Positions 1-64,000 of a stretch of 64,000 bases of DNA are shown here, piece by piece. This stretch comes from Pseudomonadota bacterium. Lineage in GTDB: Bacteria; Desulfobacterota; Desulfobulbia; Desulfobulbales; Desulfocapsaceae. Made by a program: the position numbers and the translations under genes. Each line of letters opens with the position of its first letter. Position 1 is the stretch's first letter. The DNA is taken from NCBI GenBank assembly GCA_018817385.1, contig JAHIUA010000099.1, positions 1 to 64,000 on the forward strand, written 5' to 3'. The notes under the pieces were generated by a model. It did not search any database. It had not been told where the DNA came from and saw only the letters and a program-made list of their open reading frames with translations.

Positions 1-24
1 GCGGGGCAAAAAAAGGAGAGTTTT

Positions 25-1068
25 GTGAAAATCAGGAAGTTGCTGTCGAAACTGTCTGCATACATTCTGCATCTGTATGGCCGTTCGCGGCGGACGCCTC
101 GGAAGCCATGGACGACTGGTGAGAATTTCAGCGATACCTTTAGAAAGGATATAGAGTTGCATGCAAGAATGCTGAAACATCGGAACAATGTAGTACTCAT
201 GAGCTATGGCGGCTCAGCCGTTTTGTTCATCGTTTTTGCCGAATGGATGGCCTATTACCTAGACATGGTGATGCACCATGGATTTCTGCCTTTGCTTATT
301 CGAGGGCTGTTCTATATCGCGACTACTCTTGTTCTTTGGGCATTTCTACTGCGATCCAATCGGCTTCTAGTAGGGAAGTTGATGCGGGAAAATCTGGAAC
401 ATTATGAGTCGATACTTTTAGCATATGACAGTGCCCTGAGTCTGAAGGACAAGTATACCGGGGGACATGGACGAAGGGTCGCCTATTATGCAACCATGAT
501 AGCAAAAGCCTTAGGAATACCCCCTGGGGAAGTTGAATCCATCCGTCAAGCCGCACTGCTCCATGATATCGGTAAAATCGGTATCCCGGATAAGACATTG
601 ACCAAGCGATGGAAATTAAGCACGGACGAAATTTCAGTCAATCGGCTTCACCCGAATCTGGGTGCGGATATTGTCGAAGGTATCTCGGGTTTAAAAGAAG
701 TTGCTCCCATCATTCGTTACCACCACGAACGCTTTGACGGCAAGGGATATCCCGCCCGACTCAAGGGTGCCGACATCCCTTTCTCCGCCCGGATTACCGC
801 TGTTGCGGATGCTCTGGATACGTTTACAAGTGACAGGCCATACCGTAAATCACTGCCATTGGCCAAAACGTTTGATGAAATCAGACGATGCTCAGGTACT
901 CATTTCGACCCAGCCATAGTCACCATCGTTTCGGAGGAATCGTTTGTCCGGAAGTTAGAGGATATATGGAATCAGCAAAACGAAATCACCAACAGCAAAT
1001 TAAAATCCGACTATTTTAAAGATCAGTCCAATTCGAAAGATATAAGTTCTAAAAAAAGAGCAGGGTGA
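25..1068 (+). CDS. HD-GYP domain protein, predicted c-di-GMP phosphodiesterase
   Basis: 347 residues from a GTG start preceded by AAAGGAGAG. Two hydrophobic segments lie at about residues 55-80 and 88-108, so the protein is probably membrane-anchored with a cytoplasmic output domain. The second half is an HD-GYP domain: the metal-binding HDIGKIGIPD motif is near residue 180, and HHERFDGKGYP is near 231, where the family's HHE and GYP signatures coincide. Proteins of this family hydrolyse cyclic di-GMP. No sensor domain is visible apart from the membrane part. The C-terminal 40 residues are polar and Lys/Ser-rich. It is followed after a few bases by the ruined cytochrome b561 gene. A c-di-GMP riboswitch is predicted elsewhere in the window (39.4 kb), so the nucleotide is probably used by this cell; a direct link is inference. 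Confidence 0.9.
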   Translation: MKIRKLLSKLSAYILHLYGRSRRTPRKPWTTGENFSDTFRKDIELHARMLKHRNNVVLMSYGGSAVLFIVFAEWMAYYLDMVMHHGFLPLLIRGLFYIATTLVLWAFLLRSNRLLVGKLMRENLEHYESILLAYDSALSLKDKYTGGHGRRVAYYATMIAKALGIPPGEVESIRQAALLHDIGKIGIPDKTLTKRWKLSTDEISVNRLHPNLGADIVEGISGLKEVAPIIRYHHERFDGKGYPARLKGADIPFSARITAVADALDTFTSDRPYRKSLPLAKTFDEIRRCSGTHFDPAIVTIVSEESFVRKLEDIWNQQNEITNSKLKSDYFKDQSNSKDISSKKRAG

Positions 1069-1073
1069 TAGCC

Positions 1074-1741
1074 ATGAAAAACGAGAAAAAAAAGTAGTCG
1101 TGTGGGATGGTTTTATACGTATCTTCCATTGGTCGTTTGTCTTGCTCTTCTTCCTTGCATACGCGACCGGTGACAAAAATAATTTCTTCCATAATTATAC
1201 AGGCTACTTGATCGTAGTTCTTGTTACAGCACGAATATTCTGGGGTTTTATCGGAACAGAAAACGCCTTATTCAAAAACTTCATCTACCCTCCATGAGAG
1301 GCATTGGCATATATACATGGACTTTTTTTCCGGGACATCAAAACACTACCTGGGACACAATCCCGCAGCTTCCTATTTGATATTTCTATTGCTCATAAGC
1401 AGTCTTGTTGTCTGTATGAGCGGATATAAAGCGTATACAGCCAAAGAGGGTAAACGTGCCATCGACCTAAGCCGGTCGCTCTCTTTGGTGATAAGTGCCT
1501 ACGCCGATAACGATGACGATGAAAGAAACATAACGACAGTCATGCGGCAAAAGAGAAAAATGAGCGATCTGACCGGGAAGAAGAAGGCGACAGCTATTGG
1601 GAAGACAGACACGAGGTGTCAGCTCAATTCATGATGGCCTTGATCATCCTGCACGTGATTGGCGTGGCTGTCTCAAGCAAAGCGCATAACAAAAAGCTTG
1701 TAAAATCAACGATAACAGAAAAAAAAGAGGTCTATCAATGA
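1074..1741 (+). pseudogene. Cytochrome b561 family protein, multiply broken
   Basis: Pieces in different frames join into one di-haem cytochrome b561. The ATG at 1074 runs into a TAG after an 8-A tract (1086-1093); adding one A restores KKKVVVWDGFIRIFHWSF, the family's N-terminal signature. The second piece (1100-1297) ends at an in-frame TGA after FIYPP, where the family usually has Arg. The frame shifts again near the T tract at about 1320 to give the SKHYLGHNPA motif and a membrane helix. A last shift near 1551-1560 gives an acidic stretch and FMMALIILHVIGVAVSS, ending at the TGA at 1739. Four lesions make it non-functional unless the sequence is very poor. It overlaps the next start as ATGA, so it was once translationally coupled to it. 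The family passes electrons across the membrane. Confidence 0.85.
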
Positions 1742-2481
1742 AAAAAAGAATACAGATGTATTGGCTCATCGCTATTATTCCGGCAATAATACTGTTGTTC
1801 ATCCCCTCTTCGGTTATGGCGGATAGGAGGACCGACGACGCCATAACCATGGTCGACTACCTCGATACCGTTCCGCCGATTATTATGAAAGAACCACTCC
1901 TCGGGCTTCTGGGACAAACCGAGCAACCGATACCCTATACCTTTAAGGAGACCGTTAAAATCTCCGGCCACGCCTGCGGCGCGGTCACCGGAGCATGGCT
2001 TATCACCCGCAAGGCTCTAGAGGCCCTCTATCCATCGACATTGCCTGTCAGGGGACAAATAAAGGTTATAATGCCCGGCGCAGAGGACGAGTGGTTGATC
2101 GGTGTTTTTGGCCAGGTGATCGCCAATATAACCGGCGCAGCCCCGAAAACCGGGTTTCCGGGAGGAGCCCTGGGGCCGGCATTCAACAGGCGAAACTTAA
2201 TGGTGTATGCAAAGGAGCCAGTGGGTACTCCCCCGACAAAGATGCGGTGGATATTCGAGAGAACCGATACCGGGGCCAAGGTAGCGATTCGGTATGATCT
2301 AAGCATGATACAGCCGTCTGCCACTCCGGCAAGCAAAGAGGTGGAAGCAAAGGTGGCCCGGGGATTGGCAGATGCGCAAGAGTTGAAGAATTGGCAGGCA
2401 AACTGGAATGCCGGAGTGAAATTTTTGTTCGACAATGCGGACACCTTACCAGGCCTTTTCACAGTTGAAAAATTGAGGTGA
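1738..2481 (+). CDS. Exported FmdE-like domain protein
   Basis: 247 residues and intact. The N-terminus is a clear signal peptide (KKR, a hydrophobic core, then VMA before DRR, cleaved near residue 29). The middle part, with ISGHACGAVTGAWLITRKAL near residue 76 and a later FNRR, resembles proteins related to subunit E of formylmethanofuran dehydrogenase (FmdE), whose GH-C region binds metal in better-studied members. I see one Cys in that motif. The gene overlaps the end of the broken cytochrome b561 gene by ATGA, so the two probably worked together in a periplasmic redox or metal-handling step. That step is not known to me. It is one of only two clearly intact genes in this 5-kb decayed stretch, so it may itself be on the way to loss. 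Confidence 0.6.
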   Translation: MKKRIQMYWLIAIIPAIILLFIPSSVMADRRTDDAITMVDYLDTVPPIIMKEPLLGLLGQTEQPIPYTFKETVKISGHACGAVTGAWLITRKALEALYPSTLPVRGQIKVIMPGAEDEWLIGVFGQVIANITGAAPKTGFPGGALGPAFNRRNLMVYAKEPVGTPPTKMRWIFERTDTGAKVAIRYDLSMIQPSATPASKEVEAKVARGLADAQELKNWQANWNAGVKFLFDNADTLPGLFTVEKLR

Positions 2482-2494
2482 CCCCGGCGTAGTC

Positions 2495-2955
2495 ATGAAA
2501 AAAGCTATGAATATAAATACATTGTTCAAACGGTTATCGATAATGCTGCCCATTGCGGCGGCACTGGTACTGACCGCCTACCTGGTAACCCACAGACCCG
2601 GTCCGACCCGAAAGAGCCCGTGACTGAATCGATCAGGACGCTCCGGGTCATCGAGGCACCCTCCGTGGACCTTGTGCCGAGAGTAACCGGTTACGGGGTT
2701 GCGGAAGCTAGCCGGGTATGGGAGGCCGTCGCCGAAGTCAAGGGCATTGTCCTGTCCGTATTTCCGCATCTGAAATCCGGGGTACACGTTAAGGCAGGCG
2801 ACATATTGATCCGGATCGATCCCACGGAATACGAGCTGGCGGTCGCCCGCCTGGAGGCAAGCGTTGCAAGAACCCGGGCGGAAATGAAAGAACTGACCGG
2901 AGATGAGGAGAACATAAAGACGTTTTTGCCGGAGAAAAATTCAAGCACGGCATAA
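2495..2955 (+). pseudogene. RND-type efflux periplasmic adaptor (HlyD/AcrA family), truncated and frameshifted
   Basis: An ATG at 2495 begins a membrane-anchor segment (LPIAAALVLTAYLV) that runs into TGA at about 2623. The sequence continues one base out of frame from about 2620 with a typical adaptor N-terminal half: VTGYGVAEASRVWEAVAEVKGIV, then a lipoyl-type turn (SGVHVKAGDILIRIDPTEYEL) and the start of the coiled-coil hairpin. It stops at 2955 after about 150 residues, where family members have 350-400. The C-terminal barrel domains and any RND pump gene are absent. The family links inner-membrane pumps to outer-membrane channels. It is a remnant; the break in the GC-rich stretch at 2600-2620 is a single-base change. 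Confidence 0.8.
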
Positions 2956-2996
2956 AACGGGTTGTTCTTTATAATGAAGATCTTGCCACTGCCTGA

Positions 2997-3578
2997 AATT
3001 CACTAGCCGGTGAATTCTTTCCCGGTTCCCTGACCTATCTTCCTCCCACAGATTCTGCCGGCAATATCTTGGCTGAAAGGGATCAAGAATTTCCATTTGC
3101 TGTCATTACTCATAAAATGAACGTCCATAGCCAGTCTCGGACAACAAGCCATCGCTGGTCCATGGAGCTTTTTCCTGAAATTTTTGTCGTAGTGGATAAA
3201 GAGGATGCCCGTTCCTTGGGTATCCAGGATGGAGAGAGTGTTCGTCTGCTTTACCGGAGCAACTCTGAGGGAATTGTCGGCAAGATCCAACCAAGCAAAT
3301 TGGTGAGAAAAGGCTGTGTGGCAGTTTCGTTTCATTACGGACACAGCCAGCTTGGTGCCTCCAGATTACCGATAAGCAAGGGAGGTATAGCCTTTTTGGA
3401 CGGTAAAAAAAGTCGTTGACAAAATGGTCTTATCCCGGACCCGAAATTAGGAACCGGACTGAACCCAAACATGGTATCACGGCTGGATGAAAATCTTGCC
3501 AACACACCCATGGTTGATCTTACGGGTGGTATCCCTGATTTAAGTAGCACCAGAGTGAAAATCATCAAAGAAGCATAA
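2997..3578 (+). pseudogene. C-terminal remnant of a molybdopterin oxidoreductase
   Basis: One frame stays open from 2997 to the TAA at 3576 except for a TGA at 3417. It encodes the molydopterin-dinucleotide-binding domain that ends enzymes of the DMSO-reductase superfamily. AGEFFPGSLTYLPPTDSAGN is followed by FAVITHKMNVHSQSRT, a barrel region (IFVVVDKEDARSLGIQDGE) and a tail beginning DPKLGTGLNPNMVSRLDENL. The catalytic and Fe-S N-terminal part (typically 500-700 residues) is missing; the DNA upstream belongs to the efflux-adaptor remnant. The substrate cannot be told; the tail is reminiscent of polysulfide/thiosulfate reductase-like enzymes, which is a guess. The TGA is unlikely to be selenocysteine, because it is near the C-terminus and not at the cofactor ligand position. 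Confidence 0.75.
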
Positions 3579-3608
3579 TAATACAAAACAACAAATGGAG
3601 AAAGGTGA

Positions 3609-4623
3609 ATGAAAAAAATATGGAGTCTTTTAGTAACGATTACCTTGCTAATGACACCCTTGGGTGCGTGGGCAGCTAATGAGAGCAGCGGAACCATCAC
3701 CATGGAATTTGACCTATCGGGTCATGACACCAACCAAGAGGCCCAGCTCTGGATCCCCCTATCCTCTTTCGGATCGAGATCAGCTTATCAGCACTATCAG
3801 TGTCAGCGGCGATTATGCAGAATCTGCCGTTTACAGTGACCAGAAATACTCCACTCCCATACTGTATGCCCGCTGGGATAAGGGAGCTGCAAGCCGCAAG
3901 CTGACCTTGACCTTTCACGCTGTTCGCCAGGAGGTTGTTCGCCGAGATTTTCCCACCAGAGAGGCAGCATGGGATCCGGCTGATTATGCCATGTACCTTG
4001 CCCCGACCAGCCTTGGGCCAATCGATGGCCAGGTAAAGATTCTGGCTGATCAGATTACCAAGGGAAAAACAACAATACTAGATAAATCCAAGGCAATTTA
4101 TGACTGGATATGCGACAATATGTACCGGGATCCAGCCACCCATGGCTGTGGATCGGGCAATGTCTGTTTACTGCTGAACAAACCCGGTGGGAAATGCACA
4201 GACATTCATTCTGTTTTTGTCGCTCTGTGCCGTGCGGCAGGTATTCCCGCCCGGGAAGTTTTTGGTATCCGTCAGGGGAAAAAAACAGAACAGGACATCT
4301 CCACATGGCAGCACTGCTGGGCCGAATTTTATCTACCCGGTTATGACTGGGTACCGGTTGATCCGGCTGATGTGCGCAAAATGATGCTCAAAGAAAAACT
4401 GGAACTTAGTGATACTAAAACCACTCATTATCGGGAATACTTCTGGGGAGCTTGGGATCAATACAGGGTAAAACTTGCCATGGGACGTGATCTTGCCTTA
4501 AATCCTCCCCAACACGGCAAGCCGATTAACACTTTCGGCTACCCATACGCCCAGATCGGCACAGAAACCCTTGACTGGCTGGATCCTCAAACTTTTAAGT
4601 ATACATTTACCTTCCGCCAATAA
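3609..4623 (+). pseudogene. Exported transglutaminase-like protein with one frameshift
   Basis: The gene starts at 3609 with a signal peptide (MKKIWSLLVTITLLMTPLGAWAA). After LWIP the frame is lost in a run of five C (3755-3759). Removing one C joins it to the second frame as LWIPYPLSDRDQLISTI and gives a protein of about 337 residues. The transglutaminase-like core is intact: GGKCTDIHSVFVALCRAAGI holds the nucleophilic Cys, WQHCWAEFYLPGYDWVPVDPAD holds the catalytic His and Asp. The family contains peptidases and cross-linking enzymes, here apparently periplasmic. With every catalytic residue present and a single homopolymer lesion, the choice is between a very recent pseudogene and a sequencing error. 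The neighbours upstream are certainly decayed, which favours real loss. Confidence 0.75.
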
Positions 4624-4634
4624 CTGACAATATG

Positions 4635-4678
4635 TATCAGCTGAAAGCCGGTTTTTTCACAACAGCTTTCAGCTGATA
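4635..4678. terminator. 14-bp perfect inverted repeat after the transglutaminase-like gene
   Basis: TATCAGCTGAAAGC (4635-4648) and its exact complement (4665-4678) enclose a 16-base loop that contains a T run. It lies 12 bases after the stop codon and probably ends transcription. No U tract follows the second arm, so intrinsic termination may be weak. Confidence 0.55.
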
Positions 4679-5007
4679 TTCCACCAAAAACAGTGTCGAC
4701 ATTGAACACGCTTACCATTTCCTTTTTCTCTTTTATCTGATTCTGCAAAATTTTACTCAAAATCCCTGTGAAAAATATTTCTCACTTAATATAGTATTCG
4801 TAGAGGAGGGAGTCAATTATAGCGTTAGAGCCGACCATGATTCTCACAGCCCGACAACGATGATACTACCTATATCATTCGGCATCCTTCATTCATCAGT
4901 TGACACTTACTGTGGGGTCGGGATCATTATTGCAGGCAGCTACACAGAGTAGAGGTGACTAGGAGAATCACATATAGATCATTATGAAAACATTTTAGAA
5001 ATTTATT
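4679..5007. other. AT-rich intergenic region, no gene seen
   Basis: About 330 bases between the inverted repeat and the glycosyltransferase gene. It is AT-rich up to about 4800, then mixed. I find no open frame with a plausible start. The promoter of the glycosyltransferase should lie here, but I cannot place it with confidence. Confidence 0.5.
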
Positions 5008-6243
5008 GTGAGAATACTCCATCTCCTTAGTCAGCGTCCCGAATGTACAGGCAGTGGTGTATATCTGCAGAATGTCATGGCGGAGGCAAGACGTGCCGGT
5101 CACCAAAACATGTTGCTGGCAGGTATTCCAGCGGGCACCAGCCCCTACCTGCCATGCGTCGAAGAGCACGCTTCCAGCTTTCTCACTTTTTCCGGTGGCG
5201 ATCTGCCCTTTCCGGTTGCTGGAATGAGTGATGTCATGCCTTATGAAAGCAGTCGCTTTATTGACCTGAATGAAGAGGAAATTGAGGCGTATCAGGAGGC
5301 CTTTGCCGAAAAAATAGAGGCGGCGGTCTCTTCTTTTCAGCCTGATATCATCCACAGCCACCATCTCTGGTTGATGACCAGCGTGGCACGCTTGCTACTC
5401 CCCGACATTCCCCTGGTCACCACCTGCCATTCCACGGATCTTCGCCAGTATCTCAACTGCTCGCACCTCCGGGAAAAAGTAACTGACCCCTGCCGAAAAA
5501 TAGATCGGGTCATGGCTCTTGGCAAGGATCAGGCAGAGCAAATCAGAATTTTATATGGAATTGATGACAGGCATATCCATGTTGTCGGGGGAGGTTTCAA
5601 CGATACATTATTTGTGGAGATGGAAAAACCACCGCCCCCTCCCTGCGAGATAGTCTATGCAGGGAAACTGTCCAGCTCCAAAGGTGTGCCCTGGCTGTTG
5701 CAGACCATGAAAAAGCTGTCCAATCTCCCTCTGCGTCTGCATCTTCTGGGAAGCGGAAGTGGAGAGGAAGAACAGCTCTGTAAAACACTTGCAGCGAAAC
5801 TGGGGAGCCATGTGATTCTGCATGGCAGGGTATCTCAGCAGGAGTTGGCTGGAATTTTGGGTAGGAGTCATCTGTTTGTGCTGCCCTCTTTTTATGAAGG
5901 GTTGCCCCTTATCATTTTAGAGGCCCTTGCATGTGGATGCCGGATCATCAGCACTGATCTGCCAGGGTGCCGGGAAATTTTCGGAAGTTCAGGAAATAAT
6001 CTGGCAAATCTGATCCCCCTTCCCCCAATGGAGGGAGTGGATAAACCATTTGATCGGGATTGGCCAAAGTTGGAGGCCATGCTCGCAGACGCTATTACCG
6101 GGCAGGTCAAACGCGTTCTTGATGGTTCCCGTCCTTCCCCGGGGGAGATCGCAGAGTTCACCGCCCCGTATACCTGGGAAAAGGTATTTACCAGAATAGA
6201 GACCGTCTATACCGAGGCCCTGGCGCTTCGAGGAGTCAGATAG
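5008..6243 (+). CDS. Glycosyltransferase family 4
   Basis: 411 residues from GTG. The two-domain GT-B fold of GT4 is recognisable. The N-terminal domain has RILHLLSQRPECTGSGVYLQ and the HSHHLWLMT motif near residue 114. The C-terminal domain opens with IVYAGKLSSSKGVPWLL near 215, the sugar-nucleotide loop. The retaining-enzyme signature is FVLPSFYEGLPLIILEALAC, with the EGLPLIILE glutamates near 299-306. GT4 enzymes transfer a sugar from an activated donor to a growing glycan; the donor cannot be told here. No signal peptide or membrane helix is seen, so it acts on the cytoplasmic side. Its last 37 bases overlap the 3' end of the opposing deacetylase-like gene. The neighbours suggest surface polysaccharide synthesis. 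Confidence 0.85.
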   Translation: MRILHLLSQRPECTGSGVYLQNVMAEARRAGHQNMLLAGIPAGTSPYLPCVEEHASSFLTFSGGDLPFPVAGMSDVMPYESSRFIDLNEEEIEAYQEAFAEKIEAAVSSFQPDIIHSHHLWLMTSVARLLLPDIPLVTTCHSTDLRQYLNCSHLREKVTDPCRKIDRVMALGKDQAEQIRILYGIDDRHIHVVGGGFNDTLFVEMEKPPPPPCEIVYAGKLSSSKGVPWLLQTMKKLSNLPLRLHLLGSGSGEEEQLCKTLAAKLGSHVILHGRVSQQELAGILGRSHLFVLPSFYEGLPLIILEALACGCRIISTDLPGCREIFGSSGNNLANLIPLPPMEGVDKPFDRDWPKLEAMLADAITGQVKRVLDGSRPSPGEIAEFTAPYTWEKVFTRIETVYTEALALRGVR

Positions 6244-7373
6244 ATTGGCCTGCTCCTGGAAAAGAACTCTATGCAAACCTGGGTCACAGGCCCATCGCTC
6301 CGGGAAGAAATCATTTTTCCATTGCTGATCCGCCAGGAACGATGTTGTTCGTCTCGAATTTTCAGAAAGAAATGCCGGGAGATGCTGCTCAGATTTGGGC
6401 CCCCACCGATATCAATCTCCACCCCATCCCCCAGCGGCTCAATCTTCGCCAGGCTGTGATAGGCAAACTGGCTCCAGCAGGAAGCTGTATCCCGAGCCAA
6501 TATTCGGTTGAAGTCCTTGCCGCAGGAAGAAAGAAGTTCCACCCATGGGATGATTACCTCCTCGTTTCTGTGAGGATCGAGATGCAGTAAATTTTTCCAA
6601 TGCAGAGCGACGATGGGACCTGCATGCGGCAGGGTTGGTGGTGCCGCATGTATATGCCATGGAACCGGTGCCTCCTCTCGCTCGATGAGCAGCACGTCGC
6701 TTTCCCAGGTGAGTTTCTCGTGAACAGGGGGAGCATACTGACGAGCCCTGGAAAAAATGGTGCTTACCCAGCTCACCCCATACTCACGAAGAATGGCTTG
6801 AAATGACTGCTCGGCATTCCCGAAACTGTGGTAAAGTGCCGGCGGTACAAAGGCTTGTGGAAATAGACCCAGCCCATTTTCCTCCATTATGGCTGCAAAA
6901 GCATCCAGATGTTGACGGATGATACCCGAAGGCCGCATGATGTTATCTGTATCATGGAACTCGGAACGTTCCATCCGTTTATTTTTCCAGAACTCGTGCC
7001 CGACTCCGTGGAGTCCGATTTCCAAATGATCGCTATTGACTCGTAGAAAATCGGAGGTCTCCTCCAGGATATCTTGTGAGGTGGGATTGCACCAGTCCTC
7101 ACCCATCCAGGTAGCACCTGGGACATGGCGCAGCAGGCTGCTGCGATCCCATTCACAAAGAACCATGGAAATCTGAATACGCATCTGCAGCCGTCTGGCG
7201 AGGAGGAGCAAGGCCTGGTAATCCTGCAGGCAATGCTCTCGATTCATCCCGCTGCGAAAAGGTTCGTTGACCGTGGAGCCATCTTGCCCCTGCCACCAGC
7301 CCACATCTTCCACCACCACCAGGAGGGGCTTTGGAATGGTAAGGAGAAATCCGTTGTGCTTTACGGGTGGCAT
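6207..7373 (-). CDS. Polysaccharide-deacetylase-like protein
   Basis: 388 residues. LLVVVEDVGWWQG near the N-terminus and LEIGLHGVGHEFW near residue 118 fit the Asp and His-x3-His metal sites of NodB-type carbohydrate esterases, with FVPPALYHSFG as a later strand motif. The canonical TFDDG is replaced by VEDVGWW, so the fold is likely but deacetylase activity is uncertain. The gene is the last of a three-gene minus-strand operon, 18 bases after the FemAB-like gene. Its 3' end overlaps the opposing glycosyltransferase by 37 bases. Together with that gene it points to modification of an exported polysaccharide. Confidence 0.6.
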   Translation of the reverse strand: MPPVKHNGFLLTIPKPLLVVVEDVGWWQGQDGSTVNEPFRSGMNREHCLQDYQALLLLARRLQMRIQISMVLCEWDRSSLLRHVPGATWMGEDWCNPTSQDILEETSDFLRVNSDHLEIGLHGVGHEFWKNKRMERSEFHDTDNIMRPSGIIRQHLDAFAAIMEENGLGLFPQAFVPPALYHSFGNAEQSFQAILREYGVSWVSTIFSRARQYAPPVHEKLTWESDVLLIEREEAPVPWHIHAAPPTLPHAGPIVALHWKNLLHLDPHRNEEVIIPWVELLSSCGKDFNRILARDTASCWSQFAYHSLAKIEPLGDGVEIDIGGGPNLSSISRHFFLKIRDEQHRSWRISNGKMISSRSDGPVTQVCIEFFSRSRPIYLTPRSARASV

Positions 7374-7391
7374 GATTTTCCTTCCTTTTTC

Positions 7392-8465
7392 TTAGAGGCT
7401 GATCCAGCGGCGGAGTTCGGGACCCCTTTTACGGGATAGCTCCAGGTCAAGCTGTTTCCATGCTTCGATAACCAGGCTTTCCCGCTCAGGACTCCAGATG
7501 TTCGGTTTCCTGGAAAAAATATGCCAGGCCAGCGGGCGGGACTCAGCACCCCACTGTTTCTTGAAACGGTGGGTTGGGGCCCCGGGAGAAGATCTACCAA
7601 AATCAAAGAAACGAGCACCCTGTTCACAAGCAAGGGCCAGCATTTGCCAGTAGAGAAGCATGTTAGGACAGAGTGGACGAAAGGCTCGCAAGGATGAGGC
7701 CCAAGGATTATACATGGTTTCATGCATGCGGACAATCACTGCTCCGGCAATGGGCTCCTGTTCTCGTTCAATGAGGATTATAGTGGCCTGATCCTTAAAC
7801 TTCAGAAACATTTCCTCGAAAAATGAGAGTGCATGAACCGGGGATCCAAGGTCACGCATATTCTGCGAGAAAACCGCATAGAAGAGAGAAAGGAGTTCCA
7901 CACCGCCAACTCTACTACGACACTCACACTTACGGGCCTTCCGCACCTGGTTCCGCACCTTCGAATCCAGGGCCTGCCAAAGTTCTTCCTTGGAACCGGG
8001 AAGGGATCGGCGCAGACCAACTTTGAAGGAGTGGACTTGATGGCGGTATTGCTTCGGGATCTCGAATCCCTGTTCATTGAGGAAAGAGAGGGATCTATCC
8101 ATGCGCAGTTCCAGGTGCACTGCCCCGATTCTTTCGCTTATGATCAGAGCCTCCTTGAAAAGGAGTTGTTCGATGAAGGGGTTGTCGGCAAGGATACCAG
8201 CGCAATCAAGAAAAGGCAGGGAAACGAGTCTACTCTCATCGCCTGGGCCCGAAAAAAGCGCGAGGGGAAGAATACCGACAATGTTCTTTTTGCCCCGGGA
8301 TTGAGTATGGGCATTCAGGAAATAAGTGGGATGTCTGTAGCTTTTCTCAATGACACTGCACCAGCCATGCAGATGGAATGGTGTGCCACCGGAAGAGGCC
8401 AATACGTATTGGTCCCAGGAGGAGGGTGAGTTACAAAGGCAGGTGCTTGAAATAACCGCGCTCAT
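7392..8465 (-). CDS. FemAB/GNAT-like protein, exopolysaccharide-associated type
   Basis: 357 residues. The double-GNAT layout of FemAB-related proteins is visible. An N-terminal half has FHLHGWCSVIEKSYRHPTYF and LPLALFSG. A basic segment follows (DSKVRNQVRKARK near residue 165). The C-terminal half has LYWQMLALACEQGARFFDFG RSSPGAPTHRFKKQWGAE, where DFGRS and the KxxWG step are typical of FemAB proteins found in XrtA/PEP-CTERM exopolysaccharide clusters. FemAB proteins transfer aminoacyl or acyl groups. The start overlaps the stop of the upstream PP2C gene by 4 bases, so the two are translationally coupled. No exosortase or PEP-CTERM gene is in the window, so that link is only by family resemblance. 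Confidence 0.75.
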   Translation of the reverse strand: MSAVISSTCLCNSPSSWDQYVLASSGGTPFHLHGWCSVIEKSYRHPTYFLNAHTQSRGKKNIVGILPLALFSGPGDESRLVSLPFLDCAGILADNPFIEQLLFKEALIISERIGAVHLELRMDRSLSFLNEQGFEIPKQYRHQVHSFKVGLRRSLPGSKEELWQALDSKVRNQVRKARKCECRSRVGGVELLSLFYAVFSQNMRDLGSPVHALSFFEEMFLKFKDQATIILIEREQEPIAGAVIVRMHETMYNPWASSLRAFRPLCPNMLLYWQMLALACEQGARFFDFGRSSPGAPTHRFKKQWGAESRPLAWHIFSRKPNIWSPERESLVIEAWKQLDLELSRKRGPELRRWISL

Positions 8466-9334
8466 GCCTCATGAAAGGACAGGGCTATAGCAGCGATATC
8501 ATCATGTTGTTTAAAGCGGGGATAATTGAGACAACGAGGGTCATCTTTTTGCAGCTCCCTGACCAGATTGCGGATCTGTTTCAGTCCACCATGACGGTAG
8601 AGATTCACAAATGTTTCCAGATCTGCAGGTTGATCCGGATCGGTTTGTGGTAAAAAAAGGCCGTCGGTGTAAAGAATTATATCCGTAACACCGGTGAGAG
8701 GTGCTCTTCCATGTCGAAAAAAATCAACGGCCTGCGGTTCACCATTCATAACGCCGTAATGAATGTTCATACCCTCACGTACCTTGAGGATCTGGTCGGC
8801 AAGGTTTTCCTGGATGGTGCCAGTCGAATTCGGCCCCATCTCTTTCCAGAGACACAGGGTGTCCCGATCATGGTCAATCGGATCGGCAAGCTGACGATAC
8901 GAACCGTCTTCATAAAGAAGCAGCGCCAGGCTGTCACCAACCTGAAACCACTCGATCTCATCTCCGTCGATCCGTACAATCGCAGCACTGGTTGACCAGA
9001 TATTCCGGCGCTGTGTGAAATCTACCCCGCTGCTTTCCATTAATTGACGGATATTCCGGTTAGCCAGGCAGCCGAGACGGCTGAGGGTGTTTCCGTTACG
9101 AGCAAAGGTTCCAGCTGCGGTTTCGGCAGCCAGCAACCCTCCAGTCTTGCTCTGTGTGTGCGGACTGTCCCCAAGGCTTGTTGCTCCGTCAAACACACCA
9201 TAAAGGTTGCCATCCTGAAGCAGAATGTCCTCGTTTGTTTTTCCGCTGCCCTGTTCGTGCAGAGTCCGTACAGCTCTGATTGCTGCCTGCTGACGGTTCT
9301 CGCATATACTATGCTCAGGAGATAAAAAAAACAT
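8462..9334 (-). CDS. PP2C-type serine/threonine phosphatase
   Basis: 290 residues. The metal-binding order of PP2C phosphatases is present: KTNEDILLQDGNLYGVFDGAT near residues 32-52, STSAAIVRIDGDEIEWFQVGDSLALLL near 114-140, a DIILYTDGLF loop near 220, and QHDDIAAIAL at the C-terminus. All acidic metal ligands expected of an active enzyme seem to be there. No membrane segment or receiver domain is seen, so it is a stand-alone cytoplasmic phosphatase. It is the first gene of the operon with the FemAB-like and deacetylase-like genes. A phosphatase leading a polysaccharide-modification operon suggests Ser/Thr phosphorylation control, but no partner kinase is visible in the window. Confidence 0.85.
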   Translation of the reverse strand: MFFLSPEHSICENRQQAAIRAVRTLHEQGSGKTNEDILLQDGNLYGVFDGATSLGDSPHTQSKTGGLLAAETAAGTFARNGNTLSRLGCLANRNIRQLMESSGVDFTQRRNIWSTSAAIVRIDGDEIEWFQVGDSLALLLYEDGSYRQLADPIDHDRDTLCLWKEMGPNSTGTIQENLADQILKVREGMNIHYGVMNGEPQAVDFFRHGRAPLTGVTDIILYTDGLFLPQTDPDQPADLETFVNLYRHGGLKQIRNLVRELQKDDPRCLNYPRFKQHDDIAAIALSFHEA

Positions 9335-9664
9335 ATTCGTCCCTTTCGTGGTTATATAAACTGGCCATGATTTGGCCTGGATGTTTTTTTTAGCCTTTTT
9401 ACGAGAATTTATTCATGGAATATCTTTTGGGCGATAGTACTGTTGCCTCTCGATAAGCTGAATTATCGGTAATAATTGCCTTGTTGTTATTTGCAAATTA
9501 TTCACAGCCAAAACCATAACATTGCACATCACTATATTGCAAACAGGTAATTCCGATACGGATGGGCAATAGAATAGGGTTGCTTTCCGGAGTTTTTCTC
9601 CCCCAGCCACCATAACACCCCGCATGCGGTTCCGTACGGGTTTTTTCATTAGGGCTGTCAGGTC
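9335..9664. other. Intergenic region with a GC-rich inverted repeat
   Basis: 330 bases between the PP2C gene and the IS remnant. The promoter of the PP2C operon should lie in the first part. Around 9618-9642 the sequence CCCGCATGCGGTTCCGTACG can fold into two small hairpins. A 78-codon frame over 9413-9649 has no convincing start or similarity, so I do not call it a gene. Confidence 0.4.
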
Positions 9665-10611
9665 GTAACTAGGTTCAGACCTCCTGATCTCGGGAAATAT
9701 TGTTACGACACCATTTCATAGACCATCTGTAAATTTGTTCCAGGAAATTTCGTGGACGTCGTATTTAATTCCCTGCATAAATTCTCGACAGTGACAGCGC
9801 TGCAGCGATTTGCCGGCTGATGCAACCGGACCTTTCCGAAAGATACTTGCAAGGAGTCTTCCGTCTGTATCGGTTGCCCCCATCCCTATGGGAGCTGCAG
9901 CATCCTCCTTACTCCTGTCACTTTTACAGGTTCCCTCAATATGCTGATTCAGCGGGGAGGACTTTTTTTTGAGGCTTATGCAGCTTTCCTACCTGCACGG
10001 CTTTGCGCAGAGTGTCTGCCTTTAATCCCAACTGATCAGCAATAGCAGGAATTGATTGTTCTGCATCAAGTAGTTCTTGGATTTTGTCGAGAACTGGAGC
10101 TGTTAATACCGCTGCTCCTCTGTGTTTCGGTTCAGCATAAAAACCGGCCATGCCTTTTTCACGGTATAACTTGACGCTTCGTTTGACACTGATCCTGCTC
10201 ACTCCAAATGCCCGGCAAATTTCAGCCTGGCTGGCACTCCCATTGATATACAACTGGCTGGTAAACATTCGAAACGTTTTAAGGTCATCAGCGGCATGGG
10301 AGAAAATCGGCAGGCTCCCGTAAATGTAGGTGACGGTGTTGTCTTGGGTTACAAAGCCAAGATTAGCATTAATCAAGGTTATCCCTTTCGGGAACATCGG
10401 CAGCTGTAATTGTGGCATGGTGATAGCTCGATAAAATAGATTTCATGCTTTACCCGAGGAAATGGTATCTTATCTGAATCCTGCACTGTCGGCAACTGCT
10501 CTGAAGATTATTCGCAATACCTCCTGCAAATAAATGCCATTTCAGTATGTTACGCGAAACACAACGCAACCGGCTAACCTCTCGAGATCAGGAGGTCTGA
10601 AATTACGTTAC
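9665..10611. mobile_element. Internally deleted insertion sequence with terminal inverted repeats
   Basis: The ends are imperfect inverted repeats of 28-29 bases (9665-9692 and 10583-10611). Both begin GTAAC at the outside and share an exact 19-base inner part containing TTCAGACCTCCTGATCTCG. Inside lies a broken transposase gene on the minus strand. The total length of 947 bases is far less than a transposase of this type would need, so the element is an internal deletion derivative. I could not recognise a target duplication. The right end is 17 bases from the stop of the rloB-like gene, so the insertion marks the left part of the accessory island. Confidence 0.7.
9703..10418 (-). pseudogene. 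Transposase, N-terminal helix-turn-helix domain plus scrambled C-terminal remnants
   Basis: The open part (9936-10418) is 160 residues. It has an N-terminal segment typical of one transposase group (LINANLGFVTQDNTVTYIYG), then a helix-turn-helix (ASQAEICRAFGVSRISVKRS) and a second one (SIPAIADQLGLKADTLRKAV). After its stop, another frame gives APIGMGATDTDGRLLAS, and near the end NLQMVYEMVS followed by TAA at 9703. These look like later parts of the same transposase. The catalytic DDE core between them is missing. The product can at most bind DNA. I am unsure of the IS family. Confidence 0.65.
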
Positions 10612-10628
10612 AACCTCACTACCCATAA

Positions 10629-11285
10629 TTATGACTTCAAATTCCTCAGGTACTCAACAATCTCGTGCATTTTCGTTGACGGCATATCGGTTCCGCCTGT
10701 TTTACAATGCAAGGCAACTCTCTTGCTACGATCAATGGCCGTGTCCAACATATCTCTTGTGACCTGGTATGTATCCACATCCCCTTTTGCATAACCAGGA
10801 ATGTGACTTTTGAGATCAGTAATAATATTGGCGCATATGGAGCCGGGGCCTGTGTCAAACTGCTTTGTTGTATAAACATAATGAAGGAGTAACCAGAACT
10901 CAAAACAGGGAACCGAGGTAATACCAAGAATGGTGTGCCCATTAGCAAGCTTGGCCCTCCTTATTCTATCCAAGGCACTGTCGTATGTGGTGTGACGGTC
11001 TTTGTCAAACACACAGTAAACCCGATCATACTCTTTCTCTTTCCTGTATTCCTTCAGAGCAAAATCCACAATCGACTTGGGAGAAGAGCCGGCGATGTTT
11101 TTTGCAACCACAACATTGGCGGTATTCAACTGCAAGTCATCAATAAGCGCCGTAAGGTAATTGGGTTCGGTCTTTTCCCCTTCACAAATAACAAGAACCC
11201 TGTCATAGGGAGACCTCCTGGCCCGTTTTCTCCTGAGCGAGCGTACGTCCCTGGCCTTTCGTTTTTTGTATAACTGGTCAGCCAT
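10629..11285 (-). CDS. RloB-like protein (AbiLii-type)
   Basis: 218 residues with a very basic N-terminus (KKRKARDVRSLRRKRARRS). VLVICEGEKTEPNYL near residue 31 is the Toprim-like acidic motif of RloB proteins, followed by a YDRVYCVFDKDRH acidic strand near 86 and TSVPCFEFWLLLHY near 123, also typical. Its start overlaps the stop of the AAA ATPase gene by one base (TAATG), so the two are translationally coupled. RloA-RloB-type pairs match the abortive-infection system AbiL and are related in layout to other ATPase-plus-Toprim phage defences. The protein is probably the effector nuclease and the ATPase its sensor or regulator. That division of labour is inferred from related systems. Confidence 0.8.
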   Translation of the reverse strand: MADQLYKKRKARDVRSLRRKRARRSPYDRVLVICEGEKTEPNYLTALIDDLQLNTANVVVAKNIAGSSPKSIVDFALKEYRKEKEYDRVYCVFDKDRHTTYDSALDRIRRAKLANGHTILGITSVPCFEFWLLLHYVYTTKQFDTGPGSICANIITDLKSHIPGYAKGDVDTYQVTRDMLDTAIDRSKRVALHCKTGGTDMPSTKMHEIVEYLRNLKS

Positions 11286-12553
11286 TAAAACTTGACCTCA
11301 CCAATATAGGGCAACGCTCCAAACCGGCCTTGCAGATAGCCTTTCTCCAGAGCCTCGTGCTTACGGGGGTGAAAATCAGACAAGGGATACAGCTGCGTTG
11401 CCTGGGTATCATCTTTCTCCATGAACCAGATCTGATCCCTGCGTAAAACCTTTGTGTCCAGGATTGACGTATCGTGAGTTGAAAAAATGAGCTGCCCATT
11501 GGCCTTATTAGATTTTGAACCGTGAATCAATTTGAGAAGAAAGCGCACCAGGTGAGGATGAAAACTGTTGTCCAACTCATCAACAACCAAAACTCGACCA
11601 TTTGTTAACAGATCCAGCCACGGGGCAGCATAGGCAAACAACTTCTGCGTCCCATCAGACTCCTCAGTCAAAGGAAATAAAGCAGAATCTTCTGAATTGG
11701 TGAGTTGGTGCTTGAAGAACACTTCCTTAAACGACCTGCCCTGTAGATCCTTTTGAAAGAAATTTCTCAGCTCATCGGGCATACCTGAAGAAAAATTGAC
11801 ATCGTCGAGGTTTTTCTCTTTGATTATAATCCCATCGACCTCAATTCCTGCATTTTTGAGGAATGTGAGAATTTCGTTGCGCTCTTCTTTCACCTCACAA
11901 CTGGTAACCGTAAATCCCCTCTCAATCCGTTCACCGTGGCCAATAACAACCAACTTTTGAAACCAGTTGAAGACGGGCTTTAACTGTTCGCTGTTCAGTT
12001 GTACCGCAGTGGACAGGAACAGAGCATTTGGACGGGTAGATTTCTGCCAGGTTTTTTTCTGACCGATAAACTTTGCCCCAAAATACCACTCCTCTTTCTC
12101 CTTTTTGGGATTGTAAGAGCGCTCAAACCAACGCTGGGCTCTGTTGCCAGGGTATGCCAGCAGCCATTCGCGGGTCACTTGATTGTTGGTGGCGGCAAAG
12201 CCGTATTGATAACGCACACCGTCTTCAACAAAGACAACCTCAAACTCACTGGCTTGAGAGGACCCTTCTCGGTGGAGGAGAAAAGGGTTCAGGGCAATAC
12301 GCTCACCTTCCTGACTCTCCTTTGCCGACAACAAGACGAGCTTCTTCATAAAGCCCAGCGCCTTGATCAGATTGCTCTTCCCGCCCCCATTAGGCCCATA
12401 GACAACTGCCGATCGCAGCAGCCTGGGTAACTCCTGTACAGAGGGAATAAAACAGTTTTCCTCTTGTAGCTCCTTTGTTGCCCCTGCCGCCATACTGAGG
12501 GTCTGAGACTCCCAAAACGAACGATAATTTTTAACACTGAACTCGATAAGCAT
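11285..12553 (-). CDS. RloA-like AAA ATPase (AbiLi-type)
   Basis: 422 residues from the ATG at 12553, chosen because AAGGGGC sits upstream and the sequence then begins MLIEFSVKNYRSF, the usual start of this family. An in-frame ATG 48 bases upstream has no support. Walker A is VVYGPNGGGKSNLIKAL near residue 52. The ABC-type signature and Walker B come late, ending in VLVVDELDNSFHPHLVRFLL and LIFSTHDTSIL, as in OLD/RecF-like ATPases. The long middle part is the usual coiled or variable insertion. It is the first gene of the pair with the RloB-like gene. Expected role: phage-sensing ATPase of an AbiL-like abortive infection system. Confidence 0.8.
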   Translation of the reverse strand: MLIEFSVKNYRSFWESQTLSMAAGATKELQEENCFIPSVQELPRLLRSAVVYGPNGGGKSNLIKALGFMKKLVLLSAKESQEGERIALNPFLLHREGSSQASEFEVVFVEDGVRYQYGFAATNNQVTREWLLAYPGNRAQRWFERSYNPKKEKEEWYFGAKFIGQKKTWQKSTRPNALFLSTAVQLNSEQLKPVFNWFQKLVVIGHGERIERGFTVTSCEVKEERNEILTFLKNAGIEVDGIIIKEKNLDDVNFSSGMPDELRNFFQKDLQGRSFKEVFFKHQLTNSEDSALFPLTEESDGTQKLFAYAAPWLDLLTNGRVLVVDELDNSFHPHLVRFLLKLIHGSKSNKANGQLIFSTHDTSILDTKVLRRDQIWFMEKDDTQATQLYPLSDFHPRKHEALEKGYLQGRFGALPYIGEVKF

Positions 12554-12845
12554 AACGATGTGCCCCTTAATATTTATTCTCAGGGCGCAGAAAAAACGCA
12601 TTTATCTGCACGAAAAAGACATTAAAACAACTTTCAACAACCATTATTGCACAATAAATGCGTTTTTTGCCACTAAAATATACTTCCCCTCTTGATTTTC
12701 TAAAAGCGCCTCTTATATATGACATGCAGGCGGAACGATTTTTCCACAAGATGGAGGGTGGCATCCAGATTCAAACTACACCCTGTAGTATATTAGAACA
12801 CAGAAAACTTACAAAATGGCATTTGATGATCCAAAGGAGGCTGTC

Positions 12846-13079
12846 ATGGCAAAAGGAAAAAATCAACACGTAGTGAAACATCCAGAGGGTTGGGCGGTGA
12901 AGGGCGCAGGCAACAGCAAAGCGACGAAGATCACCGGTACCCAGAAAGAGGCCCAAACAGTGGCAGAGAGGATTGCCAGAAACCAGGGGTCGGACACCAA
13001 AATTCACGGCAGAGACGGCAGGATCAGGGCTGGCAACAGTTACGGTAATGACCCCTGCCCACCGAAGGATAGAAAATGA
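12846..13079 (+). CDS. DUF2188 small protein
   Basis: 77 residues from an ATG with AAAGGAGG nine bases upstream. An in-frame ATG 30 bases earlier lacks such a site. QHVVKHPEGWAVKGAGNSKATKIT followed by TQKEAQTVAERIARNQGSD and IHGRDGRIRAGNSYGNDP is the pattern of DUF2188, a small domain with no known function that is common on plasmids and islands. It is basic, with no Cys and no membrane segment. It stands alone between the AbiL-like pair (opposite strand) and the IetAS-like pair (same strand, about 240 bases on). Whether it takes part in either is unknown. Confidence 0.8.
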   Translation: MAKGKNQHVVKHPEGWAVKGAGNSKATKITGTQKEAQTVAERIARNQGSDTKIHGRDGRIRAGNSYGNDPCPPKDRK

Positions 13080-13258
13080 AGTTTAAGAATGTCAAATTTT
13101 AAACAAAAACCAATGTATGATATTTCAAGACCTGATCCATCGGCTTTCCTCTTGGGGCATTCCCCCTGCAAGACTTTCATTTCAAAACAGACTTAAAAAA
13201 AGTCTTCATTAACCTGATGAACCAGTGCTTTAAAAAGCTAAATATGATACTGATTAAT

Positions 13259-13277
13259 TAAGTCATAGAATGACTTA
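13259..13277. promoter_or_regulatory. Palindrome upstream of the IetA-like gene
   Basis: TAAGTCA and TGACTTA flank five bases, 43 bases before the preferred start at 13321. A second small palindrome (AGACTT/AAGTCT) is at 13189-13205. Either may be an operator or an mRNA hairpin controlling the defence operon. This is inferred from position only. Confidence 0.3.
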
Positions 13278-13320
13278 CATTTATATATTATTGGGACTCT
13301 CTAAATGTGGGACAAACAAC

Positions 13321-14307
13321 ATGGCCAGTGCTGAACAGTTAAAAGCTCTCTTCAGATCGCATCTTGACGGTGATAAGGATCACTTTTTCGCAGTGGCTAT
13401 GCAGGTTGCCGCCCACGAGGCAAAACTTGGCCACGGTAAGCTTGCCAGAGAATTACGTGCTCTTATAGACGAAGCCAAGAAAAAAACAGGCCCCCTAAGT
13501 GTTACAAAATCAACCCTGATCGCACAGCCTCGGGGAGAGCTGTCGGCCTTGCTGTCAGCCTCATACCCCAAACTTCGTCTTACAGACATGGTGGTTAATG
13601 AGACCATCTCCAATCGTTTGCGCAGAATAATCCAAGAACAACGACAAGTACAAAAAATTAGAACCCACGGACTTACTCCTCGTAAAAAACTTCTCTTCGT
13701 CGGTCCTCCCGGCACAGGAAAAACTATGTCAGCAAGTATGTTGGCAGGCGAACTAGGTCTCCCTCTCTTTGTTGTCCGTCTTGAAGGGCTTATCACAAAA
13801 TTTATGGGTGAGACTGCCGCTAAATTACGATTAATTTTTGACGCGTTAGTTCACACAAGGGGAGTCTATTTTTTCGATGAATTTGACTCCATTGGCTCTC
13901 AACGTGGGCAAATGAATGATGTCGGTGAAATCCGTAGGGTATTAAATAGCTTCCTCCAGATGATAGAGCAGGATGATTCAGATAGTCTTATTCTTGCGGC
14001 AACGAATCACCCGAATATTTTAGACTATGCTCTCTTTAGACGCTTTGATGATGTCATTGAATTCGATGTGCCAGATAAACCTTTAATCATAGCATTAATA
14101 AAGAGCAAATTAGCAGGGTTTCCTACATCCAGAATAGTGTGGAAAAAGATAGCAGAAGCAGCTCTCGGTTTAAGCTTTGCTGATATTTCCAGAGCCTGTG
14201 AAGATGCCATAAAAGACGCTCTCATCAACGATAAGTCCAAGATTTACCAAAAAGAAATTGAAAGATTATTGGCAGAACGAAAGTTATGCCATCCTTCTCA
14301 AGCCTAA
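13321..14307 (+). CDS. ietA: IetA-like AAA ATPase
   Basis: 328 residues if translation starts at the ATG at 13321 (MASAEQLKAL). An upstream ATG at 13270 would add a hydrophobic 17-residue tail that looks non-coding. After an alpha-helical N-terminus of about 80 residues comes one AAA domain: Walker A GPPGTGKT at 128-135, Walker B YFFDEFDS at 183-190, sensor AATNH near 226, arginine-finger region FRRFDD near 239, and a small helical lid at the C-terminus. The subtilisin-like protease gene follows 47 bases on. An AAA ATPase of this kind next to an S8 protease is the IetAS system. It was first described from an Agrobacterium plasmid and later reported as an anti-phage system. The ATPase probably controls the protease. 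Expected cytoplasmic. Confidence 0.8.
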   Translation: MASAEQLKALFRSHLDGDKDHFFAVAMQVAAHEAKLGHGKLARELRALIDEAKKKTGPLSVTKSTLIAQPRGELSALLSASYPKLRLTDMVVNETISNRLRRIIQEQRQVQKIRTHGLTPRKKLLFVGPPGTGKTMSASMLAGELGLPLFVVRLEGLITKFMGETAAKLRLIFDALVHTRGVYFFDEFDSIGSQRGQMNDVGEIRRVLNSFLQMIEQDDSDSLILAATNHPNILDYALFRRFDDVIEFDVPDKPLIIALIKSKLAGFPTSRIVWKKIAEAALGLSFADISRACEDAIKDALINDKSKIYQKEIERLLAERKLCHPSQA

Positions 14308-14354
14308 AAACAAACTGTCTTCCTTCTTAAAAAAATCTACTGCCAGAGAACGCT

Positions 14355-16820
14355 TTGCCAAAGCTACCGCACATTCTTGTCACAGGTACGGCCTCCACAG
14401 AACCCTATACATCTCCGTCTATGGGAGGAAAAACCTTCTCGGTTCCACCTCGCCAGAGAGAAACTCATGGCCAACGCCTTTTGGGCCAATTTGAAACTGT
14501 TCGTGCACAATCTCAAGCCGCAGTAGAAGAACAAAAAGCATTCGGCATAGATGCCGGGAACGGTATATATGTGCAGTTTGAGAGCAACCCTGAATTTGAT
14601 CTTAAATTTGATAGCCTTGAGGATCAGCGTTCAAGAATCGAACTTCTTGCTGTAAAGCAGGTAGACCATAAAACACTTGCCACTGTTTTTGTGCCCGAGG
14701 GGAAACTTCACATCCTCACAAACAAAATTAACGATTACCTCAACACAGACAAAGATTCGGATAAAGGTAATCCCAAAAACAAAAATCTGGTCGAAAGTAT
14801 AAACTCCATCCATCAGGCTGCTCTTGGAGCCCTATGGACCGACACTCAGGAAGCTTTTCCCGGAGAGGACGAGATCATTTGGTGGGAGGTATGGCTGCGA
14901 GTTGGTGATGACCGACAGGCTTATATAAATTTCTTTCGAGATCATGCAGAACAGTTAGGGCTGCAGGTTGGAAGCGAAGAGCTCTACTTCCCCGACCGTA
15001 CCGTTGTCACTGCTTCTGGGACGAAAGAACAAATGAGTAGGTCGATCAATTTACTCAACTGTATTGCCGAACTGCGTAAGGCTAAAGAGACCGCAGATTT
15101 TTTTATATCCATGCCCCGTGGTGAGCAGATGGATTGGGTAGCAGACACCGTTGCGAATATTACACCTCCAGGTGATGACAGCCCTGCTGTATGCATTTTA
15201 GACACCGGTGTCAACAACGGTCACCCACTCTTACAACCAGTCTTAAAAGATCAAGATCTGCATAGCTGTAATCCTGCCTGGAATGTTGCAGACCACCACG
15301 GCCATGGCACAGAGATGTCGGGCCTTGCTGCCTATGGAGATTTGACAGAATTTCTTTCCTACCATGGGCCAATAACCCTCACCCATGGTTTAGAGTCCGT
15401 AAAAATATTACCTCCCACAGGCCATAACCACCCGCACCAATATGGCTCAATCACCCTGGAAGCGATTGGGCGAGCAGAGATCTCTTCCCCCACCAGAAAA
15501 AGAAGTATATGCCTGGCCGTCACCACCACTGATTTCAGAGATGCTGGCAGACCATCGTCATGGTCCTCAACTCTGGACGCTCTTTGTTCCGGCGCAACTG
15601 ACGACACACAAAGGTTGATCCTCGTCTCGGCAGGAAATACTGATGAAGCACAACGTCACCTTTTCCCCGATAATAATATGACAGAAGGGGTGCATGACCC
15701 AGGGCAAGCATGGAATGCTGTAACGGTAGGAGCGTATACAGGAAAGATTTCTATCGACCCGGCAGTCTACCCTGGTTATGAGCCAATAGCTCCTTTTGGG
15801 GACCTAAGCCCCTCAAGCTGCACATCCATGGACTGGTCGCGGCCATGGCCTCTTAAGCCAGATTTGGTTATGGAGGGGGGAAATATGGCAATCGATCCCT
15901 ATGGCACAGCAGATTATATTGACAGCCTGGACCTCTTAACAACAAATCGCCATTATCAACATATGCGGCCACTGACCAATATGCGTGAAACAAGCGCCGC
16001 CACGGCTCTTGCTGCCAGGATGTCCGCCATTTTGCATGCAAACTATCCTGTGTTTTGGCCCGAAACCATTCGAGCCCTGCTCATACATTCGGCGGCATGG
16101 ACAGATGGCATGCTCAATCGATTCGCCCCGTTTCAGACAAAACAACAATACGAGAACCTGATACGTTATTGTGGTTATGGAGTTCCAAATTTGGAGAGAG
16201 CCTTGTGGAGTGCCAATAATTCGCTCACCCTCATCGCTCAAGATTCATTACAGCCATTTGACAAAAAGAACTCACGCGGTGTAACTCAAGATTTGCATCT
16301 CCACGACATCCCATGGCCAAAGGAATTGTTGCAAGATTTAGGAGAAATCCCTGTTGAGATGAAAGTGACACTGTCCTACTTCATTGAGCCGAATCCCGCT
16401 CGGCGAGGATGGAGCAAAAAATACAGCTATAGCAGCCATGGCCTTCGGTTTGATGTGAAAAACCCGCTGGAAACCCTGGATGCTTTTAAGAAAAGAATTA
16501 ACAAAGCAGCCCGAGATGAAGAAACAGGCACCCCTGGCTCTTCTCCTGGTGATGCCAAATGGACTTTAGGGAAAAACTTACGCAAACTTGGCTCGATACA
16601 CTCCGACACTTGGAAAGGAACGGCCTCTGAGCTGGCGGAGCGCGGCCATATAGCAATTTTCCCAGTCATGGGATGGTGGAAAGAAAATCTCAAACAAGAA
16701 CGGTGGGGCAATCAGGCTCGATACGCTTTGGTTATAACAATAAAAACTCCTGAAACAGAGGTTGATCTTTATACCCCGGTGGCAGCAATGGTCCACCAGG
16801 CAGTAGAAATTGAGGTGTAG
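14355..16820 (+). CDS. ietS: IetS-like subtilisin family (S8) protease
   Basis: 821 residues from a TTG start, chosen because the frame then begins with PKLPHILVTG, as expected for this family. The first 270 residues are a non-catalytic region. The S8 triad follows: Asp283 in VCILDTGVNNGHP, His317 in HGHGTEMSG, and Ser547 in MRETSAATALAARM, with the oxyanion Asn428 in LVSAGN. Ser547 sits in ETSAAT where most subtilisins have GTS. No signal peptide is present, so it acts inside the cell, unlike most S8 proteases, which is typical for defence-linked ones. About 200 residues of uncertain fold follow the catalytic domain. It pairs with the AAA ATPase upstream. Confidence 0.82.
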   Translation: MPKLPHILVTGTASTEPYTSPSMGGKTFSVPPRQRETHGQRLLGQFETVRAQSQAAVEEQKAFGIDAGNGIYVQFESNPEFDLKFDSLEDQRSRIELLAVKQVDHKTLATVFVPEGKLHILTNKINDYLNTDKDSDKGNPKNKNLVESINSIHQAALGALWTDTQEAFPGEDEIIWWEVWLRVGDDRQAYINFFRDHAEQLGLQVGSEELYFPDRTVVTASGTKEQMSRSINLLNCIAELRKAKETADFFISMPRGEQMDWVADTVANITPPGDDSPAVCILDTGVNNGHPLLQPVLKDQDLHSCNPAWNVADHHGHGTEMSGLAAYGDLTEFLSYHGPITLTHGLESVKILPPTGHNHPHQYGSITLEAIGRAEISSPTRKRSICLAVTTTDFRDAGRPSSWSSTLDALCSGATDDTQRLILVSAGNTDEAQRHLFPDNNMTEGVHDPGQAWNAVTVGAYTGKISIDPAVYPGYEPIAPFGDLSPSSCTSMDWSRPWPLKPDLVMEGGNMAIDPYGTADYIDSLDLLTTNRHYQHMRPLTNMRETSAATALAARMSAILHANYPVFWPETIRALLIHSAAWTDGMLNRFAPFQTKQQYENLIRYCGYGVPNLERALWSANNSLTLIAQDSLQPFDKKNSRGVTQDLHLHDIPWPKELLQDLGEIPVEMKVTLSYFIEPNPARRGWSKKYSYSSHGLRFDVKNPLETLDAFKKRINKAARDEETGTPGSSPGDAKWTLGKNLRKLGSIHSDTWKGTASELAERGHIAIFPVMGWWKENLKQERWGNQARYALVITIKTPETEVDLYTPVAAMVHQAVEIEV

Positions 16821-17002
16821 CTGCCTGCCTAAAGATTCCTTATCTTAACACACAAAAGACACTCCCCCAAGCTCTGAGCCCCTGTTGTACAATGCCGGCT
16901 CGAGAAGAACTCGGAAACGAGGCTGTGCAAATATTCGAAAGCATCCTGCATATAAATACCCCAAAGAAATACAAACAACTTTCGCCAATACCTAAACACC
17001 AA

Positions 17003-18751
17003 TCATGAAATAGTGGCTTGCTGGACAAAGGCATCGGCGAGATGGCAGGTGGTGGTGCGTTGGCTAGTGAGTTTACTTTGCATCTGGTCGCAGAGGGCCA
17101 GGAGTTCATCGACCTTGGCGACGATGCGCTGTTGTTCATTTTCTGGAGCCACCGGGGTAGGCATTCGCCTCAGTCCTGTAAGTGGCACTGTCTTTTGAGC
17201 TATGCCGGTAGCAATTTCTGTGGCGTAATCTAAAGCGCATTTAGATGCTAACGCCATCAACAAGTACTTTCTTGGGCTTGATTTTGTCGATTTTAAAATT
17301 GCTACGTGCCGTTGAACGCAAAAATTTGCGTCAGAATCCACAAGTATTGGAATACCATAAGACCCCGTAACCGTATAAAGAAGATCCCCCGCAATTGGCT
17401 GACGGCTCCAGTCCAGATTCTGGTAATAATCTTCAGGGACATACCTACACCCATCAAGGGCTACTTCCCCTGTATTCAGGTTTCCTATAACTAAAAACGG
17501 AACCCCTGTATCTGACTTTGGGGGTGCTTGATGGTCTCCATCTGTAACTATAGCAAACAAATCTGACAAATTACACCACTCCCACCCCTCCGGCAATTCA
17601 AATGGCTTCTCCTCATCGCTGATTTCAGGCAGCATCTTCTGTTTCTTGATTTTTCCCTCCTTTATCAGGCGGGTCTTTTCTTTGGCAATTTTCTCCAGCA
17701 GGGTGCTGGCGGGTTCGTCGGTGGGGTTTTGGGGGACGAGTTTGCCTATGACGGCGAGTTGGAGGATGGTTTGTTTGAGGTGGGTGATGGATTGTTCGGT
17801 GGTGAACAGGGTGTCGAAGTGGGCGGCGATGCGGTGCCAGGTATCGGCAAATTCTTTTTGATCGGCAGCGTTGGTGAGGGTGGTGAGCAGGGTTTCCACC
17901 AGGGTTTGGTGGGTTTCGTTGCTGTTGGTCTGCTGCTGCTCCAGCTGGTCGCAGAGGGCCATCAGCTCATCGACCTTGGCGACGATGCGGTGTTGTTCGG
18001 CTAATGGAGCAAGAGGCAACGGAGATAATCTAATATCTTTTAGATACAGTGCATTTACCGCCATACCCTTAGTGACACCTCGAATAAATAATTGCCCCGT
18101 GCCGCTTTTAAGATAGATATTTAGATAATATGGATCCACCTCTTCAAATGTCCTAACTTGAATCACACTACCCATTAAACAGAAATAGTCTGCAATCTTT
18201 ACAACGCAACATCTACCGATAGTTCCCCTGCTACAAATTAATACATCTCCTACCTCCGGATCACAGCGTAATCTGAATTTTGCAGCATCATCTGTTGCAA
18301 CATATTGAGGGTCATCAGTACTTACACCATTGTCAAGGACATGCTTTGCTGTCAAAAGCATTATTCCTTCAGAGGTTTTCTTAGGTGATATATGCTCTCC
18401 ATCGGTTATTTTTTTTGCATATTCTTCAAGCCTCGCCCATTCCCACCCCTCGGGCAGCTTAAACACCTTTTCATCATCGGTTATTTCAGACAATTTCTTC
18501 TGTTTTTTGATCTCGCCCTTTTGAATGAGACGCGCCTTTTCTTGGGCTATTTTTTTGAGGAGAACGCTGGCCGGTTCGTCGCTGGGATCCTGGGGCACCA
18601 GTTTGCCGCACACGGCCAGCTCCAAGATCAGCTCACGGAGCTTCTTGATTCCATAGGGGCTATGGCCATTTGTCTTCCTGCCACGGCCGCGGGCAGGTTG
18701 TTCCTGGGCGGTGGTCCAGATATCAATATGCTCGGTTATCAGGTCAACCAT
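17003..18751 (-). CDS. hsdS: Type I restriction-modification specificity subunit HsdS
   Basis: 582 residues from the ATG at 18751, which has GGGGGAA upstream; a TTG 24 bases earlier is less likely. The usual two halves are clear. A helical N-terminus with LRELILELAVCGKLVPQ leads to target-recognition domain 1 (about 100-255), which starts LPEGWEWARLEE. A central conserved helix (AEQHRIVAKVDELMALCDQL near 262) and spacer follow, then target-recognition domain 2, which starts LPEGWEWCNLSD, and a C-terminal repeat (NEQQRIVAKVDELLALCDQM). The two domains recognise the two halves of a split DNA site. The repeated central and terminal helices are the normal internal symmetry. It lies one base after hsdM. 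Confidence 0.93.
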   Translation of the reverse strand: MVDLITEHIDIWTTAQEQPARGRGRKTNGHSPYGIKKLRELILELAVCGKLVPQDPSDEPASVLLKKIAQEKARLIQKGEIKKQKKLSEITDDEKVFKLPEGWEWARLEEYAKKITDGEHISPKKTSEGIMLLTAKHVLDNGVSTDDPQYVATDDAAKFRLRCDPEVGDVLICSRGTIGRCCVVKIADYFCLMGSVIQVRTFEEVDPYYLNIYLKSGTGQLFIRGVTKGMAVNALYLKDIRLSPLPLAPLAEQHRIVAKVDELMALCDQLEQQQTNSNETHQTLVETLLTTLTNAADQKEFADTWHRIAAHFDTLFTTEQSITHLKQTILQLAVIGKLVPQNPTDEPASTLLEKIAKEKTRLIKEGKIKKQKMLPEISDEEKPFELPEGWEWCNLSDLFAIVTDGDHQAPPKSDTGVPFLVIGNLNTGEVALDGCRYVPEDYYQNLDWSRQPIAGDLLYTVTGSYGIPILVDSDANFCVQRHVAILKSTKSSPRKYLLMALASKCALDYATEIATGIAQKTVPLTGLRRMPTPVAPENEQQRIVAKVDELLALCDQMQSKLTSQRTTTCHLADAFVQQATIS

Positions 18752-18752
18752 G

Positions 18753-20207
18753 TCAGGCGATTCCCCCATTACCAAGGGCCTCGCTCAAAATCGTTTTTAG
18801 CTGCTGGCGCAGGTCGCTTATCTCCTGTTGCTGGTTGGTGTAGGTTTGCAGCAATTCATCAGGATCATGATTGATCAGATCACCGACATGGGGATTCTTG
18901 ATGTCGAGGTTATAGTTACTGACCTTGATGGCGTCGATGGAGACCTTCCAGGCCTGCTCGCTCTCTTGCCGGTTCTGCCACCACGCCTTTTCCGGCTCGA
19001 ACTCCTCAATCCGCATGGGTTTGGTTTTATTGTAGCTCTTGGCACCCTCTGGATAGGGGTGCTCGTAGAACCAGAGCTCCGTGGTGGGCGTGCCTTTCTC
19101 AAAGAAAAGGAGGTTAGTCTTGATGCCGGTATAGGGATTGAAGACGCCGTTGGGCAGGCGAACGATGGTGTGCAGGTTACACTCCTCTAACAGTTTTTCC
19201 TTGATCCTGGTCTTGATACCCTCGCCAAAGAGAAAGCCGTCTGGCAGCACCACCGCAGCCCGGCCACCGGGTTTCAGACGGCGCATAATGAGCACGAGAA
19301 AGAGGTCTGCCGTTTCTCTGGTGCGGAAGGTGGCGGGGAAGTTGGTCTCAATCCCATCCTCCTCCGTGCCGCCGAAGGGGGGATTGGTGATAATGACATC
19401 CACTCGGTCCTTGGCCGTATAATCCTTGATGGGTCTTGCCAGGGCATTATCGTGCTTAATCTGGCTTGGCACCTCAATGCCATGGAGGAGCATATTGGTG
19501 GTGCAGAGCAGGTGGGGTAGCTGCTTTTTCTCGATACCACTGAAGGTCTCCTGGAGAATATGGGAGTCCTCCACGGTTTTGACGTAGTTTGACCGAAGAT
19601 GCTCAATAGCGCAGGCCAGGAAGCCGCCGGTGCCGCAGGCCGGATCCAGCAGGGTCTCACCCAGCTTGGGATCGACCATATCCACCATGAACTGGGTCAC
19701 CGCCCTGGGGGTATAGAACTCTCCGGCATTACCGGCGGACTGCAGGTCTTTTAGAATTTTTTCGTAGATATCGTTAAAGGTATGGCGGTCGCTGGCCCGG
19801 TTAAAGTCGATCTCGTTTAACTTGTTGACCACCTGTCGAATGAGGGTGCCGTTCTTCATGTAGTTATAGGCATCCTCAAAGGCGGCCTGAACCACAAAGC
19901 CACGCGGCGTCTGACCGGTGTGAGAGGTCAGATTACGCAGGGTTTTGAACAGATCGTTATTGATAAACTCCAGGAGTCCTTCACCGGTGATACCCTCCGG
20001 ATCAGTGGCCCAGCTTGCCCAGCGCAGATGTGCCGGGATGGGGGAGCGGTAATCGTCCTGGGTGAGCTCCAGCTCCTGCTCCTGATCATCAAAGATTTTA
20101 AGGAAGAGGAGCCAGCCAATTTGGCCGATGCGCTGGGCGTCGCCATCCACACCAGCGTCTTTACGCATGATGTCCTGGATACCCTTGATTGTGCCGGAGA
20201 TTGACAT
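18753..20207 (-). CDS. hsdM: Type I restriction-modification methyltransferase subunit HsdM
   Basis: 484 residues. An N-terminal helical HsdM domain runs to about residue 150. The adenine-methyltransferase domain has the SAM-binding motif LLDPACGTGGFL at about 187-198 and the catalytic NPPF at 275-278 (VIITNPPFGG). EFYTPRAVTQFMV just before motif I is the usual lead-in. It methylates adenine in the site chosen by HsdS, protecting host DNA. It sits 40 bases after hsdR and directly before hsdS. The full length and intact motifs suggest an active enzyme. Confidence 0.95.
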   Translation of the reverse strand: MSISGTIKGIQDIMRKDAGVDGDAQRIGQIGWLLFLKIFDDQEQELELTQDDYRSPIPAHLRWASWATDPEGITGEGLLEFINNDLFKTLRNLTSHTGQTPRGFVVQAAFEDAYNYMKNGTLIRQVVNKLNEIDFNRASDRHTFNDIYEKILKDLQSAGNAGEFYTPRAVTQFMVDMVDPKLGETLLDPACGTGGFLACAIEHLRSNYVKTVEDSHILQETFSGIEKKQLPHLLCTTNMLLHGIEVPSQIKHDNALARPIKDYTAKDRVDVIITNPPFGGTEEDGIETNFPATFRTRETADLFLVLIMRRLKPGGRAAVVLPDGFLFGEGIKTRIKEKLLEECNLHTIVRLPNGVFNPYTGIKTNLLFFEKGTPTTELWFYEHPYPEGAKSYNKTKPMRIEEFEPEKAWWQNRQESEQAWKVSIDAIKVSNYNLDIKNPHVGDLINHDPDELLQTYTNQQQEISDLRQQLKTILSEALGNGGIA

Positions 20208-20247
20208 ATATGAGCTCTTTTACGTTGCGGAGATAAAATGTTCTGAA

Positions 20248-22590
20248 TTAGGACAGTGCGTAGATTTGTGACTCCAGTTCCTGGATGGCGGCCTCGTAAC
20301 CGGATTTGCCGCCAAACAGGCGAGCGATCTCGACGGGGGTGCCGATATCGCTTAAGGGTTGCACGGTAAGTACACTCTTGTCTTCCAGGTTGTCAATGCC
20401 GCCGTCGGCATATTTGTCGAGGAGAGCATCCAGCACCAGGCGGGCCTGATCACCATATTTACTGAAGTAATCTCTTTTGCGCACCTGATTGGCCCTTTCC
20501 CGGCGGGTCAGAGGGGGCTGATCAAAGGCAATATGGCAAATAAGGTCGAAGGGGTCAAGCTCGCTGCCCACCTCTTCTTCCAGGGCCTCCCAAAAGACGC
20601 CGTGCTGCTCAAGCTCATCGATGATCAGCTTTTTCTGACCTGCTGCTGTCCAGGAGGCGAGGAAGTCATCGAGGGAGGCATACTCCTGGGTAATGGTCTT
20701 GCGGGTGTAATCCTTGAGTGATTCGGTGACAAGTTTGCCGTCGTGGCCGTAATATTGAACACGTTCGGCCAAGACATAGACCGGCACATCGTTGATCACA
20801 TACTTGATCCGTTTGGAGGACTCGTCATCGTCAAAATCACCGGGCAAACCATTGTCCGGCACATCGTGGATGAACACTTCAGGCGGCTCAATGGGGGGTG
20901 CGCCTGGTTCCGGCTGGAAAATCTCAACGGGTTCCCCGTCAAAATCTGGATCCGCAAAAAGCTCGGTGGCCTTTTTAAAGTCCATGATGGTGAAGTAGAA
21001 CTTGCCGTGCTCCTCGTTAATCCGGGTGCCACGGCCAATGATCTGCTTGAACTCGGTCATGGATTTGATGGTCTGGTCGAGCACGATGAGCTTGCAGGTC
21101 TGGGCATCGACTCCGGTGGTCATGAGCTTGGAGGTGGTGGCGATGACCGGGTAGATGGATTCCGGATCAATGAAGTTGTCGAGCTCGGCCTTGCCTTCCT
21201 GCTCATCGCCGGTGATACGCATGACGTATTTACGGTTCTCCCGGCTCTCTTTTGGGTTGCAGTTGACCAGGGCCTGGCGCATACGCTCTGCATGGTCGAT
21301 GTTTTCACAAAAGACAATTGATTTATCAAAGGGGTTGGTGGCCTGGAGAAACTGGCTGACCTTTTCGGCCACCAGGTTGGTGCGCTGCTCCAGGACCATG
21401 TTTTTGTCAAAATCCTTCTGGTTGTAAATGCGGTCTTCCACTTCCTGACCATACTTATCCAGCTTGCCTTTGGCGGGACGGTAGCCGATGAGGTCTTTGT
21501 CCATATCAATACGAATAACCTTGTAAGGGGCGAGGAATCCATCCTCAATGCCCTGCTTGAGGCTGTAGGTATAGACCGCTTCCCCAAAATAATGAATGTT
21601 GGAGACATCCTTGGTTTCCTTAGGGGTGGCAGTCATGCCGATGTGGGTGGCAGAGGAGAAATAGTCGAGGATATCATGCCAGGCAGAGGCCTCGGCAGCC
21701 GAGCCGCGATGACACTCATCAACGACAATCAGATCGAAGAAATCCGGGGAGAACTGTTTGTAGATGTTTTGCTCCTCTTCCGTGCCGGTGACAGCCTGAT
21801 AAAGGGAGAGGTAGATTTCGTATGATTTTTCCGCCTGCCGCTTCTGGATCTTGGTCATGGCGGAGCCAAAGGGCTTGAAGTCGTTGGACTTGGTCTGGTC
21901 AATCAAGATATTGCGGTCGGCCAGGAAGAGGATGCGCTTCTTGGCCCCGGATTTCCACAGACGCCAGATGATCTGGAAGGCGGTGTAGGTCTTGCCGGTG
22001 CCGGTGGCCATGACCAGGAGGATACGATCCTGGCCCTTGGCAATGGCCTCGATGGTGCGGTTGATGGCGTTTAACTGATAGTAGCGGGGAGTCTTGCCAG
22101 AGCCGTCGCTGTGATAATCCTGACTAACGACGTTGACGGCGGGCTGATCATCAAAGCCCTTCCAGGACAGGTAATGCTGCCAGAGGGTTGCCGGGCTGGG
22201 GAATTCGGACAGAGAGATTTCACTTTCTACAGGGCCGTCAGTGGTGGTGCGGTCATGGAAAAGAAAACCGTCCCCGTTGGAAGAAAAGACAAAGGGCAAG
22301 TCGCCGTGCATCTCGCTGTAGTTCAGGGCCTGCTGCATGCCGTCACCCAAAGCGTGCTTGTTGTCCTTGGCCTCGATAACAGCAATGGGGATATTTGGCT
22401 TATAGTAAAGGATGTAGTCGGCGAACTTGGCCGGGCCACGTTTGTGAACCTTGCCTTGCACCATGATGCGACCGCTGGTGATGGCCACCTCTTCCCTGAT
22501 CTGGGTCAGAAGATCCCAGCCTGCGACGGTGAGGGCCGGGGTTATGAATTTTGAACGGATGTCGGTTTCGGTGAGTTTCTTTTTATTCAT
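20248..22590 (-). CDS. hsdR: Type I restriction endonuclease subunit HsdR
   Basis: 780 residues from the ATG at 22590 ([15 protein letters not shown]). The longer in-frame extension reads as unrelated sequence and is rejected. The N-terminal nuclease domain has the PD-ExK-type signature (ADYILYY with Asp58, then VIEAKDNK with Glu73 and Lys75). The translocase motor has Walker [14 protein letters not shown] at about 193-205 and VVDECHRG (DECH box) at 289-296, then TATPKETK and the IIGRGTRIN motif of helicase domain 2. The C-terminus is the HsdM-contacting region. It translocates DNA and cuts unmethylated DNA at a distance. It leads the operon hsdR-hsdM-hsdS. Confidence 0.95.
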
Positions 22591-23191
22591 GGCCAAACGT
22601 ACCTTGCGGATCACTATCACCACCGCCCTCTGCTCCATTCCGGGCAACCGATCCGAAAATGCCACGCACCAGCAGGTCAGAGTCGCATGCCAGCTTCTCT
22701 TTAGGTGCCCACAGGAGGAGAAGGACATTCCCCCGGTTTATCTTGCCCATACTTTCACGTTATCCCGCTGATGTTTTTTTACGTTTAAACATCTGTGCGC
22801 CCAAAATTCCTGGGACATACTTAATTACTTCTACTTTTACAGCTAAAGAATCCATTGGCAATGTTAACCAGAGGCAGACCACCAAGCGATTAAGATCGCT
22901 TCCTGATTATACATAACAAATCCAATTCTAGTCAAAATCAATATATTTCCAGTGTAGTATGACTTCCCCCAGGCTGGAAACATCTCACTTCTGTCAACTT
23001 ATTGGCAAATTCCAGTTTTCAAAGAATATGGTTATCAATCCTCTTGAAACAATATGGATTCGTAGAAAACCAGCAACCAAACAAAAAGTAATCCTTTCCA
23101 AATCTCAGAATAGTGCAGCCAGTTCCCGATGTCACCTTTAATAACTCTCAATCCTTAGGGAATGGCTTCTTATCGGCACCCACCACATCCT
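22591..23191. other. Intergenic region upstream of hsdR, no gene seen
   Basis: About 600 bases. The first 140 are an open frame continuous with hsdR, but they do not look like protein of this family. The rest is AT-rich with only short frames. The hsdR promoter should be here. I see no repeat or RNA gene. Confidence 0.5.
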
Positions 23192-23290
23192 CTAACCGAC
23201 CTTTTCTTCGTTTTTTAGTTTTCTTTTTACACGCTGTTTCTTGCTTTTGAAGTTTCTTTGTTTGTTGCTGGACACAGCCATTTTATTCAT
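23192..23290 (-). CDS. Very small basic protein, possible
   Basis: 32 codons. The product starts MNKMAVSSNKQRNFKSKK and is strongly basic (13 Lys/Arg), with no hydrophobic part. The start overlaps the stop of the preceding gene as ATGA, as in translationally coupled genes, which is the main reason to list it. I know no family. It could equally be chance. The position after the ParA partner gene would suit a small plasmid-type DNA-binding factor, but that is a guess. Confidence 0.3.
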   Translation of the reverse strand: MNKMAVSSNKQRNFKSKKQRVKRKLKNEEKVG

Positions 23291-23586
23291 TCCGTCAATC
23301 TGACAATTTCCTGTTCAATCTCCTCGGTGAGCCGTTCAAGGATAAAGGAATTCATGCTGTACGGAGTATGGTCAGCTATGTATTTTAATTTCATATAAAG
23401 GGGCGCAGGGATTCTGAGTGGCAGATTTTTCTTCACATCTTCCCGGATATGTGGTTCCTCCCAAGGATAGGTTTCTTCTTTTTTTGGGCTGAAATGACCG
23501 GCAGCGGCTGCAAACTTATCAAGATCGGTGTCTTTTATTCTTGTCGGGGTAGAACGGAGTGGAGTTTTCTTTTTATCAGCCACCAT
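23287..23586 (-). CDS. Small protein partner of ParA, ribbon-helix-helix-like C-terminus
   Basis: 99 residues from the ATG at 23586, which overlaps the end of parA by 11 bases. The N-terminal half is polar and basic (VADKKKTPLRSTPTRIKD). The C-terminal half, LPLRIPAPLYMKLKYIADHTPYSMNSFILERLTEEI, looks like an RHH DNA-binding fold: a short strand followed by two helices. Small RHH proteins of this kind follow ParA in plasmid and ICE partition operons and act as centromere-binding protein and repressor. I infer the same here; the sequence is not close to a family I can name. Confidence 0.65.
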   Translation of the reverse strand: MVADKKKTPLRSTPTRIKDTDLDKFAAAAGHFSPKKEETYPWEEPHIREDVKKNLPLRIPAPLYMKLKYIADHTPYSMNSFILERLTEEIEQEIVRLTE

Positions 23587-24226
23587 ACACCTCTTCAAAT
23601 AATTGGTTCATTTCCTGAATCGCCTTTTTATCCTGTTTCAACTCGACCACTGACAATCCGTCCCGGGCTGACTTACGAAACGCTATACGATCACGCAGCA
23701 CCGCATTGACCAGGGACAGGTGCTGGAAATCTTCTTCTCTGAAAAAGTCTTGCGTTTCCTTGTCCTCACGAACAGCTGGATTGGTGGACACCCTGTTCAG
23801 GACAATAAAGGCCTGCAGGTTTTCATTTAAGGCCTGTGCCATTTCCACCAGATCGTCCATCTGCCTGAGCGTCCAGATATCAAACTGGAAGGGTTGCACA
23901 GGGATGTATGCCCGATCACAGACACCAAGGGAATAGCACAGCTCTATAGAATCCCTGCCCCCGGCATCGATTATGATTTCATCATAACGCTCAGCCAGAT
24001 CACGCACCTGTGATGCCAGGCCCTTACCAAATTTCTGCACACAGGCGATTCTGGGTTCGATCTCTGTTTCTTCCCGGACTGTTGCCCAGAAAGACGATGT
24101 CCCCTGACGGTCTGTGTCCATCAACAATACATCTTTTCCCTGCAGGGCCAGCATGGCGGCAATGTTAGTTGCCAGGGTGGTCTTGCCGGTGCCACCCTTT
24201 TCACCACCAATCAACACGATACTCAT
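23576..24226 (-). CDS. parA: ParA family partition ATPase
   Basis: 216 residues. The deviant Walker A of ParA/MinD proteins is at the N-terminus (IGGEKGGTGKTTLATNIAAM, with the signature first Lys at residue 10). DVLLMDTDRQGTSSFWA is the A' motif and DEIIIDAGGRDSIE the Walker B region. The length fits small plasmid-type ParA proteins that lack a DNA-binding N-terminus. It works with a centromere-binding partner, probably the next gene, to segregate a replicating or excised element. An AT-rich block with repeated TTTCATTTCATTTTATTT-like steps lies just upstream and may carry the promoter and binding site. Confidence 0.92.
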   Translation of the reverse strand: MSIVLIGGEKGGTGKTTLATNIAAMLALQGKDVLLMDTDRQGTSSFWATVREETEIEPRIACVQKFGKGLASQVRDLAERYDEIIIDAGGRDSIELCYSLGVCDRAYIPVQPFQFDIWTLRQMDDLVEMAQALNENLQAFIVLNRVSTNPAVREDKETQDFFREEDFQHLSLVNAVLRDRIAFRKSARDGLSVVELKQDKKAIQEMNQLFEEVYGG

Positions 24227-24239
24227 AGAGTCATTCCAT

Positions 24240-24310
24240 ATTATATTATATCATTTCATTTCATTTTATTTTAAGTCAATCCATACCAGACGATATGATA
24301 TTATACTTAC
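24240..24310. promoter_or_regulatory. AT-rich region upstream of parA, possible promoter or centromere
   Basis: ATTTCATTTCATTTTATTTT and paired ATATGATATTATA steps fill the 70 bases before parA. AT-rich direct repeats of this kind are common partition sites and autoregulatory operators, but no defined iteron can be read. Confidence 0.3.
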
Positions 24311-24331
24311 AACCTATTGCAAGAGAAGAAC

Positions 24332-24362
24332 AAAAAAAAGCCGTCCCCCGAAGGAGACGGCT
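24332..24362 (-). terminator. Intrinsic terminator of the DUF932 gene
   Basis: AGCCGTC (24339-24345) pairs with GACGGCT (24356-24362). Read on the minus strand, the hairpin is followed by seven T (A run at 24332-24338). It lies about 22 bases after the DUF932 stop codon. Confidence 0.85.
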
Positions 24363-24384
24363 ATCGTGAGTAGAGTTCAACAAA

Positions 24385-25212
24385 TCAATTAGTTACAACA
24401 GAAATGTCAGACTCCGTTTGTTTAAGCTCGGCCATTTTTTCTGTTAATAACCAGAGGGCCTGGTTCAGCTTGACGTTTCGATCAAGTGCCTTGACCGGTC
24501 GTGTAGTTGTTCTTCTCAATCGTCCGTTGCTGCCTCTTGTTGTCCCTTTGAGACCACCTCGTACGATATTTTCCTGGACCACGTTAAAGGTCGTCCACAG
24601 GTCATTCCCTTTGTCGTCATAGCGACGTTCGGAAAGTAACTGTTCCGATGGCACTGGTGACGCCTCGGGTTCATCGTAAACAAGGTTGAGGGCAGCGCGA
24701 GCGTAAATGGTCCGTTCATCCGGGGTCATTTCTATAACCCTCATATCATCAACCCGTTCGGCTATAATCCCGGCAGCAGAAGCTATCTCTCCTGCCGAGT
24801 GAATGAAATCATCCGGACTGAAACCGATATGCTTATGACTGAAGTTTGCAAACTCTGAAGCAACCATCAGGCCATTTCCGCATATTTTCCGCCATACCGA
24901 GGCTATCAGTTTGAAAGCACAGCCGCGGTCATGGGAATTAAACAGGACCAGGTCAACCCGTTCGTCGCCAAACGATAAACCGGTCTTGCTAAAACGGATC
25001 AGGTGCCGCTGATAGCCATCTCGTCGAACATTCCGCACCGCGCTTTGTTCCGCATAAACGGGAAACCATCCTGCATCGCGTAACAAATCAACAGCGGTCA
25101 ACGTTGGTACAAAAGAATAGCGGGCAGATACTCCATCAATAGGTTCGACAGATCCTGCTGCAGGAGCAAAGCTTACGATTTGATTATTGCTTAAAGGGGT
25201 AGGTGCTGTCAT
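24385..25212 (-). CDS. DUF932 protein (plasmid/ICE type)
   Basis: 275 residues, intact. ARYSFVPTLTAVDLLRDAGWFPVYAEQ near residue 30, then HLIRF and SHDRGCAFKLIASVWRKICGNGLMV near 93-117, are typical of DUF932 proteins. These are abundant on plasmids, phages and integrative elements and have no proven function. No enzyme motif is evident. It follows radC after a 42-base hairpin and is closed by its own terminator. It seems to belong to the mobile element's maintenance genes rather than to the defence genes. Confidence 0.85.
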   Translation of the reverse strand: MTAPTPLSNNQIVSFAPAAGSVEPIDGVSARYSFVPTLTAVDLLRDAGWFPVYAEQSAVRNVRRDGYQRHLIRFSKTGLSFGDERVDLVLFNSHDRGCAFKLIASVWRKICGNGLMVASEFANFSHKHIGFSPDDFIHSAGEIASAAGIIAERVDDMRVIEMTPDERTIYARAALNLVYDEPEASPVPSEQLLSERRYDDKGNDLWTTFNVVQENIVRGGLKGTTRGSNGRLRRTTTRPVKALDRNVKLNQALWLLTEKMAELKQTESDISVVTN

Positions 25213-25243
25213 GATCTTGCCTCCTTGCTATGAGAATAAAAAT

Positions 25244-25285
25244 AGGGGCAAGACACCACTCCCGTCAGGGGGCAGACTTGCCCCT
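25244..25285 (-). promoter_or_regulatory. Hairpin leader upstream of the DUF932 gene (radC-motif-like)
   Basis: AGGGGCAAG and CTTGCCCCT form a perfect 9-bp outer stem around an inner CCCTGACGGGAGTGGT on the minus strand. It lies between the radC stop and the DUF932 start, ahead of AAGGAGG. The inner core recurs in the leader of radC at 25802-25838 with a different outer stem. That pattern suggests a conserved RNA structure rather than a plain terminator. Confidence 0.55.
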
Positions 25286-25300
25286 GAATGAGGGATGGTT

Positions 25301-25780
25301 TTATTTTTCTAAAAGTCCTAAATCGGAAAAAGCGGTTACCTCATCACCAACAACAAGGTGATCAAGTATCCGGACATCAATGACTTTCAGAATATCTTCA
25401 AGTGTGTTTGTCAGAAGAATATCCTGCTCACTTGGCTGAGACCCTCCAGACGGATGGTTATGGGCCAAGATGACTGCTGCAGCGTTAAGCAGTAGAGCCT
25501 CTTTGACTATTTCCCGAGGGTGGACTGTTGTTTTATTGATGGAACCGATGAACATCTCTTTGAACGCCAGAATCCGGTGCCGGGAATCCAGAAACAAACA
25601 GGCAAAGATTTCATTCTGTTTCCCCCGGAGTTTGTACCCTATGACGGTTTTGGCACACTCGGCAGATAGAATCAAAGATCCACGTCGCAACTGGTAACCG
25701 CTGAGCTTGTTTGCTTCAGTAATAACCAGTTCTTTGGGTGCAGGACGATATTCACCATCCTGATCTTGAACAAATAGCAT
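25301..25780 (-). CDS. RadC-like JAB/MPN domain protein
   Basis: 159 residues. The MPN/JAB metalloprotease-fold motif is intact: VILAHNHPSGGSQPSEQD near residue 110, with the HxH...D zinc ligands. KEMFIGSINKTTVHPREIVKEALLLNA before it is the family's Glu-containing strand. The N-terminal helix-hairpin-helix part of chromosomal RadC is absent, as usual for plasmid and ICE versions (YkfG/YeeS type). The function is unknown; earlier claims of a repair role are not well supported. It sits between ssb and the DUF932 gene, each with its own leader hairpin. Confidence 0.9.
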   Translation of the reverse strand: MLFVQDQDGEYRPAPKELVITEANKLSGYQLRRGSLILSAECAKTVIGYKLRGKQNEIFACLFLDSRHRILAFKEMFIGSINKTTVHPREIVKEALLLNAAAVILAHNHPSGGSQPSEQDILLTNTLEDILKVIDVRILDHLVVGDEVTAFSDLGLLEK

Positions 25781-25801
25781 TGGCTTCCTCCTTAAACAGC
25801 C

Positions 25802-25838
25802 AAGGGAACCAATGCCCGTACCAGGGAAAGGTTCCCCT
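25802..25838 (-). promoter_or_regulatory. Hairpin leader upstream of radC (radC-motif-like)
   Basis: Read on the minus strand, AGGGGAACC pairs with GGTTCCCTT (one G-U) around CCCTGGTACGGGCAT. The structure lies about 20 bases before the radC start and its AAGGAGG site. Compared with the DUF932 leader, the outer stem differs in sequence but keeps pairing, while the inner CCCTG..ACGGG..T-GGT part is conserved. Confidence 0.55.
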
Positions 25839-25944
25839 GGTCGGGTGGGTGAAAAAAGGTTTTCTTACAGACAAATCCCGGCCCTGAGATTTCAGGTTAT
25901 GGCTTACGCCACCAGGATTGCTGTTTTCTTTGCTCTAATCGCTT

Positions 25945-26358
25945 TTAAAAGGGAATTTCATCTTCCGGAGGTGGTGGATTAACACCATCATCGGCATGAG
26001 AAGCTGCATTATCCTGTTTGCCACCAAGCATCTCCATCTCACCTGCGATGATTTCGGTGGAATAACGGGTAATGTCATCCTGATCTTCCCATTTTCTGGT
26101 CTGGAGCTTGCCTGCAATAAAGACCTTATCGCCTTTCTTGAGGTGCTCACCGCATGTTTCAGCAAGACCACGCCAAGCAACAACACGGTGCCATTCGGTG
26201 CGTTCCTGGCGATTACCATCAGAGTCTTTCCAACGTTCGGTTGTTGCAACGGAAAATGTTGCCACCGGGATTTCATTCTGGGTGTAACGTACTTGGGGAT
26301 CATCTCTGTGGGTGGCGGCCTGTCGATCAGGGAGACCGAAGAGGTATGAATCAAGCAT
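25945..26358 (-). CDS. ssb: Single-stranded DNA-binding protein
   Basis: 137 residues. The OB-fold core is clear: DPQVRYTQNEIPVATFSVATTERW, then RQERTEWHRVVAWRGLAETCGEHLKKGDKVFIAGKLQTRKW and YSTEIIAGEMEMLGG. The C-terminus ends DEIPF, the acidic tip that binds partner proteins. The first 18 residues (MLDSYLFGLPDRQAATHR) do not match the usual NKVxLIGrL first strand. The other frame there reads VSLIDR, so small compensating indels may have damaged the first beta strand. It could still bind DNA poorly or be inactive. This is the element's own copy; no chromosomal ssb lies in the window. Confidence 0.8.
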   Translation of the reverse strand: MLDSYLFGLPDRQAATHRDDPQVRYTQNEIPVATFSVATTERWKDSDGNRQERTEWHRVVAWRGLAETCGEHLKKGDKVFIAGKLQTRKWEDQDDITRYSTEIIAGEMEMLGGKQDNAASHADDGVNPPPPEDEIPF

Positions 26359-26363
26359 ACTGA

Positions 26364-26522
26364 TGTCATGAACATGGCACCTCGCGAGCTTTTCCTGAAT
26401 ACTTTTCCGGCACCTATAAGGGTAAAAACGCTACGGTCAGTGACGGAGTACTCAAGGTGACATCTCCGGATCTTGCTGGAAAAAATATGGCTGCAGTGAA
26501 CCAAGGAGCAGGCGGTGGCTGA
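26364..26522 (+). pseudogene. 3' end of an unidentified gene
   Basis: An open stretch without a start ends ...LKVTSPDLAGKNMAAVNQGAGGG, with its TGA overlapping the next ATG by one base. That coupling suggests a genuine gene end whose 5' part was lost when the region next to ssb was rearranged. I do not recognise the family. Confidence 0.35.
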
Positions 26523-27648
26523 TGCCTGGTCCTTGGTTCAAGACTGTTGATTGGAGTGCTGGGTTGTTGTGGCTGACACTCATATTGACGGCAGTTGTTG
26601 TTACAACCTTGGCCTTTGCTAAGAAGAAGGAAAAGGTCGTCCAGGAAATCCACCTGCGTGACCTGTCGGCGCTGTGGACGAAAGAAGGTACCAGGACTAT
26701 CCATATCTCGGAACTCTCTCCTCTGTGGCGGAACGAACAGCACATTGCTGAGGAAAACAAGTCTCTTGATCTTCGTAATCCGCGGGCCGATGCATTTATG
26801 GAGAAGATCCAGTAATGGGCCTGGTTTGAAAAATTTCCGCAGCAGAAAGCAGTATGCGGACATATCCTGAAACTCCTTGATCAGGAGGGGCATTGTCCCT
26901 CGGTGGTTGATATACATGGTGATGTAGAGGGAAGTTGGGATGACAACACCTATCGCCTTCTTGCTCAAACCACCCTGCTTGACCATTCACTGAATGTGGC
27001 CGAACAGGTTGTTCTGATCCTCTCAGACAACAAGGCCTGGCATGTCATCCCTGACACCATGGTTGCGGCCCTGGCTCACGATCTTGGAAAGCTTGTATCC
27101 ATGCGAGGCTATCTCTATTCCCTTGGGGAACACCATCTGGCAGCAGGCCGGCCACTGGCTGGAATTCCTGGTTTTAAGGAACTGCCCAAAAAGAATGAAA
27201 TTCTACGGGCGATCAAGCTACACCATAAGATGCCCCAGGGGCTTCTCGGCAAAACCTAAAAAAAAGCGGATCAGCTTGCCCGGCAGAAGGAATTGGAAGA
27301 GACAGTCCTGCAAAACGAAAGCGAGGCGCCTACAGACAAAAAGTTCGCGCCAAATGTTGAGATGAAACCATGCGACGGGTACTGCTCACCATTGTCCACC
27401 ACCTGCGCGTAGAGCATGAGGTCATTGCCCAGGGATTGATCAAGGATACCTTTTTCGGGGGATATTTTACGGTAACCAGAAAAACGGGCAAGACCATCAA
27501 AGGATATTACACTCCCTTTCATGCCGAGGCCTTCGCCACGAAAGGGCAAGCTGCCGGCTCCATCGCCGAGTTGGAACAGACCAAGCCCAAAATGCTTCGC
27601 GATATCGTAAAGGTCAGTCCATATCTTGACAACATTCAGGATATATGA
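26522..27648 (+). pseudogene. Conjugation-type HD-domain protein, broken
   Basis: The same frame runs from 26522 through a TAA at 26813 and a second TAA at 27257 and ends near 27414. A membrane helix near the start (LLWLTLILTAVVVTTLAFA) is followed by an HD region with TLLDHSLNVAEQVVLIL and DTMVAALAHDLGKLVSMRG, and LGEHHLAAGRPLAG. After a shift near 27370 another frame (to 27648) supplies more sequence, VIAQGLIKDTFFGGYFTVTR. The order of membrane anchor, then HD domain, resembles TraI-type relaxase-associated or other transfer proteins of ICEs. That identification is tentative. Two clean TAA codons with coding-like sequence on both sides show decay by point mutation. Confidence 0.65.
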
Positions 27649-28165
27649 TGGTCACTGAACAGACAAACAGAGGACAAAATGATACCAACGCCCAGATCAT
27701 CACCATCGATAATGGCAGGATCTACAAACCAAGAAATTTATTAAATGGTATATCCGAGATCCAGCAATTCTATGTTATCGAAAGCAAGGGACAAAACATT
27801 CCGGCGGAATTCCTCACTCTGGATCGAACCCTGGACTTTTTCAAGATCGGCTTAAAAAGTGGCTTCCATGAAGGCGTTGCCCTGATCCTCCTTTTCCCGT
27901 TCTTCCATTTCTACCTCTTCCCCTTTGTTTTCCAAAAACTTGATTTCTTCACTCACATCATTTTCGGCAGCATCCCCTATCTTGTCCTGATCATCAATAC
28001 TGCAATCTGTTCCTATATCAGTCGCTACTATGTTGGCAACGAGAGTTTGTTATGGCCTTTTCTGACTATACCGCCAGACTGAGCAAACGAATACGGTTCC
28101 GCTATTACACACCCCGAGAGATCAGTGAATTCATGAAAACGGATCAAGAAAGGGATGCGGAATAA
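27645..28165 (+). CDS. Hypothetical membrane protein, 3' end possibly frameshifted
   Basis: The first frame gives 145 residues (27645-28082). A polar N-terminal half is followed by two strong membrane segments (GVALILLFPFFHFYLFPFVF and IFGSIPYLVLIINTAICSYI). It overlaps the end of the HD-domain remnant by 4 bases. Another frame from 28052 to 28165 encodes a basic 37-residue piece, AFSDYTARLSKRIRFRYYTP..., which reads like the true C-terminus after a shift near 28055, or a separate coupled mini-gene. I do not recognise a family. Position suggests a transfer-related membrane protein of the mobile element. Confidence 0.5.
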
Positions 28166-28231
28166 TCTTGCAATATGTATAGTGCGTTACTATCTCAGTA
28201 AGAAATATAGTTATCGTCCTATAAGATCTAA

Positions 28232-28340
28232 CACCGGTGATGAACGGTAAGCCGGCACTCAGTACAGTACCCCATTGAGGGGTGAAAGTACCTTCACAAA
28301 ATTCTTTTCAAAAAACACGAAAATAATTTCTAAGATACTA
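28232..28340. repeat. 109-bp dispersed repeat, copy A (HU leader)
   Basis: The sequence matches 39119-39227 without gaps at 84 of 109 positions by hand count. The conserved parts are CCGGTGATGAAC..AAGCCGG (a short stem), GGCACTCAGTA, GGGGTGAAAG-ACCTT and a downstream A-rich stretch with AATTTCT. This copy ends 22 bases before the HU start, so it lies in the HU leader. Confidence 0.75.
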
Positions 28341-28362
28341 AAAAATACAACAAGGAGAATTC

Positions 28363-28635
28363 ATGAACAAAGGTGATCTGATAGAAAAAGTGGCAACAGA
28401 TTGTAACATAAGCAAAGCCGTAGCCGATCAAGCCGTGAGCAGCGTCCTTGCTGCAATCACCGATGCTGTGGCAAAAGGTGATAAAGTCACCCTAATTGGT
28501 TTTGGAGCATTTTCCGTTACCGAACGAGCAGCTCGCGAAGGTCGCAATCCCCAAACCGGCAAAACCATGCAGATTCCCGCCAAAAAGATCGTTAAATTCA
28601 AAGCCGGCAAAACACTTGCCGATGCAGCGAACTAA
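28363..28635 (+). CDS. hup: DNA-binding protein HU
   Basis: 90 residues, the standard length. MNKGDLIEKVATDCNISKAVADQAV is the helical dimerisation part. LIGFGAFSVTERAAREGRNPQTGKTMQIPAKKIVKFKAGKTL is the beta arm, with the RNPQTGK tip that intercalates DNA. AAGGAG sits 8 bases before the start. HU bends DNA and organises the nucleoid and recombination complexes. It lies beside the broken integrase, which points to a role as an accessory factor of the mobile element, but it may be the host's own. The dispersed 109-bp repeat is in its leader. Confidence 0.93.
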   Translation: MNKGDLIEKVATDCNISKAVADQAVSSVLAAITDAVAKGDKVTLIGFGAFSVTERAAREGRNPQTGKTMQIPAKKIVKFKAGKTLADAAN

Positions 28636-28648
28636 GAATCTCCGAAGG

Positions 28649-29551
28649 TCAGTTACCAAGTCCTTCCAGTTGATCGATAGCCTTTATTTTATGATCATCC
28701 AGCAGGTGCCTGTATCGCTGTACCATCTGCATGATGCTGTGGCCCAGGATCTCCGCCAGGGTGCGCAGATCGACCCCGGCCATTAACAAATGACTGGCTG
28801 CGGTATGCCGCAGATCATGCAGATGGAAGTCTTCAATCTTTGCTTTTTAAATGGCGTTATCAAAAGCCCGACGGAAGAACAAATTGGGCCGTCGCTGGAC
28901 GGTTTCTGATATTTTCTCCAGTAAAAAAAACAGATTCTTTGCTGTTACATTTTTCCGGCATGATATCAAGCAGGATTTCAGGGCTTGGTCTTGGTTATGG
29001 TCAAATCGATGATTCTGGCATCTATATTGACTTGTCCCCATGCCACTCCAGCAGCTTCCGATGGCCGCATGCCCGTATGAAGCAAAAGCTGCACATAGTG
29101 ATACAGTTTTTTATTACGGCTCATTTTGCATATTTCCAGTAAATTCCTTGCTTCATCTTTACTCAAAAGTCGTAATCTGCCAGAGGGCTTCGCCGGTTTT
29201 CTGATTGCCGCGACTGGATTGTTTGTTTCCAAAGCCCATTCCATCCTGGCAATCGTATACAGATGGGACAACAGAGCCAGATCTTTCTGAAGCGTTGATG
29301 GCCCAACACTTTGCAACCGTTTGTCCCGAAAGGCAGCGACCAGCGCTGGGGTAATTTCTTTCAGACTCAACCTTGAAAAGCCCGCCCGCAATGCATTGGC
29401 CGAAGTTATTTCCCGGGCCCTTGTCTTCGGCCCAGCGCTGAGCATCGGAGAGACGGTCAAAGGTCTGGGAAAGAGGGGAATGACCTTTTATCCTGACCTC
29501 TGCCTTATATGTCGTACCCTTTTTTCGTTTAATAGTTTTTATATAGGCCAT
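28649..29551 (-). pseudogene. Tyrosine integrase of the mobile element, broken
   Basis: The ATG at 29551 opens with an AP2-like arm domain start (MAYIKTIKRKKGTTYKAEVR). The frame shifts after RLSDAQRWAEDK near 29430. The middle piece holds the core-binding domain (STLQKDLALLSHLYTIARMEW) and the first catalytic Arg region (LLLHTGMRPSEAAGVAW). A further shift near 28980 and a TAA at 28847 interrupt the last piece. That piece still has FHLHDLRHTAASHLLMAG (HxxR) and LGHSIMQMVQRYRHLLDD with the nucleophilic Tyr. All catalytic residues exist but not in one chain. It reads away from the 3' end of the adjacent tRNA-Arg, the usual arrangement for tRNA-targeting integrases. Confidence 0.85.
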
Positions 29552-29644
29552 ATCATTTTTGGGCGGAATTCCGGGCAGAATAAATGGCAAATCGTTGCTG
29601 TTTTCAGTCAATTTATGCCAAACACAGCTAAAAAGCAACTGAAA

Positions 29645-29687
29645 CAAAAAAGGCCAAAACCCCATTATTGGTGGGCTTTGGCCTTAA
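29645..29687 (-). terminator. Intrinsic terminator after tRNA-Arg
   Basis: AAGGCCAAA (29650-29658) pairs with TTTGGCCTT (29677-29685), and further CCC/GGG pairs extend the stem. On the minus strand a T run (A run at 29646-29651) follows. It ends the tRNA transcript and separates it from the integrase. Confidence 0.8.
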
Positions 29688-29693
29688 TTTATT

Positions 29694-29769
29694 TGGTACC
29701 CGCGGTTGGAATCGAACCAACGACTCCAGGATTAGGAATCCTGTGCTCTATCCCCTGAGCTACGCGGGC
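29694..29769 (-). tRNA. tRNA-Arg(CCT)
   Basis: Read on the minus strand, the acceptor stem GCCCGCG pairs with CGCGGGT (one G-U). The D-arm (GCTC..GGGAT..GAGC), the anticodon stem CAGGA/TCCTG around the loop TTCCTAA (anticodon CCT), and the TTCGATTCC T-arm are all present. CCA is encoded (29694-29696). The integrase of the accessory island begins 143 bases away on its 3' side, so this tRNA is the probable attachment site. I did not find a second copy of its 3' end that would mark the far boundary. Confidence 0.95.
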
Positions 29770-29825
29770 ATGCTAGAAGCTCAGGAATATACCTGAGTGA
29801 GGTAAAAACGCAATATTTTTTAAAA

Positions 29826-31091
29826 TCAGAGTGTTTCCCCGTCTTCAATTTCCTTCCCAGGATATGCTTCTTCTTTGGTCTTGCAATTAATAATACAGTT
29901 ACGACCTATGGACACTCCTGGGGGAACGACTGCTTCTTTGCCTATCAGGGTAATACCGGTATAGAGATGTTTCGGTTGCTGTCTATTCGCTATTTCATGG
30001 TTGTTGCCCGCTCCCACAACAGCCTCTGCCTGAATCCGCACTCTTTTATCGCAGATAGTCAAATCGACCACACTGTTTTTCTCGACAATACAGTCGGCGA
30101 AGAGGATTGAATCCCGAACTATGGCCCCCTCTGCCACCACTACACCTGGAGCCAGGACCGAGTTCTGTACCGTTCCCCGTATGGAACAACCAGCAGAGAT
30201 CATGGAACAACTCACACTGGCATGGCCTCCGAAATAGGCTGGTGAACGATCGAAAGGCAGACCGCTGGTCTCCATATTGGTCCGAATCCCCCACAGCTCA
30301 GGCGAGATGCCACTGTTCTTGCGAATTATATCCATATTCGCTTCCCAATAGGCCTGAATGGTTCCCACATCCCGCCAATAGCCGTAAAACGGATAGGCAA
30401 AAACATTATCGTTGGCAATGGCTCGAGGAAGGATATGCATACCAAAATCGTTTTCTTCCCGATCCCTGCTCAGCGTATCGAGAAGATACTGTCGATCGAA
30501 GATATAAATACCCATGGAAGCCAGATTCGTTCTGGGCTTTTCTGGTTTTTCCTCCCAGTCGACAATCCTGTTCTCATGGTTGATTATTCCGGCGCCAAAC
30601 TGGTGAATCTCACTCATGGGAACCACCATCATGCCCACGGTCACATCGGCTTTTTTATAACGATGATATTCGAGCATGGCGTGAAAATCCATGTAATAGA
30701 TATGGTCGCCAGAAAGAATGACCACTTCATCGGCAGGGTTTCTCTCTAAAAAGTCAATGTTTTGCCGTACAGCATCCGCCGTTCCTTTATACCAGTCAGA
30801 ATCCTTGAATCCGGTATGGGGGGGCAGGATCTTTACCCCCCGACTGCGTCCGGTAAAATCCCAGGCCTCGCCCATTCCCAAGTGGCGCATCAATGACATT
30901 GGTTTATACTGGGTCAGAACACCGACCTTTGTCAGCCCGGAATTCATGACGTTACTGAGACTGAAATCGATGATGCGGTACAAACCACCAAAGGGAACAG
31001 CCGGCTTGGCACGATTCTGGACCAGAATATTCAATCGACTGCCAACCCCGCCGGCAAGAAGAAGAACCAATGCCTCCTTTTTCACCCTCAT
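29826..31091 (-). CDS. glgC: Glucose-1-phosphate adenylyltransferase
   Basis: 421 residues from the ATG at 31091, which has GGGGAG upstream; the longer frame is not supported. It makes ADP-glucose from ATP and glucose-1-phosphate for glycogen synthesis. The nucleotide-binding loop is canonical (LVLLLAGGVGSRL), followed by AKPAVPFGGLYRIIDF. WYKGTADAV, VVILSGDHIYYMD and the EEKP motif (VDWEEKPEKP) are all present. The C-terminal left-handed beta-helix begins near residue 295 (SVSCSMISAGCSIRGTVQNS). It overlaps the end of the paralogue upstream by ATGA. Confidence 0.93.
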   Translation of the reverse strand: MRVKKEALVLLLAGGVGSRLNILVQNRAKPAVPFGGLYRIIDFSLSNVMNSGLTKVGVLTQYKPMSLMRHLGMGEAWDFTGRSRGVKILPPHTGFKDSDWYKGTADAVRQNIDFLERNPADEVVILSGDHIYYMDFHAMLEYHRYKKADVTVGMMVVPMSEIHQFGAGIINHENRIVDWEEKPEKPRTNLASMGIYIFDRQYLLDTLSRDREENDFGMHILPRAIANDNVFAYPFYGYWRDVGTIQAYWEANMDIIRKNSGISPELWGIRTNMETSGLPFDRSPAYFGGHASVSCSMISAGCSIRGTVQNSVLAPGVVVAEGAIVRDSILFADCIVEKNSVVDLTICDKRVRIQAEAVVGAGNNHEIANRQQPKHLYTGITLIGKEAVVPPGVSIGRNCIINCKTKEEAYPGKEIEDGETL

Positions 31092-32347
31092 TTCAACACT
31101 CCCCCTGCCTCGACCCGATTTATCCACTGTTCAGGAGTCAGGTTTGGATAAACAGTGGCCCCTTCACCAATGATTGTTCCATCCGGTATTTTATTATTCC
31201 AACCAATGAGGGTGACCTGATCGGCCACGGTCCCAACCTCAGGCCCAATGAGCACTCTCTCCCCAATAACAGAGTTCACATCGGTGATCACCTTGTTTAA
31301 ACGACAGTCCGCTCCGATACAATTATTAAAGAAAAGGACAGAATTCTCTACAATGGCCCCCTTTTTCACCTTGACTCCGGGAAAAAGAACGGAATTTATC
31401 ACCGTCCCTTCTATGACACAGCCATTATATACCAGGCTGTTATGAATCACTCCGTTGTCTTCAATCAGGGCCGGTTGGGCGTCCCGAATACCTCGATGTT
31501 CCAGGTTGGTACGCAGTCCCCATGCTTGCATATCGATGAGTGGATTTTCACCGAGGAGATCCATATTCGACTGCCAATACTCCTCTATGGTTCGAGTATA
31601 GCCCCAATACCCATGGTGTTTATACCCATATACCCTGCAGTCCCAGGACATAAGAAGAGGAATGATATCCCTGCCGAACTCAAAGGAATGACTCTTCTGA
31701 TTTTCTCCCAGGGCGCGGTACAAGACCTCAGGCTTGAAGACCATCACAGTAAGAGAGGCCCAATCCGCCTCGGGGGCAGATTGAGGTTTTTCCCAATAAG
31801 CCGTCACTCGCCCACCCTTCTCACCATCCTCATCGTCAATAGCAGCGATACCGAAACGATGGGCCTTTTTTTTATCAACTTTGATTACACCGAGGGTCAA
31901 ATCAGCATTTTTACGGTAGTGATAATCGATCATATCCTGATAATCCATCTTATAGATATGATCCCCAGACAGGATAAGGATATCTTCCGGCTCGTGGTAC
32001 TCGACAAAATCGAGATTTTTGTAAACGGCATCAGCCGTCCCCCGATACCAGTCGGATTGATCCATATTGTCTTTAAAGGGAGGAAGGATGGAAATTCCAC
32101 GATGACGGCCAATCATATCCCAGGCAGCACCTGTGCCGATATGATTGATAAGGGAATACCCTCGGTACTGAGAAAGGATGGCTATCTGTTCAATGCCTGA
32201 GTGGAGAAGATTGCTCAGAGGAAAATCAATGACCCTGGCAAAGCCACCGAAGGGAACTGCTGATTTAGGACGATAATAAGTAAGAACATCCAGCTCATCG
32301 ACACGGCTACCAGCCAGAATCATTGCAAGTGTTGAAGGTTTGATCAT
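31088..32347 (-). CDS. GlgC-type sugar nucleotidyltransferase paralogue with altered nucleotide loop
   Basis: 419 residues, same fold as the downstream GlgC. The N-terminal loop reads AMILAGSRVDELDVLTYYRP, lacking the GGxGSRL of active enzymes, while KSAVPFGGFARVIDFPLSN, DWYRGTADAV, ILILSGDHIYKMD and the C-terminal beta-helix are kept. The change suggests either different substrate use or a regulatory, non-catalytic subunit, as with GlgD in some bacteria. Translation is coupled to the next gene. Two adjacent paralogues argue for a hetero-oligomer. Glycogen synthase and branching enzyme genes are not in the window. Confidence 0.8.
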   Translation of the reverse strand: MIKPSTLAMILAGSRVDELDVLTYYRPKSAVPFGGFARVIDFPLSNLLHSGIEQIAILSQYRGYSLINHIGTGAAWDMIGRHRGISILPPFKDNMDQSDWYRGTADAVYKNLDFVEYHEPEDILILSGDHIYKMDYQDMIDYHYRKNADLTLGVIKVDKKKAHRFGIAAIDDEDGEKGGRVTAYWEKPQSAPEADWASLTVMVFKPEVLYRALGENQKSHSFEFGRDIIPLLMSWDCRVYGYKHHGYWGYTRTIEEYWQSNMDLLGENPLIDMQAWGLRTNLEHRGIRDAQPALIEDNGVIHNSLVYNGCVIEGTVINSVLFPGVKVKKGAIVENSVLFFNNCIGADCRLNKVITDVNSVIGERVLIGPEVGTVADQVTLIGWNNKIPDGTIIGEGATVYPNLTPEQWINRVEAGGVLK

Positions 32348-32537
32348 TGTTCACCAACAATTTAATGATGACGCCATAAAAACTCTTCATCTGCTTCTTT
32401 ATTACAAATTTAAAGTCACTAAGACGTAGCCTGTGCACGCCCCATTCCCTCTCGTTGATAAGCCTCGCAGATATTTTTTTGTGTAGCCACCCTGAAATTT
32501 GACCTGTTGCGAGTCTCTCAACTATTCCAACAACATG

Positions 32538-33560
32538 CTATGTCATATGCCTGGTAGCCAGACGTTTCAACATCAGAGTCGTAAATTCTTTATCACCGAG
32601 GGAAAGATTTTTCAAGGGGACCTCTGCCCGAGCGGACTCCTTGTGTCCGCCAGCTGATCCAATGGCACCGAATATACGCTCCGCCATCTTTCCGGCATTT
32701 TTACGATACCCGTCACAACGAAAGATGACCACCAGTTTTTCACCATGAATCCCTGAAACCATAACCCAGTCGGTCTCATCAACATGATTAAGAAAATCAG
32801 CGAGAATCACGAGAACATCAGGACTTCGCACCCGTCCGACATGGCTGTAAAAACGGCCCTTGGAGTACTTGAGTTCAGCAAGGCCGATGTTAAAATATTT
32901 GAGCTCAGAACGACGAAGATCCGTGAGCTCGATCTTTTTGACCAGATTACGATTGGCAATGTTAAAGAGATAGCGAAAAGAAATGCCATCTGCCAGTTCA
33001 GACTGCTTGGCGAAATCCTGAGTATCCACCTTGATTGCATAGAAAAGGGCTGTGGCCAGGACAACAGAGGGCTTCATACGGGCAGCCCGCAGATATTCCA
33101 CCAGCATGGTAGAGCAGGCTCCATACTGGGGACGAATATCTACAAATTGGGTCTGATATTCTGCGACCAGAGGATGGTGATCGATGATGACATTAAAGTC
33201 AATCTTTTCAAAAACCGGCAGATGAGTCGGCTGTGAATCAACCAGGATTTTTTTTGAATAGTCCTTAACCTTCAAATTATTGAGGCGTTCCAGAGGGATC
33301 TTCAGGCGTTCGACCATGGCCACATTATTCAACCGACGAATCTCGTTTGGATGGGCAATGATGACACTTTTCACCCGATAACGAAGCAGACGTTTAATAG
33401 CCAAGGCACAGGCCAGGGCATCCGGATCGGCATTAATGCAGACAAGGACATCGTCTTCCTTATCAAAGACACCCCAAAATCTCTGGAGACGCTCCTTGGC
33501 AGACTTATGTACATTTTGGCCACCCACAGCTGGACAGCACTTATTTCTTTTTTTTACCAT
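32538..33560 (-). CDS. DHH/DHHA1 family phosphoesterase
   Basis: 340 residues. The DHH domain motifs are present in order: VLVCINADPDALACALAI near residue 40, KILVDSQPTHLP near 106, and VIIDHHPLV near 125, which carries the family's DHH. The DHHA1 domain ends the protein with GSAGGHKESARAEV near 312, the typical GG.. substrate-binding loop. Members include oligoribonucleases and c-di-AMP or pAp hydrolases; the substrate cannot be fixed from sequence. The NADPDALA motif is a variant of the common SHxxPDxDA. It is cytoplasmic and appears to be transcribed alone. Confidence 0.8.
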   Translation of the reverse strand: MVKKRNKCCPAVGGQNVHKSAKERLQRFWGVFDKEDDVLVCINADPDALACALAIKRLLRYRVKSVIIAHPNEIRRLNNVAMVERLKIPLERLNNLKVKDYSKKILVDSQPTHLPVFEKIDFNVIIDHHPLVAEYQTQFVDIRPQYGACSTMLVEYLRAARMKPSVVLATALFYAIKVDTQDFAKQSELADGISFRYLFNIANRNLVKKIELTDLRRSELKYFNIGLAELKYSKGRFYSHVGRVRSPDVLVILADFLNHVDETDWVMVSGIHGEKLVVIFRCDGYRKNAGKMAERIFGAIGSAGGHKESARAEVPLKNLSLGDKEFTTLMLKRLATRHMT

Positions 33561-33898
33561 GTAAAGTACAGCGATAAGCTGACCATCACCACAAGAAGAA
33601 TTAACTATTCACTTGAACACCATCCACTCAGGACCCTAACTCCGGCTAAACATCCCAGTCGATGAAGATGCGTTCCCCTGCCACCATAGCAGAGGGTGAG
33701 GACAATTTCACCACTCGTTCCTTTCATTTTTTAACCTGCCACCTTACAAACTGACCGGAAACGGAACCAGGCATATAGTTCAGCTCCTCAAAAACACTCA
33801 TCTTTTCCAGTGAATGGGGAGCAACATCTCAAACCATACCATACCATTTCACAAAAAAGCAAGCCCCCACAAGGTCATCTCCCAGGAAGTATTCCTCA
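33561..33898. other. Intergenic region, no gene seen
   Basis: About 340 bases upstream of the DHH gene and downstream of the RACo-like gene. Short frames only. No hairpin with a T run was recognised. Confidence 0.5.
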
Positions 33899-35518
33899 TT
33901 ACTCTCTGCCATTAAAGGAAGGAACAGAAGGAAAAAGGGAGGAATCGGTGTGAGGAATAAAGCGAGCCCCCGAAAAACGAATCATAAATTCCTGATTTAC
34001 GTTGAGCTCCAGGTAGGTGATGCTGGAGACGATCTTTTCGCAGGCAAGACGGCTAGCCCTATCGAGGAGCACCTCTTCAGCCCCACGGAGAGAGCTGTTG
34101 CCAATGGCACGATATACTGACAGGGGAAGATCAGGGAGCATGCCAAGGGTAATGGCCCGCTCTGGATTGATATGACGACCAAAGGCACCAGCCACCACTA
34201 TCTCTTCAAGATCAGAAAAATCCAGACCGACCTGACTGATCAGTGTTTTCAAAACCGCATACATGGCGGCCTTGGAACGGATCATGGCATCCAGGTCAAT
34301 CTGCTCCAGAAGGACTGCTCTCCCCTCAAAGGATTCTTTTTCACCGACAACCAGAAACGACCGCATGCCATCCCGCTCCCGGATATGTGCCTTCATGAAA
34401 GCGGCCCTGGCCTGATCCTGCTCTTTTTTCGGATCCCGTATTTTCCCCCGGATATCAATCACCCGGCTGAGATAGAGAGCGGCCACCAAATCAATCAGAC
34501 CAGAGCCGCATATTCCCCTTGCCGGGACATTGGCAATGGTTCGACAGGTCAGATCATAGGATTCCAGATCAATGCTTACATACTCAATGGCCCCGGGGCC
34601 GGCCCGCATGCCCATGCGGGCGACCCCACCCTCCAGGGCCGGCCCGGCAGCCCCGGCACAGGCTATCAACCACTCCCTGTTGCCAATGACCACTTCGGCA
34701 TTCGTCCCCACATCAATGAGCATCCGGGTCTTATTCGATTGGGCCATACCGGAAGCAAGGATCCCTGAAATCAGATCCCCGCCGAAATAACTTCCTACTG
34801 AAGGCATAATCCACACCGGTGCTGCTCTATGGATGGCAAGTTTTAGCTGCCCAGCCTCCAAGGCAGGAGCACAATTAAAGAGAGGGATATAAGGTTCCCG
34901 ACAGATATGATAGGGGTCGATGCCAAGAAAGAGATGGGCCATGGTGGTATTACCGGACACGGAAAGGGCACGAATTGCATGAGCTTCTAAGCCCGCCGCA
35001 GCTGCCAGCTGCCCAGCCAGTTCATTAATTGCAGCAATAATGGTCTCCTGCAGTTCCCGGAGGCCCGGATCGAGAAAGTCTGGAGCAGGCTGTTTCTGTT
35101 GTCTCCGTTTGGCTGTGGCATAGTGGATACGACTGAGGATATCGGCACCAAAGGATATCTGGCTGTTTTCCAGATTTCCTGAAGCCAGCACATTTCCCCC
35201 TTCCAGGTCCAGGAGTGTGGCTTCCAGGTGGGTCGTTCCCAGGTCCAGAGCCATACCGGCAAGGACCTGCGGCTTCTCTGCCAGAAAGTCTGCCAGGACC
35301 CATCCTTGCTCCTGATCGTTGAGCAGGGCATAGCCAGCGAAACCGGACTCCCGAAAAACTCGAGCAACAGGGACCATGCGCTCAAAGGGAATGGTCAGGA
35401 AACGGTCATCAGCCAGGGCGGCCAACAAAGCCTGCCGCAGGCGATCAAGGTCTGCGGTATTATCGTGCAGAGCGGGAGGTGCTGCCTCCACCCGAACCGA
35501 ACATACAATGGACTTCAT
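33899..35518 (-). CDS. RACo-like ASKHA protein (DUF4445), lacking the ferredoxin domain
   Basis: 539 residues. It resembles the reductive activators of corrinoid proteins (RACo/RamA type). The ASKHA ATPase core runs from about residue 90. It contains GMALDLGTTHLEATLLDLEG (phosphate 1), ALSVSGNTTMAHLFLG, RMLIDVGTNAEVVIGN (phosphate 2), an adenosine part GICGSGLIDLVAALYL and VVAGAFGRHINPE. Members usually start with a [2Fe-2S] ferredoxin domain. Here about 85 residues without a CxxxxCxxC cluster motif precede the core. Either electrons come from a separate ferredoxin or the protein has another use. The start has GGAAGGAGA upstream. No corrinoid protein or methyltransferase gene is in the window. 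Confidence 0.75.
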   Translation of the reverse strand: MKSIVCSVRVEAAPPALHDNTADLDRLRQALLAALADDRFLTIPFERMVPVARVFRESGFAGYALLNDQEQGWVLADFLAEKPQVLAGMALDLGTTHLEATLLDLEGGNVLASGNLENSQISFGADILSRIHYATAKRRQQKQPAPDFLDPGLRELQETIIAAINELAGQLAAAAGLEAHAIRALSVSGNTTMAHLFLGIDPYHICREPYIPLFNCAPALEAGQLKLAIHRAAPVWIMPSVGSYFGGDLISGILASGMAQSNKTRMLIDVGTNAEVVIGNREWLIACAGAAGPALEGGVARMGMRAGPGAIEYVSIDLESYDLTCRTIANVPARGICGSGLIDLVAALYLSRVIDIRGKIRDPKKEQDQARAAFMKAHIRERDGMRSFLVVGEKESFEGRAVLLEQIDLDAMIRSKAAMYAVLKTLISQVGLDFSDLEEIVVAGAFGRHINPERAITLGMLPDLPLSVYRAIGNSSLRGAEEVLLDRASRLACEKIVSSITYLELNVNQEFMIRFSGARFIPHTDSSLFPSVPSFNGRE

Positions 35519-35847
35519 TCTCCTTCCTCGTCTCCCTGAGAGACTGCTAAAAAATCAGATTCCGAAACGGGGCAACAACTCGGAGCAACACTCCGGAACA
35601 GCTTCATAACTTGAGGGTGTACCTGGGCAGAAATACGGCACAGGGAGAAACACTGCCGGAACTGAAAGCTTTGCAGACACAAAGCGGATATTTTTTTTTA
35701 GGATGCCAATCTTTTTCTGCATCGCGCCTTCCCCTTGACGAGAATCTTCTATGATGGTACCTACTGACATTCTGAGACATGGGCTGATGCCACTGAAATA
35801 CTGACAACAAAACGAACATACTCTATTTAAACAAATTCTCAAACGAG
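35519..35847. other. Intergenic region between two divergent genes
   Basis: Some 330 bases hold the promoters of the RACo-like gene (minus) and crcB (plus). A weak resemblance to the fluoride riboswitch (GATGGTA ... CTGATGCCA near 35752-35796) was checked and not accepted. Confidence 0.4.
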
Positions 35848-36228
35848 ATGGATAAAATATTTGCAGTGGCCCTTGGCGGTGCAAGCGGATCCCTGGGAAG
35901 ATATGTCATTGCCATTGGAGTTGCAAAACTACCGGTTCATGGTTTCCCGTCAGCAACCTTTCTTGCCAATTTGCTGGGATGCCTGCTGATTGGCATATTC
36001 TGGAGTCTCTTTGACCGTATTCATATCAATAATGAATTCAGGCTGTTTCTCTTCACCGGATTTCTTGGCGGATTCACAACCTTTTCCACCTTTGCCAGAG
36101 AATCGGTACAACTCTTCAAGGCTGGCGAACATTTACAGGCGATTGGCTATATCCTCCTTTCAAATATTTTCGGTCTGAGTATGGTCGGTCTCGGATTTTA
36201 CATAGCTCACCGTTACCTTCGAGGATAA
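35848..36228 (+). CDS. crcB: Fluoride channel CrcB/Fluc
   Basis: 126 residues with four membrane helices, the normal size. The family motifs are present: GGASGSLGRYVI near residue 11, FLANLLGCLLIGIFW near 37, and GFLGGFTTFSTFARES near 71, which carries the Phe and Ser/Thr residues that line the fluoride pores. The protein works as a double-barrelled antiparallel dimer that lets fluoride leave the cell. It is followed by its own terminator, so it is probably a single-gene unit. Confidence 0.95.
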   Translation: MDKIFAVALGGASGSLGRYVIAIGVAKLPVHGFPSATFLANLLGCLLIGIFWSLFDRIHINNEFRLFLFTGFLGGFTTFSTFARESVQLFKAGEHLQAIGYILLSNIFGLSMVGLGFYIAHRYLRG

Positions 36229-36274
36229 ATCGAGAAGACTCTTTGGCGTCTTGCCATGAGGGCTGCGAGTGTCT

Positions 36275-36320
36275 CAGCTACAGGTATTCAGCAGATGAGC
36301 ACCTGTAGCTGGTAATTTTT
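36275..36320 (+). terminator. Intrinsic terminator of crcB
   Basis: CAGCTACAGGT (36275-36285) and ACCTGTAGCTG (36301-36311) are perfect complements, followed by GGTAATTTTTT. Confidence 0.85.
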
Positions 36321-36363
36321 TGGTCCTCCAACATAAGAAAATTATATTAAAAAACAAGCTGCT

Positions 36364-37446
36364 GTGATTCTCCTTAACCGATACATACTTGCCCAGTTCA
36401 CCCGCACCTTTTTCACCGTTGCCGGTGCCTTTATCGCCATTTATATCCTTGTCGACTCTCTCGAAAAGATAGACAACTTCATGACGGCAGGGAAATCTAT
36501 CGGTCTGATTGTCAAATTCTTTTTGCTGAACATCCCCTTTATTATTGACCAACTTGGACCCATCCTGATCCTCCTGGCCGGAGTTATCAGTCTCGGTCTT
36601 CTCAACCATAACAATGAACTCACAGCCATGATGGCCGGAGGGCTTTCCCTGCGTACCATCGTCAAACCAATTCTTATCGGTGCCCTTCTCTTCACCACAT
36701 TTTTTCTGGCCATGGCCCAATGGATCCTGCCCCACACCATAGCCGCCACCAATACCATCTGGTATGAAGAGGTGAACAATATGGTGCCGCTGGGAATTTT
36801 CCGCAATGGCCGTTTTTATTACCAGGGCAAGGAAGGATTCTTTTCCTTTGCCCGCCCCTGGCTCGATAAAGATATATTCATCAATTTCTCCTACTCAAGC
36901 TGGAACAACGATTACAGCCTGCAGACCCTGGTCACCGCCAAAAAAGCTGAATGGAAAAACTTCACCTGGAAACTCTCCGAAGGCCAGATACAGGAGAAAA
37001 GTAGTCCCGACAATTACACGACCGCCCTCTTTGAGAGCAAAGAATTCACTTTTCCGGAAACACCGGACCAGTTCTTTGTACCCGAGTATCAGGCTGCCGA
37101 ACTGTCACTGACCGAGCTCTTTCAAAGTTCCGTCAATCAGAGTAATCACAAGGAAACAATAGAGGCCAAGACCAATTTTTACAGCAGGATCTCCTACACT
37201 CTTCTCGGCCTGCCCCTGCTTCTCCTTGGTTTACCTGTGCTTCTCATATCCTACAAAAAATGGGGGAAAGATCTCTCTGTGGCGATACCTGCAAGCTGCG
37301 CCATGGCCTTTATCGCCTGGGGTGTGTGGGGAGCGCTGCAATCCCTGGCCAGGGCAGATTACTTTTCACCCTTTCTGGCTGCAGTGCTCATCCATATCCT
37401 CTTTGGTGGTGCAGGCTTCCTCCTTCTCCATAAACAGGGAACCTGA
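36364..37446 (+). CDS. lptG: LptF/LptG-type lipopolysaccharide export permease
   Basis: 360 residues from GTG. Three membrane helices lie in the first 120 residues (TFFTVAGAFIAIYILVDSL; FIIDQLGPILILLAGVISLG; ILIGALLFTTFFLAM), then a large periplasmic beta domain (about 130-270), then three C-terminal helices. This is the YjgP/YjgQ layout. With LptB and LptC the permease lifts lipopolysaccharide out of the inner membrane toward LptA. Usually two paralogues lie together; here only one is seen, and which of LptF or LptG it is cannot be settled. The next gene begins 4 bases on. Confidence 0.85.
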   Translation: MILLNRYILAQFTRTFFTVAGAFIAIYILVDSLEKIDNFMTAGKSIGLIVKFFLLNIPFIIDQLGPILILLAGVISLGLLNHNNELTAMMAGGLSLRTIVKPILIGALLFTTFFLAMAQWILPHTIAATNTIWYEEVNNMVPLGIFRNGRFYYQGKEGFFSFARPWLDKDIFINFSYSSWNNDYSLQTLVTAKKAEWKNFTWKLSEGQIQEKSSPDNYTTALFESKEFTFPETPDQFFVPEYQAAELSLTELFQSSVNQSNHKETIEAKTNFYSRISYTLLGLPLLLLGLPVLLISYKKWGKDLSVAIPASCAMAFIAWGVWGALQSLARADYFSPFLAAVLIHILFGGAGFLLLHKQGT

Positions 37447-37450
37447 GCCC

Positions 37451-38197
37451 ATGACAATAGCACGCACACTGCGTGTCGGCATTGTCGGTGTACCACCGCT
37501 CTCAGTCATGCAGACGCTTACGGCTCCTCATATCAAGGTGTACGACCTTGATGAACCCCAAGGCAGGATAGATATTGAAACGGCCTCTCCCTTTCTGCCC
37601 CAGGTCTACTGTGGTATCCTGCGAACCGTCATGGCCAACAGTCTGATTATCAGACCCGATGTCATCTATATAGATATCGGCCCTGGTAAATGTGATTGTG
37701 CCGTACATACGGCAACGGTTCTCGAGGATACCCTGCCCAAAACCCGAATTATCCGGACCAGAAATCAGGACAGCACTGATTTTGGCACACCTCTGTGCAC
37801 GACCCGCATGGATTTGCTAAAAAAGATGCAGGCCATCACGGCCTCCGTGCAATCCACCACCCCCTACCACAGCCTGCAACCCTGTAAAGCGGTGGCCGGC
37901 TTCTGGGGAGTTCCGCCACGGGATTTTTCCCTGCTCAGCCTCTTTCCTGACACCACCCATGTCTACGGCTGGGCACGCTGTATGGAAAACAAGACACCGG
38001 ACAATCTGAAACTCGAACTCCACTATAATCCTGATATTCCTACAGTCTTTTTCGCCCAGTCCTTCTGCGCCAAGACGGCTTTGGCCCGCCACCTGGCCAC
38101 AAAACATCCACACGCCCTCTACCTTGACTGTGATGTAACTGCCGGAAACAGTGCCAAGGCAAAAATTCAGGCCTTTCTCGAGCTATCAGGAATATGA
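37451..38197 (+). CDS. Protein of unknown function paired with a BadF-like ATPase
   Basis: 248 residues from an ATG 4 bases after the permease stop. I do not recognise a family. The start (TLRVGIVGVPPLSVMQTL) looks like a Rossmann-type strand and loop. A Cys-containing stretch GPGKCDCAVHTATV is near residue 79, and other single Cys occur (TPLCTTRM, QPCKAV, FCAKTALARH, DCDVTAG). Seven or more Cys in a cytoplasmic protein beside a gene of the Fe-S activase superfamily suggest metal or Fe-S binding, which is inference. No signal peptide or membrane helix is seen. Confidence 0.6.
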   Translation: MTIARTLRVGIVGVPPLSVMQTLTAPHIKVYDLDEPQGRIDIETASPFLPQVYCGILRTVMANSLIIRPDVIYIDIGPGKCDCAVHTATVLEDTLPKTRIIRTRNQDSTDFGTPLCTTRMDLLKKMQAITASVQSTTPYHSLQPCKAVAGFWGVPPRDFSLLSLFPDTTHVYGWARCMENKTPDNLKLELHYNPDIPTVFFAQSFCAKTALARHLATKHPHALYLDCDVTAGNSAKAKIQAFLELSGI

Positions 38198-38266
38198 GCC
38201 CCGCGGCCGTCTTTTCATCGTCTTCCAGCACCTCTTTTGGCCACGCCGCTTTTCAAGGACTCCTTC

Positions 38267-38923
38267 ATGCTTCTTGCTGACTTCGGCACCTCCTACTCTA
38301 AGATTCTGGACACCAGCTCGACAAACGGACCGCAACTCATTGCCAGTCGAGACCTTGACCGTAACCTGCAGGTAGATATCGGAACCGGCCACAACGGCAA
38401 ACGGCATTGCCGCCACTATGTCAATGAACTCACAGCCCTGGCCAGAGGTGGGATCAGCCTCATCGACGCAGAGTCATTCACCCTTCTTGACTGCGGCAGC
38501 CGCGATATCAAGTATGTTGCCTACAGTGAGGGAAAAATAGAGGATATGGGCTGGAATGCCGAATGCGGAGCCTCCATGGGCTTCACCATTGAGCTCCTGG
38601 AAAAATATTACGATCTCGACTTTAGAACCATTGAGGTCCCTGCGACCTCTTTTTCCGTTACCTGCGGGGTCTTGGGAATGAGTCACATCTTCGATGCCGT
38701 GGTAAGCGGCAGCAGCGAAGCAGAGGCCGTGGCCAAGTTTGTCAAAGGAATTGCCATTAATGCCTATAACTTCGCCAAACGTCCGCAAAGAATTTATCTC
38801 TCCGGAGGACTCTGCGACAATCCCCTTTTTGTCAGCGCATTCCCCTGTCCTGTTGTTCCCCTGGGACGCTTTGTTCTCCTCGACGGACTGAAGGCCTCCT
38901 GTGAGCAATTGGGGCTGCAGTAG
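38267..38923 (+). CDS. BadF/BadG/HgdC-like ASKHA ATPase
   Basis: 218 residues from the ATG at 38267, preceded by AAGGA; an earlier in-frame ATG at 38237 lacks a site. The ASKHA motifs are degenerate but in order: MLLADFGTSYSKIL (phosphate 1), FTLLDCGSRDIKYV (phosphate 2, where activases have DIGGQD), and WNAECGASMGFTIELLEKYY. The last contains the Cys that ligates the bridging [4Fe-4S] cluster in HgdC-type activases. VTCGVLGMSHIFDAVVSGS carries the second such Cys, and IYLSGGLCDNP the adenosine motif. Dehydratase activases use ATP to push electrons into their partner. No dehydratase subunits are adjacent; the 248-residue gene upstream may be the partner. Confidence 0.7.
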   Translation: MLLADFGTSYSKILDTSSTNGPQLIASRDLDRNLQVDIGTGHNGKRHCRHYVNELTALARGGISLIDAESFTLLDCGSRDIKYVAYSEGKIEDMGWNAECGASMGFTIELLEKYYDLDFRTIEVPATSFSVTCGVLGMSHIFDAVVSGSSEAEAVAKFVKGIAINAYNFAKRPQRIYLSGGLCDNPLFVSAFPCPVVPLGRFVLLDGLKASCEQLGLQ

Positions 38924-39118
38924 AGTATGACTGCCTAAGAAGGGCCAGCACATGGCTTAACGGATACTGCCAATTCTATTTCTTGTGACCTTCAGTCAAC
39001 GAGGAAAATCTTTACTCGGAGTGTGGCCCTGGTAAACGGGATCTTTGCGCCAAAGGTCAAGACTCTCACCCGGCAGTTGTCAGGGAACAACGTGGAAACC
39101 TCAGCAGGAAACAGCTGA

Positions 39119-39227
39119 CGCCGGTGATGAACAGCAAGCCGGCACTCAGTAGAAGTACAGCCCAAGGGGTGAAAGGACCTTTACCAAATTCTCTGCAAAA
39201 AAAATGAAAAGAATTTCTCAGGCACTA
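39119..39227. repeat. 109-bp dispersed repeat, copy B
   Basis: Same length as copy A at 28232 and aligned without gaps, with about 77% identity. No HU gene or remnant follows; the sequence after the repeat is unrelated. It lies about 200 bases upstream of the c-di-GMP riboswitch, in a 506-base gap after the activase-like gene that holds no other gene I can see. Confidence 0.75.
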
Positions 39228-39429
39228 AGGCCTGCAACTGCCTGCAAGCGACTGACAGGACCATGAACAGTTTCTATCTCTCTCTCCCCTCCCAACCCTT
39301 TCAGTCATATGGTCTCTCTGCTGTTCTTCCCGCCCCTCCCCCTCTTTCTGCCCCATGTACCACGTCGTGCAATTGACGCAAGATGGTTTCTTGCATACCA
39401 TAATACAAGAAGAACATTCCATTTGATTG

Positions 39430-39510
39430 GCTCAAGATAAAGCCAAACTTGCCGTGAGGCAGGGACGGAAAGCAAACGGGTCTCAATAGATAGCCGGGCT
39501 GCCTTGAAAG
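39430..39510 (+). promoter_or_regulatory. c-di-GMP-I (GEMM) riboswitch
   Basis: The aptamer landmarks are in order. TCAAG (39432-39436) pairs with CTTGA (39503-39507) as the closing stem. GCCAAACTTGCCGTGAGGCA is the P2 region with a GTGA tetraloop. GGGACGGAAAGCAAACGGG carries the conserved GACG.AAAGC core. AGCCGGGCTGCC is the 3' strand with its tetraloop-receptor side. Many GEMM elements of Geobacter-like bacteria look the same. The 3' part is shared with a terminator hairpin, so c-di-GMP is expected to control transcription of the exported protein downstream. Confidence 0.85.
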
Positions 39511-39530
39511 AGGGTAGTCCGGCTTTTTTT
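39492..39530 (+). terminator. Riboswitch expression-platform terminator
   Basis: AGCCGGGCTGCC (39492-39503) pairs with GGGTAGTCCGGCT (39512-39524), followed by seven T. The first arm is part of the riboswitch aptamer, so aptamer and terminator exclude each other. Ligand binding would prevent termination, if the geometry is as read. Confidence 0.75.
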
Positions 39531-39547
39531 ATTGAAGGAGAAATGCA

Positions 39548-40267
39548 ATGAAACGAAAGATCACTCTTACTGTAACATGTGCTTATCTCATCATCGCGTT
39601 AACGACATTGCTCACTGGCATACCAGCTTACGGCCAACAAGTTGTAACGGCTCCTTATTTCCCCCTCTATCCTGGTAGCTGGTGGAAGTATAGCAAAAAT
39701 GGAACAGAGACATATGTTGAGACAGTACTGACAGATCCAGTTGTTGTGAATTCTGTCCTTACAACGGTCATAGCGAGACCAGAAGAAATGGAATATGTCA
39801 CCAACGATTCATTCGGTATTCGCGAGCATAGAATAAAAGAGAACTCTTTTGATTACACGGTAACGTTCATACCACCGGTATTGCTCTCCCCTCCTCTGGC
39901 CACACTGGGTCAACTGACAGACAGTCAGGGGACTGCTCGTTTTGACATTCCATCAACAGGGACATTTGACATCGCCTACCGTGCCAGTACAGTACCATTG
40001 ACTTTTGAATCAATTTCTGTCCCTTACGGAACATTTGAATCGGTTAAAATCAAAACGACATTCAGGATGTTTGGCACCATTAATGGGATGACGGTTGACG
40101 AATCGTCAACCGCGTATACTTGGCTTGCCAAAAATATTGGCAGTGTAAAGAGGATCGAGTATTACGACGGGAAAGCAGATGAGGAAGTTCTGATAGACAC
40201 AAATTTACCCATGATAAAGCCCATCCTCTCTCCACTCCATTTTCTTCTACTCAAACGAGAGAGCTGA
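39548..40267 (+). CDS. Exported protein of unknown function under c-di-GMP riboswitch control
   Basis: 239 residues, with GAAGGAG 7 bases before the ATG. A clear signal peptide runs to about residue 29 (KRK, hydrophobic core LTVTCAYLIIALTTLLTG, then AYG before QQVV). The rest is beta-rich, with YFPLYPGSWWKYSKNG at the start of the mature part. That kind of PLxxGxxWxY motif is seen in exported proteins of unknown function. There is no Cys in the mature part, no lipobox and no anchor. Control by c-di-GMP suggests a role in adhesion, matrix or surface life, which is inference. A terminator follows 8 bases after the stop codon. Confidence 0.8.
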   Translation: MKRKITLTVTCAYLIIALTTLLTGIPAYGQQVVTAPYFPLYPGSWWKYSKNGTETYVETVLTDPVVVNSVLTTVIARPEEMEYVTNDSFGIREHRIKENSFDYTVTFIPPVLLSPPLATLGQLTDSQGTARFDIPSTGTFDIAYRASTVPLTFESISVPYGTFESVKIKTTFRMFGTINGMTVDESSTAYTWLAKNIGSVKRIEYYDGKADEEVLIDTNLPMIKPILSPLHFLLLKRES

Positions 40268-40274
40268 TCGGTCC

Positions 40275-40300
40275 CTTCTCTTCGGGAGAAGATTTTTTTT
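40275..40300 (+). terminator. Intrinsic terminator of the exported protein gene
   Basis: CTTCTC (40275-40280) and GAGAAG (40286-40291) with a TTCGG loop, followed by eight T. Confidence 0.85.
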
Positions 40301-40646
40301 GCACAGCGATGCTGCCTTCCAGTACATTCCTGGGCCCTAAAAGTCTTTTTAGCTGGACCGACGAGACGAAGCCACAGCGGACAAAAAAGGATAGCTATCC
40401 AGCAGACAAGTGGTTTTTGGCGCTGCGATCGCCTTCCTCTGCGGAGCGTGTCCTCAGTCAAATAATGGTTCGTTGCTGCAAGAGCTCGAATGCAACCTAT
40501 TGCGCTGTGGGATATGGCCAAAACCGGACAGCAACAAATCTCCTATCAATCGTCAGCCAACAGGCCTGACAAATAACTTCCCCTTCCGCACTGATGCCTT
40601 GAGGCAGCAGCGCCAAGAGTGCCACTTGACAATGACTGCCAATCAG
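40301..40646. other. Intergenic region, no gene seen
   Basis: About 345 bases between two convergent genes. Short overlapping frames exist on both strands without plausible starts or recognisable families. Confidence 0.5.
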
Positions 40647-41441
40647 CTACCTCCAGGTTATTTTCAGTTCATCTCGCTGAGGGATGTGACGATAGCGGAA
40701 TTTGGGATAGCCAAGCATCAGTGCCGTATAGACCTGATGATTTTCAGGAAGATCAAGGGCTGCGACAATCGGCTCATAATGCTGGGCAGCCTGGACAAGA
40801 AAGCCGGCCCAGCAACTGCCAAGCCCGTAACTATGGGCAGCCAGATCGAGGTAGGCGGTGGCCAGGGTGCAGTCTTCAATCGGATGTTCACTGGAGAACG
40901 GATTGGCATGGGCAATAGCCAGGTGAGGGGCACCTCGCAATACCTTGTCCTGGCCCTGCCCCCAGGCCCGGGTGAGACCGGGAAAGATCTTCAACTCCTT
41001 CATCCAATCGACCACCAGACCGGCTAGCCGCTTCACTTCATCGCGATTTTCAACCATCAGCCAGTGAACCGGCTGACCATTATGGGCGCTGGGGGCATAG
41101 CGACTGACGTCAAGTATGCTTTTTAAGGTAGAGTGGTCAACGGCTCTTTTTTTATAGGTCCGGATGGAACGTCGACTGAGAAGAAAATGTTCAACTGCAT
41201 CTGGAGAGGGCAAAAGACTCGCCTCTATGGCAAGACTCCCGGCAAAGGGTGAAACTGTTATATCCAGAGCATCAGATATGCAGACGGCCATACAGTGACC
41301 GCAGCGAATACATTTTTTAATCGCTGCCTTGCGTAACTGGGGAAATCCCTCTTTGTCCTGATTTATGAGATCAAAGGGGCATTCTGCTATACAGGAGTAA
41401 CATTTTTTACACTGCTCCTGGTCGACACTGAGACTAATCAT
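40647..41441 (-). CDS. Ferredoxin-nitroreductase fusion protein
   Basis: 264 residues. The first 60 hold two [4Fe-4S] motifs: CKKCYSCIAECPFD (residues 10-23) and CIRCGHCMAVCISDAL (near 44). The rest is an FMN-binding nitroreductase fold that begins FLLSRRSIRTYKKRAV near 87 and has RYAPSAHNGQPVHWLMV near 113. Further family motifs are GLGSCWAGFLVQAAQ near 207 and LMLGYPKFRYRHIPQR near 243. Such fusions are common in anaerobes and probably take electrons from ferredoxin to reduce an unknown small molecule. The second Fe-S motif keeps only three of its usual CxxCxxCxxxC spacings, with Ile after the last Cys in place of Pro. Confidence 0.9.
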   Translation of the reverse strand: MISLSVDQEQCKKCYSCIAECPFDLINQDKEGFPQLRKAAIKKCIRCGHCMAVCISDALDITVSPFAGSLAIEASLLPSPDAVEHFLLSRRSIRTYKKRAVDHSTLKSILDVSRYAPSAHNGQPVHWLMVENRDEVKRLAGLVVDWMKELKIFPGLTRAWGQGQDKVLRGAPHLAIAHANPFSSEHPIEDCTLATAYLDLAAHSYGLGSCWAGFLVQAAQHYEPIVAALDLPENHQVYTALMLGYPKFRYRHIPQRDELKITWR

Positions 41442-41724
41442 AATGACAACTCCGAAATATATTACAAGAGAGAACAGCTAAGGCCAATACAGACCACTTG
41501 CCCTGAAACAGGTTATTGAACTTTGCCGTATCAGAGCGGACCCGGTCCCTATCATTGCCATTGTCAAATCAAGGCCAACCTACTACTATCACCTACGCAA
41601 AAAGAGGCCTGCTCTTCCTGCCCTGAAGACTCAGGACGACAGACAGGCAGGACATGCATAAACCAGCTTCCTGCCAGAACATTGCCCAGAAACTGAATGC
41701 ATTTCCGGGCTGAGGTCCACCTGT

Positions 41725-42540
41725 ATGCGCAATCCGAGACTCTATACGACCCCTATCACATCGCTGCAAGAAAACCTTCCGCCTCTACTGGATGCAGCAG
41801 GCCTTCCAAACCTCATACCAAGCGGCAAGACCATCCTCATCAAACCTAACCTGGTGGAGGCCCTGGCCCCGCCTGTTACCACCCCGGTACAACTGGCTGC
41901 CCTTCTCGTCGATTACCTGCAGAATAGGCTCCCCGGCAATCCTATCCTCATCGGAGAGGGTACGGGCTCTTTGCAATATGATACCCATTACCCCTTCCAA
42001 ATGCTGGGATATACTGACCTGGCAGCAGCGAAAAACATTCCTCTTCTCGACCTCAATCAGGAAAAGCTGACCAAGAGAGAAGACACGCGCTGCAAAAGAT
42101 GGCCGATCATGTATCTCCCCGCCATCCTGGACGAAGTCTTTTTGCTTTCGGTCCCTGTGCTCAAGGCCCATACCCTAGCGGGGGTCACACTGACCATGAA
42201 AAACATGATGGGCTGCGCTCCCCCTTCTCACTTTCGCGGCCAGGGCGGCTGGGGTAAATCTGCATTCCATCGGCAGATCCAAGAGGCCATCTTTGACCTC
42301 AATCGCTACCGAACTCCGGATTTCACTCTCCTTGATGCATCCATTGGTATGGCCAAGGCCCATCTCTGGGGTGCCCATTGTGAACCGCCGGTCAATCAAC
42401 TGGTCGCCTCTGCAGATCCTGTGGCCATTGATGCCTACGGCGCCGCACTCCTCAACATCGACTGGAAGAACATAGGACATATCCACATGGCCAACTCGAT
42501 TCTGGGATCGGCCCATACAGCACCTGTAGAGATTCCATAA
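41725..42540 (+). CDS. DUF362 protein
   Basis: 271 residues. ILIKPNLVEALAPPVTTPVQ near residue 38, GEGTGSLQYDTHYPFQMLGY near 79 and LSVPVLKAHTLAGVTLTMKNMMG near 141 are typical of DUF362. LLDASIGMAKAHLWG and ASADPVAIDAYGAALL follow later in the usual order. Many family members carry a C-terminal ferredoxin domain; this one stops before it. The role is unknown, and a metal or redox function is often assumed because of the fusions. It is probably a single gene; the ferredoxin-nitroreductase gene is divergent, 283 bases away. Confidence 0.85.
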   Translation: MRNPRLYTTPITSLQENLPPLLDAAGLPNLIPSGKTILIKPNLVEALAPPVTTPVQLAALLVDYLQNRLPGNPILIGEGTGSLQYDTHYPFQMLGYTDLAAAKNIPLLDLNQEKLTKREDTRCKRWPIMYLPAILDEVFLLSVPVLKAHTLAGVTLTMKNMMGCAPPSHFRGQGGWGKSAFHRQIQEAIFDLNRYRTPDFTLLDASIGMAKAHLWGAHCEPPVNQLVASADPVAIDAYGAALLNIDWKNIGHIHMANSILGSAHTAPVEIP

Positions 42541-42743
42541 TACGTTCTGTCTCTCGTCAATACTCAGTTTACAAAGCCGGAATGCTCTGGGATAGACAAC
42601 TCTTTCAGCAACCGACTGGACTCTCGGGTGCAATGACTCTCAGATACTGCAAGAATGGAGGTTGCCCTCTCTTCTTTTCGCCCCAATTCCCCTGAAAAGC
42701 CACCTAAAAAAAGGCACCAACAGTCAAGTCACTTGGGTCTCTA

Positions 42744-42777
42744 CAAAAAAAGGCCCCGATGTAATACACCAGGGCCT
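42744..42777 (-). terminator. Intrinsic terminator of the 49-residue protein gene
   Basis: AGGCCC (42751-42756) and GGGCCT (42772-42777). On the minus strand the hairpin is followed by seven T (A run at 42744-42750). Confidence 0.8.
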
Positions 42778-42797
42778 GTAAACGAAAAAAGAAAAGC

Positions 42798-42947
42798 CTA
42801 TTCTTTATCCTTTTTGCCTTTCTTCTTGTCTTTTTTCTTGTCTTTTAGTTTCGCCACTTCTTTCTTGACAAGTTTAGGAAGAGGGCAGCTCTTGCAGGAG
42901 ATGCCCTTCTTTTTTATCTTGTTGCAGCATTTCTTTTTCGTACCCAT
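42798..42947 (-). CDS. Small Cys- and Lys-rich protein
   Basis: 49 residues from ATG with AGAGGA upstream and a terminator just after the stop. The first half is MGTKKKCCNKIKKKGISC followed by KSCP, i.e. a CC-x9-C-x2-C pattern able to bind one metal ion or cluster. The second half is almost only Lys, Asp and Glu (KLKDKKKDKKKGKKDKE). Short proteins with this head occur in related bacteria as far as I recall, but I know no function. The gene is 38 bases from the end of the FKBP gene and may be co-transcribed with it. It is too short for most automatic gene calls. Confidence 0.7.
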   Translation of the reverse strand: MGTKKKCCNKIKKKGISCKSCPLPKLVKKEVAKLKDKKKDKKKGKKDKE

Positions 42948-42984
42948 TGTCATTCCTCTTGGTTATGGAGAGTAGTACAATGAA

Positions 42985-43737
42985 TTATTCCTTTGCTTCC
43001 TTTTCAGTGGAGACTTCCTTTTCAGTGGAGACTTCCTTTTCAATGGAGATCAGCTCCACATCAAAGAGGAGAACAGAATTAGGTTCGATCATCGGTGGAA
43101 CTCCTTGATCACCGTAGGCCAGGTTCGAGGGAATAGCAACTTTTAAAACAGACCCCTCTTTCATGAGCTGAAGGGTCTCTGTCCAGCCTGGAATGACCTG
43201 ACTTACCCCAAAGACGACAGGTTCACCTCGTTTATAGGAATCATCAAAAACAGTACCGTCAATCTTTGTTCCCTTATAATGGACTTTGACCATATCCTCA
43301 GCCGCAGGTGTGGCGCCTGTCCCTTCTTTTACCACCTCGTACTGGAGACCGCTTGCAGTGACAATCACTCCTTTGTTCTCTTTATTTTTGGCAAGATATT
43401 CATCCCCTGCTTTCTTATTCTCTTCCTGCAATTCTTTTAGCTGGGCTTCCTGTTTTTCCTGCATTTTCTGAGAAAATTCGCTCTGTACAGCCTGCATTTC
43501 CTCTTTGCTGAGCAGAGGAGGCTTTCCATGAAACGAATCATCAAGGCCTTGCACTAGAATTTCATAATTCAGATCTTCACCCATCCCTTTAAAATAGGTT
43601 CCCACATCAAGTCCCAGACTGTAGCTGAGTTTCTCTTCAAAGGTCTTCAGTTCGTTCGTTTTTACGGCATCTTCTGCCTGGATTTGTCCAGGTAAAATCA
43701 GACATGCAAACAGGGCAATCCCTACAATTTGTTTCAT
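42985..43737 (-). CDS. Exported FKBP-type peptidyl-prolyl isomerase
   Basis: 250 residues with a signal peptide (KQIVGIALFACLILPGQIQA, cleaved near residue 21). The N-terminal helical dimerisation domain (about 30-115, FEEKLSYSLGLDVGTYF) and the FKBP domain (about 130-232) follow the Mip/FkpA plan. In the FKBP domain, VKVHYKGTKIDGTVFDDSY, VIPGWTETLQLMKEGS and IPSNLAYGD.G are intact. It probably folds periplasmic or outer-membrane proteins. The C-terminus has a repeated EKEVST unit (encoded by 43003-43044), an unusual charged tail. Confidence 0.92.
   Translation of the reverse strand: MKQIVGIALFACLILPGQIQAEDAVKTNELKTFEEKLSYSLGLDVGTYFKGMGEDLNYEILVQGLDDSFHGKPPLLSKEEMQAVQSEFSQKMQEKQEAQLKELQEENKKAGDEYLAKNKENKGVIVTASGLQYEVVKEGTGATPAAEDMVKVHYKGTKIDGTVFDDSYKRGEPVVFGVSQVIPGWTETLQLMKEGSVLKVAIPSNLAYGDQGVPPMIEPNSVLLFDVELISIEKEVSTEKEVSTEKEAKE
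43003..43044. repeat. 18-bp tandem repeat in the FKBP gene
   Basis: Two exact and one partial unit of about 18 bases (TTCAGTGGAGACTTCCTT) encode the STEKEV repeat of the isomerase tail. Such in-frame repeats change copy number easily and may vary between strains. Confidence 0.8.
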
Positions 43738-44177
43738 CTATTCACTCCTTTAAAATTATAAATATAACGTGATTAAGGAGACCTCAGGGAAGGATATATT
43801 GCTTCCACCTTTCAACTTCAACCCATTGGAGGGCCGATCTGGAAAGGTAAGGACCGCAACCGAGATCTGCCAAACCTGAACTCTCATGTCCCCAACATCT
43901 TTTTGAATAACTCCTACCAATCACACCAATATTTGCAAACAGGTAAGCACTCTTTTGGATGGTGCAAGTTTGAAAATAAATTTCCATAACGACACCCTCA
44001 CAAAATCATAAAGCCAGGGCGCAAGCGAGTGGACCTTAGTGACTCGAGAACAAAAGCCCTTTAACAACGAAGGACGGGGGCCTGCTCCCTGCAACTGGGA
44101 AGAAAGGAACAGCAAAATTTATTTAGAACAAGAACGACTCGCTGCCTCTGCCCCGGGCCACTCGCCTCGACAGCGGT
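43738..44177. other. Intergenic region, no gene seen
   Basis: 440 bases between the FKBP gene and the Smr gene. Only short frames, without starts that look real. The FKBP promoter lies within the first part. Confidence 0.5.
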
Positions 44178-44633
44178 TTAAAATACGACAACAATGGTAA
44201 TCCCTTTGTTATGTCGATTGAGATGGGGATGGTCTGAGAGTTGAGGGAATCTACTCAAGAGCTGTTTTGTGGACCCCTGACGGCGACTAAACTCTTCCCC
44301 TGGAATGAAGCCCTTGATCTCGCCCCTGCGCCAAAGATAATCAAGTTTCTTTCTGCACTCTTTGCGGATGGCTCCGCCTTTGCCACTGGATCCGTACCCG
44401 TGAATCAGGGTTACCAGGCGCACGCGCTCCAACCGCGCTGCACAGATCTCTTGTTGTAAACGCTGTAAGGCCTGCTCAACCGTGGGCAGCCCCTGCTCTA
44501 AATTAACCGTCTTGCGGAGAAACAGCTTTGTTGCTGTACCATCCCCTTCCTCGCTGTCCTGAGTACTCCCGCAATAGGGGCAACGCAAAAGCGCGGAGGA
44601 AATTTCATTGCCGCAGATATGGCAAAGTTGCAT
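44178..44633 (-). CDS. Zinc-ribbon and Smr domain protein
   Basis: 151 residues. The N-terminus is a small zinc ribbon (LCHICGNEI and LRCPYCGST, four Cys). An Smr domain follows from about residue 42 with the HGYGSSGKGGAIRKECRKKL signature near 79, in place of the usual HG.G.G.LR. Smr domains act as nucleases on RNA or branched DNA in several proteins. TVNLEQGLPTVEQALQRL at the domain start is typical. It is translated about 10 bases after the 91-residue gene upstream. Confidence 0.8.
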   Translation of the reverse strand: MQLCHICGNEISSALLRCPYCGSTQDSEEGDGTATKLFLRKTVNLEQGLPTVEQALQRLQQEICAARLERVRLVTLIHGYGSSGKGGAIRKECRKKLDYLWRRGEIKGFIPGEEFSRRQGSTKQLLSRFPQLSDHPHLNRHNKGITIVVVF

Positions 44634-44642
44634 GGATAGGTT

Positions 44643-44918
44643 TCAGGGATGAAGTTTAGAAACAGCCGCTTTCATTTCAAGAATGATCTTTTCCAATTGT
44701 AACGAGTGAAAACGCTTGATCCTTTTTATCAGAGCCGCAAATGCTCCCTCTGCTTCGGAGTCTGGATTCTGAAACGCATCAAAACAATTGACAGCGACAC
44801 CGCCTGCCATGGACCTTCCTGCCCGCTTAATGACAAAACATTTTCCCGGAAGGGCCATTTTCTCGGCCCGAGGGCTACAGTTTCTTCTGCCATATTTGCC
44901 TGCAATCTGTTCTTTCAC
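44643..44918 (-). CDS. Hypothetical protein, 91 residues
   Basis: From a GTG with GGGAGGAG just upstream; a TTG six codons earlier is less likely because the site would fall inside the gene. The product is basic and mostly helical (GAFAALIKRIKRFHSLQLEKIILEMKAAV at the C-terminus), with two Cys (RNCSPR, PGKCFVI). No family is recognised. It lies between rel and the Smr gene, 9 bases from the latter, so it belongs to the same transcript. Confidence 0.5.
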   Translation of the reverse strand: MKEQIAGKYGRRNCSPRAEKMALPGKCFVIKRAGRSMAGGVAVNCFDAFQNPDSEAEGAFAALIKRIKRFHSLQLEKIILEMKAAVSKLHP

Positions 44919-45028
44919 ACTCTCCTCCCAAGGCAATTATGAAGTTAAGCGTCTGATGGATTGCGACATGTATCTGCGGCAAACTTGACAAGTCGGTCCA
45001 TATTTCCATGGCTTTTCACTGACTGGCC

Positions 45029-47218
45029 CTACTTTCGTCTTACGCTAATAACATGCTCCATCTGCCGAATATGCTGGATAACATTCTGCAAATGGGCCAA
45101 TCCTTCCACCTCTAGTACGATATATAACTCAGCTATATCTGCCGGAGTTGTATGGGCAGAAATTTCGACGATGTTGGCATCATCTGCGCTGATCGTCGAA
45201 CTGATGGCAGCAAAGATCCCCTTTTTGTTTTCGGCACTCACCTGAATCTCGACCCGATATCCGGACTCATGAGAGCTGAACCACTCCACCTCAATCCAGC
45301 GTTGCGAATCAGTACTCAACAGGTTCGCACATTCGGCCTTATGTACAGAAATACCACGGCCATTGGTAATAAAACCGATGATATTGTCACCGGGAACAGG
45401 ATTGCAGCAACGACTGATCTTCACCATCATATCTTCTATGCCGGCGATATGAATCCCTGAGCCACTGCCCTTTTTTCCCTGAATGGAGGACGAACCAGTA
45501 ACCAACCTGAGCGTAGTATCTGTGGCTGCAATTCTACTTCCACTTTTTCCTTCAAGAAGTTCGGGAGGCTGGAGGAATCTGACCAGGTGCTGGACGGTAA
45601 TAATACCGCTTCCCACCTTGACCAGCATATCATCGAGAGAATTACAGTGTAAATTCTTGAGAAGCAGTTTGATATGACCACTTTTGACCATTTTTTTCAG
45701 GGTGGTCTCCTGCTGTTTCAACTCCTTGTCACAGATCTCACGGCCAAGATTCAAGGCCTTCTCCCGCTCTTCTTTCCTCAGCCAGGAACGAATCCGAGAT
45801 CGAGCCCTGCTGGTCTTCACCAGATTAAGCCATCCCCGGCGCGGTCTCTGTTTTGCTGAGGTAATAATCTCTACGATATCACCATTCTGAAGCTGATATT
45901 TGAGGGGAACCAGTTTCCGGTTGACCTTGGCACCCACACAATGATCCCCAACCTCCGTATGGATAGAATAAGCAAAATCGATGGGACAGCTCTTGGCTGT
46001 AAACTCTTTGACTTCCCCGCCAGGAGTAAGGGCATAGATTTCTGGAGTATAGAGCTCACTGTGCACAGACTCCAGAAATTCTCTCGGATCTTCAACCTCC
46101 TGAAGATTTTTGACCAGATTTTTGAGGTTTCTAAACAGTTTTGCATCGCCTACAGTGGCGCTCTGCCCCTCTTTATAGGCCCAATGCGCAGCGACACCCT
46201 CCTGAGCGATAAGGTCCATCTGCTCTGTGCGAATCTGAATCTCGATAAAATGGCCTCGAGGACCGATTACGGTGGTATGCATGGACTGATAGTTATTGGT
46301 CTTGGGGACCGAGATAAAATCCTTTATACGCCCTGGAACCGGAGACCAGTTGGCATGGATAACCCCTAGCACCTCATAACATTCCTTCACCGTGTTGACA
46401 ATAATACGAAAGGCGACTTTGTCATACACCTGTTCCAGGGGAATTTTCTGAACGATCAACTTTTTAAAGATGGAATAAAGATGTTTGGGCCTGCCAATGA
46501 TCCGTGTAGGTCTGACATGGTTCTCATCCAATTTCTGGTGAAAAATGGAGATCACCTCATTGACGTAATTCTGCCTATCTTCCAGAGAAATCTCCAGCTT
46601 GCTGACCAGATCAAGATATTCACCAGGGTAGAGATACTGAAAGGAGCGGTCTTCCAGCTCACGTTTCAACCAGTCAATTCCGAGCCTTGAAGCAAGAGGA
46701 GCATAGAGATCCATGGTCTCACGAGCTATTTCCTGTTGCCGTTCCGCTGACACCATGTCCAATAGACACATATCATGAAGCCGATCAGCCAATTTGACCA
46801 GCAATACCCGTATATCACTGGCAATGGCCAGCAGCATCTTACGGACATTTTCTGCCTGAAAAACCAGTTTAGAATTGTACTGGACATTTGTAATACGGGT
46901 GCACCCATCAACGATGCGGGCAACACTGTCCCCAAACTTCTCCCGCAGATCTTCGAGGGTAACATCCCCTCTCATGATCCCGTGCAGCAATCCGGCCACT
47001 ACGGTATCCAGATCCAGGTGCATCGAAGCCAGGGTTGAAGCCACCTGCAGGGTATGATCCGGATACGATATTCCGGAAAAATGTTTCTCCCCGGCATGGA
47101 CCCTGACCACCAGTTTCCAGGCCTTGTCGATGGGACTGAGGTCGGTCCCGTGGAGATAATTCCGAGCCAGTATCTTCAACCCTTCCGGGTTGAGCATGTC
47201 GGACAATTCTTTATCCAT
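45029..47218 (-). CDS. relA: (p)ppGpp synthetase of the RelA/SpoT family, hydrolase site degenerate
   Basis: 729 residues with the full long-Rel plan: HD domain (about 30-180), synthetase (about 230-350), TGS (from about 400, IYALTPGGEVKEFTAKSCPIDFAYSIHT), helical and Zn-finger part, and C-terminal ACT (from about 650). The synthetase site is intact, with PGRIKDFISVPKTNNYQSMHTTV and IEIQIRTEQMD..AQEGVAAHW. In the HD domain the metal pair usually written HD..ED reads LLHGIMRGDVT, i.e. Asp replaced by Gly. Hydrolysis of ppGpp is therefore probably lost and the protein acts as a synthetase, so another hydrolase should exist elsewhere in the genome. It follows proS after 5 bases. Confidence 0.9.
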   Translation of the reverse strand: MDKELSDMLNPEGLKILARNYLHGTDLSPIDKAWKLVVRVHAGEKHFSGISYPDHTLQVASTLASMHLDLDTVVAGLLHGIMRGDVTLEDLREKFGDSVARIVDGCTRITNVQYNSKLVFQAENVRKMLLAIASDIRVLLVKLADRLHDMCLLDMVSAERQQEIARETMDLYAPLASRLGIDWLKRELEDRSFQYLYPGEYLDLVSKLEISLEDRQNYVNEVISIFHQKLDENHVRPTRIIGRPKHLYSIFKKLIVQKIPLEQVYDKVAFRIIVNTVKECYEVLGVIHANWSPVPGRIKDFISVPKTNNYQSMHTTVIGPRGHFIEIQIRTEQMDLIAQEGVAAHWAYKEGQSATVGDAKLFRNLKNLVKNLQEVEDPREFLESVHSELYTPEIYALTPGGEVKEFTAKSCPIDFAYSIHTEVGDHCVGAKVNRKLVPLKYQLQNGDIVEIITSAKQRPRRGWLNLVKTSRARSRIRSWLRKEEREKALNLGREICDKELKQQETTLKKMVKSGHIKLLLKNLHCNSLDDMLVKVGSGIITVQHLVRFLQPPELLEGKSGSRIAATDTTLRLVTGSSSIQGKKGSGSGIHIAGIEDMMVKISRCCNPVPGDNIIGFITNGRGISVHKAECANLLSTDSQRWIEVEWFSSHESGYRVEIQVSAENKKGIFAAISSTISADDANIVEISAHTTPADIAELYIVLEVEGLAHLQNVIQHIRQMEHVISVRRK

Positions 47219-47223
47219 CGTAA

Positions 47224-48936
47224 TTATACATTACTCTTTGATGCATCAATAATCTCAAGAACTCGGGCAGACACCTGCTCAGGTGTCAATTCTTCACTGC
47301 TTCCGTCTCTGCGTTGACGCAGTTCCACCACTCCATCCTTGGTCAGTCGTTGGCCGACCATAACGCGCAGAGGAATACCGAGGAGGTCAGCATCTTTGAA
47401 TTTGGAACCGGGCCGTTCATCTCTGTCGTCAAGGAGGATTTCCACCCCTTTTTGCACCAGCTCCTGATAGAGTGACTCTGCCACCGCCGTAACCTCTTCG
47501 TCATTAATCCCCAAATTGAGAAGAATGACCTGGACAGGGGCGAGAGGCATGGGGAAAATCATACCGTTCGCATCATGGTTCTGTTCAATGGCTGCTGCTA
47601 CAATACGGCTGACGCCGATGCCATAACACCCCATGACTATCGGTTTTTCCTGACCATCACTGTCCTGAAAGAGCGCGCCCATGGCCTGGGAATAACCGGT
47701 ACCCAATTTGAAGATATGTCCGACTTCAATCCCCTCCTTGAGTCCGAGCTCTGCACCACAGTGCGGACAGGGATCCTCCTTTGTAATCTGGCGAAGATCC
47801 GCCACCGCAAATGCTTCAAAATCCCGCCCGGGATTGACATTTTTCAGATGATAATTTTTTTCATTGGCGCCGATGACAAAATTTCTCATCCCGGCCACCT
47901 CCTGATCAACAAGCAACTTGATCTTTATGTTCACCGGCCCAAGATACCCTGTGGGGACCCCGGTGGCCTCATAAACCTGCTTATCATCAGCCATCTCTAC
48001 CTCAACGGCCCCCAGGAGATTCTTCAATTTCACCTCCTGGACTTCCCGATCCCCCCGCACCAGCACCGCCACCGGATTACCATCTGCCAGATAAACCATG
48101 GTCTTCACCAAACCACTGGCTTCTATTCCCATAAATTCACAGACGGCGGCCACTTTGCGTATGCCAGGTGTTTCCACCTTTTCCATCTCCAGCATAGGGC
48201 TCTCATCCGCATCCAGAGGGGCAATTGCCGCCTTTTCAATATTGGCAGCATAGTCGCAGCTACTGCAGATGACCAGGGTATCTTCCCCGGTATCGGCAAG
48301 GACCATAAACTCATGGGAAAAATTGCCGCCTATGGTGCCGGTATCGGCATCCACAGCCCGGAACTGAAGACCACAGCGGGTAAAGATACGCTGATAGGTA
48401 TCATACATTCGCTGATAGGCGATTCCTGCCTGGGTATCATCCACGTCAAAGGAATAAGCATCCTTCATGATGAACTCACGTCCCCGCATCAGGCCGAACC
48501 TGGGCCTGATCTCATCCCGGAATTTGGTCTGGATTTGGTAGAGGTTCTGCGGCATATTGCGATAGGAACGGATCTCCCTGCGGGCAAGATCCGTAATCAC
48601 CTCTTCGTGGGTCGGTCCCAGACAGGACTCACGCTCATGACGATCACGAAACCTGAGCAGCTCGGGACCATATTTTTCGTAACGCCCTGTTTCACGCCAG
48701 AGATCTGCAGGTTGGACCATGGGCATAAGTAATTCCTGAGCCCCTGCCCGGTTCATCTCTTCACGGACAATCTGTTCTACTTTACGAACAGCGGCCAACC
48801 CCAGGGGCAGATAGGTATACACCCCTGCGCTGAGTTTCCTGATAAAACCGGCTCGTAAGAGGAGACGATGACTGATGACCTCTGCCTCTGCAGGGGTCTC
48901 TTTGAGTGTGGGAATAAGTGATTGTGAATATCGCAT
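47224..48936 (-). CDS. proS: Prolyl-tRNA synthetase
   Basis: 570 residues, the bacterial form with an editing insertion. Class II motif 1 lies at RKLSAGVYTYLPLGLAAVRK (near residue 34). Motif 2 is at RFRDRHERESCLGPTHEEVITD and QTKFRDEIRPRFGLMRGREFIMKDAYSFD. The editing (INS) domain spans about 225-405, and motif 3 is CYGIGVSRIVAAAIEQ near 437. The anticodon-binding domain (QVILLNLG... LLDDRDERPGSKFKDADL) ends it. It charges tRNA-Pro. It lies 39 bases after ispG. Confidence 0.96.
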   Translation of the reverse strand: MRYSQSLIPTLKETPAEAEVISHRLLLRAGFIRKLSAGVYTYLPLGLAAVRKVEQIVREEMNRAGAQELLMPMVQPADLWRETGRYEKYGPELLRFRDRHERESCLGPTHEEVITDLARREIRSYRNMPQNLYQIQTKFRDEIRPRFGLMRGREFIMKDAYSFDVDDTQAGIAYQRMYDTYQRIFTRCGLQFRAVDADTGTIGGNFSHEFMVLADTGEDTLVICSSCDYAANIEKAAIAPLDADESPMLEMEKVETPGIRKVAAVCEFMGIEASGLVKTMVYLADGNPVAVLVRGDREVQEVKLKNLLGAVEVEMADDKQVYEATGVPTGYLGPVNIKIKLLVDQEVAGMRNFVIGANEKNYHLKNVNPGRDFEAFAVADLRQITKEDPCPHCGAELGLKEGIEVGHIFKLGTGYSQAMGALFQDSDGQEKPIVMGCYGIGVSRIVAAAIEQNHDANGMIFPMPLAPVQVILLNLGINDEEVTAVAESLYQELVQKGVEILLDDRDERPGSKFKDADLLGIPLRVMVGQRLTKDGVVELRQRRDGSSEELTPEQVSARVLEIIDASKSNV

Positions 48937-48975
48937 TTTTTCTACTGTAGTCTATTGATAACGAAGCGAAATGAA

Positions 48976-50055
48976 TCAAATCGATTCTTCACTCTCCATT
49001 TTTTTTAACTCTGCAAGAAAGGTCTCCAACAGGTCAACCTCTTTCACCTTTTTATACAACTCGCCCTTCTTAAAAATAATACCTACCCCGTTGCCGCCGG
49101 CGATCCCGATATCTGCCTCCCGGGCTTCACCAGGTCCATTCACTACACAGCCCATGACGGCAATCTTTAACGGTTTTTTCATGGTCTGGACATAGCGTTC
49201 CACCTCTTCGGCAATGGAGAAGAGATCTATCTGAGTCCTGCCGCAGGTGGGACAGGAAATCAATTCCGGACCCCGTTCACGGATCTTCAGGGAACGGAGG
49301 AGTTCAAAGCCGACTCGGATCTCTTCCACAGGATCACGGGTAAGCGAGATACGGAAGGTATCTCCTATTCCTTGATAAAGGAGAATCCCCAGGGCCACAC
49401 TTGACTTGACTGTTCCGGCAATCAAGCCCCCGGCCTCGGTCACTCCTAAGTGGAGAGGATAATCTGTCAGCTTGGATAACTGCTGATAACCGCTGATAGT
49501 CGTCAGGGTGTCGGACGATTTGATAGAGATTTTTATCTCTTCAAAGCCGTACTCCTCCAGGAGACGAACGTTTCTCAAGGCGCTTTCGATAAGGGCGGTA
49601 GGATTTTCCGCGCTGGGATAACCGTGTTTTTGCAACAGGTCCTTTTCAATGGAACCGCTGTTCACCCCGACCCGGATGGGGACCTTATGGGACTTGGCAG
49701 CTGCCACCACCCGAGCCAATTTTTCGGGCCCACCAAGATTCCCCGGATTAATGCGGATCCCCTGAGCCCCGTTTTCCATGGCTGCCACGGCCAGACGATA
49801 ATCAAAGTGGATGTCAGCTATAAGAGGGATAAGGATCTGTTCCCGAATCTGGCGAAGGGCAACAGCTGCTTCCGTATCGAGAACTGCCACCCTGATTATT
49901 TCACAGCCGACATCCTGCAATCGTTGTATCTGGGCCACAGTTGCTGCCACATCTCTGGTATCGGTATTGGTCATGGATTGAACAGCAATAGGACTCCCTC
50001 CGCCCACGGCCACGCTCCCCACATGGATTTTCCGGCTCTGTCTTCGAAGTATCAT
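48976..50055 (-). CDS. ispG: 4-hydroxy-3-methylbut-2-enyl diphosphate synthase
   Basis: 359 residues, the bacterial single-subunit form. It reduces methylerythritol cyclodiphosphate in the MEP isoprenoid route, using a [4Fe-4S] cluster. RKIHVGSVAVGGGSPIAVQSMTNTDT starts the TIM barrel. The cluster ligands come from ISCPTCGRTQIDL near residue 265 and VMGCVVNGPGEAREADIG near 307. Its start overlaps the stop of tsaB by ATGA. Together with dxr in the same gene run it shows that isoprenoids are made by the MEP pathway. Confidence 0.97.
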   Translation of the reverse strand: MILRRQSRKIHVGSVAVGGGSPIAVQSMTNTDTRDVAATVAQIQRLQDVGCEIIRVAVLDTEAAVALRQIREQILIPLIADIHFDYRLAVAAMENGAQGIRINPGNLGGPEKLARVVAAAKSHKVPIRVGVNSGSIEKDLLQKHGYPSAENPTALIESALRNVRLLEEYGFEEIKISIKSSDTLTTISGYQQLSKLTDYPLHLGVTEAGGLIAGTVKSSVALGILLYQGIGDTFRISLTRDPVEEIRVGFELLRSLKIRERGPELISCPTCGRTQIDLFSIAEEVERYVQTMKKPLKIAVMGCVVNGPGEAREADIGIAGGNGVGIIFKKGELYKKVKEVDLLETFLAELKKMESEESI

Positions 50056-50780
50056 TTGCCTTGTTCCTTTTTGACTACCAAGCTGAGTTCTGCATCCGAA
50101 GCCCTGACATAGAGGGGGGCTGCGGAATCGAGATCCATGATCTCACCCTGTAACAGCTGTTCACAGCACAAAAAGCCGATACAGTCGGCTGAGGGATAGT
50201 ATAACGGAAATGGAGCCATGGCCAGGAGATTTCCCAGCCGTTCTTGAAAAAATTTTCCATAGGCAAAGAGCCCGTCTCCCACCATCAGGACCGGCTCCTT
50301 GATCTCACCTGCCAACTGCTGCGGGGGAAGGGCACGAATCTCACCCTGCCTGCGCTGCACCCCTTGTTCATCTTGGCCATACCAAGCCGTATAGACCTCT
50401 CTTTTCCTGGCATCAAGGAGTGCACAGACCGGTTTTTTGCCAGTACAGCGCAGAGCCAGGGCATCAAGGGTGGAGACTCCCAACAAGGGTTTACCGGCAG
50501 CCATGGCCAATCCCTTGACCGTGGCCATGGCAATGCGCAGCCCGGTAAAGGAACCAGGTCCAAGTCCCACTGCCAGTCCATCAAGATCAGGCAAAGAAAG
50601 GCCACTCTCAAGCAGCAGCCAGTCAAGAGCAGAGAGTAAACGCCGAGAGTGGGTCACCTTGCTGTTCAAGGTGAGTGAAGCCAGTAGCTCACCGCTGTGG
50701 ATGTCTCCAGCGGTGAGGGCCACAGACGTGCAGGAGGTCGCCGTGTCAACGGCCAGGATAAGTGGACGCTCGTTCACCAA
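50052..50780 (-). CDS. tsaB: tRNA threonylcarbamoyladenosine biosynthesis protein TsaB
   Basis: 242 residues. ILAVDTATSCTSVALTAGD is the ASKHA phosphate-1 strand, and LSLPDLDGLAVGLGPGSFTGLRIAMATVKGLAMA the family signature. TsaB scaffolds TsaD and TsaE when the t6A modification is put on tRNAs reading ANN codons. The gene overlaps rseP by 7 bases upstream and ispG by 4 downstream. Confidence 0.95.
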   Translation of the reverse strand: MVNERPLILAVDTATSCTSVALTAGDIHSGELLASLTLNSKVTHSRRLLSALDWLLLESGLSLPDLDGLAVGLGPGSFTGLRIAMATVKGLAMAAGKPLLGVSTLDALALRCTGKKPVCALLDARKREVYTAWYGQDEQGVQRRQGEIRALPPQQLAGEIKEPVLMVGDGLFAYGKFFQERLGNLLAMAPFPLYYPSADCIGFLCCEQLLQGEIMDLDSAAPLYVRASDAELSLVVKKEQGK

Positions 50781-51850
50781 CCCAATATCCTTGCAATGTC
50801 ATTGTAAAAGACAAAAATCATCAATGTCCCCAGGCAGGCCATACCAATCTGCTGAGCCACGATCTGGATTTTTTCAGTCATGGGTTTCCTGCGCACCGCC
50901 TCAACACTCAAAAACATCAAATGACCACCATCTAAAACCGGGATAGGCAGAAGATTGAGGATACCAAGATTCACACTGAGCAGTCCCATGAAATAGGCAA
51001 GGTTAATCCAGCCGGCCTGCATCTGTTTGCCAGCAATCTGGGCTATGAGTATGGGACCGCCGAGCTCTTTGACCGGAACCACCCCCTGGGCGAGCTTGAC
51101 AAAACCCATCACCGTAAGCGAAATATACATCCAGGTCTGAGAACAGGCAGCAACAAAGGCCCCAGTCACTCCGGTCGAGGTGTAAAAAAGTTCCTCGGCC
51201 TTGACAATTCCTATCATATAGCGTTGTTCAACCTCCTCCCCAAAGACGCTCTTCACCATATCGACGCTGGGAGTCACCACAAGCTGCAATTCCTTGTCTG
51301 CCCGCTGCACCTGGAGAATCAGCTCCTTGCCATTGCTGTCCTTGACCATATTCAGGACATCCATCCACTGCAGAGTAGGCTGGCCATTGATGGAAAGAAT
51401 AGTATCGCCCGCCTCTATCCCTGCTTCAGCTGCTGGGGAATCCACATTCACATGGCCAACCCGAGTAGTATCAAGACTGTCCGGCAAACCGACAAAGAAA
51501 AAAATCAGGAAAAAGAGAAAGACACTGAAGAGGAGGTTGAAAAGTGGACCGGCAAGAACAATGATAAAACGCTCCCACACCGTCTTGTGAGCAAAGGATG
51601 CCGCCTTCTCAGCAGCAGCTCCCTCCTGCTCGTCCGGATTTTCGCCAAACATTTTGACATAACCGCCCAGGGGAAAAGCACTGATGACATACTCGGTCTC
51701 TCCGATTGTCCTCCCGAACAGTTTGGGACCAAAGCCCAGGGAAAACTTGAGAACTCTCACCTTGAAAAGCTTGGCAAAGAGAAAATGTCCCAGCTCATGA
51801 ACAAAAATGAGAATGCCGAGAACAATGATAAAGGAAACAAAGGTATTCAT
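50774..51850 (-). CDS. rseP: Site-2 metalloprotease RseP
   Basis: 358 residues. The zinc site VHELGH is at residues 17-22 in the first membrane helix, and LPIPVLDGGHLMFL in a later helix supplies the third ligand. Between them, FSLGFGPKLFG and one PDZ domain (about 125-205, ADTILSINGQPTLQWMDVL region) follow the single-PDZ pattern. RseP cuts membrane proteins such as anti-sigma factors and leftover signal peptides. It lies between dxr and tsaB as in many deltaproteobacteria. No rseA-like gene is present here. Confidence 0.95.
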   Translation of the reverse strand: MNTFVSFIIVLGILIFVHELGHFLFAKLFKVRVLKFSLGFGPKLFGRTIGETEYVISAFPLGGYVKMFGENPDEQEGAAAEKAASFAHKTVWERFIIVLAGPLFNLLFSVFLFFLIFFFVGLPDSLDTTRVGHVNVDSPAAEAGIEAGDTILSINGQPTLQWMDVLNMVKDSNGKELILQVQRADKELQLVVTPSVDMVKSVFGEEVEQRYMIGIVKAEELFYTSTGVTGAFVAACSQTWMYISLTVMGFVKLAQGVVPVKELGGPILIAQIAGKQMQAGWINLAYFMGLLSVNLGILNLLPIPVLDGGHLMFLSVEAVRRKPMTEKIQIVAQQIGMACLGTLMIFVFYNDIARILGW

Positions 51851-52026
51851 GCGAACCTCGTTGATTGAGAGCAGTTATAATTGTACATCTACAACATCTA
51901 CCGGCTATATTTTTGAATCTTACTTCTACTCATCGCTGTTTTTCCTGTACAGAACACGCCAGGCTCCCGCCAGCAGGCGACTCTTGTTATGAAACCGAGT
52001 CTCATGACGGAAAACAGTACCAGCCG

Positions 52027-53193
52027 TCAGGCTCCATTCCCGGTATTGATAACAGCGGTAGCCTCTTCCCGGGCCAAACGATCTGCTGAGAGAATATCAT
52101 CAATACTCTCTTCACTGCCCTTGTGCACCTTTTTCATTACTTTTGCCACTGTCAGAGCAATGTCAAGAAAAGAAATCCGACCCTCGAGAAAGGCGGCCAC
52201 AGCCACCTCGTTGGCAGCATTCAGGACTGCCGGCAGGACGCCTCCCCCTTTAATGGCAGCAAAGGCCAGCGACAGGGCGGGAAACCGTTCATAATCCGGT
52301 TCATAAAACTCCAGGCTGGCACATTGAGCCAATTTCAGCGACTCGAGACGCAGGGGCAAGCGCCTGGGATACGACAGAGCATAGGCGATGGGAATACGCA
52401 TATCAGGAATACCCAGCTGGGCCACCACAGATCCATCTTGAAACTCGACCAGTGAATGAACAATGGACTGGGGATGCACGACAACATCGATGGAATCCAC
52501 AGAGACATCAAAGAGCCATTTGGCCTCAATGACTTCCAAACCCTTATTCATCAGAGTAGCAGAGTCGATGGAAATCTTCTGGCCCATAGTCCAGTTGGGA
52601 TGGGCCAAGGCCTGGGCAGGAGTTACACACTGCAACTCCTGTTGACTTTTTTGCCTGAACGGACCTCCAGAGGCTGTGAGAATAATCTTGGCCAGGTCTT
52701 GATGATGGCCGGCCTCCAGGGCTTGGAAAATGGCACTGTGCTCGGAATCTACAGGCAACAGATTGATCCCCTTGCGCTGACAACTGTCCATGACCAGCTT
52801 GCCGGCCATAACCAGCGTCTCCTTGTTGGCCAGACCTATATCCTTTCCAGCCTCTATGGCGGCAAGTGTCGGCAAAAGACCGGCAGCACCGACTATGGCA
52901 GATATGGTCATGGCGGCCGAGTTCACGGCACCAACCTCCTGGGCGCCACTGCTGCCATGGAGAATACGATCCCGGTAATGCACAGGAAGTTCATGGCGAA
53001 GCTTTTCTGCATCCTCTTCCTCAGCCACCGAGATCAATTCAGGCTTAAACTCCAACACCTGTTCCTGCAGCTTTTTTATATTTTTTCCTGCAGCAAGACC
53101 AACAACAGTATAGAGATCTGGGAAACTACGAACGACATCCAGCACATTACAGCCTATGGAGCCTGTTGAACCTAAGAGCGAAAGCGTTTTCAT
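52027..53193 (-). CDS. dxr: 1-deoxy-D-xylulose-5-phosphate reductoisomerase
   Basis: 388 residues. [19 protein letters not shown] is the NADPH-binding loop. [31 protein letters not shown] (metal-binding Asp and Glu) and [10 protein letters not shown] are intact, as are [23 protein letters not shown] and [18 protein letters not shown]. It is the first committed enzyme of the MEP isoprenoid route and the target of fosmidomycin. The start overlaps the end of cdsA by 4 bases. Confidence 0.97.
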
Positions 53194-53990
53194 ACGGTCC
53201 CCGATGCAAGCAAAAGATAATACAGGACCGGAGCTGCAAAAAGAAGAGAATCTCCTCGGTCCAAAATGCCGCCATGACCACCGAGCAGATCTCCAGAATC
53301 CTTTGTTCCGGTCGCTCTTTTGAGCACGGATTCAGTAAGGTCCCCACTAATTCCGACAATACCGAGAAAAAGGGCAACGGGAAGAAGAAAAGTCCAAGGT
53401 ACAGACGCAAAGAGGAACATTGCCAAGACAGCTGAGGTGACCATTCCGGCCAGCAGGCCGCCCACCGCGCCTTCTACGGTTTTTTTGGGACTGATCAAAG
53501 GACTGAGTTTGTGTTTACCAAAAGCTCTTCCGCAGTAATAGGCTCCGGAATCTGAGCCGGCGGTAATTCCGGTCAGTATGAGTAGCCAGCAGTTTCCTTG
53601 GGGAAGCTCCCGGAGGAGCAGGAGATGCGCTCCCAAAAAACCGATATAGAGAAGACCCAGACTTGCGCGACTGAAAAATCCATAGGCATCAAAGCCCTCC
53701 CCGTATTTGGCAAGAGTCCAGAAGGCCAAGAGGAGAAAGGCAAGACAAAGTCCTCCACCGATGCCGTATCGTGGCCTGAAAAAGACGATAAGAAGGGGAA
53801 GGATGGAGAGCAGAGCAAAAGAGAGGCGGAAGAAAAACGATTGTTCCGAGAAGGCCATCTTGCCATATTCATAGGCGCCGATAGCGAGGATTGGCACCAG
53901 GACCAGGACAAATATGGTCACGGACCCTTTCAAGAGCAGGAGCAGCCAACAAACGGCAAGAACAAGACCTGGAATAACCCGATTCATCAC
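53190..53990 (-). CDS. cdsA: Phosphatidate cytidylyltransferase
   Basis: 266 residues with about eight membrane helices. The C-terminal signature [16 protein letters not shown] and later [42 protein letters not shown] is complete, with the catalytic Asp residues of the S-x27-P-K-R-x3-KD-x5-GHGG-x2-DR-x-D pattern. It makes CDP-diacylglycerol for phospholipids. It lies directly between uppS (0-base gap) and dxr (4-base overlap). Confidence 0.95.
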
Positions 53991-54737
53991 TCAGCCGCTT
54001 CCCAATTGAGCACTGACACGACCAAAACGTCGTTCTCGTCCTTGATATTCCGCAATGGCATCATAAAAGGCCTCCTGACGGAAATCAGGCCACATGGTAT
54101 CGGTAAAATAAATCTCGGCATAAGAGGCCTGCCACAAAAGAAAGTTGGACAATCTGGCTTCACCACCCGTACGAATCAAGAGATCTGGTTCAGGCAGACC
54201 AGCAGTATAGAGATGAGTAGTGATAAGGTTTTCGTCTATCTCATCGAGGGACAGTCGCTCAGCCACGACTTCAGCGCTAATATTACGAACTGCCCGGATA
54301 ATCTCATCCCGCCCGCCATAGCTGAGAGCAAGATTGAGAATAAGTCCGTCATTTCCTGCAGTCTCTTGCATGGTCTTTTCCAGTACCTCCCGTACGTCAC
54401 GGGGAAGCTTCTGCGTATTACCAATAGAAACGAGACGAACCCGATTTTGAACCATTTTTGCCAGTTCTGAGAGCAGATAGCCCTTTAGAAGAGCCATAAG
54501 CCCACTCACTTCATCGCTGGGACGTTTCCAGTTTTCGGAGGAAAAGGCATAGAGGGTCAGGACCTTGATTCCTAATTCACTGGCGCATGAGACTATCTTC
54601 TGAACTGATTCGACACCCACCTTATGACCATAAAGCCGAGGCCTGTTTTTTTCCTGGGCCCAGCGCCCATTTCCATCCATAATAATTGCTACATGGATGG
54701 GTAACCGATCAGGATCTATCAAATTTTGGTCTAGCAT
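53991..54737 (-). CDS. uppS: Undecaprenyl diphosphate synthase
   Basis: 248 residues, a cis-prenyltransferase. IHVAIIMDGNGRWA near residue 16 has the catalytic Asp, LTLYAFSSENWKRP follows near 70, and PEPDLLIRTGGEARLSNFLLWQASYAEIYFT near 185 is the C-terminal signature. It extends farnesyl diphosphate to the C55 carrier used for peptidoglycan and surface glycans, which ties the MEP genes next door to envelope synthesis. Confidence 0.97.
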   Translation of the reverse strand: MLDQNLIDPDRLPIHVAIIMDGNGRWAQEKNRPRLYGHKVGVESVQKIVSCASELGIKVLTLYAFSSENWKRPSDEVSGLMALLKGYLLSELAKMVQNRVRLVSIGNTQKLPRDVREVLEKTMQETAGNDGLILNLALSYGGRDEIIRAVRNISAEVVAERLSLDEIDENLITTHLYTAGLPEPDLLIRTGGEARLSNFLLWQASYAEIYFTDTMWPDFRQEAFYDAIAEYQGRERRFGRVSAQLGSG

Positions 54738-54793
54738 GGTTGCCGTGGAGGAATTGCTCCTGGTTACTCAGGACAGAAAATGAGTGAATCGTT

Positions 54794-55348
54794 TTAGACT
54801 TCCATCATTTCCTTTTCTTTATGAACGGTAATCTCATCGATTTGTTTGACGTAGATATCCGTCTCTTTTTGCGCTTCGTCCTGCATTTTAAAGAGATCGT
54901 CCTCGGAAATTTCTTTGTCCTTCTTCTGGGCCTTGAGATGATCAATGGCTTCACGTCGACTGTTGCGAATTGTTACCTTGAACTCCTCGGCAACCTTTCT
55001 CACCTGTTTCACCAACTCCTTACGACGTTCCTCAGTCAGCTGAGGGATGGTGAGACGAATGACTTTACCATCATTAGCAGGAGTGAGGCCAAGATTGGAT
55101 TTCATGATTGCTCTTTCAATGGCAGGAACCATTTGCGGATCCCAAGGTTGAATAGCTATCATTCGACTCTCTGGGATAGTCATGGTGGCAACTTGATTCA
55201 GAGGCATTGGGCTGCCGTAGGCATCAACGGATATTCCATCAAGAAGTGATATAGAAGCTCGTCCAGTTCGTACCTTTGACAGCTCATTTTTAAAAGAGTC
55301 GACGCTTTTTTCCATCTTGTCTACCATTTCTAATATCACTGCACTCAT
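54794..55348 (-). CDS. frr: Ribosome recycling factor
   Basis: 184 residues from the ATG at 55348, which has TAGGAG upstream; an in-frame earlier start has no site. ELSKVRTGRASISLLDGISVDAYGSPMPLNQVAT and IRLTIPQLTEERRKELVKQVRKVAEE are the family's most conserved stretches. With EF-G it splits post-termination ribosomes. It sits between pyrH and uppS, the common bacterial order. Confidence 0.97.
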   Translation of the reverse strand: MSAVILEMVDKMEKSVDSFKNELSKVRTGRASISLLDGISVDAYGSPMPLNQVATMTIPESRMIAIQPWDPQMVPAIERAIMKSNLGLTPANDGKVIRLTIPQLTEERRKELVKQVRKVAEEFKVTIRNSRREAIDHLKAQKKDKEISEDDLFKMQDEAQKETDIYVKQIDEITVHKEKEMMEV

Positions 55349-55418
55349 AAATCTTCTCCTATCCAATTGACACAATTGATACAATCAAGAACACTAACCG
55401 AAACTCGCGGTCATGCTC

Positions 55419-56132
55419 CTAACAAGTAATAACACTTCCCACAGCTTCGCCATAGACTGCACGGCGAATGTTTCCAGATTTGGTCATATTCAAGACCATA
55501 ATCGGTTTACCGTCTTCTTTGGCAATGGCAATACCTGCAGCATCCATAACCCGTAAGCCTTTAGTAAGGACTTCATCATAACTCAAAGTCTCATATTTTA
55601 CAGCATCCGCATGTTTCACAGGATCCTTATCGTAAACACCGTCTACTTTGGTAGCCTTGATAATGATATCTGCGTCGATCTCCAAAGCCCTGAGAACTCC
55701 GGCCGAGTCGGTGGTAAAGTAAGGATTCCCTGTACCAGCTGCAAAAATAACAACCCTTCCCTTCTCAAGATGACGGGTAGCTCGACGACGGATGTAGGGT
55801 TCACAAACCAGACGCATGGGAATGGCGGACAAGACACGGGTGCCCACCCCAATGCGCTCCAGGGTATCCTGAAGGGCCAGTGAATTAATCACTGTTGCCA
55901 GCATTCCCATATTGTCAGCAGTAGTACGATCCATTCCCTGGCTGGCCCCCTTGACACCGCGAAAGATATTGCCGGCGCCAATAACAATGCCTACCTGTAC
56001 CCCAAGAGATACGATCTCCTTAATTTCCTCTGAAATAGTAGCGAGAACAGTGGTGTTGATGCCATAACTGTCATCACCCATCAGGGCTTCACCACTCAAT
56101 TTCAACAGTATTCGCTTATATTTCAATTCCAT
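55419..56132 (-). CDS. pyrH: Uridylate kinase
   Basis: 237 residues, the usual bacterial length. [15 protein letters not shown] and [15 protein letters not shown] form the amino-acid-kinase phosphate-binding part. [21 protein letters not shown] and [15 protein letters not shown].. are the UMP and ATP regions. It makes UDP from UMP. It lies 70 bases before frr and 80 after tsf. Confidence 0.97.
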
Positions 56133-56212
56133 GACCGATCCTTTTCAGAGGGACAAACAAGAGGGTGCACATCGAAAAGTTTTCTTCCCTTTCCGATGTG
56201 CCACAAGAGAAA

Positions 56213-56806
56213 TCACACACCTACCTGAAAACGAGAGAAACGCTTAACAGAGATACTTTCTCCCATTTTTCCGATGAGATCAGTGATGAGCTCCTGAATG
56301 GTAAGATCGGGATTTTTGACAAACTTCTGTTCGAGCAGGCAAATCTCGGCCAGAAATTTGTCCATCTTTCCACCAACCATTTTTTCAACAATATTTTCTG
56401 GTTTTCCTGAATCCAATGCCTGCTGGATATAGATCTCTTTTTCCCTTGCCACGACATCCTCGGGAACTTCCTCCCTGGTGATGGCAATGGGATTAGAAGC
56501 GGCTATGTGCAGTGCCAGATCGCGAGCAAATTCCTTAAAGACATCAGTCTTTGCCACAAAATCACTTTCACAGGACAGTTCCACCATAGCAGCAATCTTT
56601 CCACCTGCATGGATATAACATTCTATGGTTCCTTCGCTTGTTGCCCGACCTGCTCTTTTTGCGGCCACAGCCAGACCTTTCTGACGCAGTAAATCAACAG
56701 CCTTTTCCATATCGCCATCAGTCTCACTGAGGGCCTTTTTACAATCCATCATTCCTGCGGCGGTCTTATCACGGAGATCCTTGACCATCTGACTCGTAAT
56801 TTTCAC
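56213..56806 (-). CDS. tsf: Elongation factor Ts
   Basis: 197 residues from the GTG at 56806 (KITSQMVKDLRDKTAAGMMD), which has GGGAG seven bases upstream. The longer open frame would add a hydrophobic 32-residue leader that is really the intergenic region. MVKDLRDKTAAGMMDCKKAL is the UBA-like N-terminus, and CESDFVAKTD the EF-Tu-contact motif. It is the short type with one core subdomain, common in this part of the tree. It exchanges GDP for GTP on EF-Tu. Confidence 0.96.
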   Translation of the reverse strand: MKITSQMVKDLRDKTAAGMMDCKKALSETDGDMEKAVDLLRQKGLAVAAKRAGRATSEGTIECYIHAGGKIAAMVELSCESDFVAKTDVFKEFARDLALHIAASNPIAITREEVPEDVVAREKEIYIQQALDSGKPENIVEKMVGGKMDKFLAEICLLEQKFVKNPDLTIQELITDLIGKMGESISVKRFSRFQVGV

Positions 56807-56902
56807 AATATTTCTCCCAAATCTCTCTATAATATTTCTCCATTCCTTCTTGTCACCAGCATTAACGACAACAATCAGGAAGAGAAGAATTAGATATAAC
56901 AA

Positions 56903-56921
56903 AGGGGCTTATACAGCCCCT
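56903..56921 (-). terminator. Hairpin between rpsB and tsf
   Basis: AGGGGCT (56903-56909) and AGCCCCT (56915-56921) form a 7-bp stem with a five-base loop, followed on the minus strand by TTGTTAT. It may attenuate or process the rpsB-tsf transcript; a full terminator is doubtful because the T run is short. Confidence 0.5.
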
Positions 56922-56973
56922 GATTTACTCTACAGCTCAGTTCCTGCCTCCAAGGGGCAAGATCAAAAAATGC

Positions 56974-57759
56974 TTATTCTTTGGCGTCTTCAACACCCTC
57001 AGCGCTCATAGCCTGATCAGCACCAGCATCACTCATGGCAGCAAGCATTGCCTCATCGGAGGCATCCTCACCATCACGCTGAGCCTGTCCAGCAAGAACT
57101 GCCTCTGCTATCTGATTTGTCACCAGGCGAATGGAGCGAAGGGCATCATCGTTCCCGGGGATAAGGAAATCAATCCCATCAGGATCACAGTTCGTATCGG
57201 CAAGAACGACAAGGGGAATATTGAGTTTGCGGGCCTCAGCGACCCCGATTGTCTCTTTTTTAGGATCAACAACAAAAATGACCGAGGGAAGATTGCGCAT
57301 GTTCTTGATGCCACCTACATTTCTCTCAAGTTTGATACGCTCTTTCTCCATAAGAAGAATCTCTTTTTTAGGAAAACGATTGATAGAGCCGTCTTCCTGC
57401 ATAGATTCTATCGATTTAAGTCGCTCGATAGAGTTCTTTATGGTCTGAAAATTGGTCATCATACCACCAAGCCAACGATGGTCGACATAGTGCATCCCGC
57501 AACGTTTCGCCTCATCTTTGATGATGGCTTGAGCCTGCCGTTTGGTGCCCACGAAGAGCATATTTCCACCCTTTGCCACTGCACTGGAGACAAAATCACA
57601 GGCGGCATCAAACATGCGCTTACTCTTATCAAGATTGATGATATAAATACCATTACGCGGCCCATAAATATAGGGTTTCATTTTCGGATTCCAACGACGG
57701 GTCTGGTGGCCAAAATGAAGACCAGCTTGAAGCATTTCTTTTACACTTGCATTTGACAT
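56974..57759 (-). CDS. rpsB: 30S ribosomal protein S2
   Basis: 261 residues. [38 protein letters not shown] and [20 protein letters not shown] are the family signatures; [22 protein letters not shown] follows. The acidic, Ala-rich C-terminal tail ([20 protein letters not shown]) is longer than in E. coli. It leads the rpsB-tsf-pyrH-frr run. Confidence 0.97.
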
Positions 57760-58163
57760 ACTTTTTTCCTTTTCCGGTTAAGCCTCCATCCCTCCTTCAT
57801 CATTGTCATCTTGAGACAAGATGCTCAATGACACCAGAATGCGGGGGATGTGTGTATTTTGTTCTGCCCTGCCCATTGCAGAGAAAAACGACTCCTTCAA
57901 AAAATCATAAACAAAACAGATTACCATGCCGTGAAAATTCGTGCAACTTTTCACGGTTCCAAAATGTCAAATAGACCATTTTCGCTTGGTCCAGTTCTAA
58001 GACACTCCCCTCTCTGATTTGGAGAAGAAGACGAGTAACGACCCATAAAAACAGCAACAGGATAGGCATGGGAACGAACAGGGAGTGGAGACGCTTCACA
58101 CACAGCAACTATACACTCCCCTCGCAGCATCGAAAAAAGACAAGATGGGTTTCCAACGCTCCC
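57760..58163. other. rpsB leader and intergenic region
   Basis: About 400 bases without a gene. The promoter and leader of rpsB lie near 57760-57850. A structured S2-binding leader would be expected in this place, but I cannot delimit it by eye. Confidence 0.45.
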
Positions 58164-58931
58164 TTAACTGGCAATCAACGAGGAGGGGGCCCCTAAAAAA
58201 TATTTAAGCCACTCAAAGGCAAATTTTAACAGTTCTACATCCGATTCTTTTATTCGCCGTTTTTGATCGCGAGAGAGTCTAAATCGATCAAGCAGGGAAT
58301 GTTTAGCCACCATGAGACGAAAATTATCGATGTCATAACAAGCAGTAAATGCTATCTGCTGCTTAGGTCCCCCGCTCCCCTCACCAGCCCATGGATTTCC
58401 GGAAAAAACAGTATCAACCTCAGCCCAGAGATCGTCCATAAGATTATAATCGTCTAACCTCTGGTCCCTAATCCATTTTTTGACCGTAAAGGTCTTTTTT
58501 TCGTGATGGCCAAGGCAATAGGCATGGTCGGTCATAAAATAAAAATCAGTACTGGCCCCTTTTTCAGGCGATCGATCTACTGCACGTTCTAAAGGATAGG
58601 TTCTGCAGGAAGAAGGACGGTCAGCATAGACGCCACATCCTTCTTCCTTCAAAAATGGACAGGCCTTGGTCTCATCAGCAGCCAAGCGAAGCATTACAGA
58701 AGGAAAATAGGAATGGGACACCCCTTTTACTAAGTGAGTATACTGTTCCATAAATTGCTGTGAGGAAATCTGTAAACGTTGCTTGAGACGAATCACATCG
58801 TAGGGATAAAGAAACATATCCACATTCCTGCAGCAAGTCATATAACAGCCAACACCAGGATGACAGTGAAATGGGAATTCGTCTTTGCCCAGTGGTTCCA
58901 TTCCTAAAGGAAAGTCTTTTGTAGTTTTCAT
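58164..58931 (-). CDS. YkgJ-type Cys-cluster protein
   Basis: 255 residues from the ATG at 58931; a TTG 24 bases earlier is the alternative and neither has a clear ribosome site. CHPGVGCYMTCCRN near residue 23 and CPFLKEEGCGVYADRPSSCRTYP near 97 form the Cys pattern of the YkgJ/UPF0153 family, thought to bind zinc or an Fe-S cluster. A CLGHHEKK motif adds another ligand. The function is unknown. It lies between the rpsB run and the ribosomal block, on the same strand, without a close operon partner. Confidence 0.8.
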   Translation of the reverse strand: MKTTKDFPLGMEPLGKDEFPFHCHPGVGCYMTCCRNVDMFLYPYDVIRLKQRLQISSQQFMEQYTHLVKGVSHSYFPSVMLRLAADETKACPFLKEEGCGVYADRPSSCRTYPLERAVDRSPEKGASTDFYFMTDHAYCLGHHEKKTFTVKKWIRDQRLDDYNLMDDLWAEVDTVFSGNPWAGEGSGGPKQQIAFTACYDIDNFRLMVAKHSLLDRFRLSRDQKRRIKESDVELLKFAFEWLKYFLGAPSSLIAS

Positions 58932-59088
58932 GAGAGTGTGATCATTTGAAATCAAGGAGTAACATGAATAGCAGGCAATCTGGTAACGTCGCTTAATCGA
59001 CCACCTGAGTTACAGTTCACTTCCAAAGCAAGCGATTGGTACCGTCTTTTGGCAGGTACAACAACAGCAGGACAAAAAAATAAAAAAA

Positions 59089-59119
59089 AAGCTGATATGA
59101 AAAAGTTTCATATCAGCTT
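59089..59119 (-). terminator. Intrinsic terminator of the ribosomal/rpoA operon
   Basis: AAGCTGATATGAAA (59089-59102) and TTTCATATCAGCTT (59106-59119) are perfect 14-bp arms with a three-base loop. On the minus strand nine T follow. It lies 26 bases after the rplQ stop. Confidence 0.93.
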
Positions 59120-59144
59120 AGCCCAACTGCATAGTGGAAAAAGG

Positions 59145-59531
59145 TTAACTATCGCTCTCTTCAATTGCTGCTTCACTATAACTTACCAATTCAAGGATAG
59201 CCATAGCTGCGCAATCTCCACGACGATTACCTGTCTGGATAATTCTGGTATACCCACCGTTTCTATCGATAAATTGTTCTTGAATCTCTCCAAAGAGCTT
59301 AGCAACCACATCCCTACTTCTGATGAAGCTTAAGGCCTGTCGCTTAGCATGAAGGTCACCACGTTTGGCCAGTGTAATCATCTTGTCCGCAACCTTACGA
59401 ACTTCTTTGGCCTTGGGTGTTGTGGTGACGATACGCTCATGTTCGAACAGTGACGTGACCATATTACGTACCATGGCTTCTCTGTGTGAACTGGTGCGAC
59501 CAAGTCTTCTACCGGTTTTTTTATGTCTCAT
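59145..59531 (-). CDS. rplQ: 50S ribosomal protein L17
   Basis: 128 residues. [20 protein letters not shown] is the universal N-terminus; [32 protein letters not shown] follows. It is the last gene of the alpha-type operon, just before the strong terminator. Confidence 0.98.
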
Positions 59532-59595
59532 TATTCTATCCTCAACTCAACTTTAAGCAATACTATAAGTTGAAATGTTGTTAGCAGCGTTCTCT

Positions 59596-60642
59596 TTACA
59601 GTTCCTTATCTTCCTCGGTATCTACTACTTCCGGTGGAACCCAGTTTTCAAACTTCATCCCCAGACTTAAGTCCATTTCGGAGAGAAGTGTTTTAATTTC
59701 ATTCAATGATTTACGACCGAAGTTCTTGGTCTTCAACATTTCCTGATCTGTTTTCTGTGCCAACTCACCAATAAAATTAATGTCAGCATTCTTTAAACAA
59801 TTCGCAGACCGAACAGAAAGTTCAAGATCTTCTACAGGCTTATCAAGGAAGGGATTTAATGGATCCTCCCTGCCTGAAGATTCGTCTACAGTCTCGGGTT
59901 CTGCCCTTTCCTCATCGAAGTTGATAAATATGGTCAGCTGAGATTTAAGTATTTTTGCAGCATAGGCTAATGCATTTTCAGCTTTGATACTTCCATCGGT
60001 TTCAATTTCAATGGTTAATTTGTCATAATCTGTCTGCTGGCCAACACGGGCCTGGGAAACGCTATATTCGATCTGACGAATCGGCGTAAATATGGCATCA
60101 ATGGGAATCTGACCAATAGTCAGATTCTCTTTCGACTGTTTTTCTGCCGGTTGATACCCCTTTCCCCACTCGACCGTTAACTCAGCATGAAATTCTGTAT
60201 CACCTGTGAGGGTACAAATAAGCTGATCACCATTCATCACCTCAACAGTTGTATTTCCTGCGATATCAGATGCAGTAACTCTACCAGGACCTTTTTTATT
60301 GATGGTAACGGTCTCGGATTTATCAGAATTGAGTTTTAATCGAACCTGTTTGAGATTCAATATGATCTCACTGACGTCTTCTTTCACATCTTGCATAGAG
60401 GTGAATTCATGCAAGGCGCCTTCAATTTTAACTGTAGTGATGGCTGCTCCCTGTATAGAGGAGAGCAGAATCCTTCTTAATGAATTCCCTATAGTGGCAG
60501 CAAACCCTCTTTCTAGTGGGTGACAGACGAACTTACCAAACGTATTAGTATGCCTCGCCTTATCCACCTCAAGCTTTCCGGGTTGAATAAGCTCGTGCCA
60601 GTTGCGATAAATAGGGAGATTCTCTTCAGCAATTTGAGTCAT
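59596..60642 (-). CDS. rpoA: RNA polymerase alpha subunit
   Basis: 348 residues. The N-terminal dimerisation domain carries FVCHPLERGFAATIGNSLRRILLSS. A linker near 245-260 leads to the C-terminal domain with LELSVRSANCLKNADINFIGELAQ and LKTKNFGRKSLNEIK, which contacts UP elements and activators. It lies between rpsD and rplQ as usual. The linker is somewhat long and acidic (EERAEPETVDESSGRED). Confidence 0.98.
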   Translation of the reverse strand: MTQIAEENLPIYRNWHELIQPGKLEVDKARHTNTFGKFVCHPLERGFAATIGNSLRRILLSSIQGAAITTVKIEGALHEFTSMQDVKEDVSEIILNLKQVRLKLNSDKSETVTINKKGPGRVTASDIAGNTTVEVMNGDQLICTLTGDTEFHAELTVEWGKGYQPAEKQSKENLTIGQIPIDAIFTPIRQIEYSVSQARVGQQTDYDKLTIEIETDGSIKAENALAYAAKILKSQLTIFINFDEERAEPETVDESSGREDPLNPFLDKPVEDLELSVRSANCLKNADINFIGELAQKTDQEMLKTKNFGRKSLNEIKTLLSEMDLSLGMKFENWVPPEVVDTEEDKEL

Positions 60643-60703
60643 GAGTTTCCTACTTTCTAAAGTTGCAATACGTATATCACGGCAATGGTGTAGAGCTCAC
60701 AGA

Positions 60704-61333
60704 CTATTTAGAATACAACTCAACAATGAGTTGCTCCTGAATAGGCATAGTAATTTCATCACGATTAGGCAGGGTTTTAACCGTAGCGCTAAACGCATCC
60801 TTATTCAGCTCAAGCCAAGCCGGAACTCCCCGCCTGTCGATAGCCTCAAGACTTTCAACAATGTGGCTGTTCGTACGGCTTTTTTCCTTTATAGTGATAG
60901 TATCGTTTACATCGACAATAAAAGAGGGAACGTTTACTTTTGCACCATTAACGAGAATGTGTTTGTGGCGAACGAGTTGTCTGGCATGATTTCTTGATGA
61001 GGCAAAACCAAGACGAAAAATAGTATTATCAAGCCTGCGCTCAAGTAAGATAAGCAAATTTTCGCCTGTTACACCTTTCTGCAAATCAGCCTTGTGAAAA
61101 TACCTGCGGAACTGTCCTTCGAGCATTCCGTACATACTTTTCACTTTCTGTTTTTCCCGTAACTGGACTGCGTAGTCAGACACCTTCTTAAAACGTGACT
61201 GTCCATGCTGGCCCGGACCAAACGCTCTTCTTTCAAATGAACATTTATCTGAATAACACCGATCTCCTTTGAGATACAGCTTCAGGTTTTCTCGTCTGCA
61301 ACGACGGCAGGCGGCGCCTATATTTCTAGCCAC
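60704..61333 (-). CDS. rpsD: 30S ribosomal protein S4
   Basis: 209 residues. [28 protein letters not shown] is a four-Cys zinc-binding N-terminus, the C+ form of S4. The S4 domain has [34 protein letters not shown]. It nucleates the small subunit and in many bacteria represses this operon. Confidence 0.98.
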
Positions 61334-61385
61334 TTCATTCTCCGATTATTATATTGTAAAGATAAAGAATTTCAAACGGGACAGA

Positions 61386-61784
61386 TCAAACCCGACGACG
61401 TTTCGGCGGTTTACATCCGTTGTGAGGAATAGGTGTGACATCGATGATCTTCGTCACATCAAGTCCTGTGGTAATCAGAGCCCGCAATGCTGCCTCACGA
61501 CCTGGTCCTGGTCCCTTTACGCGAACTTCTACCTTCCGCATGCCTTGATCAGTTGCTTTCTGAACAGCTTCACTCGTAGCATTTTGTGCAGCGAAGGGAG
61601 TACTCTTACGTGAACCCTTAAAACCAAGAACACCTGAAGAACACCAGGAAATTACATTACCCTGTTTATCTGAAATCGTTACAATTGTATTATTAAAAGT
61701 CGAATAGATATAGACTATCCCTTCTGGGATATTCTTTTTGACTCTTTTCTTAGTTCGTGCTCCGGCACGTTTTGCTCCAGCCAT
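61386..61784 (-). CDS. rpsK: 30S ribosomal protein S11
   Basis: 132 residues. [40 protein letters not shown] and the C-terminal [18 protein letters not shown] are the family signatures. It lies between rpsM and rpsD. Confidence 0.98.
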
Positions 61785-61806
61785 TCTTTACACCTGTTTA
61801 GAAATA

Positions 61807-62175
61807 TTAGTTACGGCGGGCAGCAGCTCCGCGACGGGGCCCTTTTCTGGTCCTGGCGTTTGTTTTGGTCTTCTGACCTCGACAGGGAAGGCCCATCCGA
61901 TGTCTACGACCACGATAACAGCCCAAATCTGTAAGCCGTTTTATATCCATTGAGACTTCGCGCCGCCTGTCACCTTCTACAACGTATTCAGCTTCAATAA
62001 CCTTTCTGATACGGTTAATATCATCAGCATCAAGATCATCACTGCTCATTGTATATGGCAAATCAACCGAGTCCAGGATTCGCCTTGCAGAGGTGAGTCC
62101 AATTCCATGGATATAGGTCAACGCCCTCTCCATGTGTTTGTTTTTAGGAAGATCTACTCCTGCTATACGTGCCAA
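61807..62175 (-). CDS. rpsM: 30S ribosomal protein S13
   Basis: 122 residues. [26 protein letters not shown] and the basic C-terminus [22 protein letters not shown] are typical. It contacts the ribosome's head and the P-site tRNA. Confidence 0.98.
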
Positions 62176-62237
62176 ATTCTTACTCCTTAAAAAAAAGACA
62201 GTGAGATATACTAAAACCTGTCATCCAAAATGATCAA

Positions 62238-62351
62238 TTAGCCCTGCCGCTGCTTATGTTTTTTAACCTTACAGCTGACCCGAACGACGCCTTTACGCTT
62301 AAATACTTTGCAATCACTACACATTTTTTTAACAGATGACCTGACTTTCAT
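62238..62351 (-). CDS. rpmJ: 50S ribosomal protein L36
   Basis: 37 residues: it starts [20 protein letters not shown], and C11, C14, C27 and H32 form the zinc site of the C+ form. It lies between infA (12 bases) and rpsM (62 bases), its usual place. Confidence 0.95.
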
Positions 62352-62363
62352 TTATATACTCTC

Positions 62364-62600
62364 TTATTTTTTCTTTTTACTGTTTTTCGCTCGAAAGGTA
62401 ACTCTGCCCCTGCTTAAGTCATAGGGAGAGAGCTCAATTGTTACTCGGTCACCGGGTAAAATTTTAATAAAATGCATGCGCATTTTACCGGATATGTGAG
62501 CGAGTACCTTATGCCCATTATCTAACTCAACGCGAAACATAGCATTGGGCAGCGGTTCGATAATAGTTCCTTCAACTTCAATGGCCTCTTCTTTTGCCAT
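62364..62600 (-). CDS. infA: Translation initiation factor IF-1
   Basis: 78 residues, an S1-type OB fold. [34 protein letters not shown] and [23 protein letters not shown] are canonical. The Lys-rich tail (AKNSKKKK) adds a few residues to the usual length of about 72. Confidence 0.97.
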
Positions 62601-62682
62601 AATTACTCCTGGATCGCAGACTGTCAGATCGAAAAAGAGACTATAATAATATAAGTACTCGAAAAAGAGAAGTACTATTTCA

Positions 62683-63483
62683 CTATGGTCTCAAAAATTT
62701 ATCTCGTGAACTAAGAACTAATGGACCTTCTGCCGTTACCGCTACTGAATGCTCAAAGTGAGCAGATGGTTTTTTATCTGCGGTTATAACTGTCCAGCCA
62801 TCTCGAAGAACCTTCACCTTATGCGTTCCTATGTTCACCATAGGTTCAATGGCAAGGACCATCCCTTCGATCAATCGCGGAGACTGACCACACTGAATAT
62901 AATTCGGGATTTCCGGCCCTTCATGAAGCGAACTCCCTATCCCATGACCGACAAACTGTCGAACAACTGAATAACCTTTTTTTTCGACGTGGTCCTGTAC
63001 TGCCTTAGAGATATCAGAAATTCTATTACCAATCACAACCTGTTGAATGGCAAGGTCAAGCGATTCCTCTGTTGCATGGAGTAGATCATACTTTTCTTTA
63101 CTGATGATCCCGACTGGTATAGTGACGGCAGAGTCACCATAAAAACCTTTATAGCAGACTCCGAAATCTACAGAAAGGATATCACCTTTCTTCAGTTTTC
63201 TTTTCCTCGTAGGTATTCCATGCACGACCTCTTCATTCAATGACACACAGAGGCTCGCTGGAAATCCATGATAGCCTTTAAATGCAGGTGTTGAGTTCCT
63301 CTTCCTGCAAAGATCCTCTGCCATCCTGTCGAGTTCAAAGGTTGTTATTCCCGGCTCTACAACATCAAGCAACATACTAAGGGTTTCGGCAACAATCTGA
63401 TTGGCGTCCTGCATGAGTTTGATTTCATCAGGAGTTTTTATCAATATAGGCTTGCCTTCCTGCCTTCCGTCAGAACAACTCAC
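62683..63483 (-). CDS. map: Methionine aminopeptidase, type I
   Basis: 266 residues from a GTG two bases after the secY stop. The five metal ligands are in place: [17 protein letters not shown] (two Asp), [19 protein letters not shown] (His), [11 protein letters not shown] (Glu) and the final Glu in [23 protein letters not shown] holds the substrate His. It removes the first Met of new proteins. The first 15 residues ([11 protein letters not shown]) exceed the usual start, so translation may begin slightly later. Confidence 0.95.
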
Positions 63484-63485
63484 AT

Positions 63486-64000
63486 TTAATTCCGTCCGCG
63501 TATTCTGCCCTGTTTCATAAACCCTTCATAGTTTCGCATAACCATATGTGATTCCACCTGAGAGATGGTATCTATGGCTACGCCAACTATAATCAGTAAT
63601 GCTGTTCCGCCAAAATAGAATGGAAGGTTGAACTTGGCAATCAGGATAGTCGGCAAAACGCAAACAACGCTGAGATAGGTAGCACCAACAACTGTCAAAC
63701 GAGTTAAGACCTTATCGATGAACTCAGCAGTTCTCTTCCCTGGCCTGATTCCTGGAACAAATCCACCATTTTTCTTCAGGTTCTCAGCAACATCATCAGG
63801 CTTAAAGGTGACAGCTGTATAGAAAAAACAGAAAAAGACAATCATAGCCACATAGAGTAAATAATAATAGACGCTACCCGGGGCCATGGCCGAAGAAACT
63901 TTTTGCACCCATTCAACCTGGACAAAACCGCCAATAGTCGCAGGAAACATCATCAGAGATGATGCAAAAATAGGTGGGATAACGCCGGCTATATTAATCT
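63486..64000 (-). CDS. secY: Preprotein translocase subunit SecY, C-terminal part
   Basis: The gene runs off the window; about 171 codons of the 3' part are present. The readable part begins [19 protein letters not shown] near the edge. It then has membrane helices, the cytosolic loop [21 protein letters not shown] with [13 protein letters not shown], and a C-terminal helix ([16 protein letters not shown]) before [17 protein letters not shown]. SecY is the pore of the Sec export channel. Gene order secY-map-infA is standard. Confidence 0.97.

Follow-up and report, generated by a model that had tools for sequence, protein, structure and literature searches.

A predicted c-di-GMP-I riboswitch with an overlapping terminator precedes the gene of an exported protein in a Desulfocapsaceae genome with about twenty GEMM-I elements

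INTRODUCTION

The closest described systems to the locus reported here are the GEMM-I and GEMM-Ib terminator switches of Geobacter, exemplified by pilM/Gm0970 and Gs1761. In the published accounts, these switches follow an ON logic with exclusive aptamer and terminator, occur in many copies per genome (17 GEMM-I elements in G. sulfurreducens) and have exported or surface targets (PMC9262584, PMC6456294). For the pilM switch in particular, PMC9262584 describes an ON switch in which the aptamer and the terminator are mutually exclusive. The element analysed here lies in a window of 64,000 nucleotides, the whole stretch of DNA under study, and resembles the Geobacter switches in all these respects, but it belongs to a set that serves mostly repeat-rich exported proteins, whereas the Geobacter targets are multihaem cytochromes and pilus genes. 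A further likeness is the C-G pair at the base of P2, which we take to be present in the Geobacter sequence as well. GEMM-Ib elements are marked by A at position 20, where the window RNA has G (39442); c-di-GMP rather than cGAMP is therefore the predicted ligand.

RESULTS

A GEMM-I aptamer shares its 3' strand with an intrinsic terminator

When the 64-kb window was searched at the Rfam gathering thresholds, two matches were obtained, one tRNA and the GEMM-I aptamer at 39433-39507 of the plus strand. The aptamer was assigned to RF03167 (c-di-GMP-I-GGC) with 65.3 bits (cut-off 59, E 3.5e-13); this result hides a further match from the clan, with a lower score. At the place of the aptamer, RF01051 (c-di-GMP-I, clan CL00126) scored 55.9 bits (cut-off 35). 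The sequence-only reading of this DNA had proposed a GEMM-I aptamer and an Rfam covariance search to check it, and the proposal was borne out, with both models above their cut-offs. Energy folding of the aptamer alone was uninformative (z -1.2, unremarkable, and the known three-stem shape was not returned), and it is the covariance models that support the aptamer.

In the Vc2 numbering, which we take to place G20 at 39442, A47 at 39469, C92 at 39502 and the C21-G46 pair at 39443/39468, the three contact positions of the window RNA read G, A and C. It shares these bases with Vc2 of Vibrio and the canonical c-di-GMP-I family (RF01051), together with a GNRA-type tetraloop in P2 (GUGA, 39454-39457) and long P2 and P3 stems. 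It differs from Vc2 in that the base of P2 is flipped, C21-G46 in place of the usual G21-C46 that we presume for Vc2, and in that the terminator overlaps the aptamer. RF03167 is the best-scoring Rfam model for the element, but 'GGC' in its name presumably denotes the bases at positions 20, 47 and 92, and its consensus GACGCGAA carries G at position 47 where the window RNA has A (39469). No G was found at this position in any of the 102 elements examined (22 from this genome and 80 from relatives); A occupied it in all 102, each of which had matched a pattern that requires A there. Judged by its letters, the binding pocket of the window aptamer is the canonical G, A, C, despite the top Rfam label 'GGC'.

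The last 16 bases of the aptamer (39492-39507) are also the first 16 bases of an intrinsic terminator on the plus strand (39492-39530), identified by consensus scan and folding and consisting of a hairpin at 39492-39524 followed by TTTTTT at 39525-39530. The scan by itself is weak, because three such hairpins occurred in 1.5 kb against 1.3 expected. The minimum-energy fold of 39433-39531 was the terminator, with P1 and P3 broken, at -38.6 kcal/mol (z -4.4), and none of 200 shuffled sequences folded equally well. This 16-base overlap and the folding agree with the earlier proposal that the 3' strand of the aptamer doubles as the first arm of the terminator.

Upstream of the aptamer lies a probable promoter (plus strand, 39373-39401), with TTGACG at 39373-39378, a 17-base spacer and TACCAT at 39396-39401. 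The consensus scan, weak alone (2 found against 1.4 expected by chance), is joined here by a paralogous locus of the same genome (L028) that keeps a similar arrangement, TTGACT, an 18-base spacer and TATCAT about 30 bases ahead of its aptamer, and from the two together we infer the promoter. Downstream on the same strand, a putative AAGGAG-like ribosome-binding site read from the sequence (39535-39541) precedes the gene of a 239-residue protein (39548-40267). A terminator-like hairpin with a T-run, detected by consensus scan only, follows the gene at 40275-40291 and suggests that it is transcribed as a single-gene unit. The HD-GYP protein that had been read in the window (347 aa, 25-1068, plus strand; a context of c-di-GMP turnover) was confirmed by a PF13487 match at 433-918 (E 3.5e-38); it is without link to the switch.

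The aptamer, the overlap, the gene and the regulon described below were computed directly. We consider it likely that the GEMM-I element acts on transcription as an ON switch, with c-di-GMP as the most probable ligand, and that its gene product is exported, with a likely role at the surface or in the matrix. Transcription would start about 25 bases upstream of the aptamer, which would be made first. As long as no ligand is bound, bases 39492-39507, which form the 3' side of P3 and P1, would pair with the bases up to 39524, and the resulting terminator would stop transcription before the gene. With ligand bound, the same strand would be held in the aptamer, the terminator would not form, the single downstream gene would be transcribed and its product would presumably be exported. 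The overlap, together with the paired changes in the terminator arms described below, supports a choice in which the RNA must make either aptamer or terminator. The ON direction predicted by the sequence-only reading is upheld by the overlap and the exclusive folds, from which we infer it.

The overlapping terminator recurs in related C-G elements

The genome is dsrA-bearing and comprises 5.38 Mb in 105 contigs. RF03167 gave 22 matches in it at E <= 0.001, 10 of them above the model cut-off, and RF01051 gave 21, all above the cut-off; the element on contig C82 was weak (27 bits with RF03167). The window switch is thus one among 21-22 GEMM-I elements and is not isolated. GEMM-I elements were found in 57 of the 96 genomes searched, this one included, with counts from 0 to 24: 21 here, 21 and 12 in two genomes of the same genus (G018 and G002) and 24 in a genome of another family (G065). 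The 80 elements sampled from relatives comprised 45 of the 47 same-genus elements among the matches listed and 35 drawn from the better-scoring ones elsewhere. The pair at the base of P2 was C-G in all 22 elements of this genome and in 53 of the 80 from relatives; the remaining 27 had G-C, and none had a mismatch. Bases 20, 21, 46 and 47 were G, C, G and A in 22 of 22 elements here. Among the relatives, position 20 was G in 76 of 80 and A in four, namely L140 (same genus, C-G type), L169, L176 and L180.

An overlapping terminator was scored when a hairpin sharing at least 8 aptamer bases, with an energy of -10 or better, was followed by at least 5 T in 8 bases. This folding test was passed by 20 of the 22 elements of this genome, by 50 of the 53 C-G elements of relatives and by 3 of the 27 G-C elements (L158, L162 and L188), which look spurious. 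After the downstream 70 bases had been shuffled, five times for each element, the respective figures were 17 of 110, 42 of 265 and 13 of 135. The two exceptions in this genome were C82, weak and with no hairpin, and C75, with a separate hairpin. In the C75 element (L033:7698-7774) the 5' arm of this downstream hairpin begins AAAGCCAAA, a copy of the 5' strand of the aptamer, and the switch perhaps has a different or inverted logic.

Paired changes in the terminator arms were counted in the 75 C21 elements (22 from this genome, 53 from relatives), in 72 of which the arms could be located. Of 576 outer-pair cells, 562 were paired and 56 had changes in both partners; in 1000 column shuffles the number of such double changes never exceeded 11. 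The count is biased by the location of the arms through pairing and by the relatedness of the sequences. Arm pairs 9 and 10, which were not used for locating the arms, were standard in 70/72 and 67/72 elements.

The flipped P2 pair lets AAAGCC pair with GGCTTT of the terminator (inverted repeat I3). The claim that this pair causes or requires the overlapping terminator was dropped. Both P2 subtypes occurred together in only one (G088) of the 31 sampled genomes, and the association between C-G type and terminator is confounded because subtype follows kinship. The Geobacter switches reportedly have a terminator without AAAGCC, which counts against the P2 pair as its cause.

The switches of this genome mostly precede genes of exported proteins

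A downstream ORF was available in the DNA examined for 21 of the 22 elements, the remaining one (C37:244) lying at a contig end. A crude signal-peptide rule, the same for both sets, was passed by 14 of these 21 first genes and by 53 of 251 other, mechanically chosen ORFs of the same loci (Fisher p 2.6e-5); with control ORFs of at least 150 aa only, 45 of 187 passed (p 1.3e-4). Three first proteins that the rule rejected, those of C44, C99 and C82, look by eye as if they had a signal peptide. Pfam names among the first genes included SBBP propeller, RHS/NHL/teneurin-like, FG-GAP (two), InlB B-repeat, DUF11, omptin, collagen with CBM5/12, GH16, MBOAT and fn3 with purple-acid-phosphatase N-terminal domains. 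The first proteins at C44, C99, C10, C33, C57:27553 and C82 and a 107-aa one (C37) had no Pfam match at 1e-4. These unmatched proteins, C10 among them, speak against a surface regulon, as do a Usp protein at C76, which has an antisense ORF ahead of it, and a ferredoxin/cytochrome-like pair at C37. By these predictions, the roughly twenty GEMM-I switches mostly serve exported or surface-type proteins, and a role of the window protein at the cell surface or in the matrix of the attached, high-c-di-GMP state is therefore likely.

Two observations concern individual members of this set. At L037:6569-7731 a GEMM-I element stands ahead of two genes, one encoding a small protein with CxxCH and the other a 4Fe-4S protein that shows only Fer4 domains in Pfam; by eye we take the two to resemble DsrJ and DsrO. 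Seven elements of this genome with a P2 like CTTTGAGCGATCAAAG (L023:2242, L029:1308, L030:7207, L037:8042, L038:5231, L039:586 and L041:8122), and six more in G018 and G002, have in common a block that spans roughly -100 to +120 relative to the aptamer. The genes behind the seven of this genome are unrelated by Pfam, and the block can be read as a regulatory cassette copied ahead of different genes.

The window protein and its paralogue

The ORF at 39548-40267 has a signal-peptide-like start by the same crude rule, in line with the 239-residue exported protein that had been proposed, its export being predicted. Its single Pfam match is to PF21347 (DUF3108_like; 7.8e-08, 32.9 bits, cut-off 27) and covers residues 153-209 only, in the C-terminal part. 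The paralogue at L028 is 54% identical in protein sequence, and the two loci show 76% DNA similarity over 505 positions, from before the promoter into the gene, with promoter, aptamer, terminator, similar spacing and reading frame all kept. Beyond these copies, weaker relatives turned up in 4 of the 257 genomes of the class that were searched (E 4e-13 to 6e-4), and a GTDB genome contig scan confirmed two loci of relatives. GEMM-I was found at one of the six loci of distant relatives that were scanned for RNA. A profile of 8 relatives reached two solved exported proteins, PDB 4fvs (9.7e-08) and 3fzx (1.1e-05), whereas the window protein by itself met 4fvs only at E 0.14. The earlier description of the protein as an orphan holds insofar as it is poorly known; with a DUF3108-like part, a paralogue and a weak distant link to solved proteins, it is not a complete orphan.

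PMC4364669 describes DUF3108 proteins as beta-barrels of the outer membrane that have the YmcC fold seen in 3FZX. The PF21347 match above the cut-off and the reach of the 8-relative profile to both structures are likenesses by which the window protein may, through distant similarity, belong with these envelope proteins. No fold is claimed for it, because AlphaFold2 on a two-row alignment (A1) gave a pLDDT of 27.6. One locus, L109 (genome G237), hinted at the same pairing of switch and DUF3108-like protein in a second family. There, a GEMM-I element (53.9 bits) with an overlapping terminator lies directly before a 216-aa signal-peptide ORF. This ORF scored 21.5 bits with PF21347, below the cut-off of 27, and its match to the window protein was insignificant (BLASTP E 0.18, hhalign probability 0.6%); the ORF found by the A1 profile (6.4e-4) is the second one at this locus. 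The pairing was accordingly set aside as a hint only.

c-di-GMP is favoured over cGAMP as the ligand

The sequence-only reading had named c-di-GMP as the ligand. The canonical contact bases G, A and C speak for it; the ligand is nevertheless a predicted one, and a candidate cGAMP synthase is encoded elsewhere in this genome. The same ON switch might instead have 3',3'-cGAMP as its natural ligand, or respond to cGAMP together with c-di-GMP, the cGAMP being supplied by a Hypr GGDEF enzyme. We searched the genome for such enzymes and found 37 GGDEF matches, beside 17 HD_5/HD-GYP matches. The GGDEF matches gave 33 aligned rows (two C5 matches and C101:74855 were unaligned, and two C72 matches were one domain), in which the position of GacA Ser348 was Asp in 31, Ala in one (L101) and Ser in one (L096, G000:C19). 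According to PMC6456294, Ser or Thr at 348 goes with GGDE[F/Y] only and marks Hypr enzymes. L096, in which the middle residue of AGDEF is Asp, is thus a candidate cGAMP synthase whose motif departs from this rule in its first residue. Among PDB entries it matches 6d9m best, which we take from the listed name to be a GacA fusion. By their nucleobase-contact position, L096:382-2022 (Ser) and L101:1486-2550 (Ala) are both candidate Hypr-type enzymes.

The RNA itself offers points on both sides. ON switches with an overlapping terminator and a C-G base of P2 resemble Geobacter GEMM-Ib, the C21-G46 pair presumably occurs in Geobacter cGAMP switches too, and A20, the GEMM-Ib mark, is found in an element of the same genus (L140). 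Point mutations low in P2 shift selectivity, according to PMC9262584. Against this, G stands at position 20 in 22 of 22 elements of the genome. The Hypr signature pattern was present in 11 of 96 genomes, among them G032 and G038 with zero GEMM-I elements, and was found in none of the GEMM-I-rich genomes G018, G002 and G065 (21, 12 and 24 elements); its absence is not proof, because the pattern is narrow. The uniform G20 and the absence of the signature from these three genomes lead us to favour c-di-GMP and to regard a cGAMP-responsive switch as unlikely. The A20 element itself (L140:3000-3073, genome G011) is of the C-G type with an overlapping terminator and is a candidate cGAMP switch; the first ORF behind it shows, by eye, an HCxxxxxR phosphatase-like motif.

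A decayed copy, in which the aptamer fold is kept, binding is lost and the terminator sets a constant low expression, is very improbable: it would fit the extra base after P2 (AGCAAACGGG, against sequences like AGCCACGGG in other copies of this genome), shared within a 20-row alignment by the paralogue L028 only, and the repeats around these loci, which suggest frequent duplication and decay, but the contact bases are kept, the RF03167 score is second of 22 in the genome, though 14th of 21 with RF01051, and L028 at 54% protein identity retains switch, terminator, spacing and reading frame.

Repeats and other elements near the switches

A dispersed repeat of about 115 bases (ACACCGGTGATGAACGGTAAGCCGGCACTCAGTA...) with hairpins occurs in the window at 28228-28341 and 39115-39228. 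It has at least 26 matches in the genome (24 of 76 candidates scored), and 20 of the 36 genomes in which it was sought also carry it, in part split into separate modules; in the 64-kb window it had no Rfam match at the gathering threshold. The idea that the switch travels on a mobile element was rejected, this repeat and others being inconsistently placed relative to the switches. An operator-like near-palindrome, AATRGGTA-N4-TACCYATT, lies upstream of 6 of the 22 GEMM-I elements of this genome (examples at G000:C16:32072, C35:1433 and C86:24712). It had 58 strand matches in the genome with at most 3 mismatches, against 11 for a reversed control, and its other copies there showed no obvious common target.

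Contig C28 (L028:1-5407) carries the same 133 bases, from the 3' end of the paralogue, at both ends, and C64 (L026:1-900) starts with these 133 bases joined to the sequence that lies upstream of the switch in C28. These ends look as if the switch-gene unit had been duplicated in tandem and had left a remnant after a deletion, or else like an assembly effect. A MITE-like element of about 170 bases with inverted ends (CCTAGGAGTCTGTCGGA...TCCGACAGGCTCCTAGG) was found where contigs break, with copies at L026:1188-1355, L027:6012-6179, L025:11880-12048 and L034:7450-7616 and at three contig ends.

DISCUSSION

As far as its sequence can tell, the window element is a genuine and well-conserved transcriptional riboswitch, with switching predicted, and is ordinary in kind. 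Its setting is what stands out: a large GEMM-I regulon of exported proteins, and a natural series of pocket and P2 variants. A bolder reading, which we hold only tentatively and think rather doubtful, is that the C21-G46 elements with overlapping terminators make up a GEMM-I subtype of their own. It would be the G20 sister form that gave rise to cGAMP switches through a single base change, and an A20 element, L140, occurs within the same genus. Cassettes of this subtype, each with promoter, aptamer and terminator, would have been copied before unrelated, fast-changing exported proteins in a dsrA-bearing lineage, and some members may answer both c-di-GMP and cGAMP. If this were true, a single dinucleotide signal would reset a large part of the cell surface.

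The Rfam label 'GGC' need not imply a variant binding pocket. The combinations G20/C21, A20/C21, G20/G21 and A20/G21, all present within one order, provide material for working out what makes a GEMM-I RNA select c-di-GMP or cGAMP. For the organism, the analysis places a lineage-restricted exported protein under a named, predicted signal and groups it with about twenty genes predicted to be regulated together, so that the role of this protein can be framed as a testable question on the attached-cell surface.
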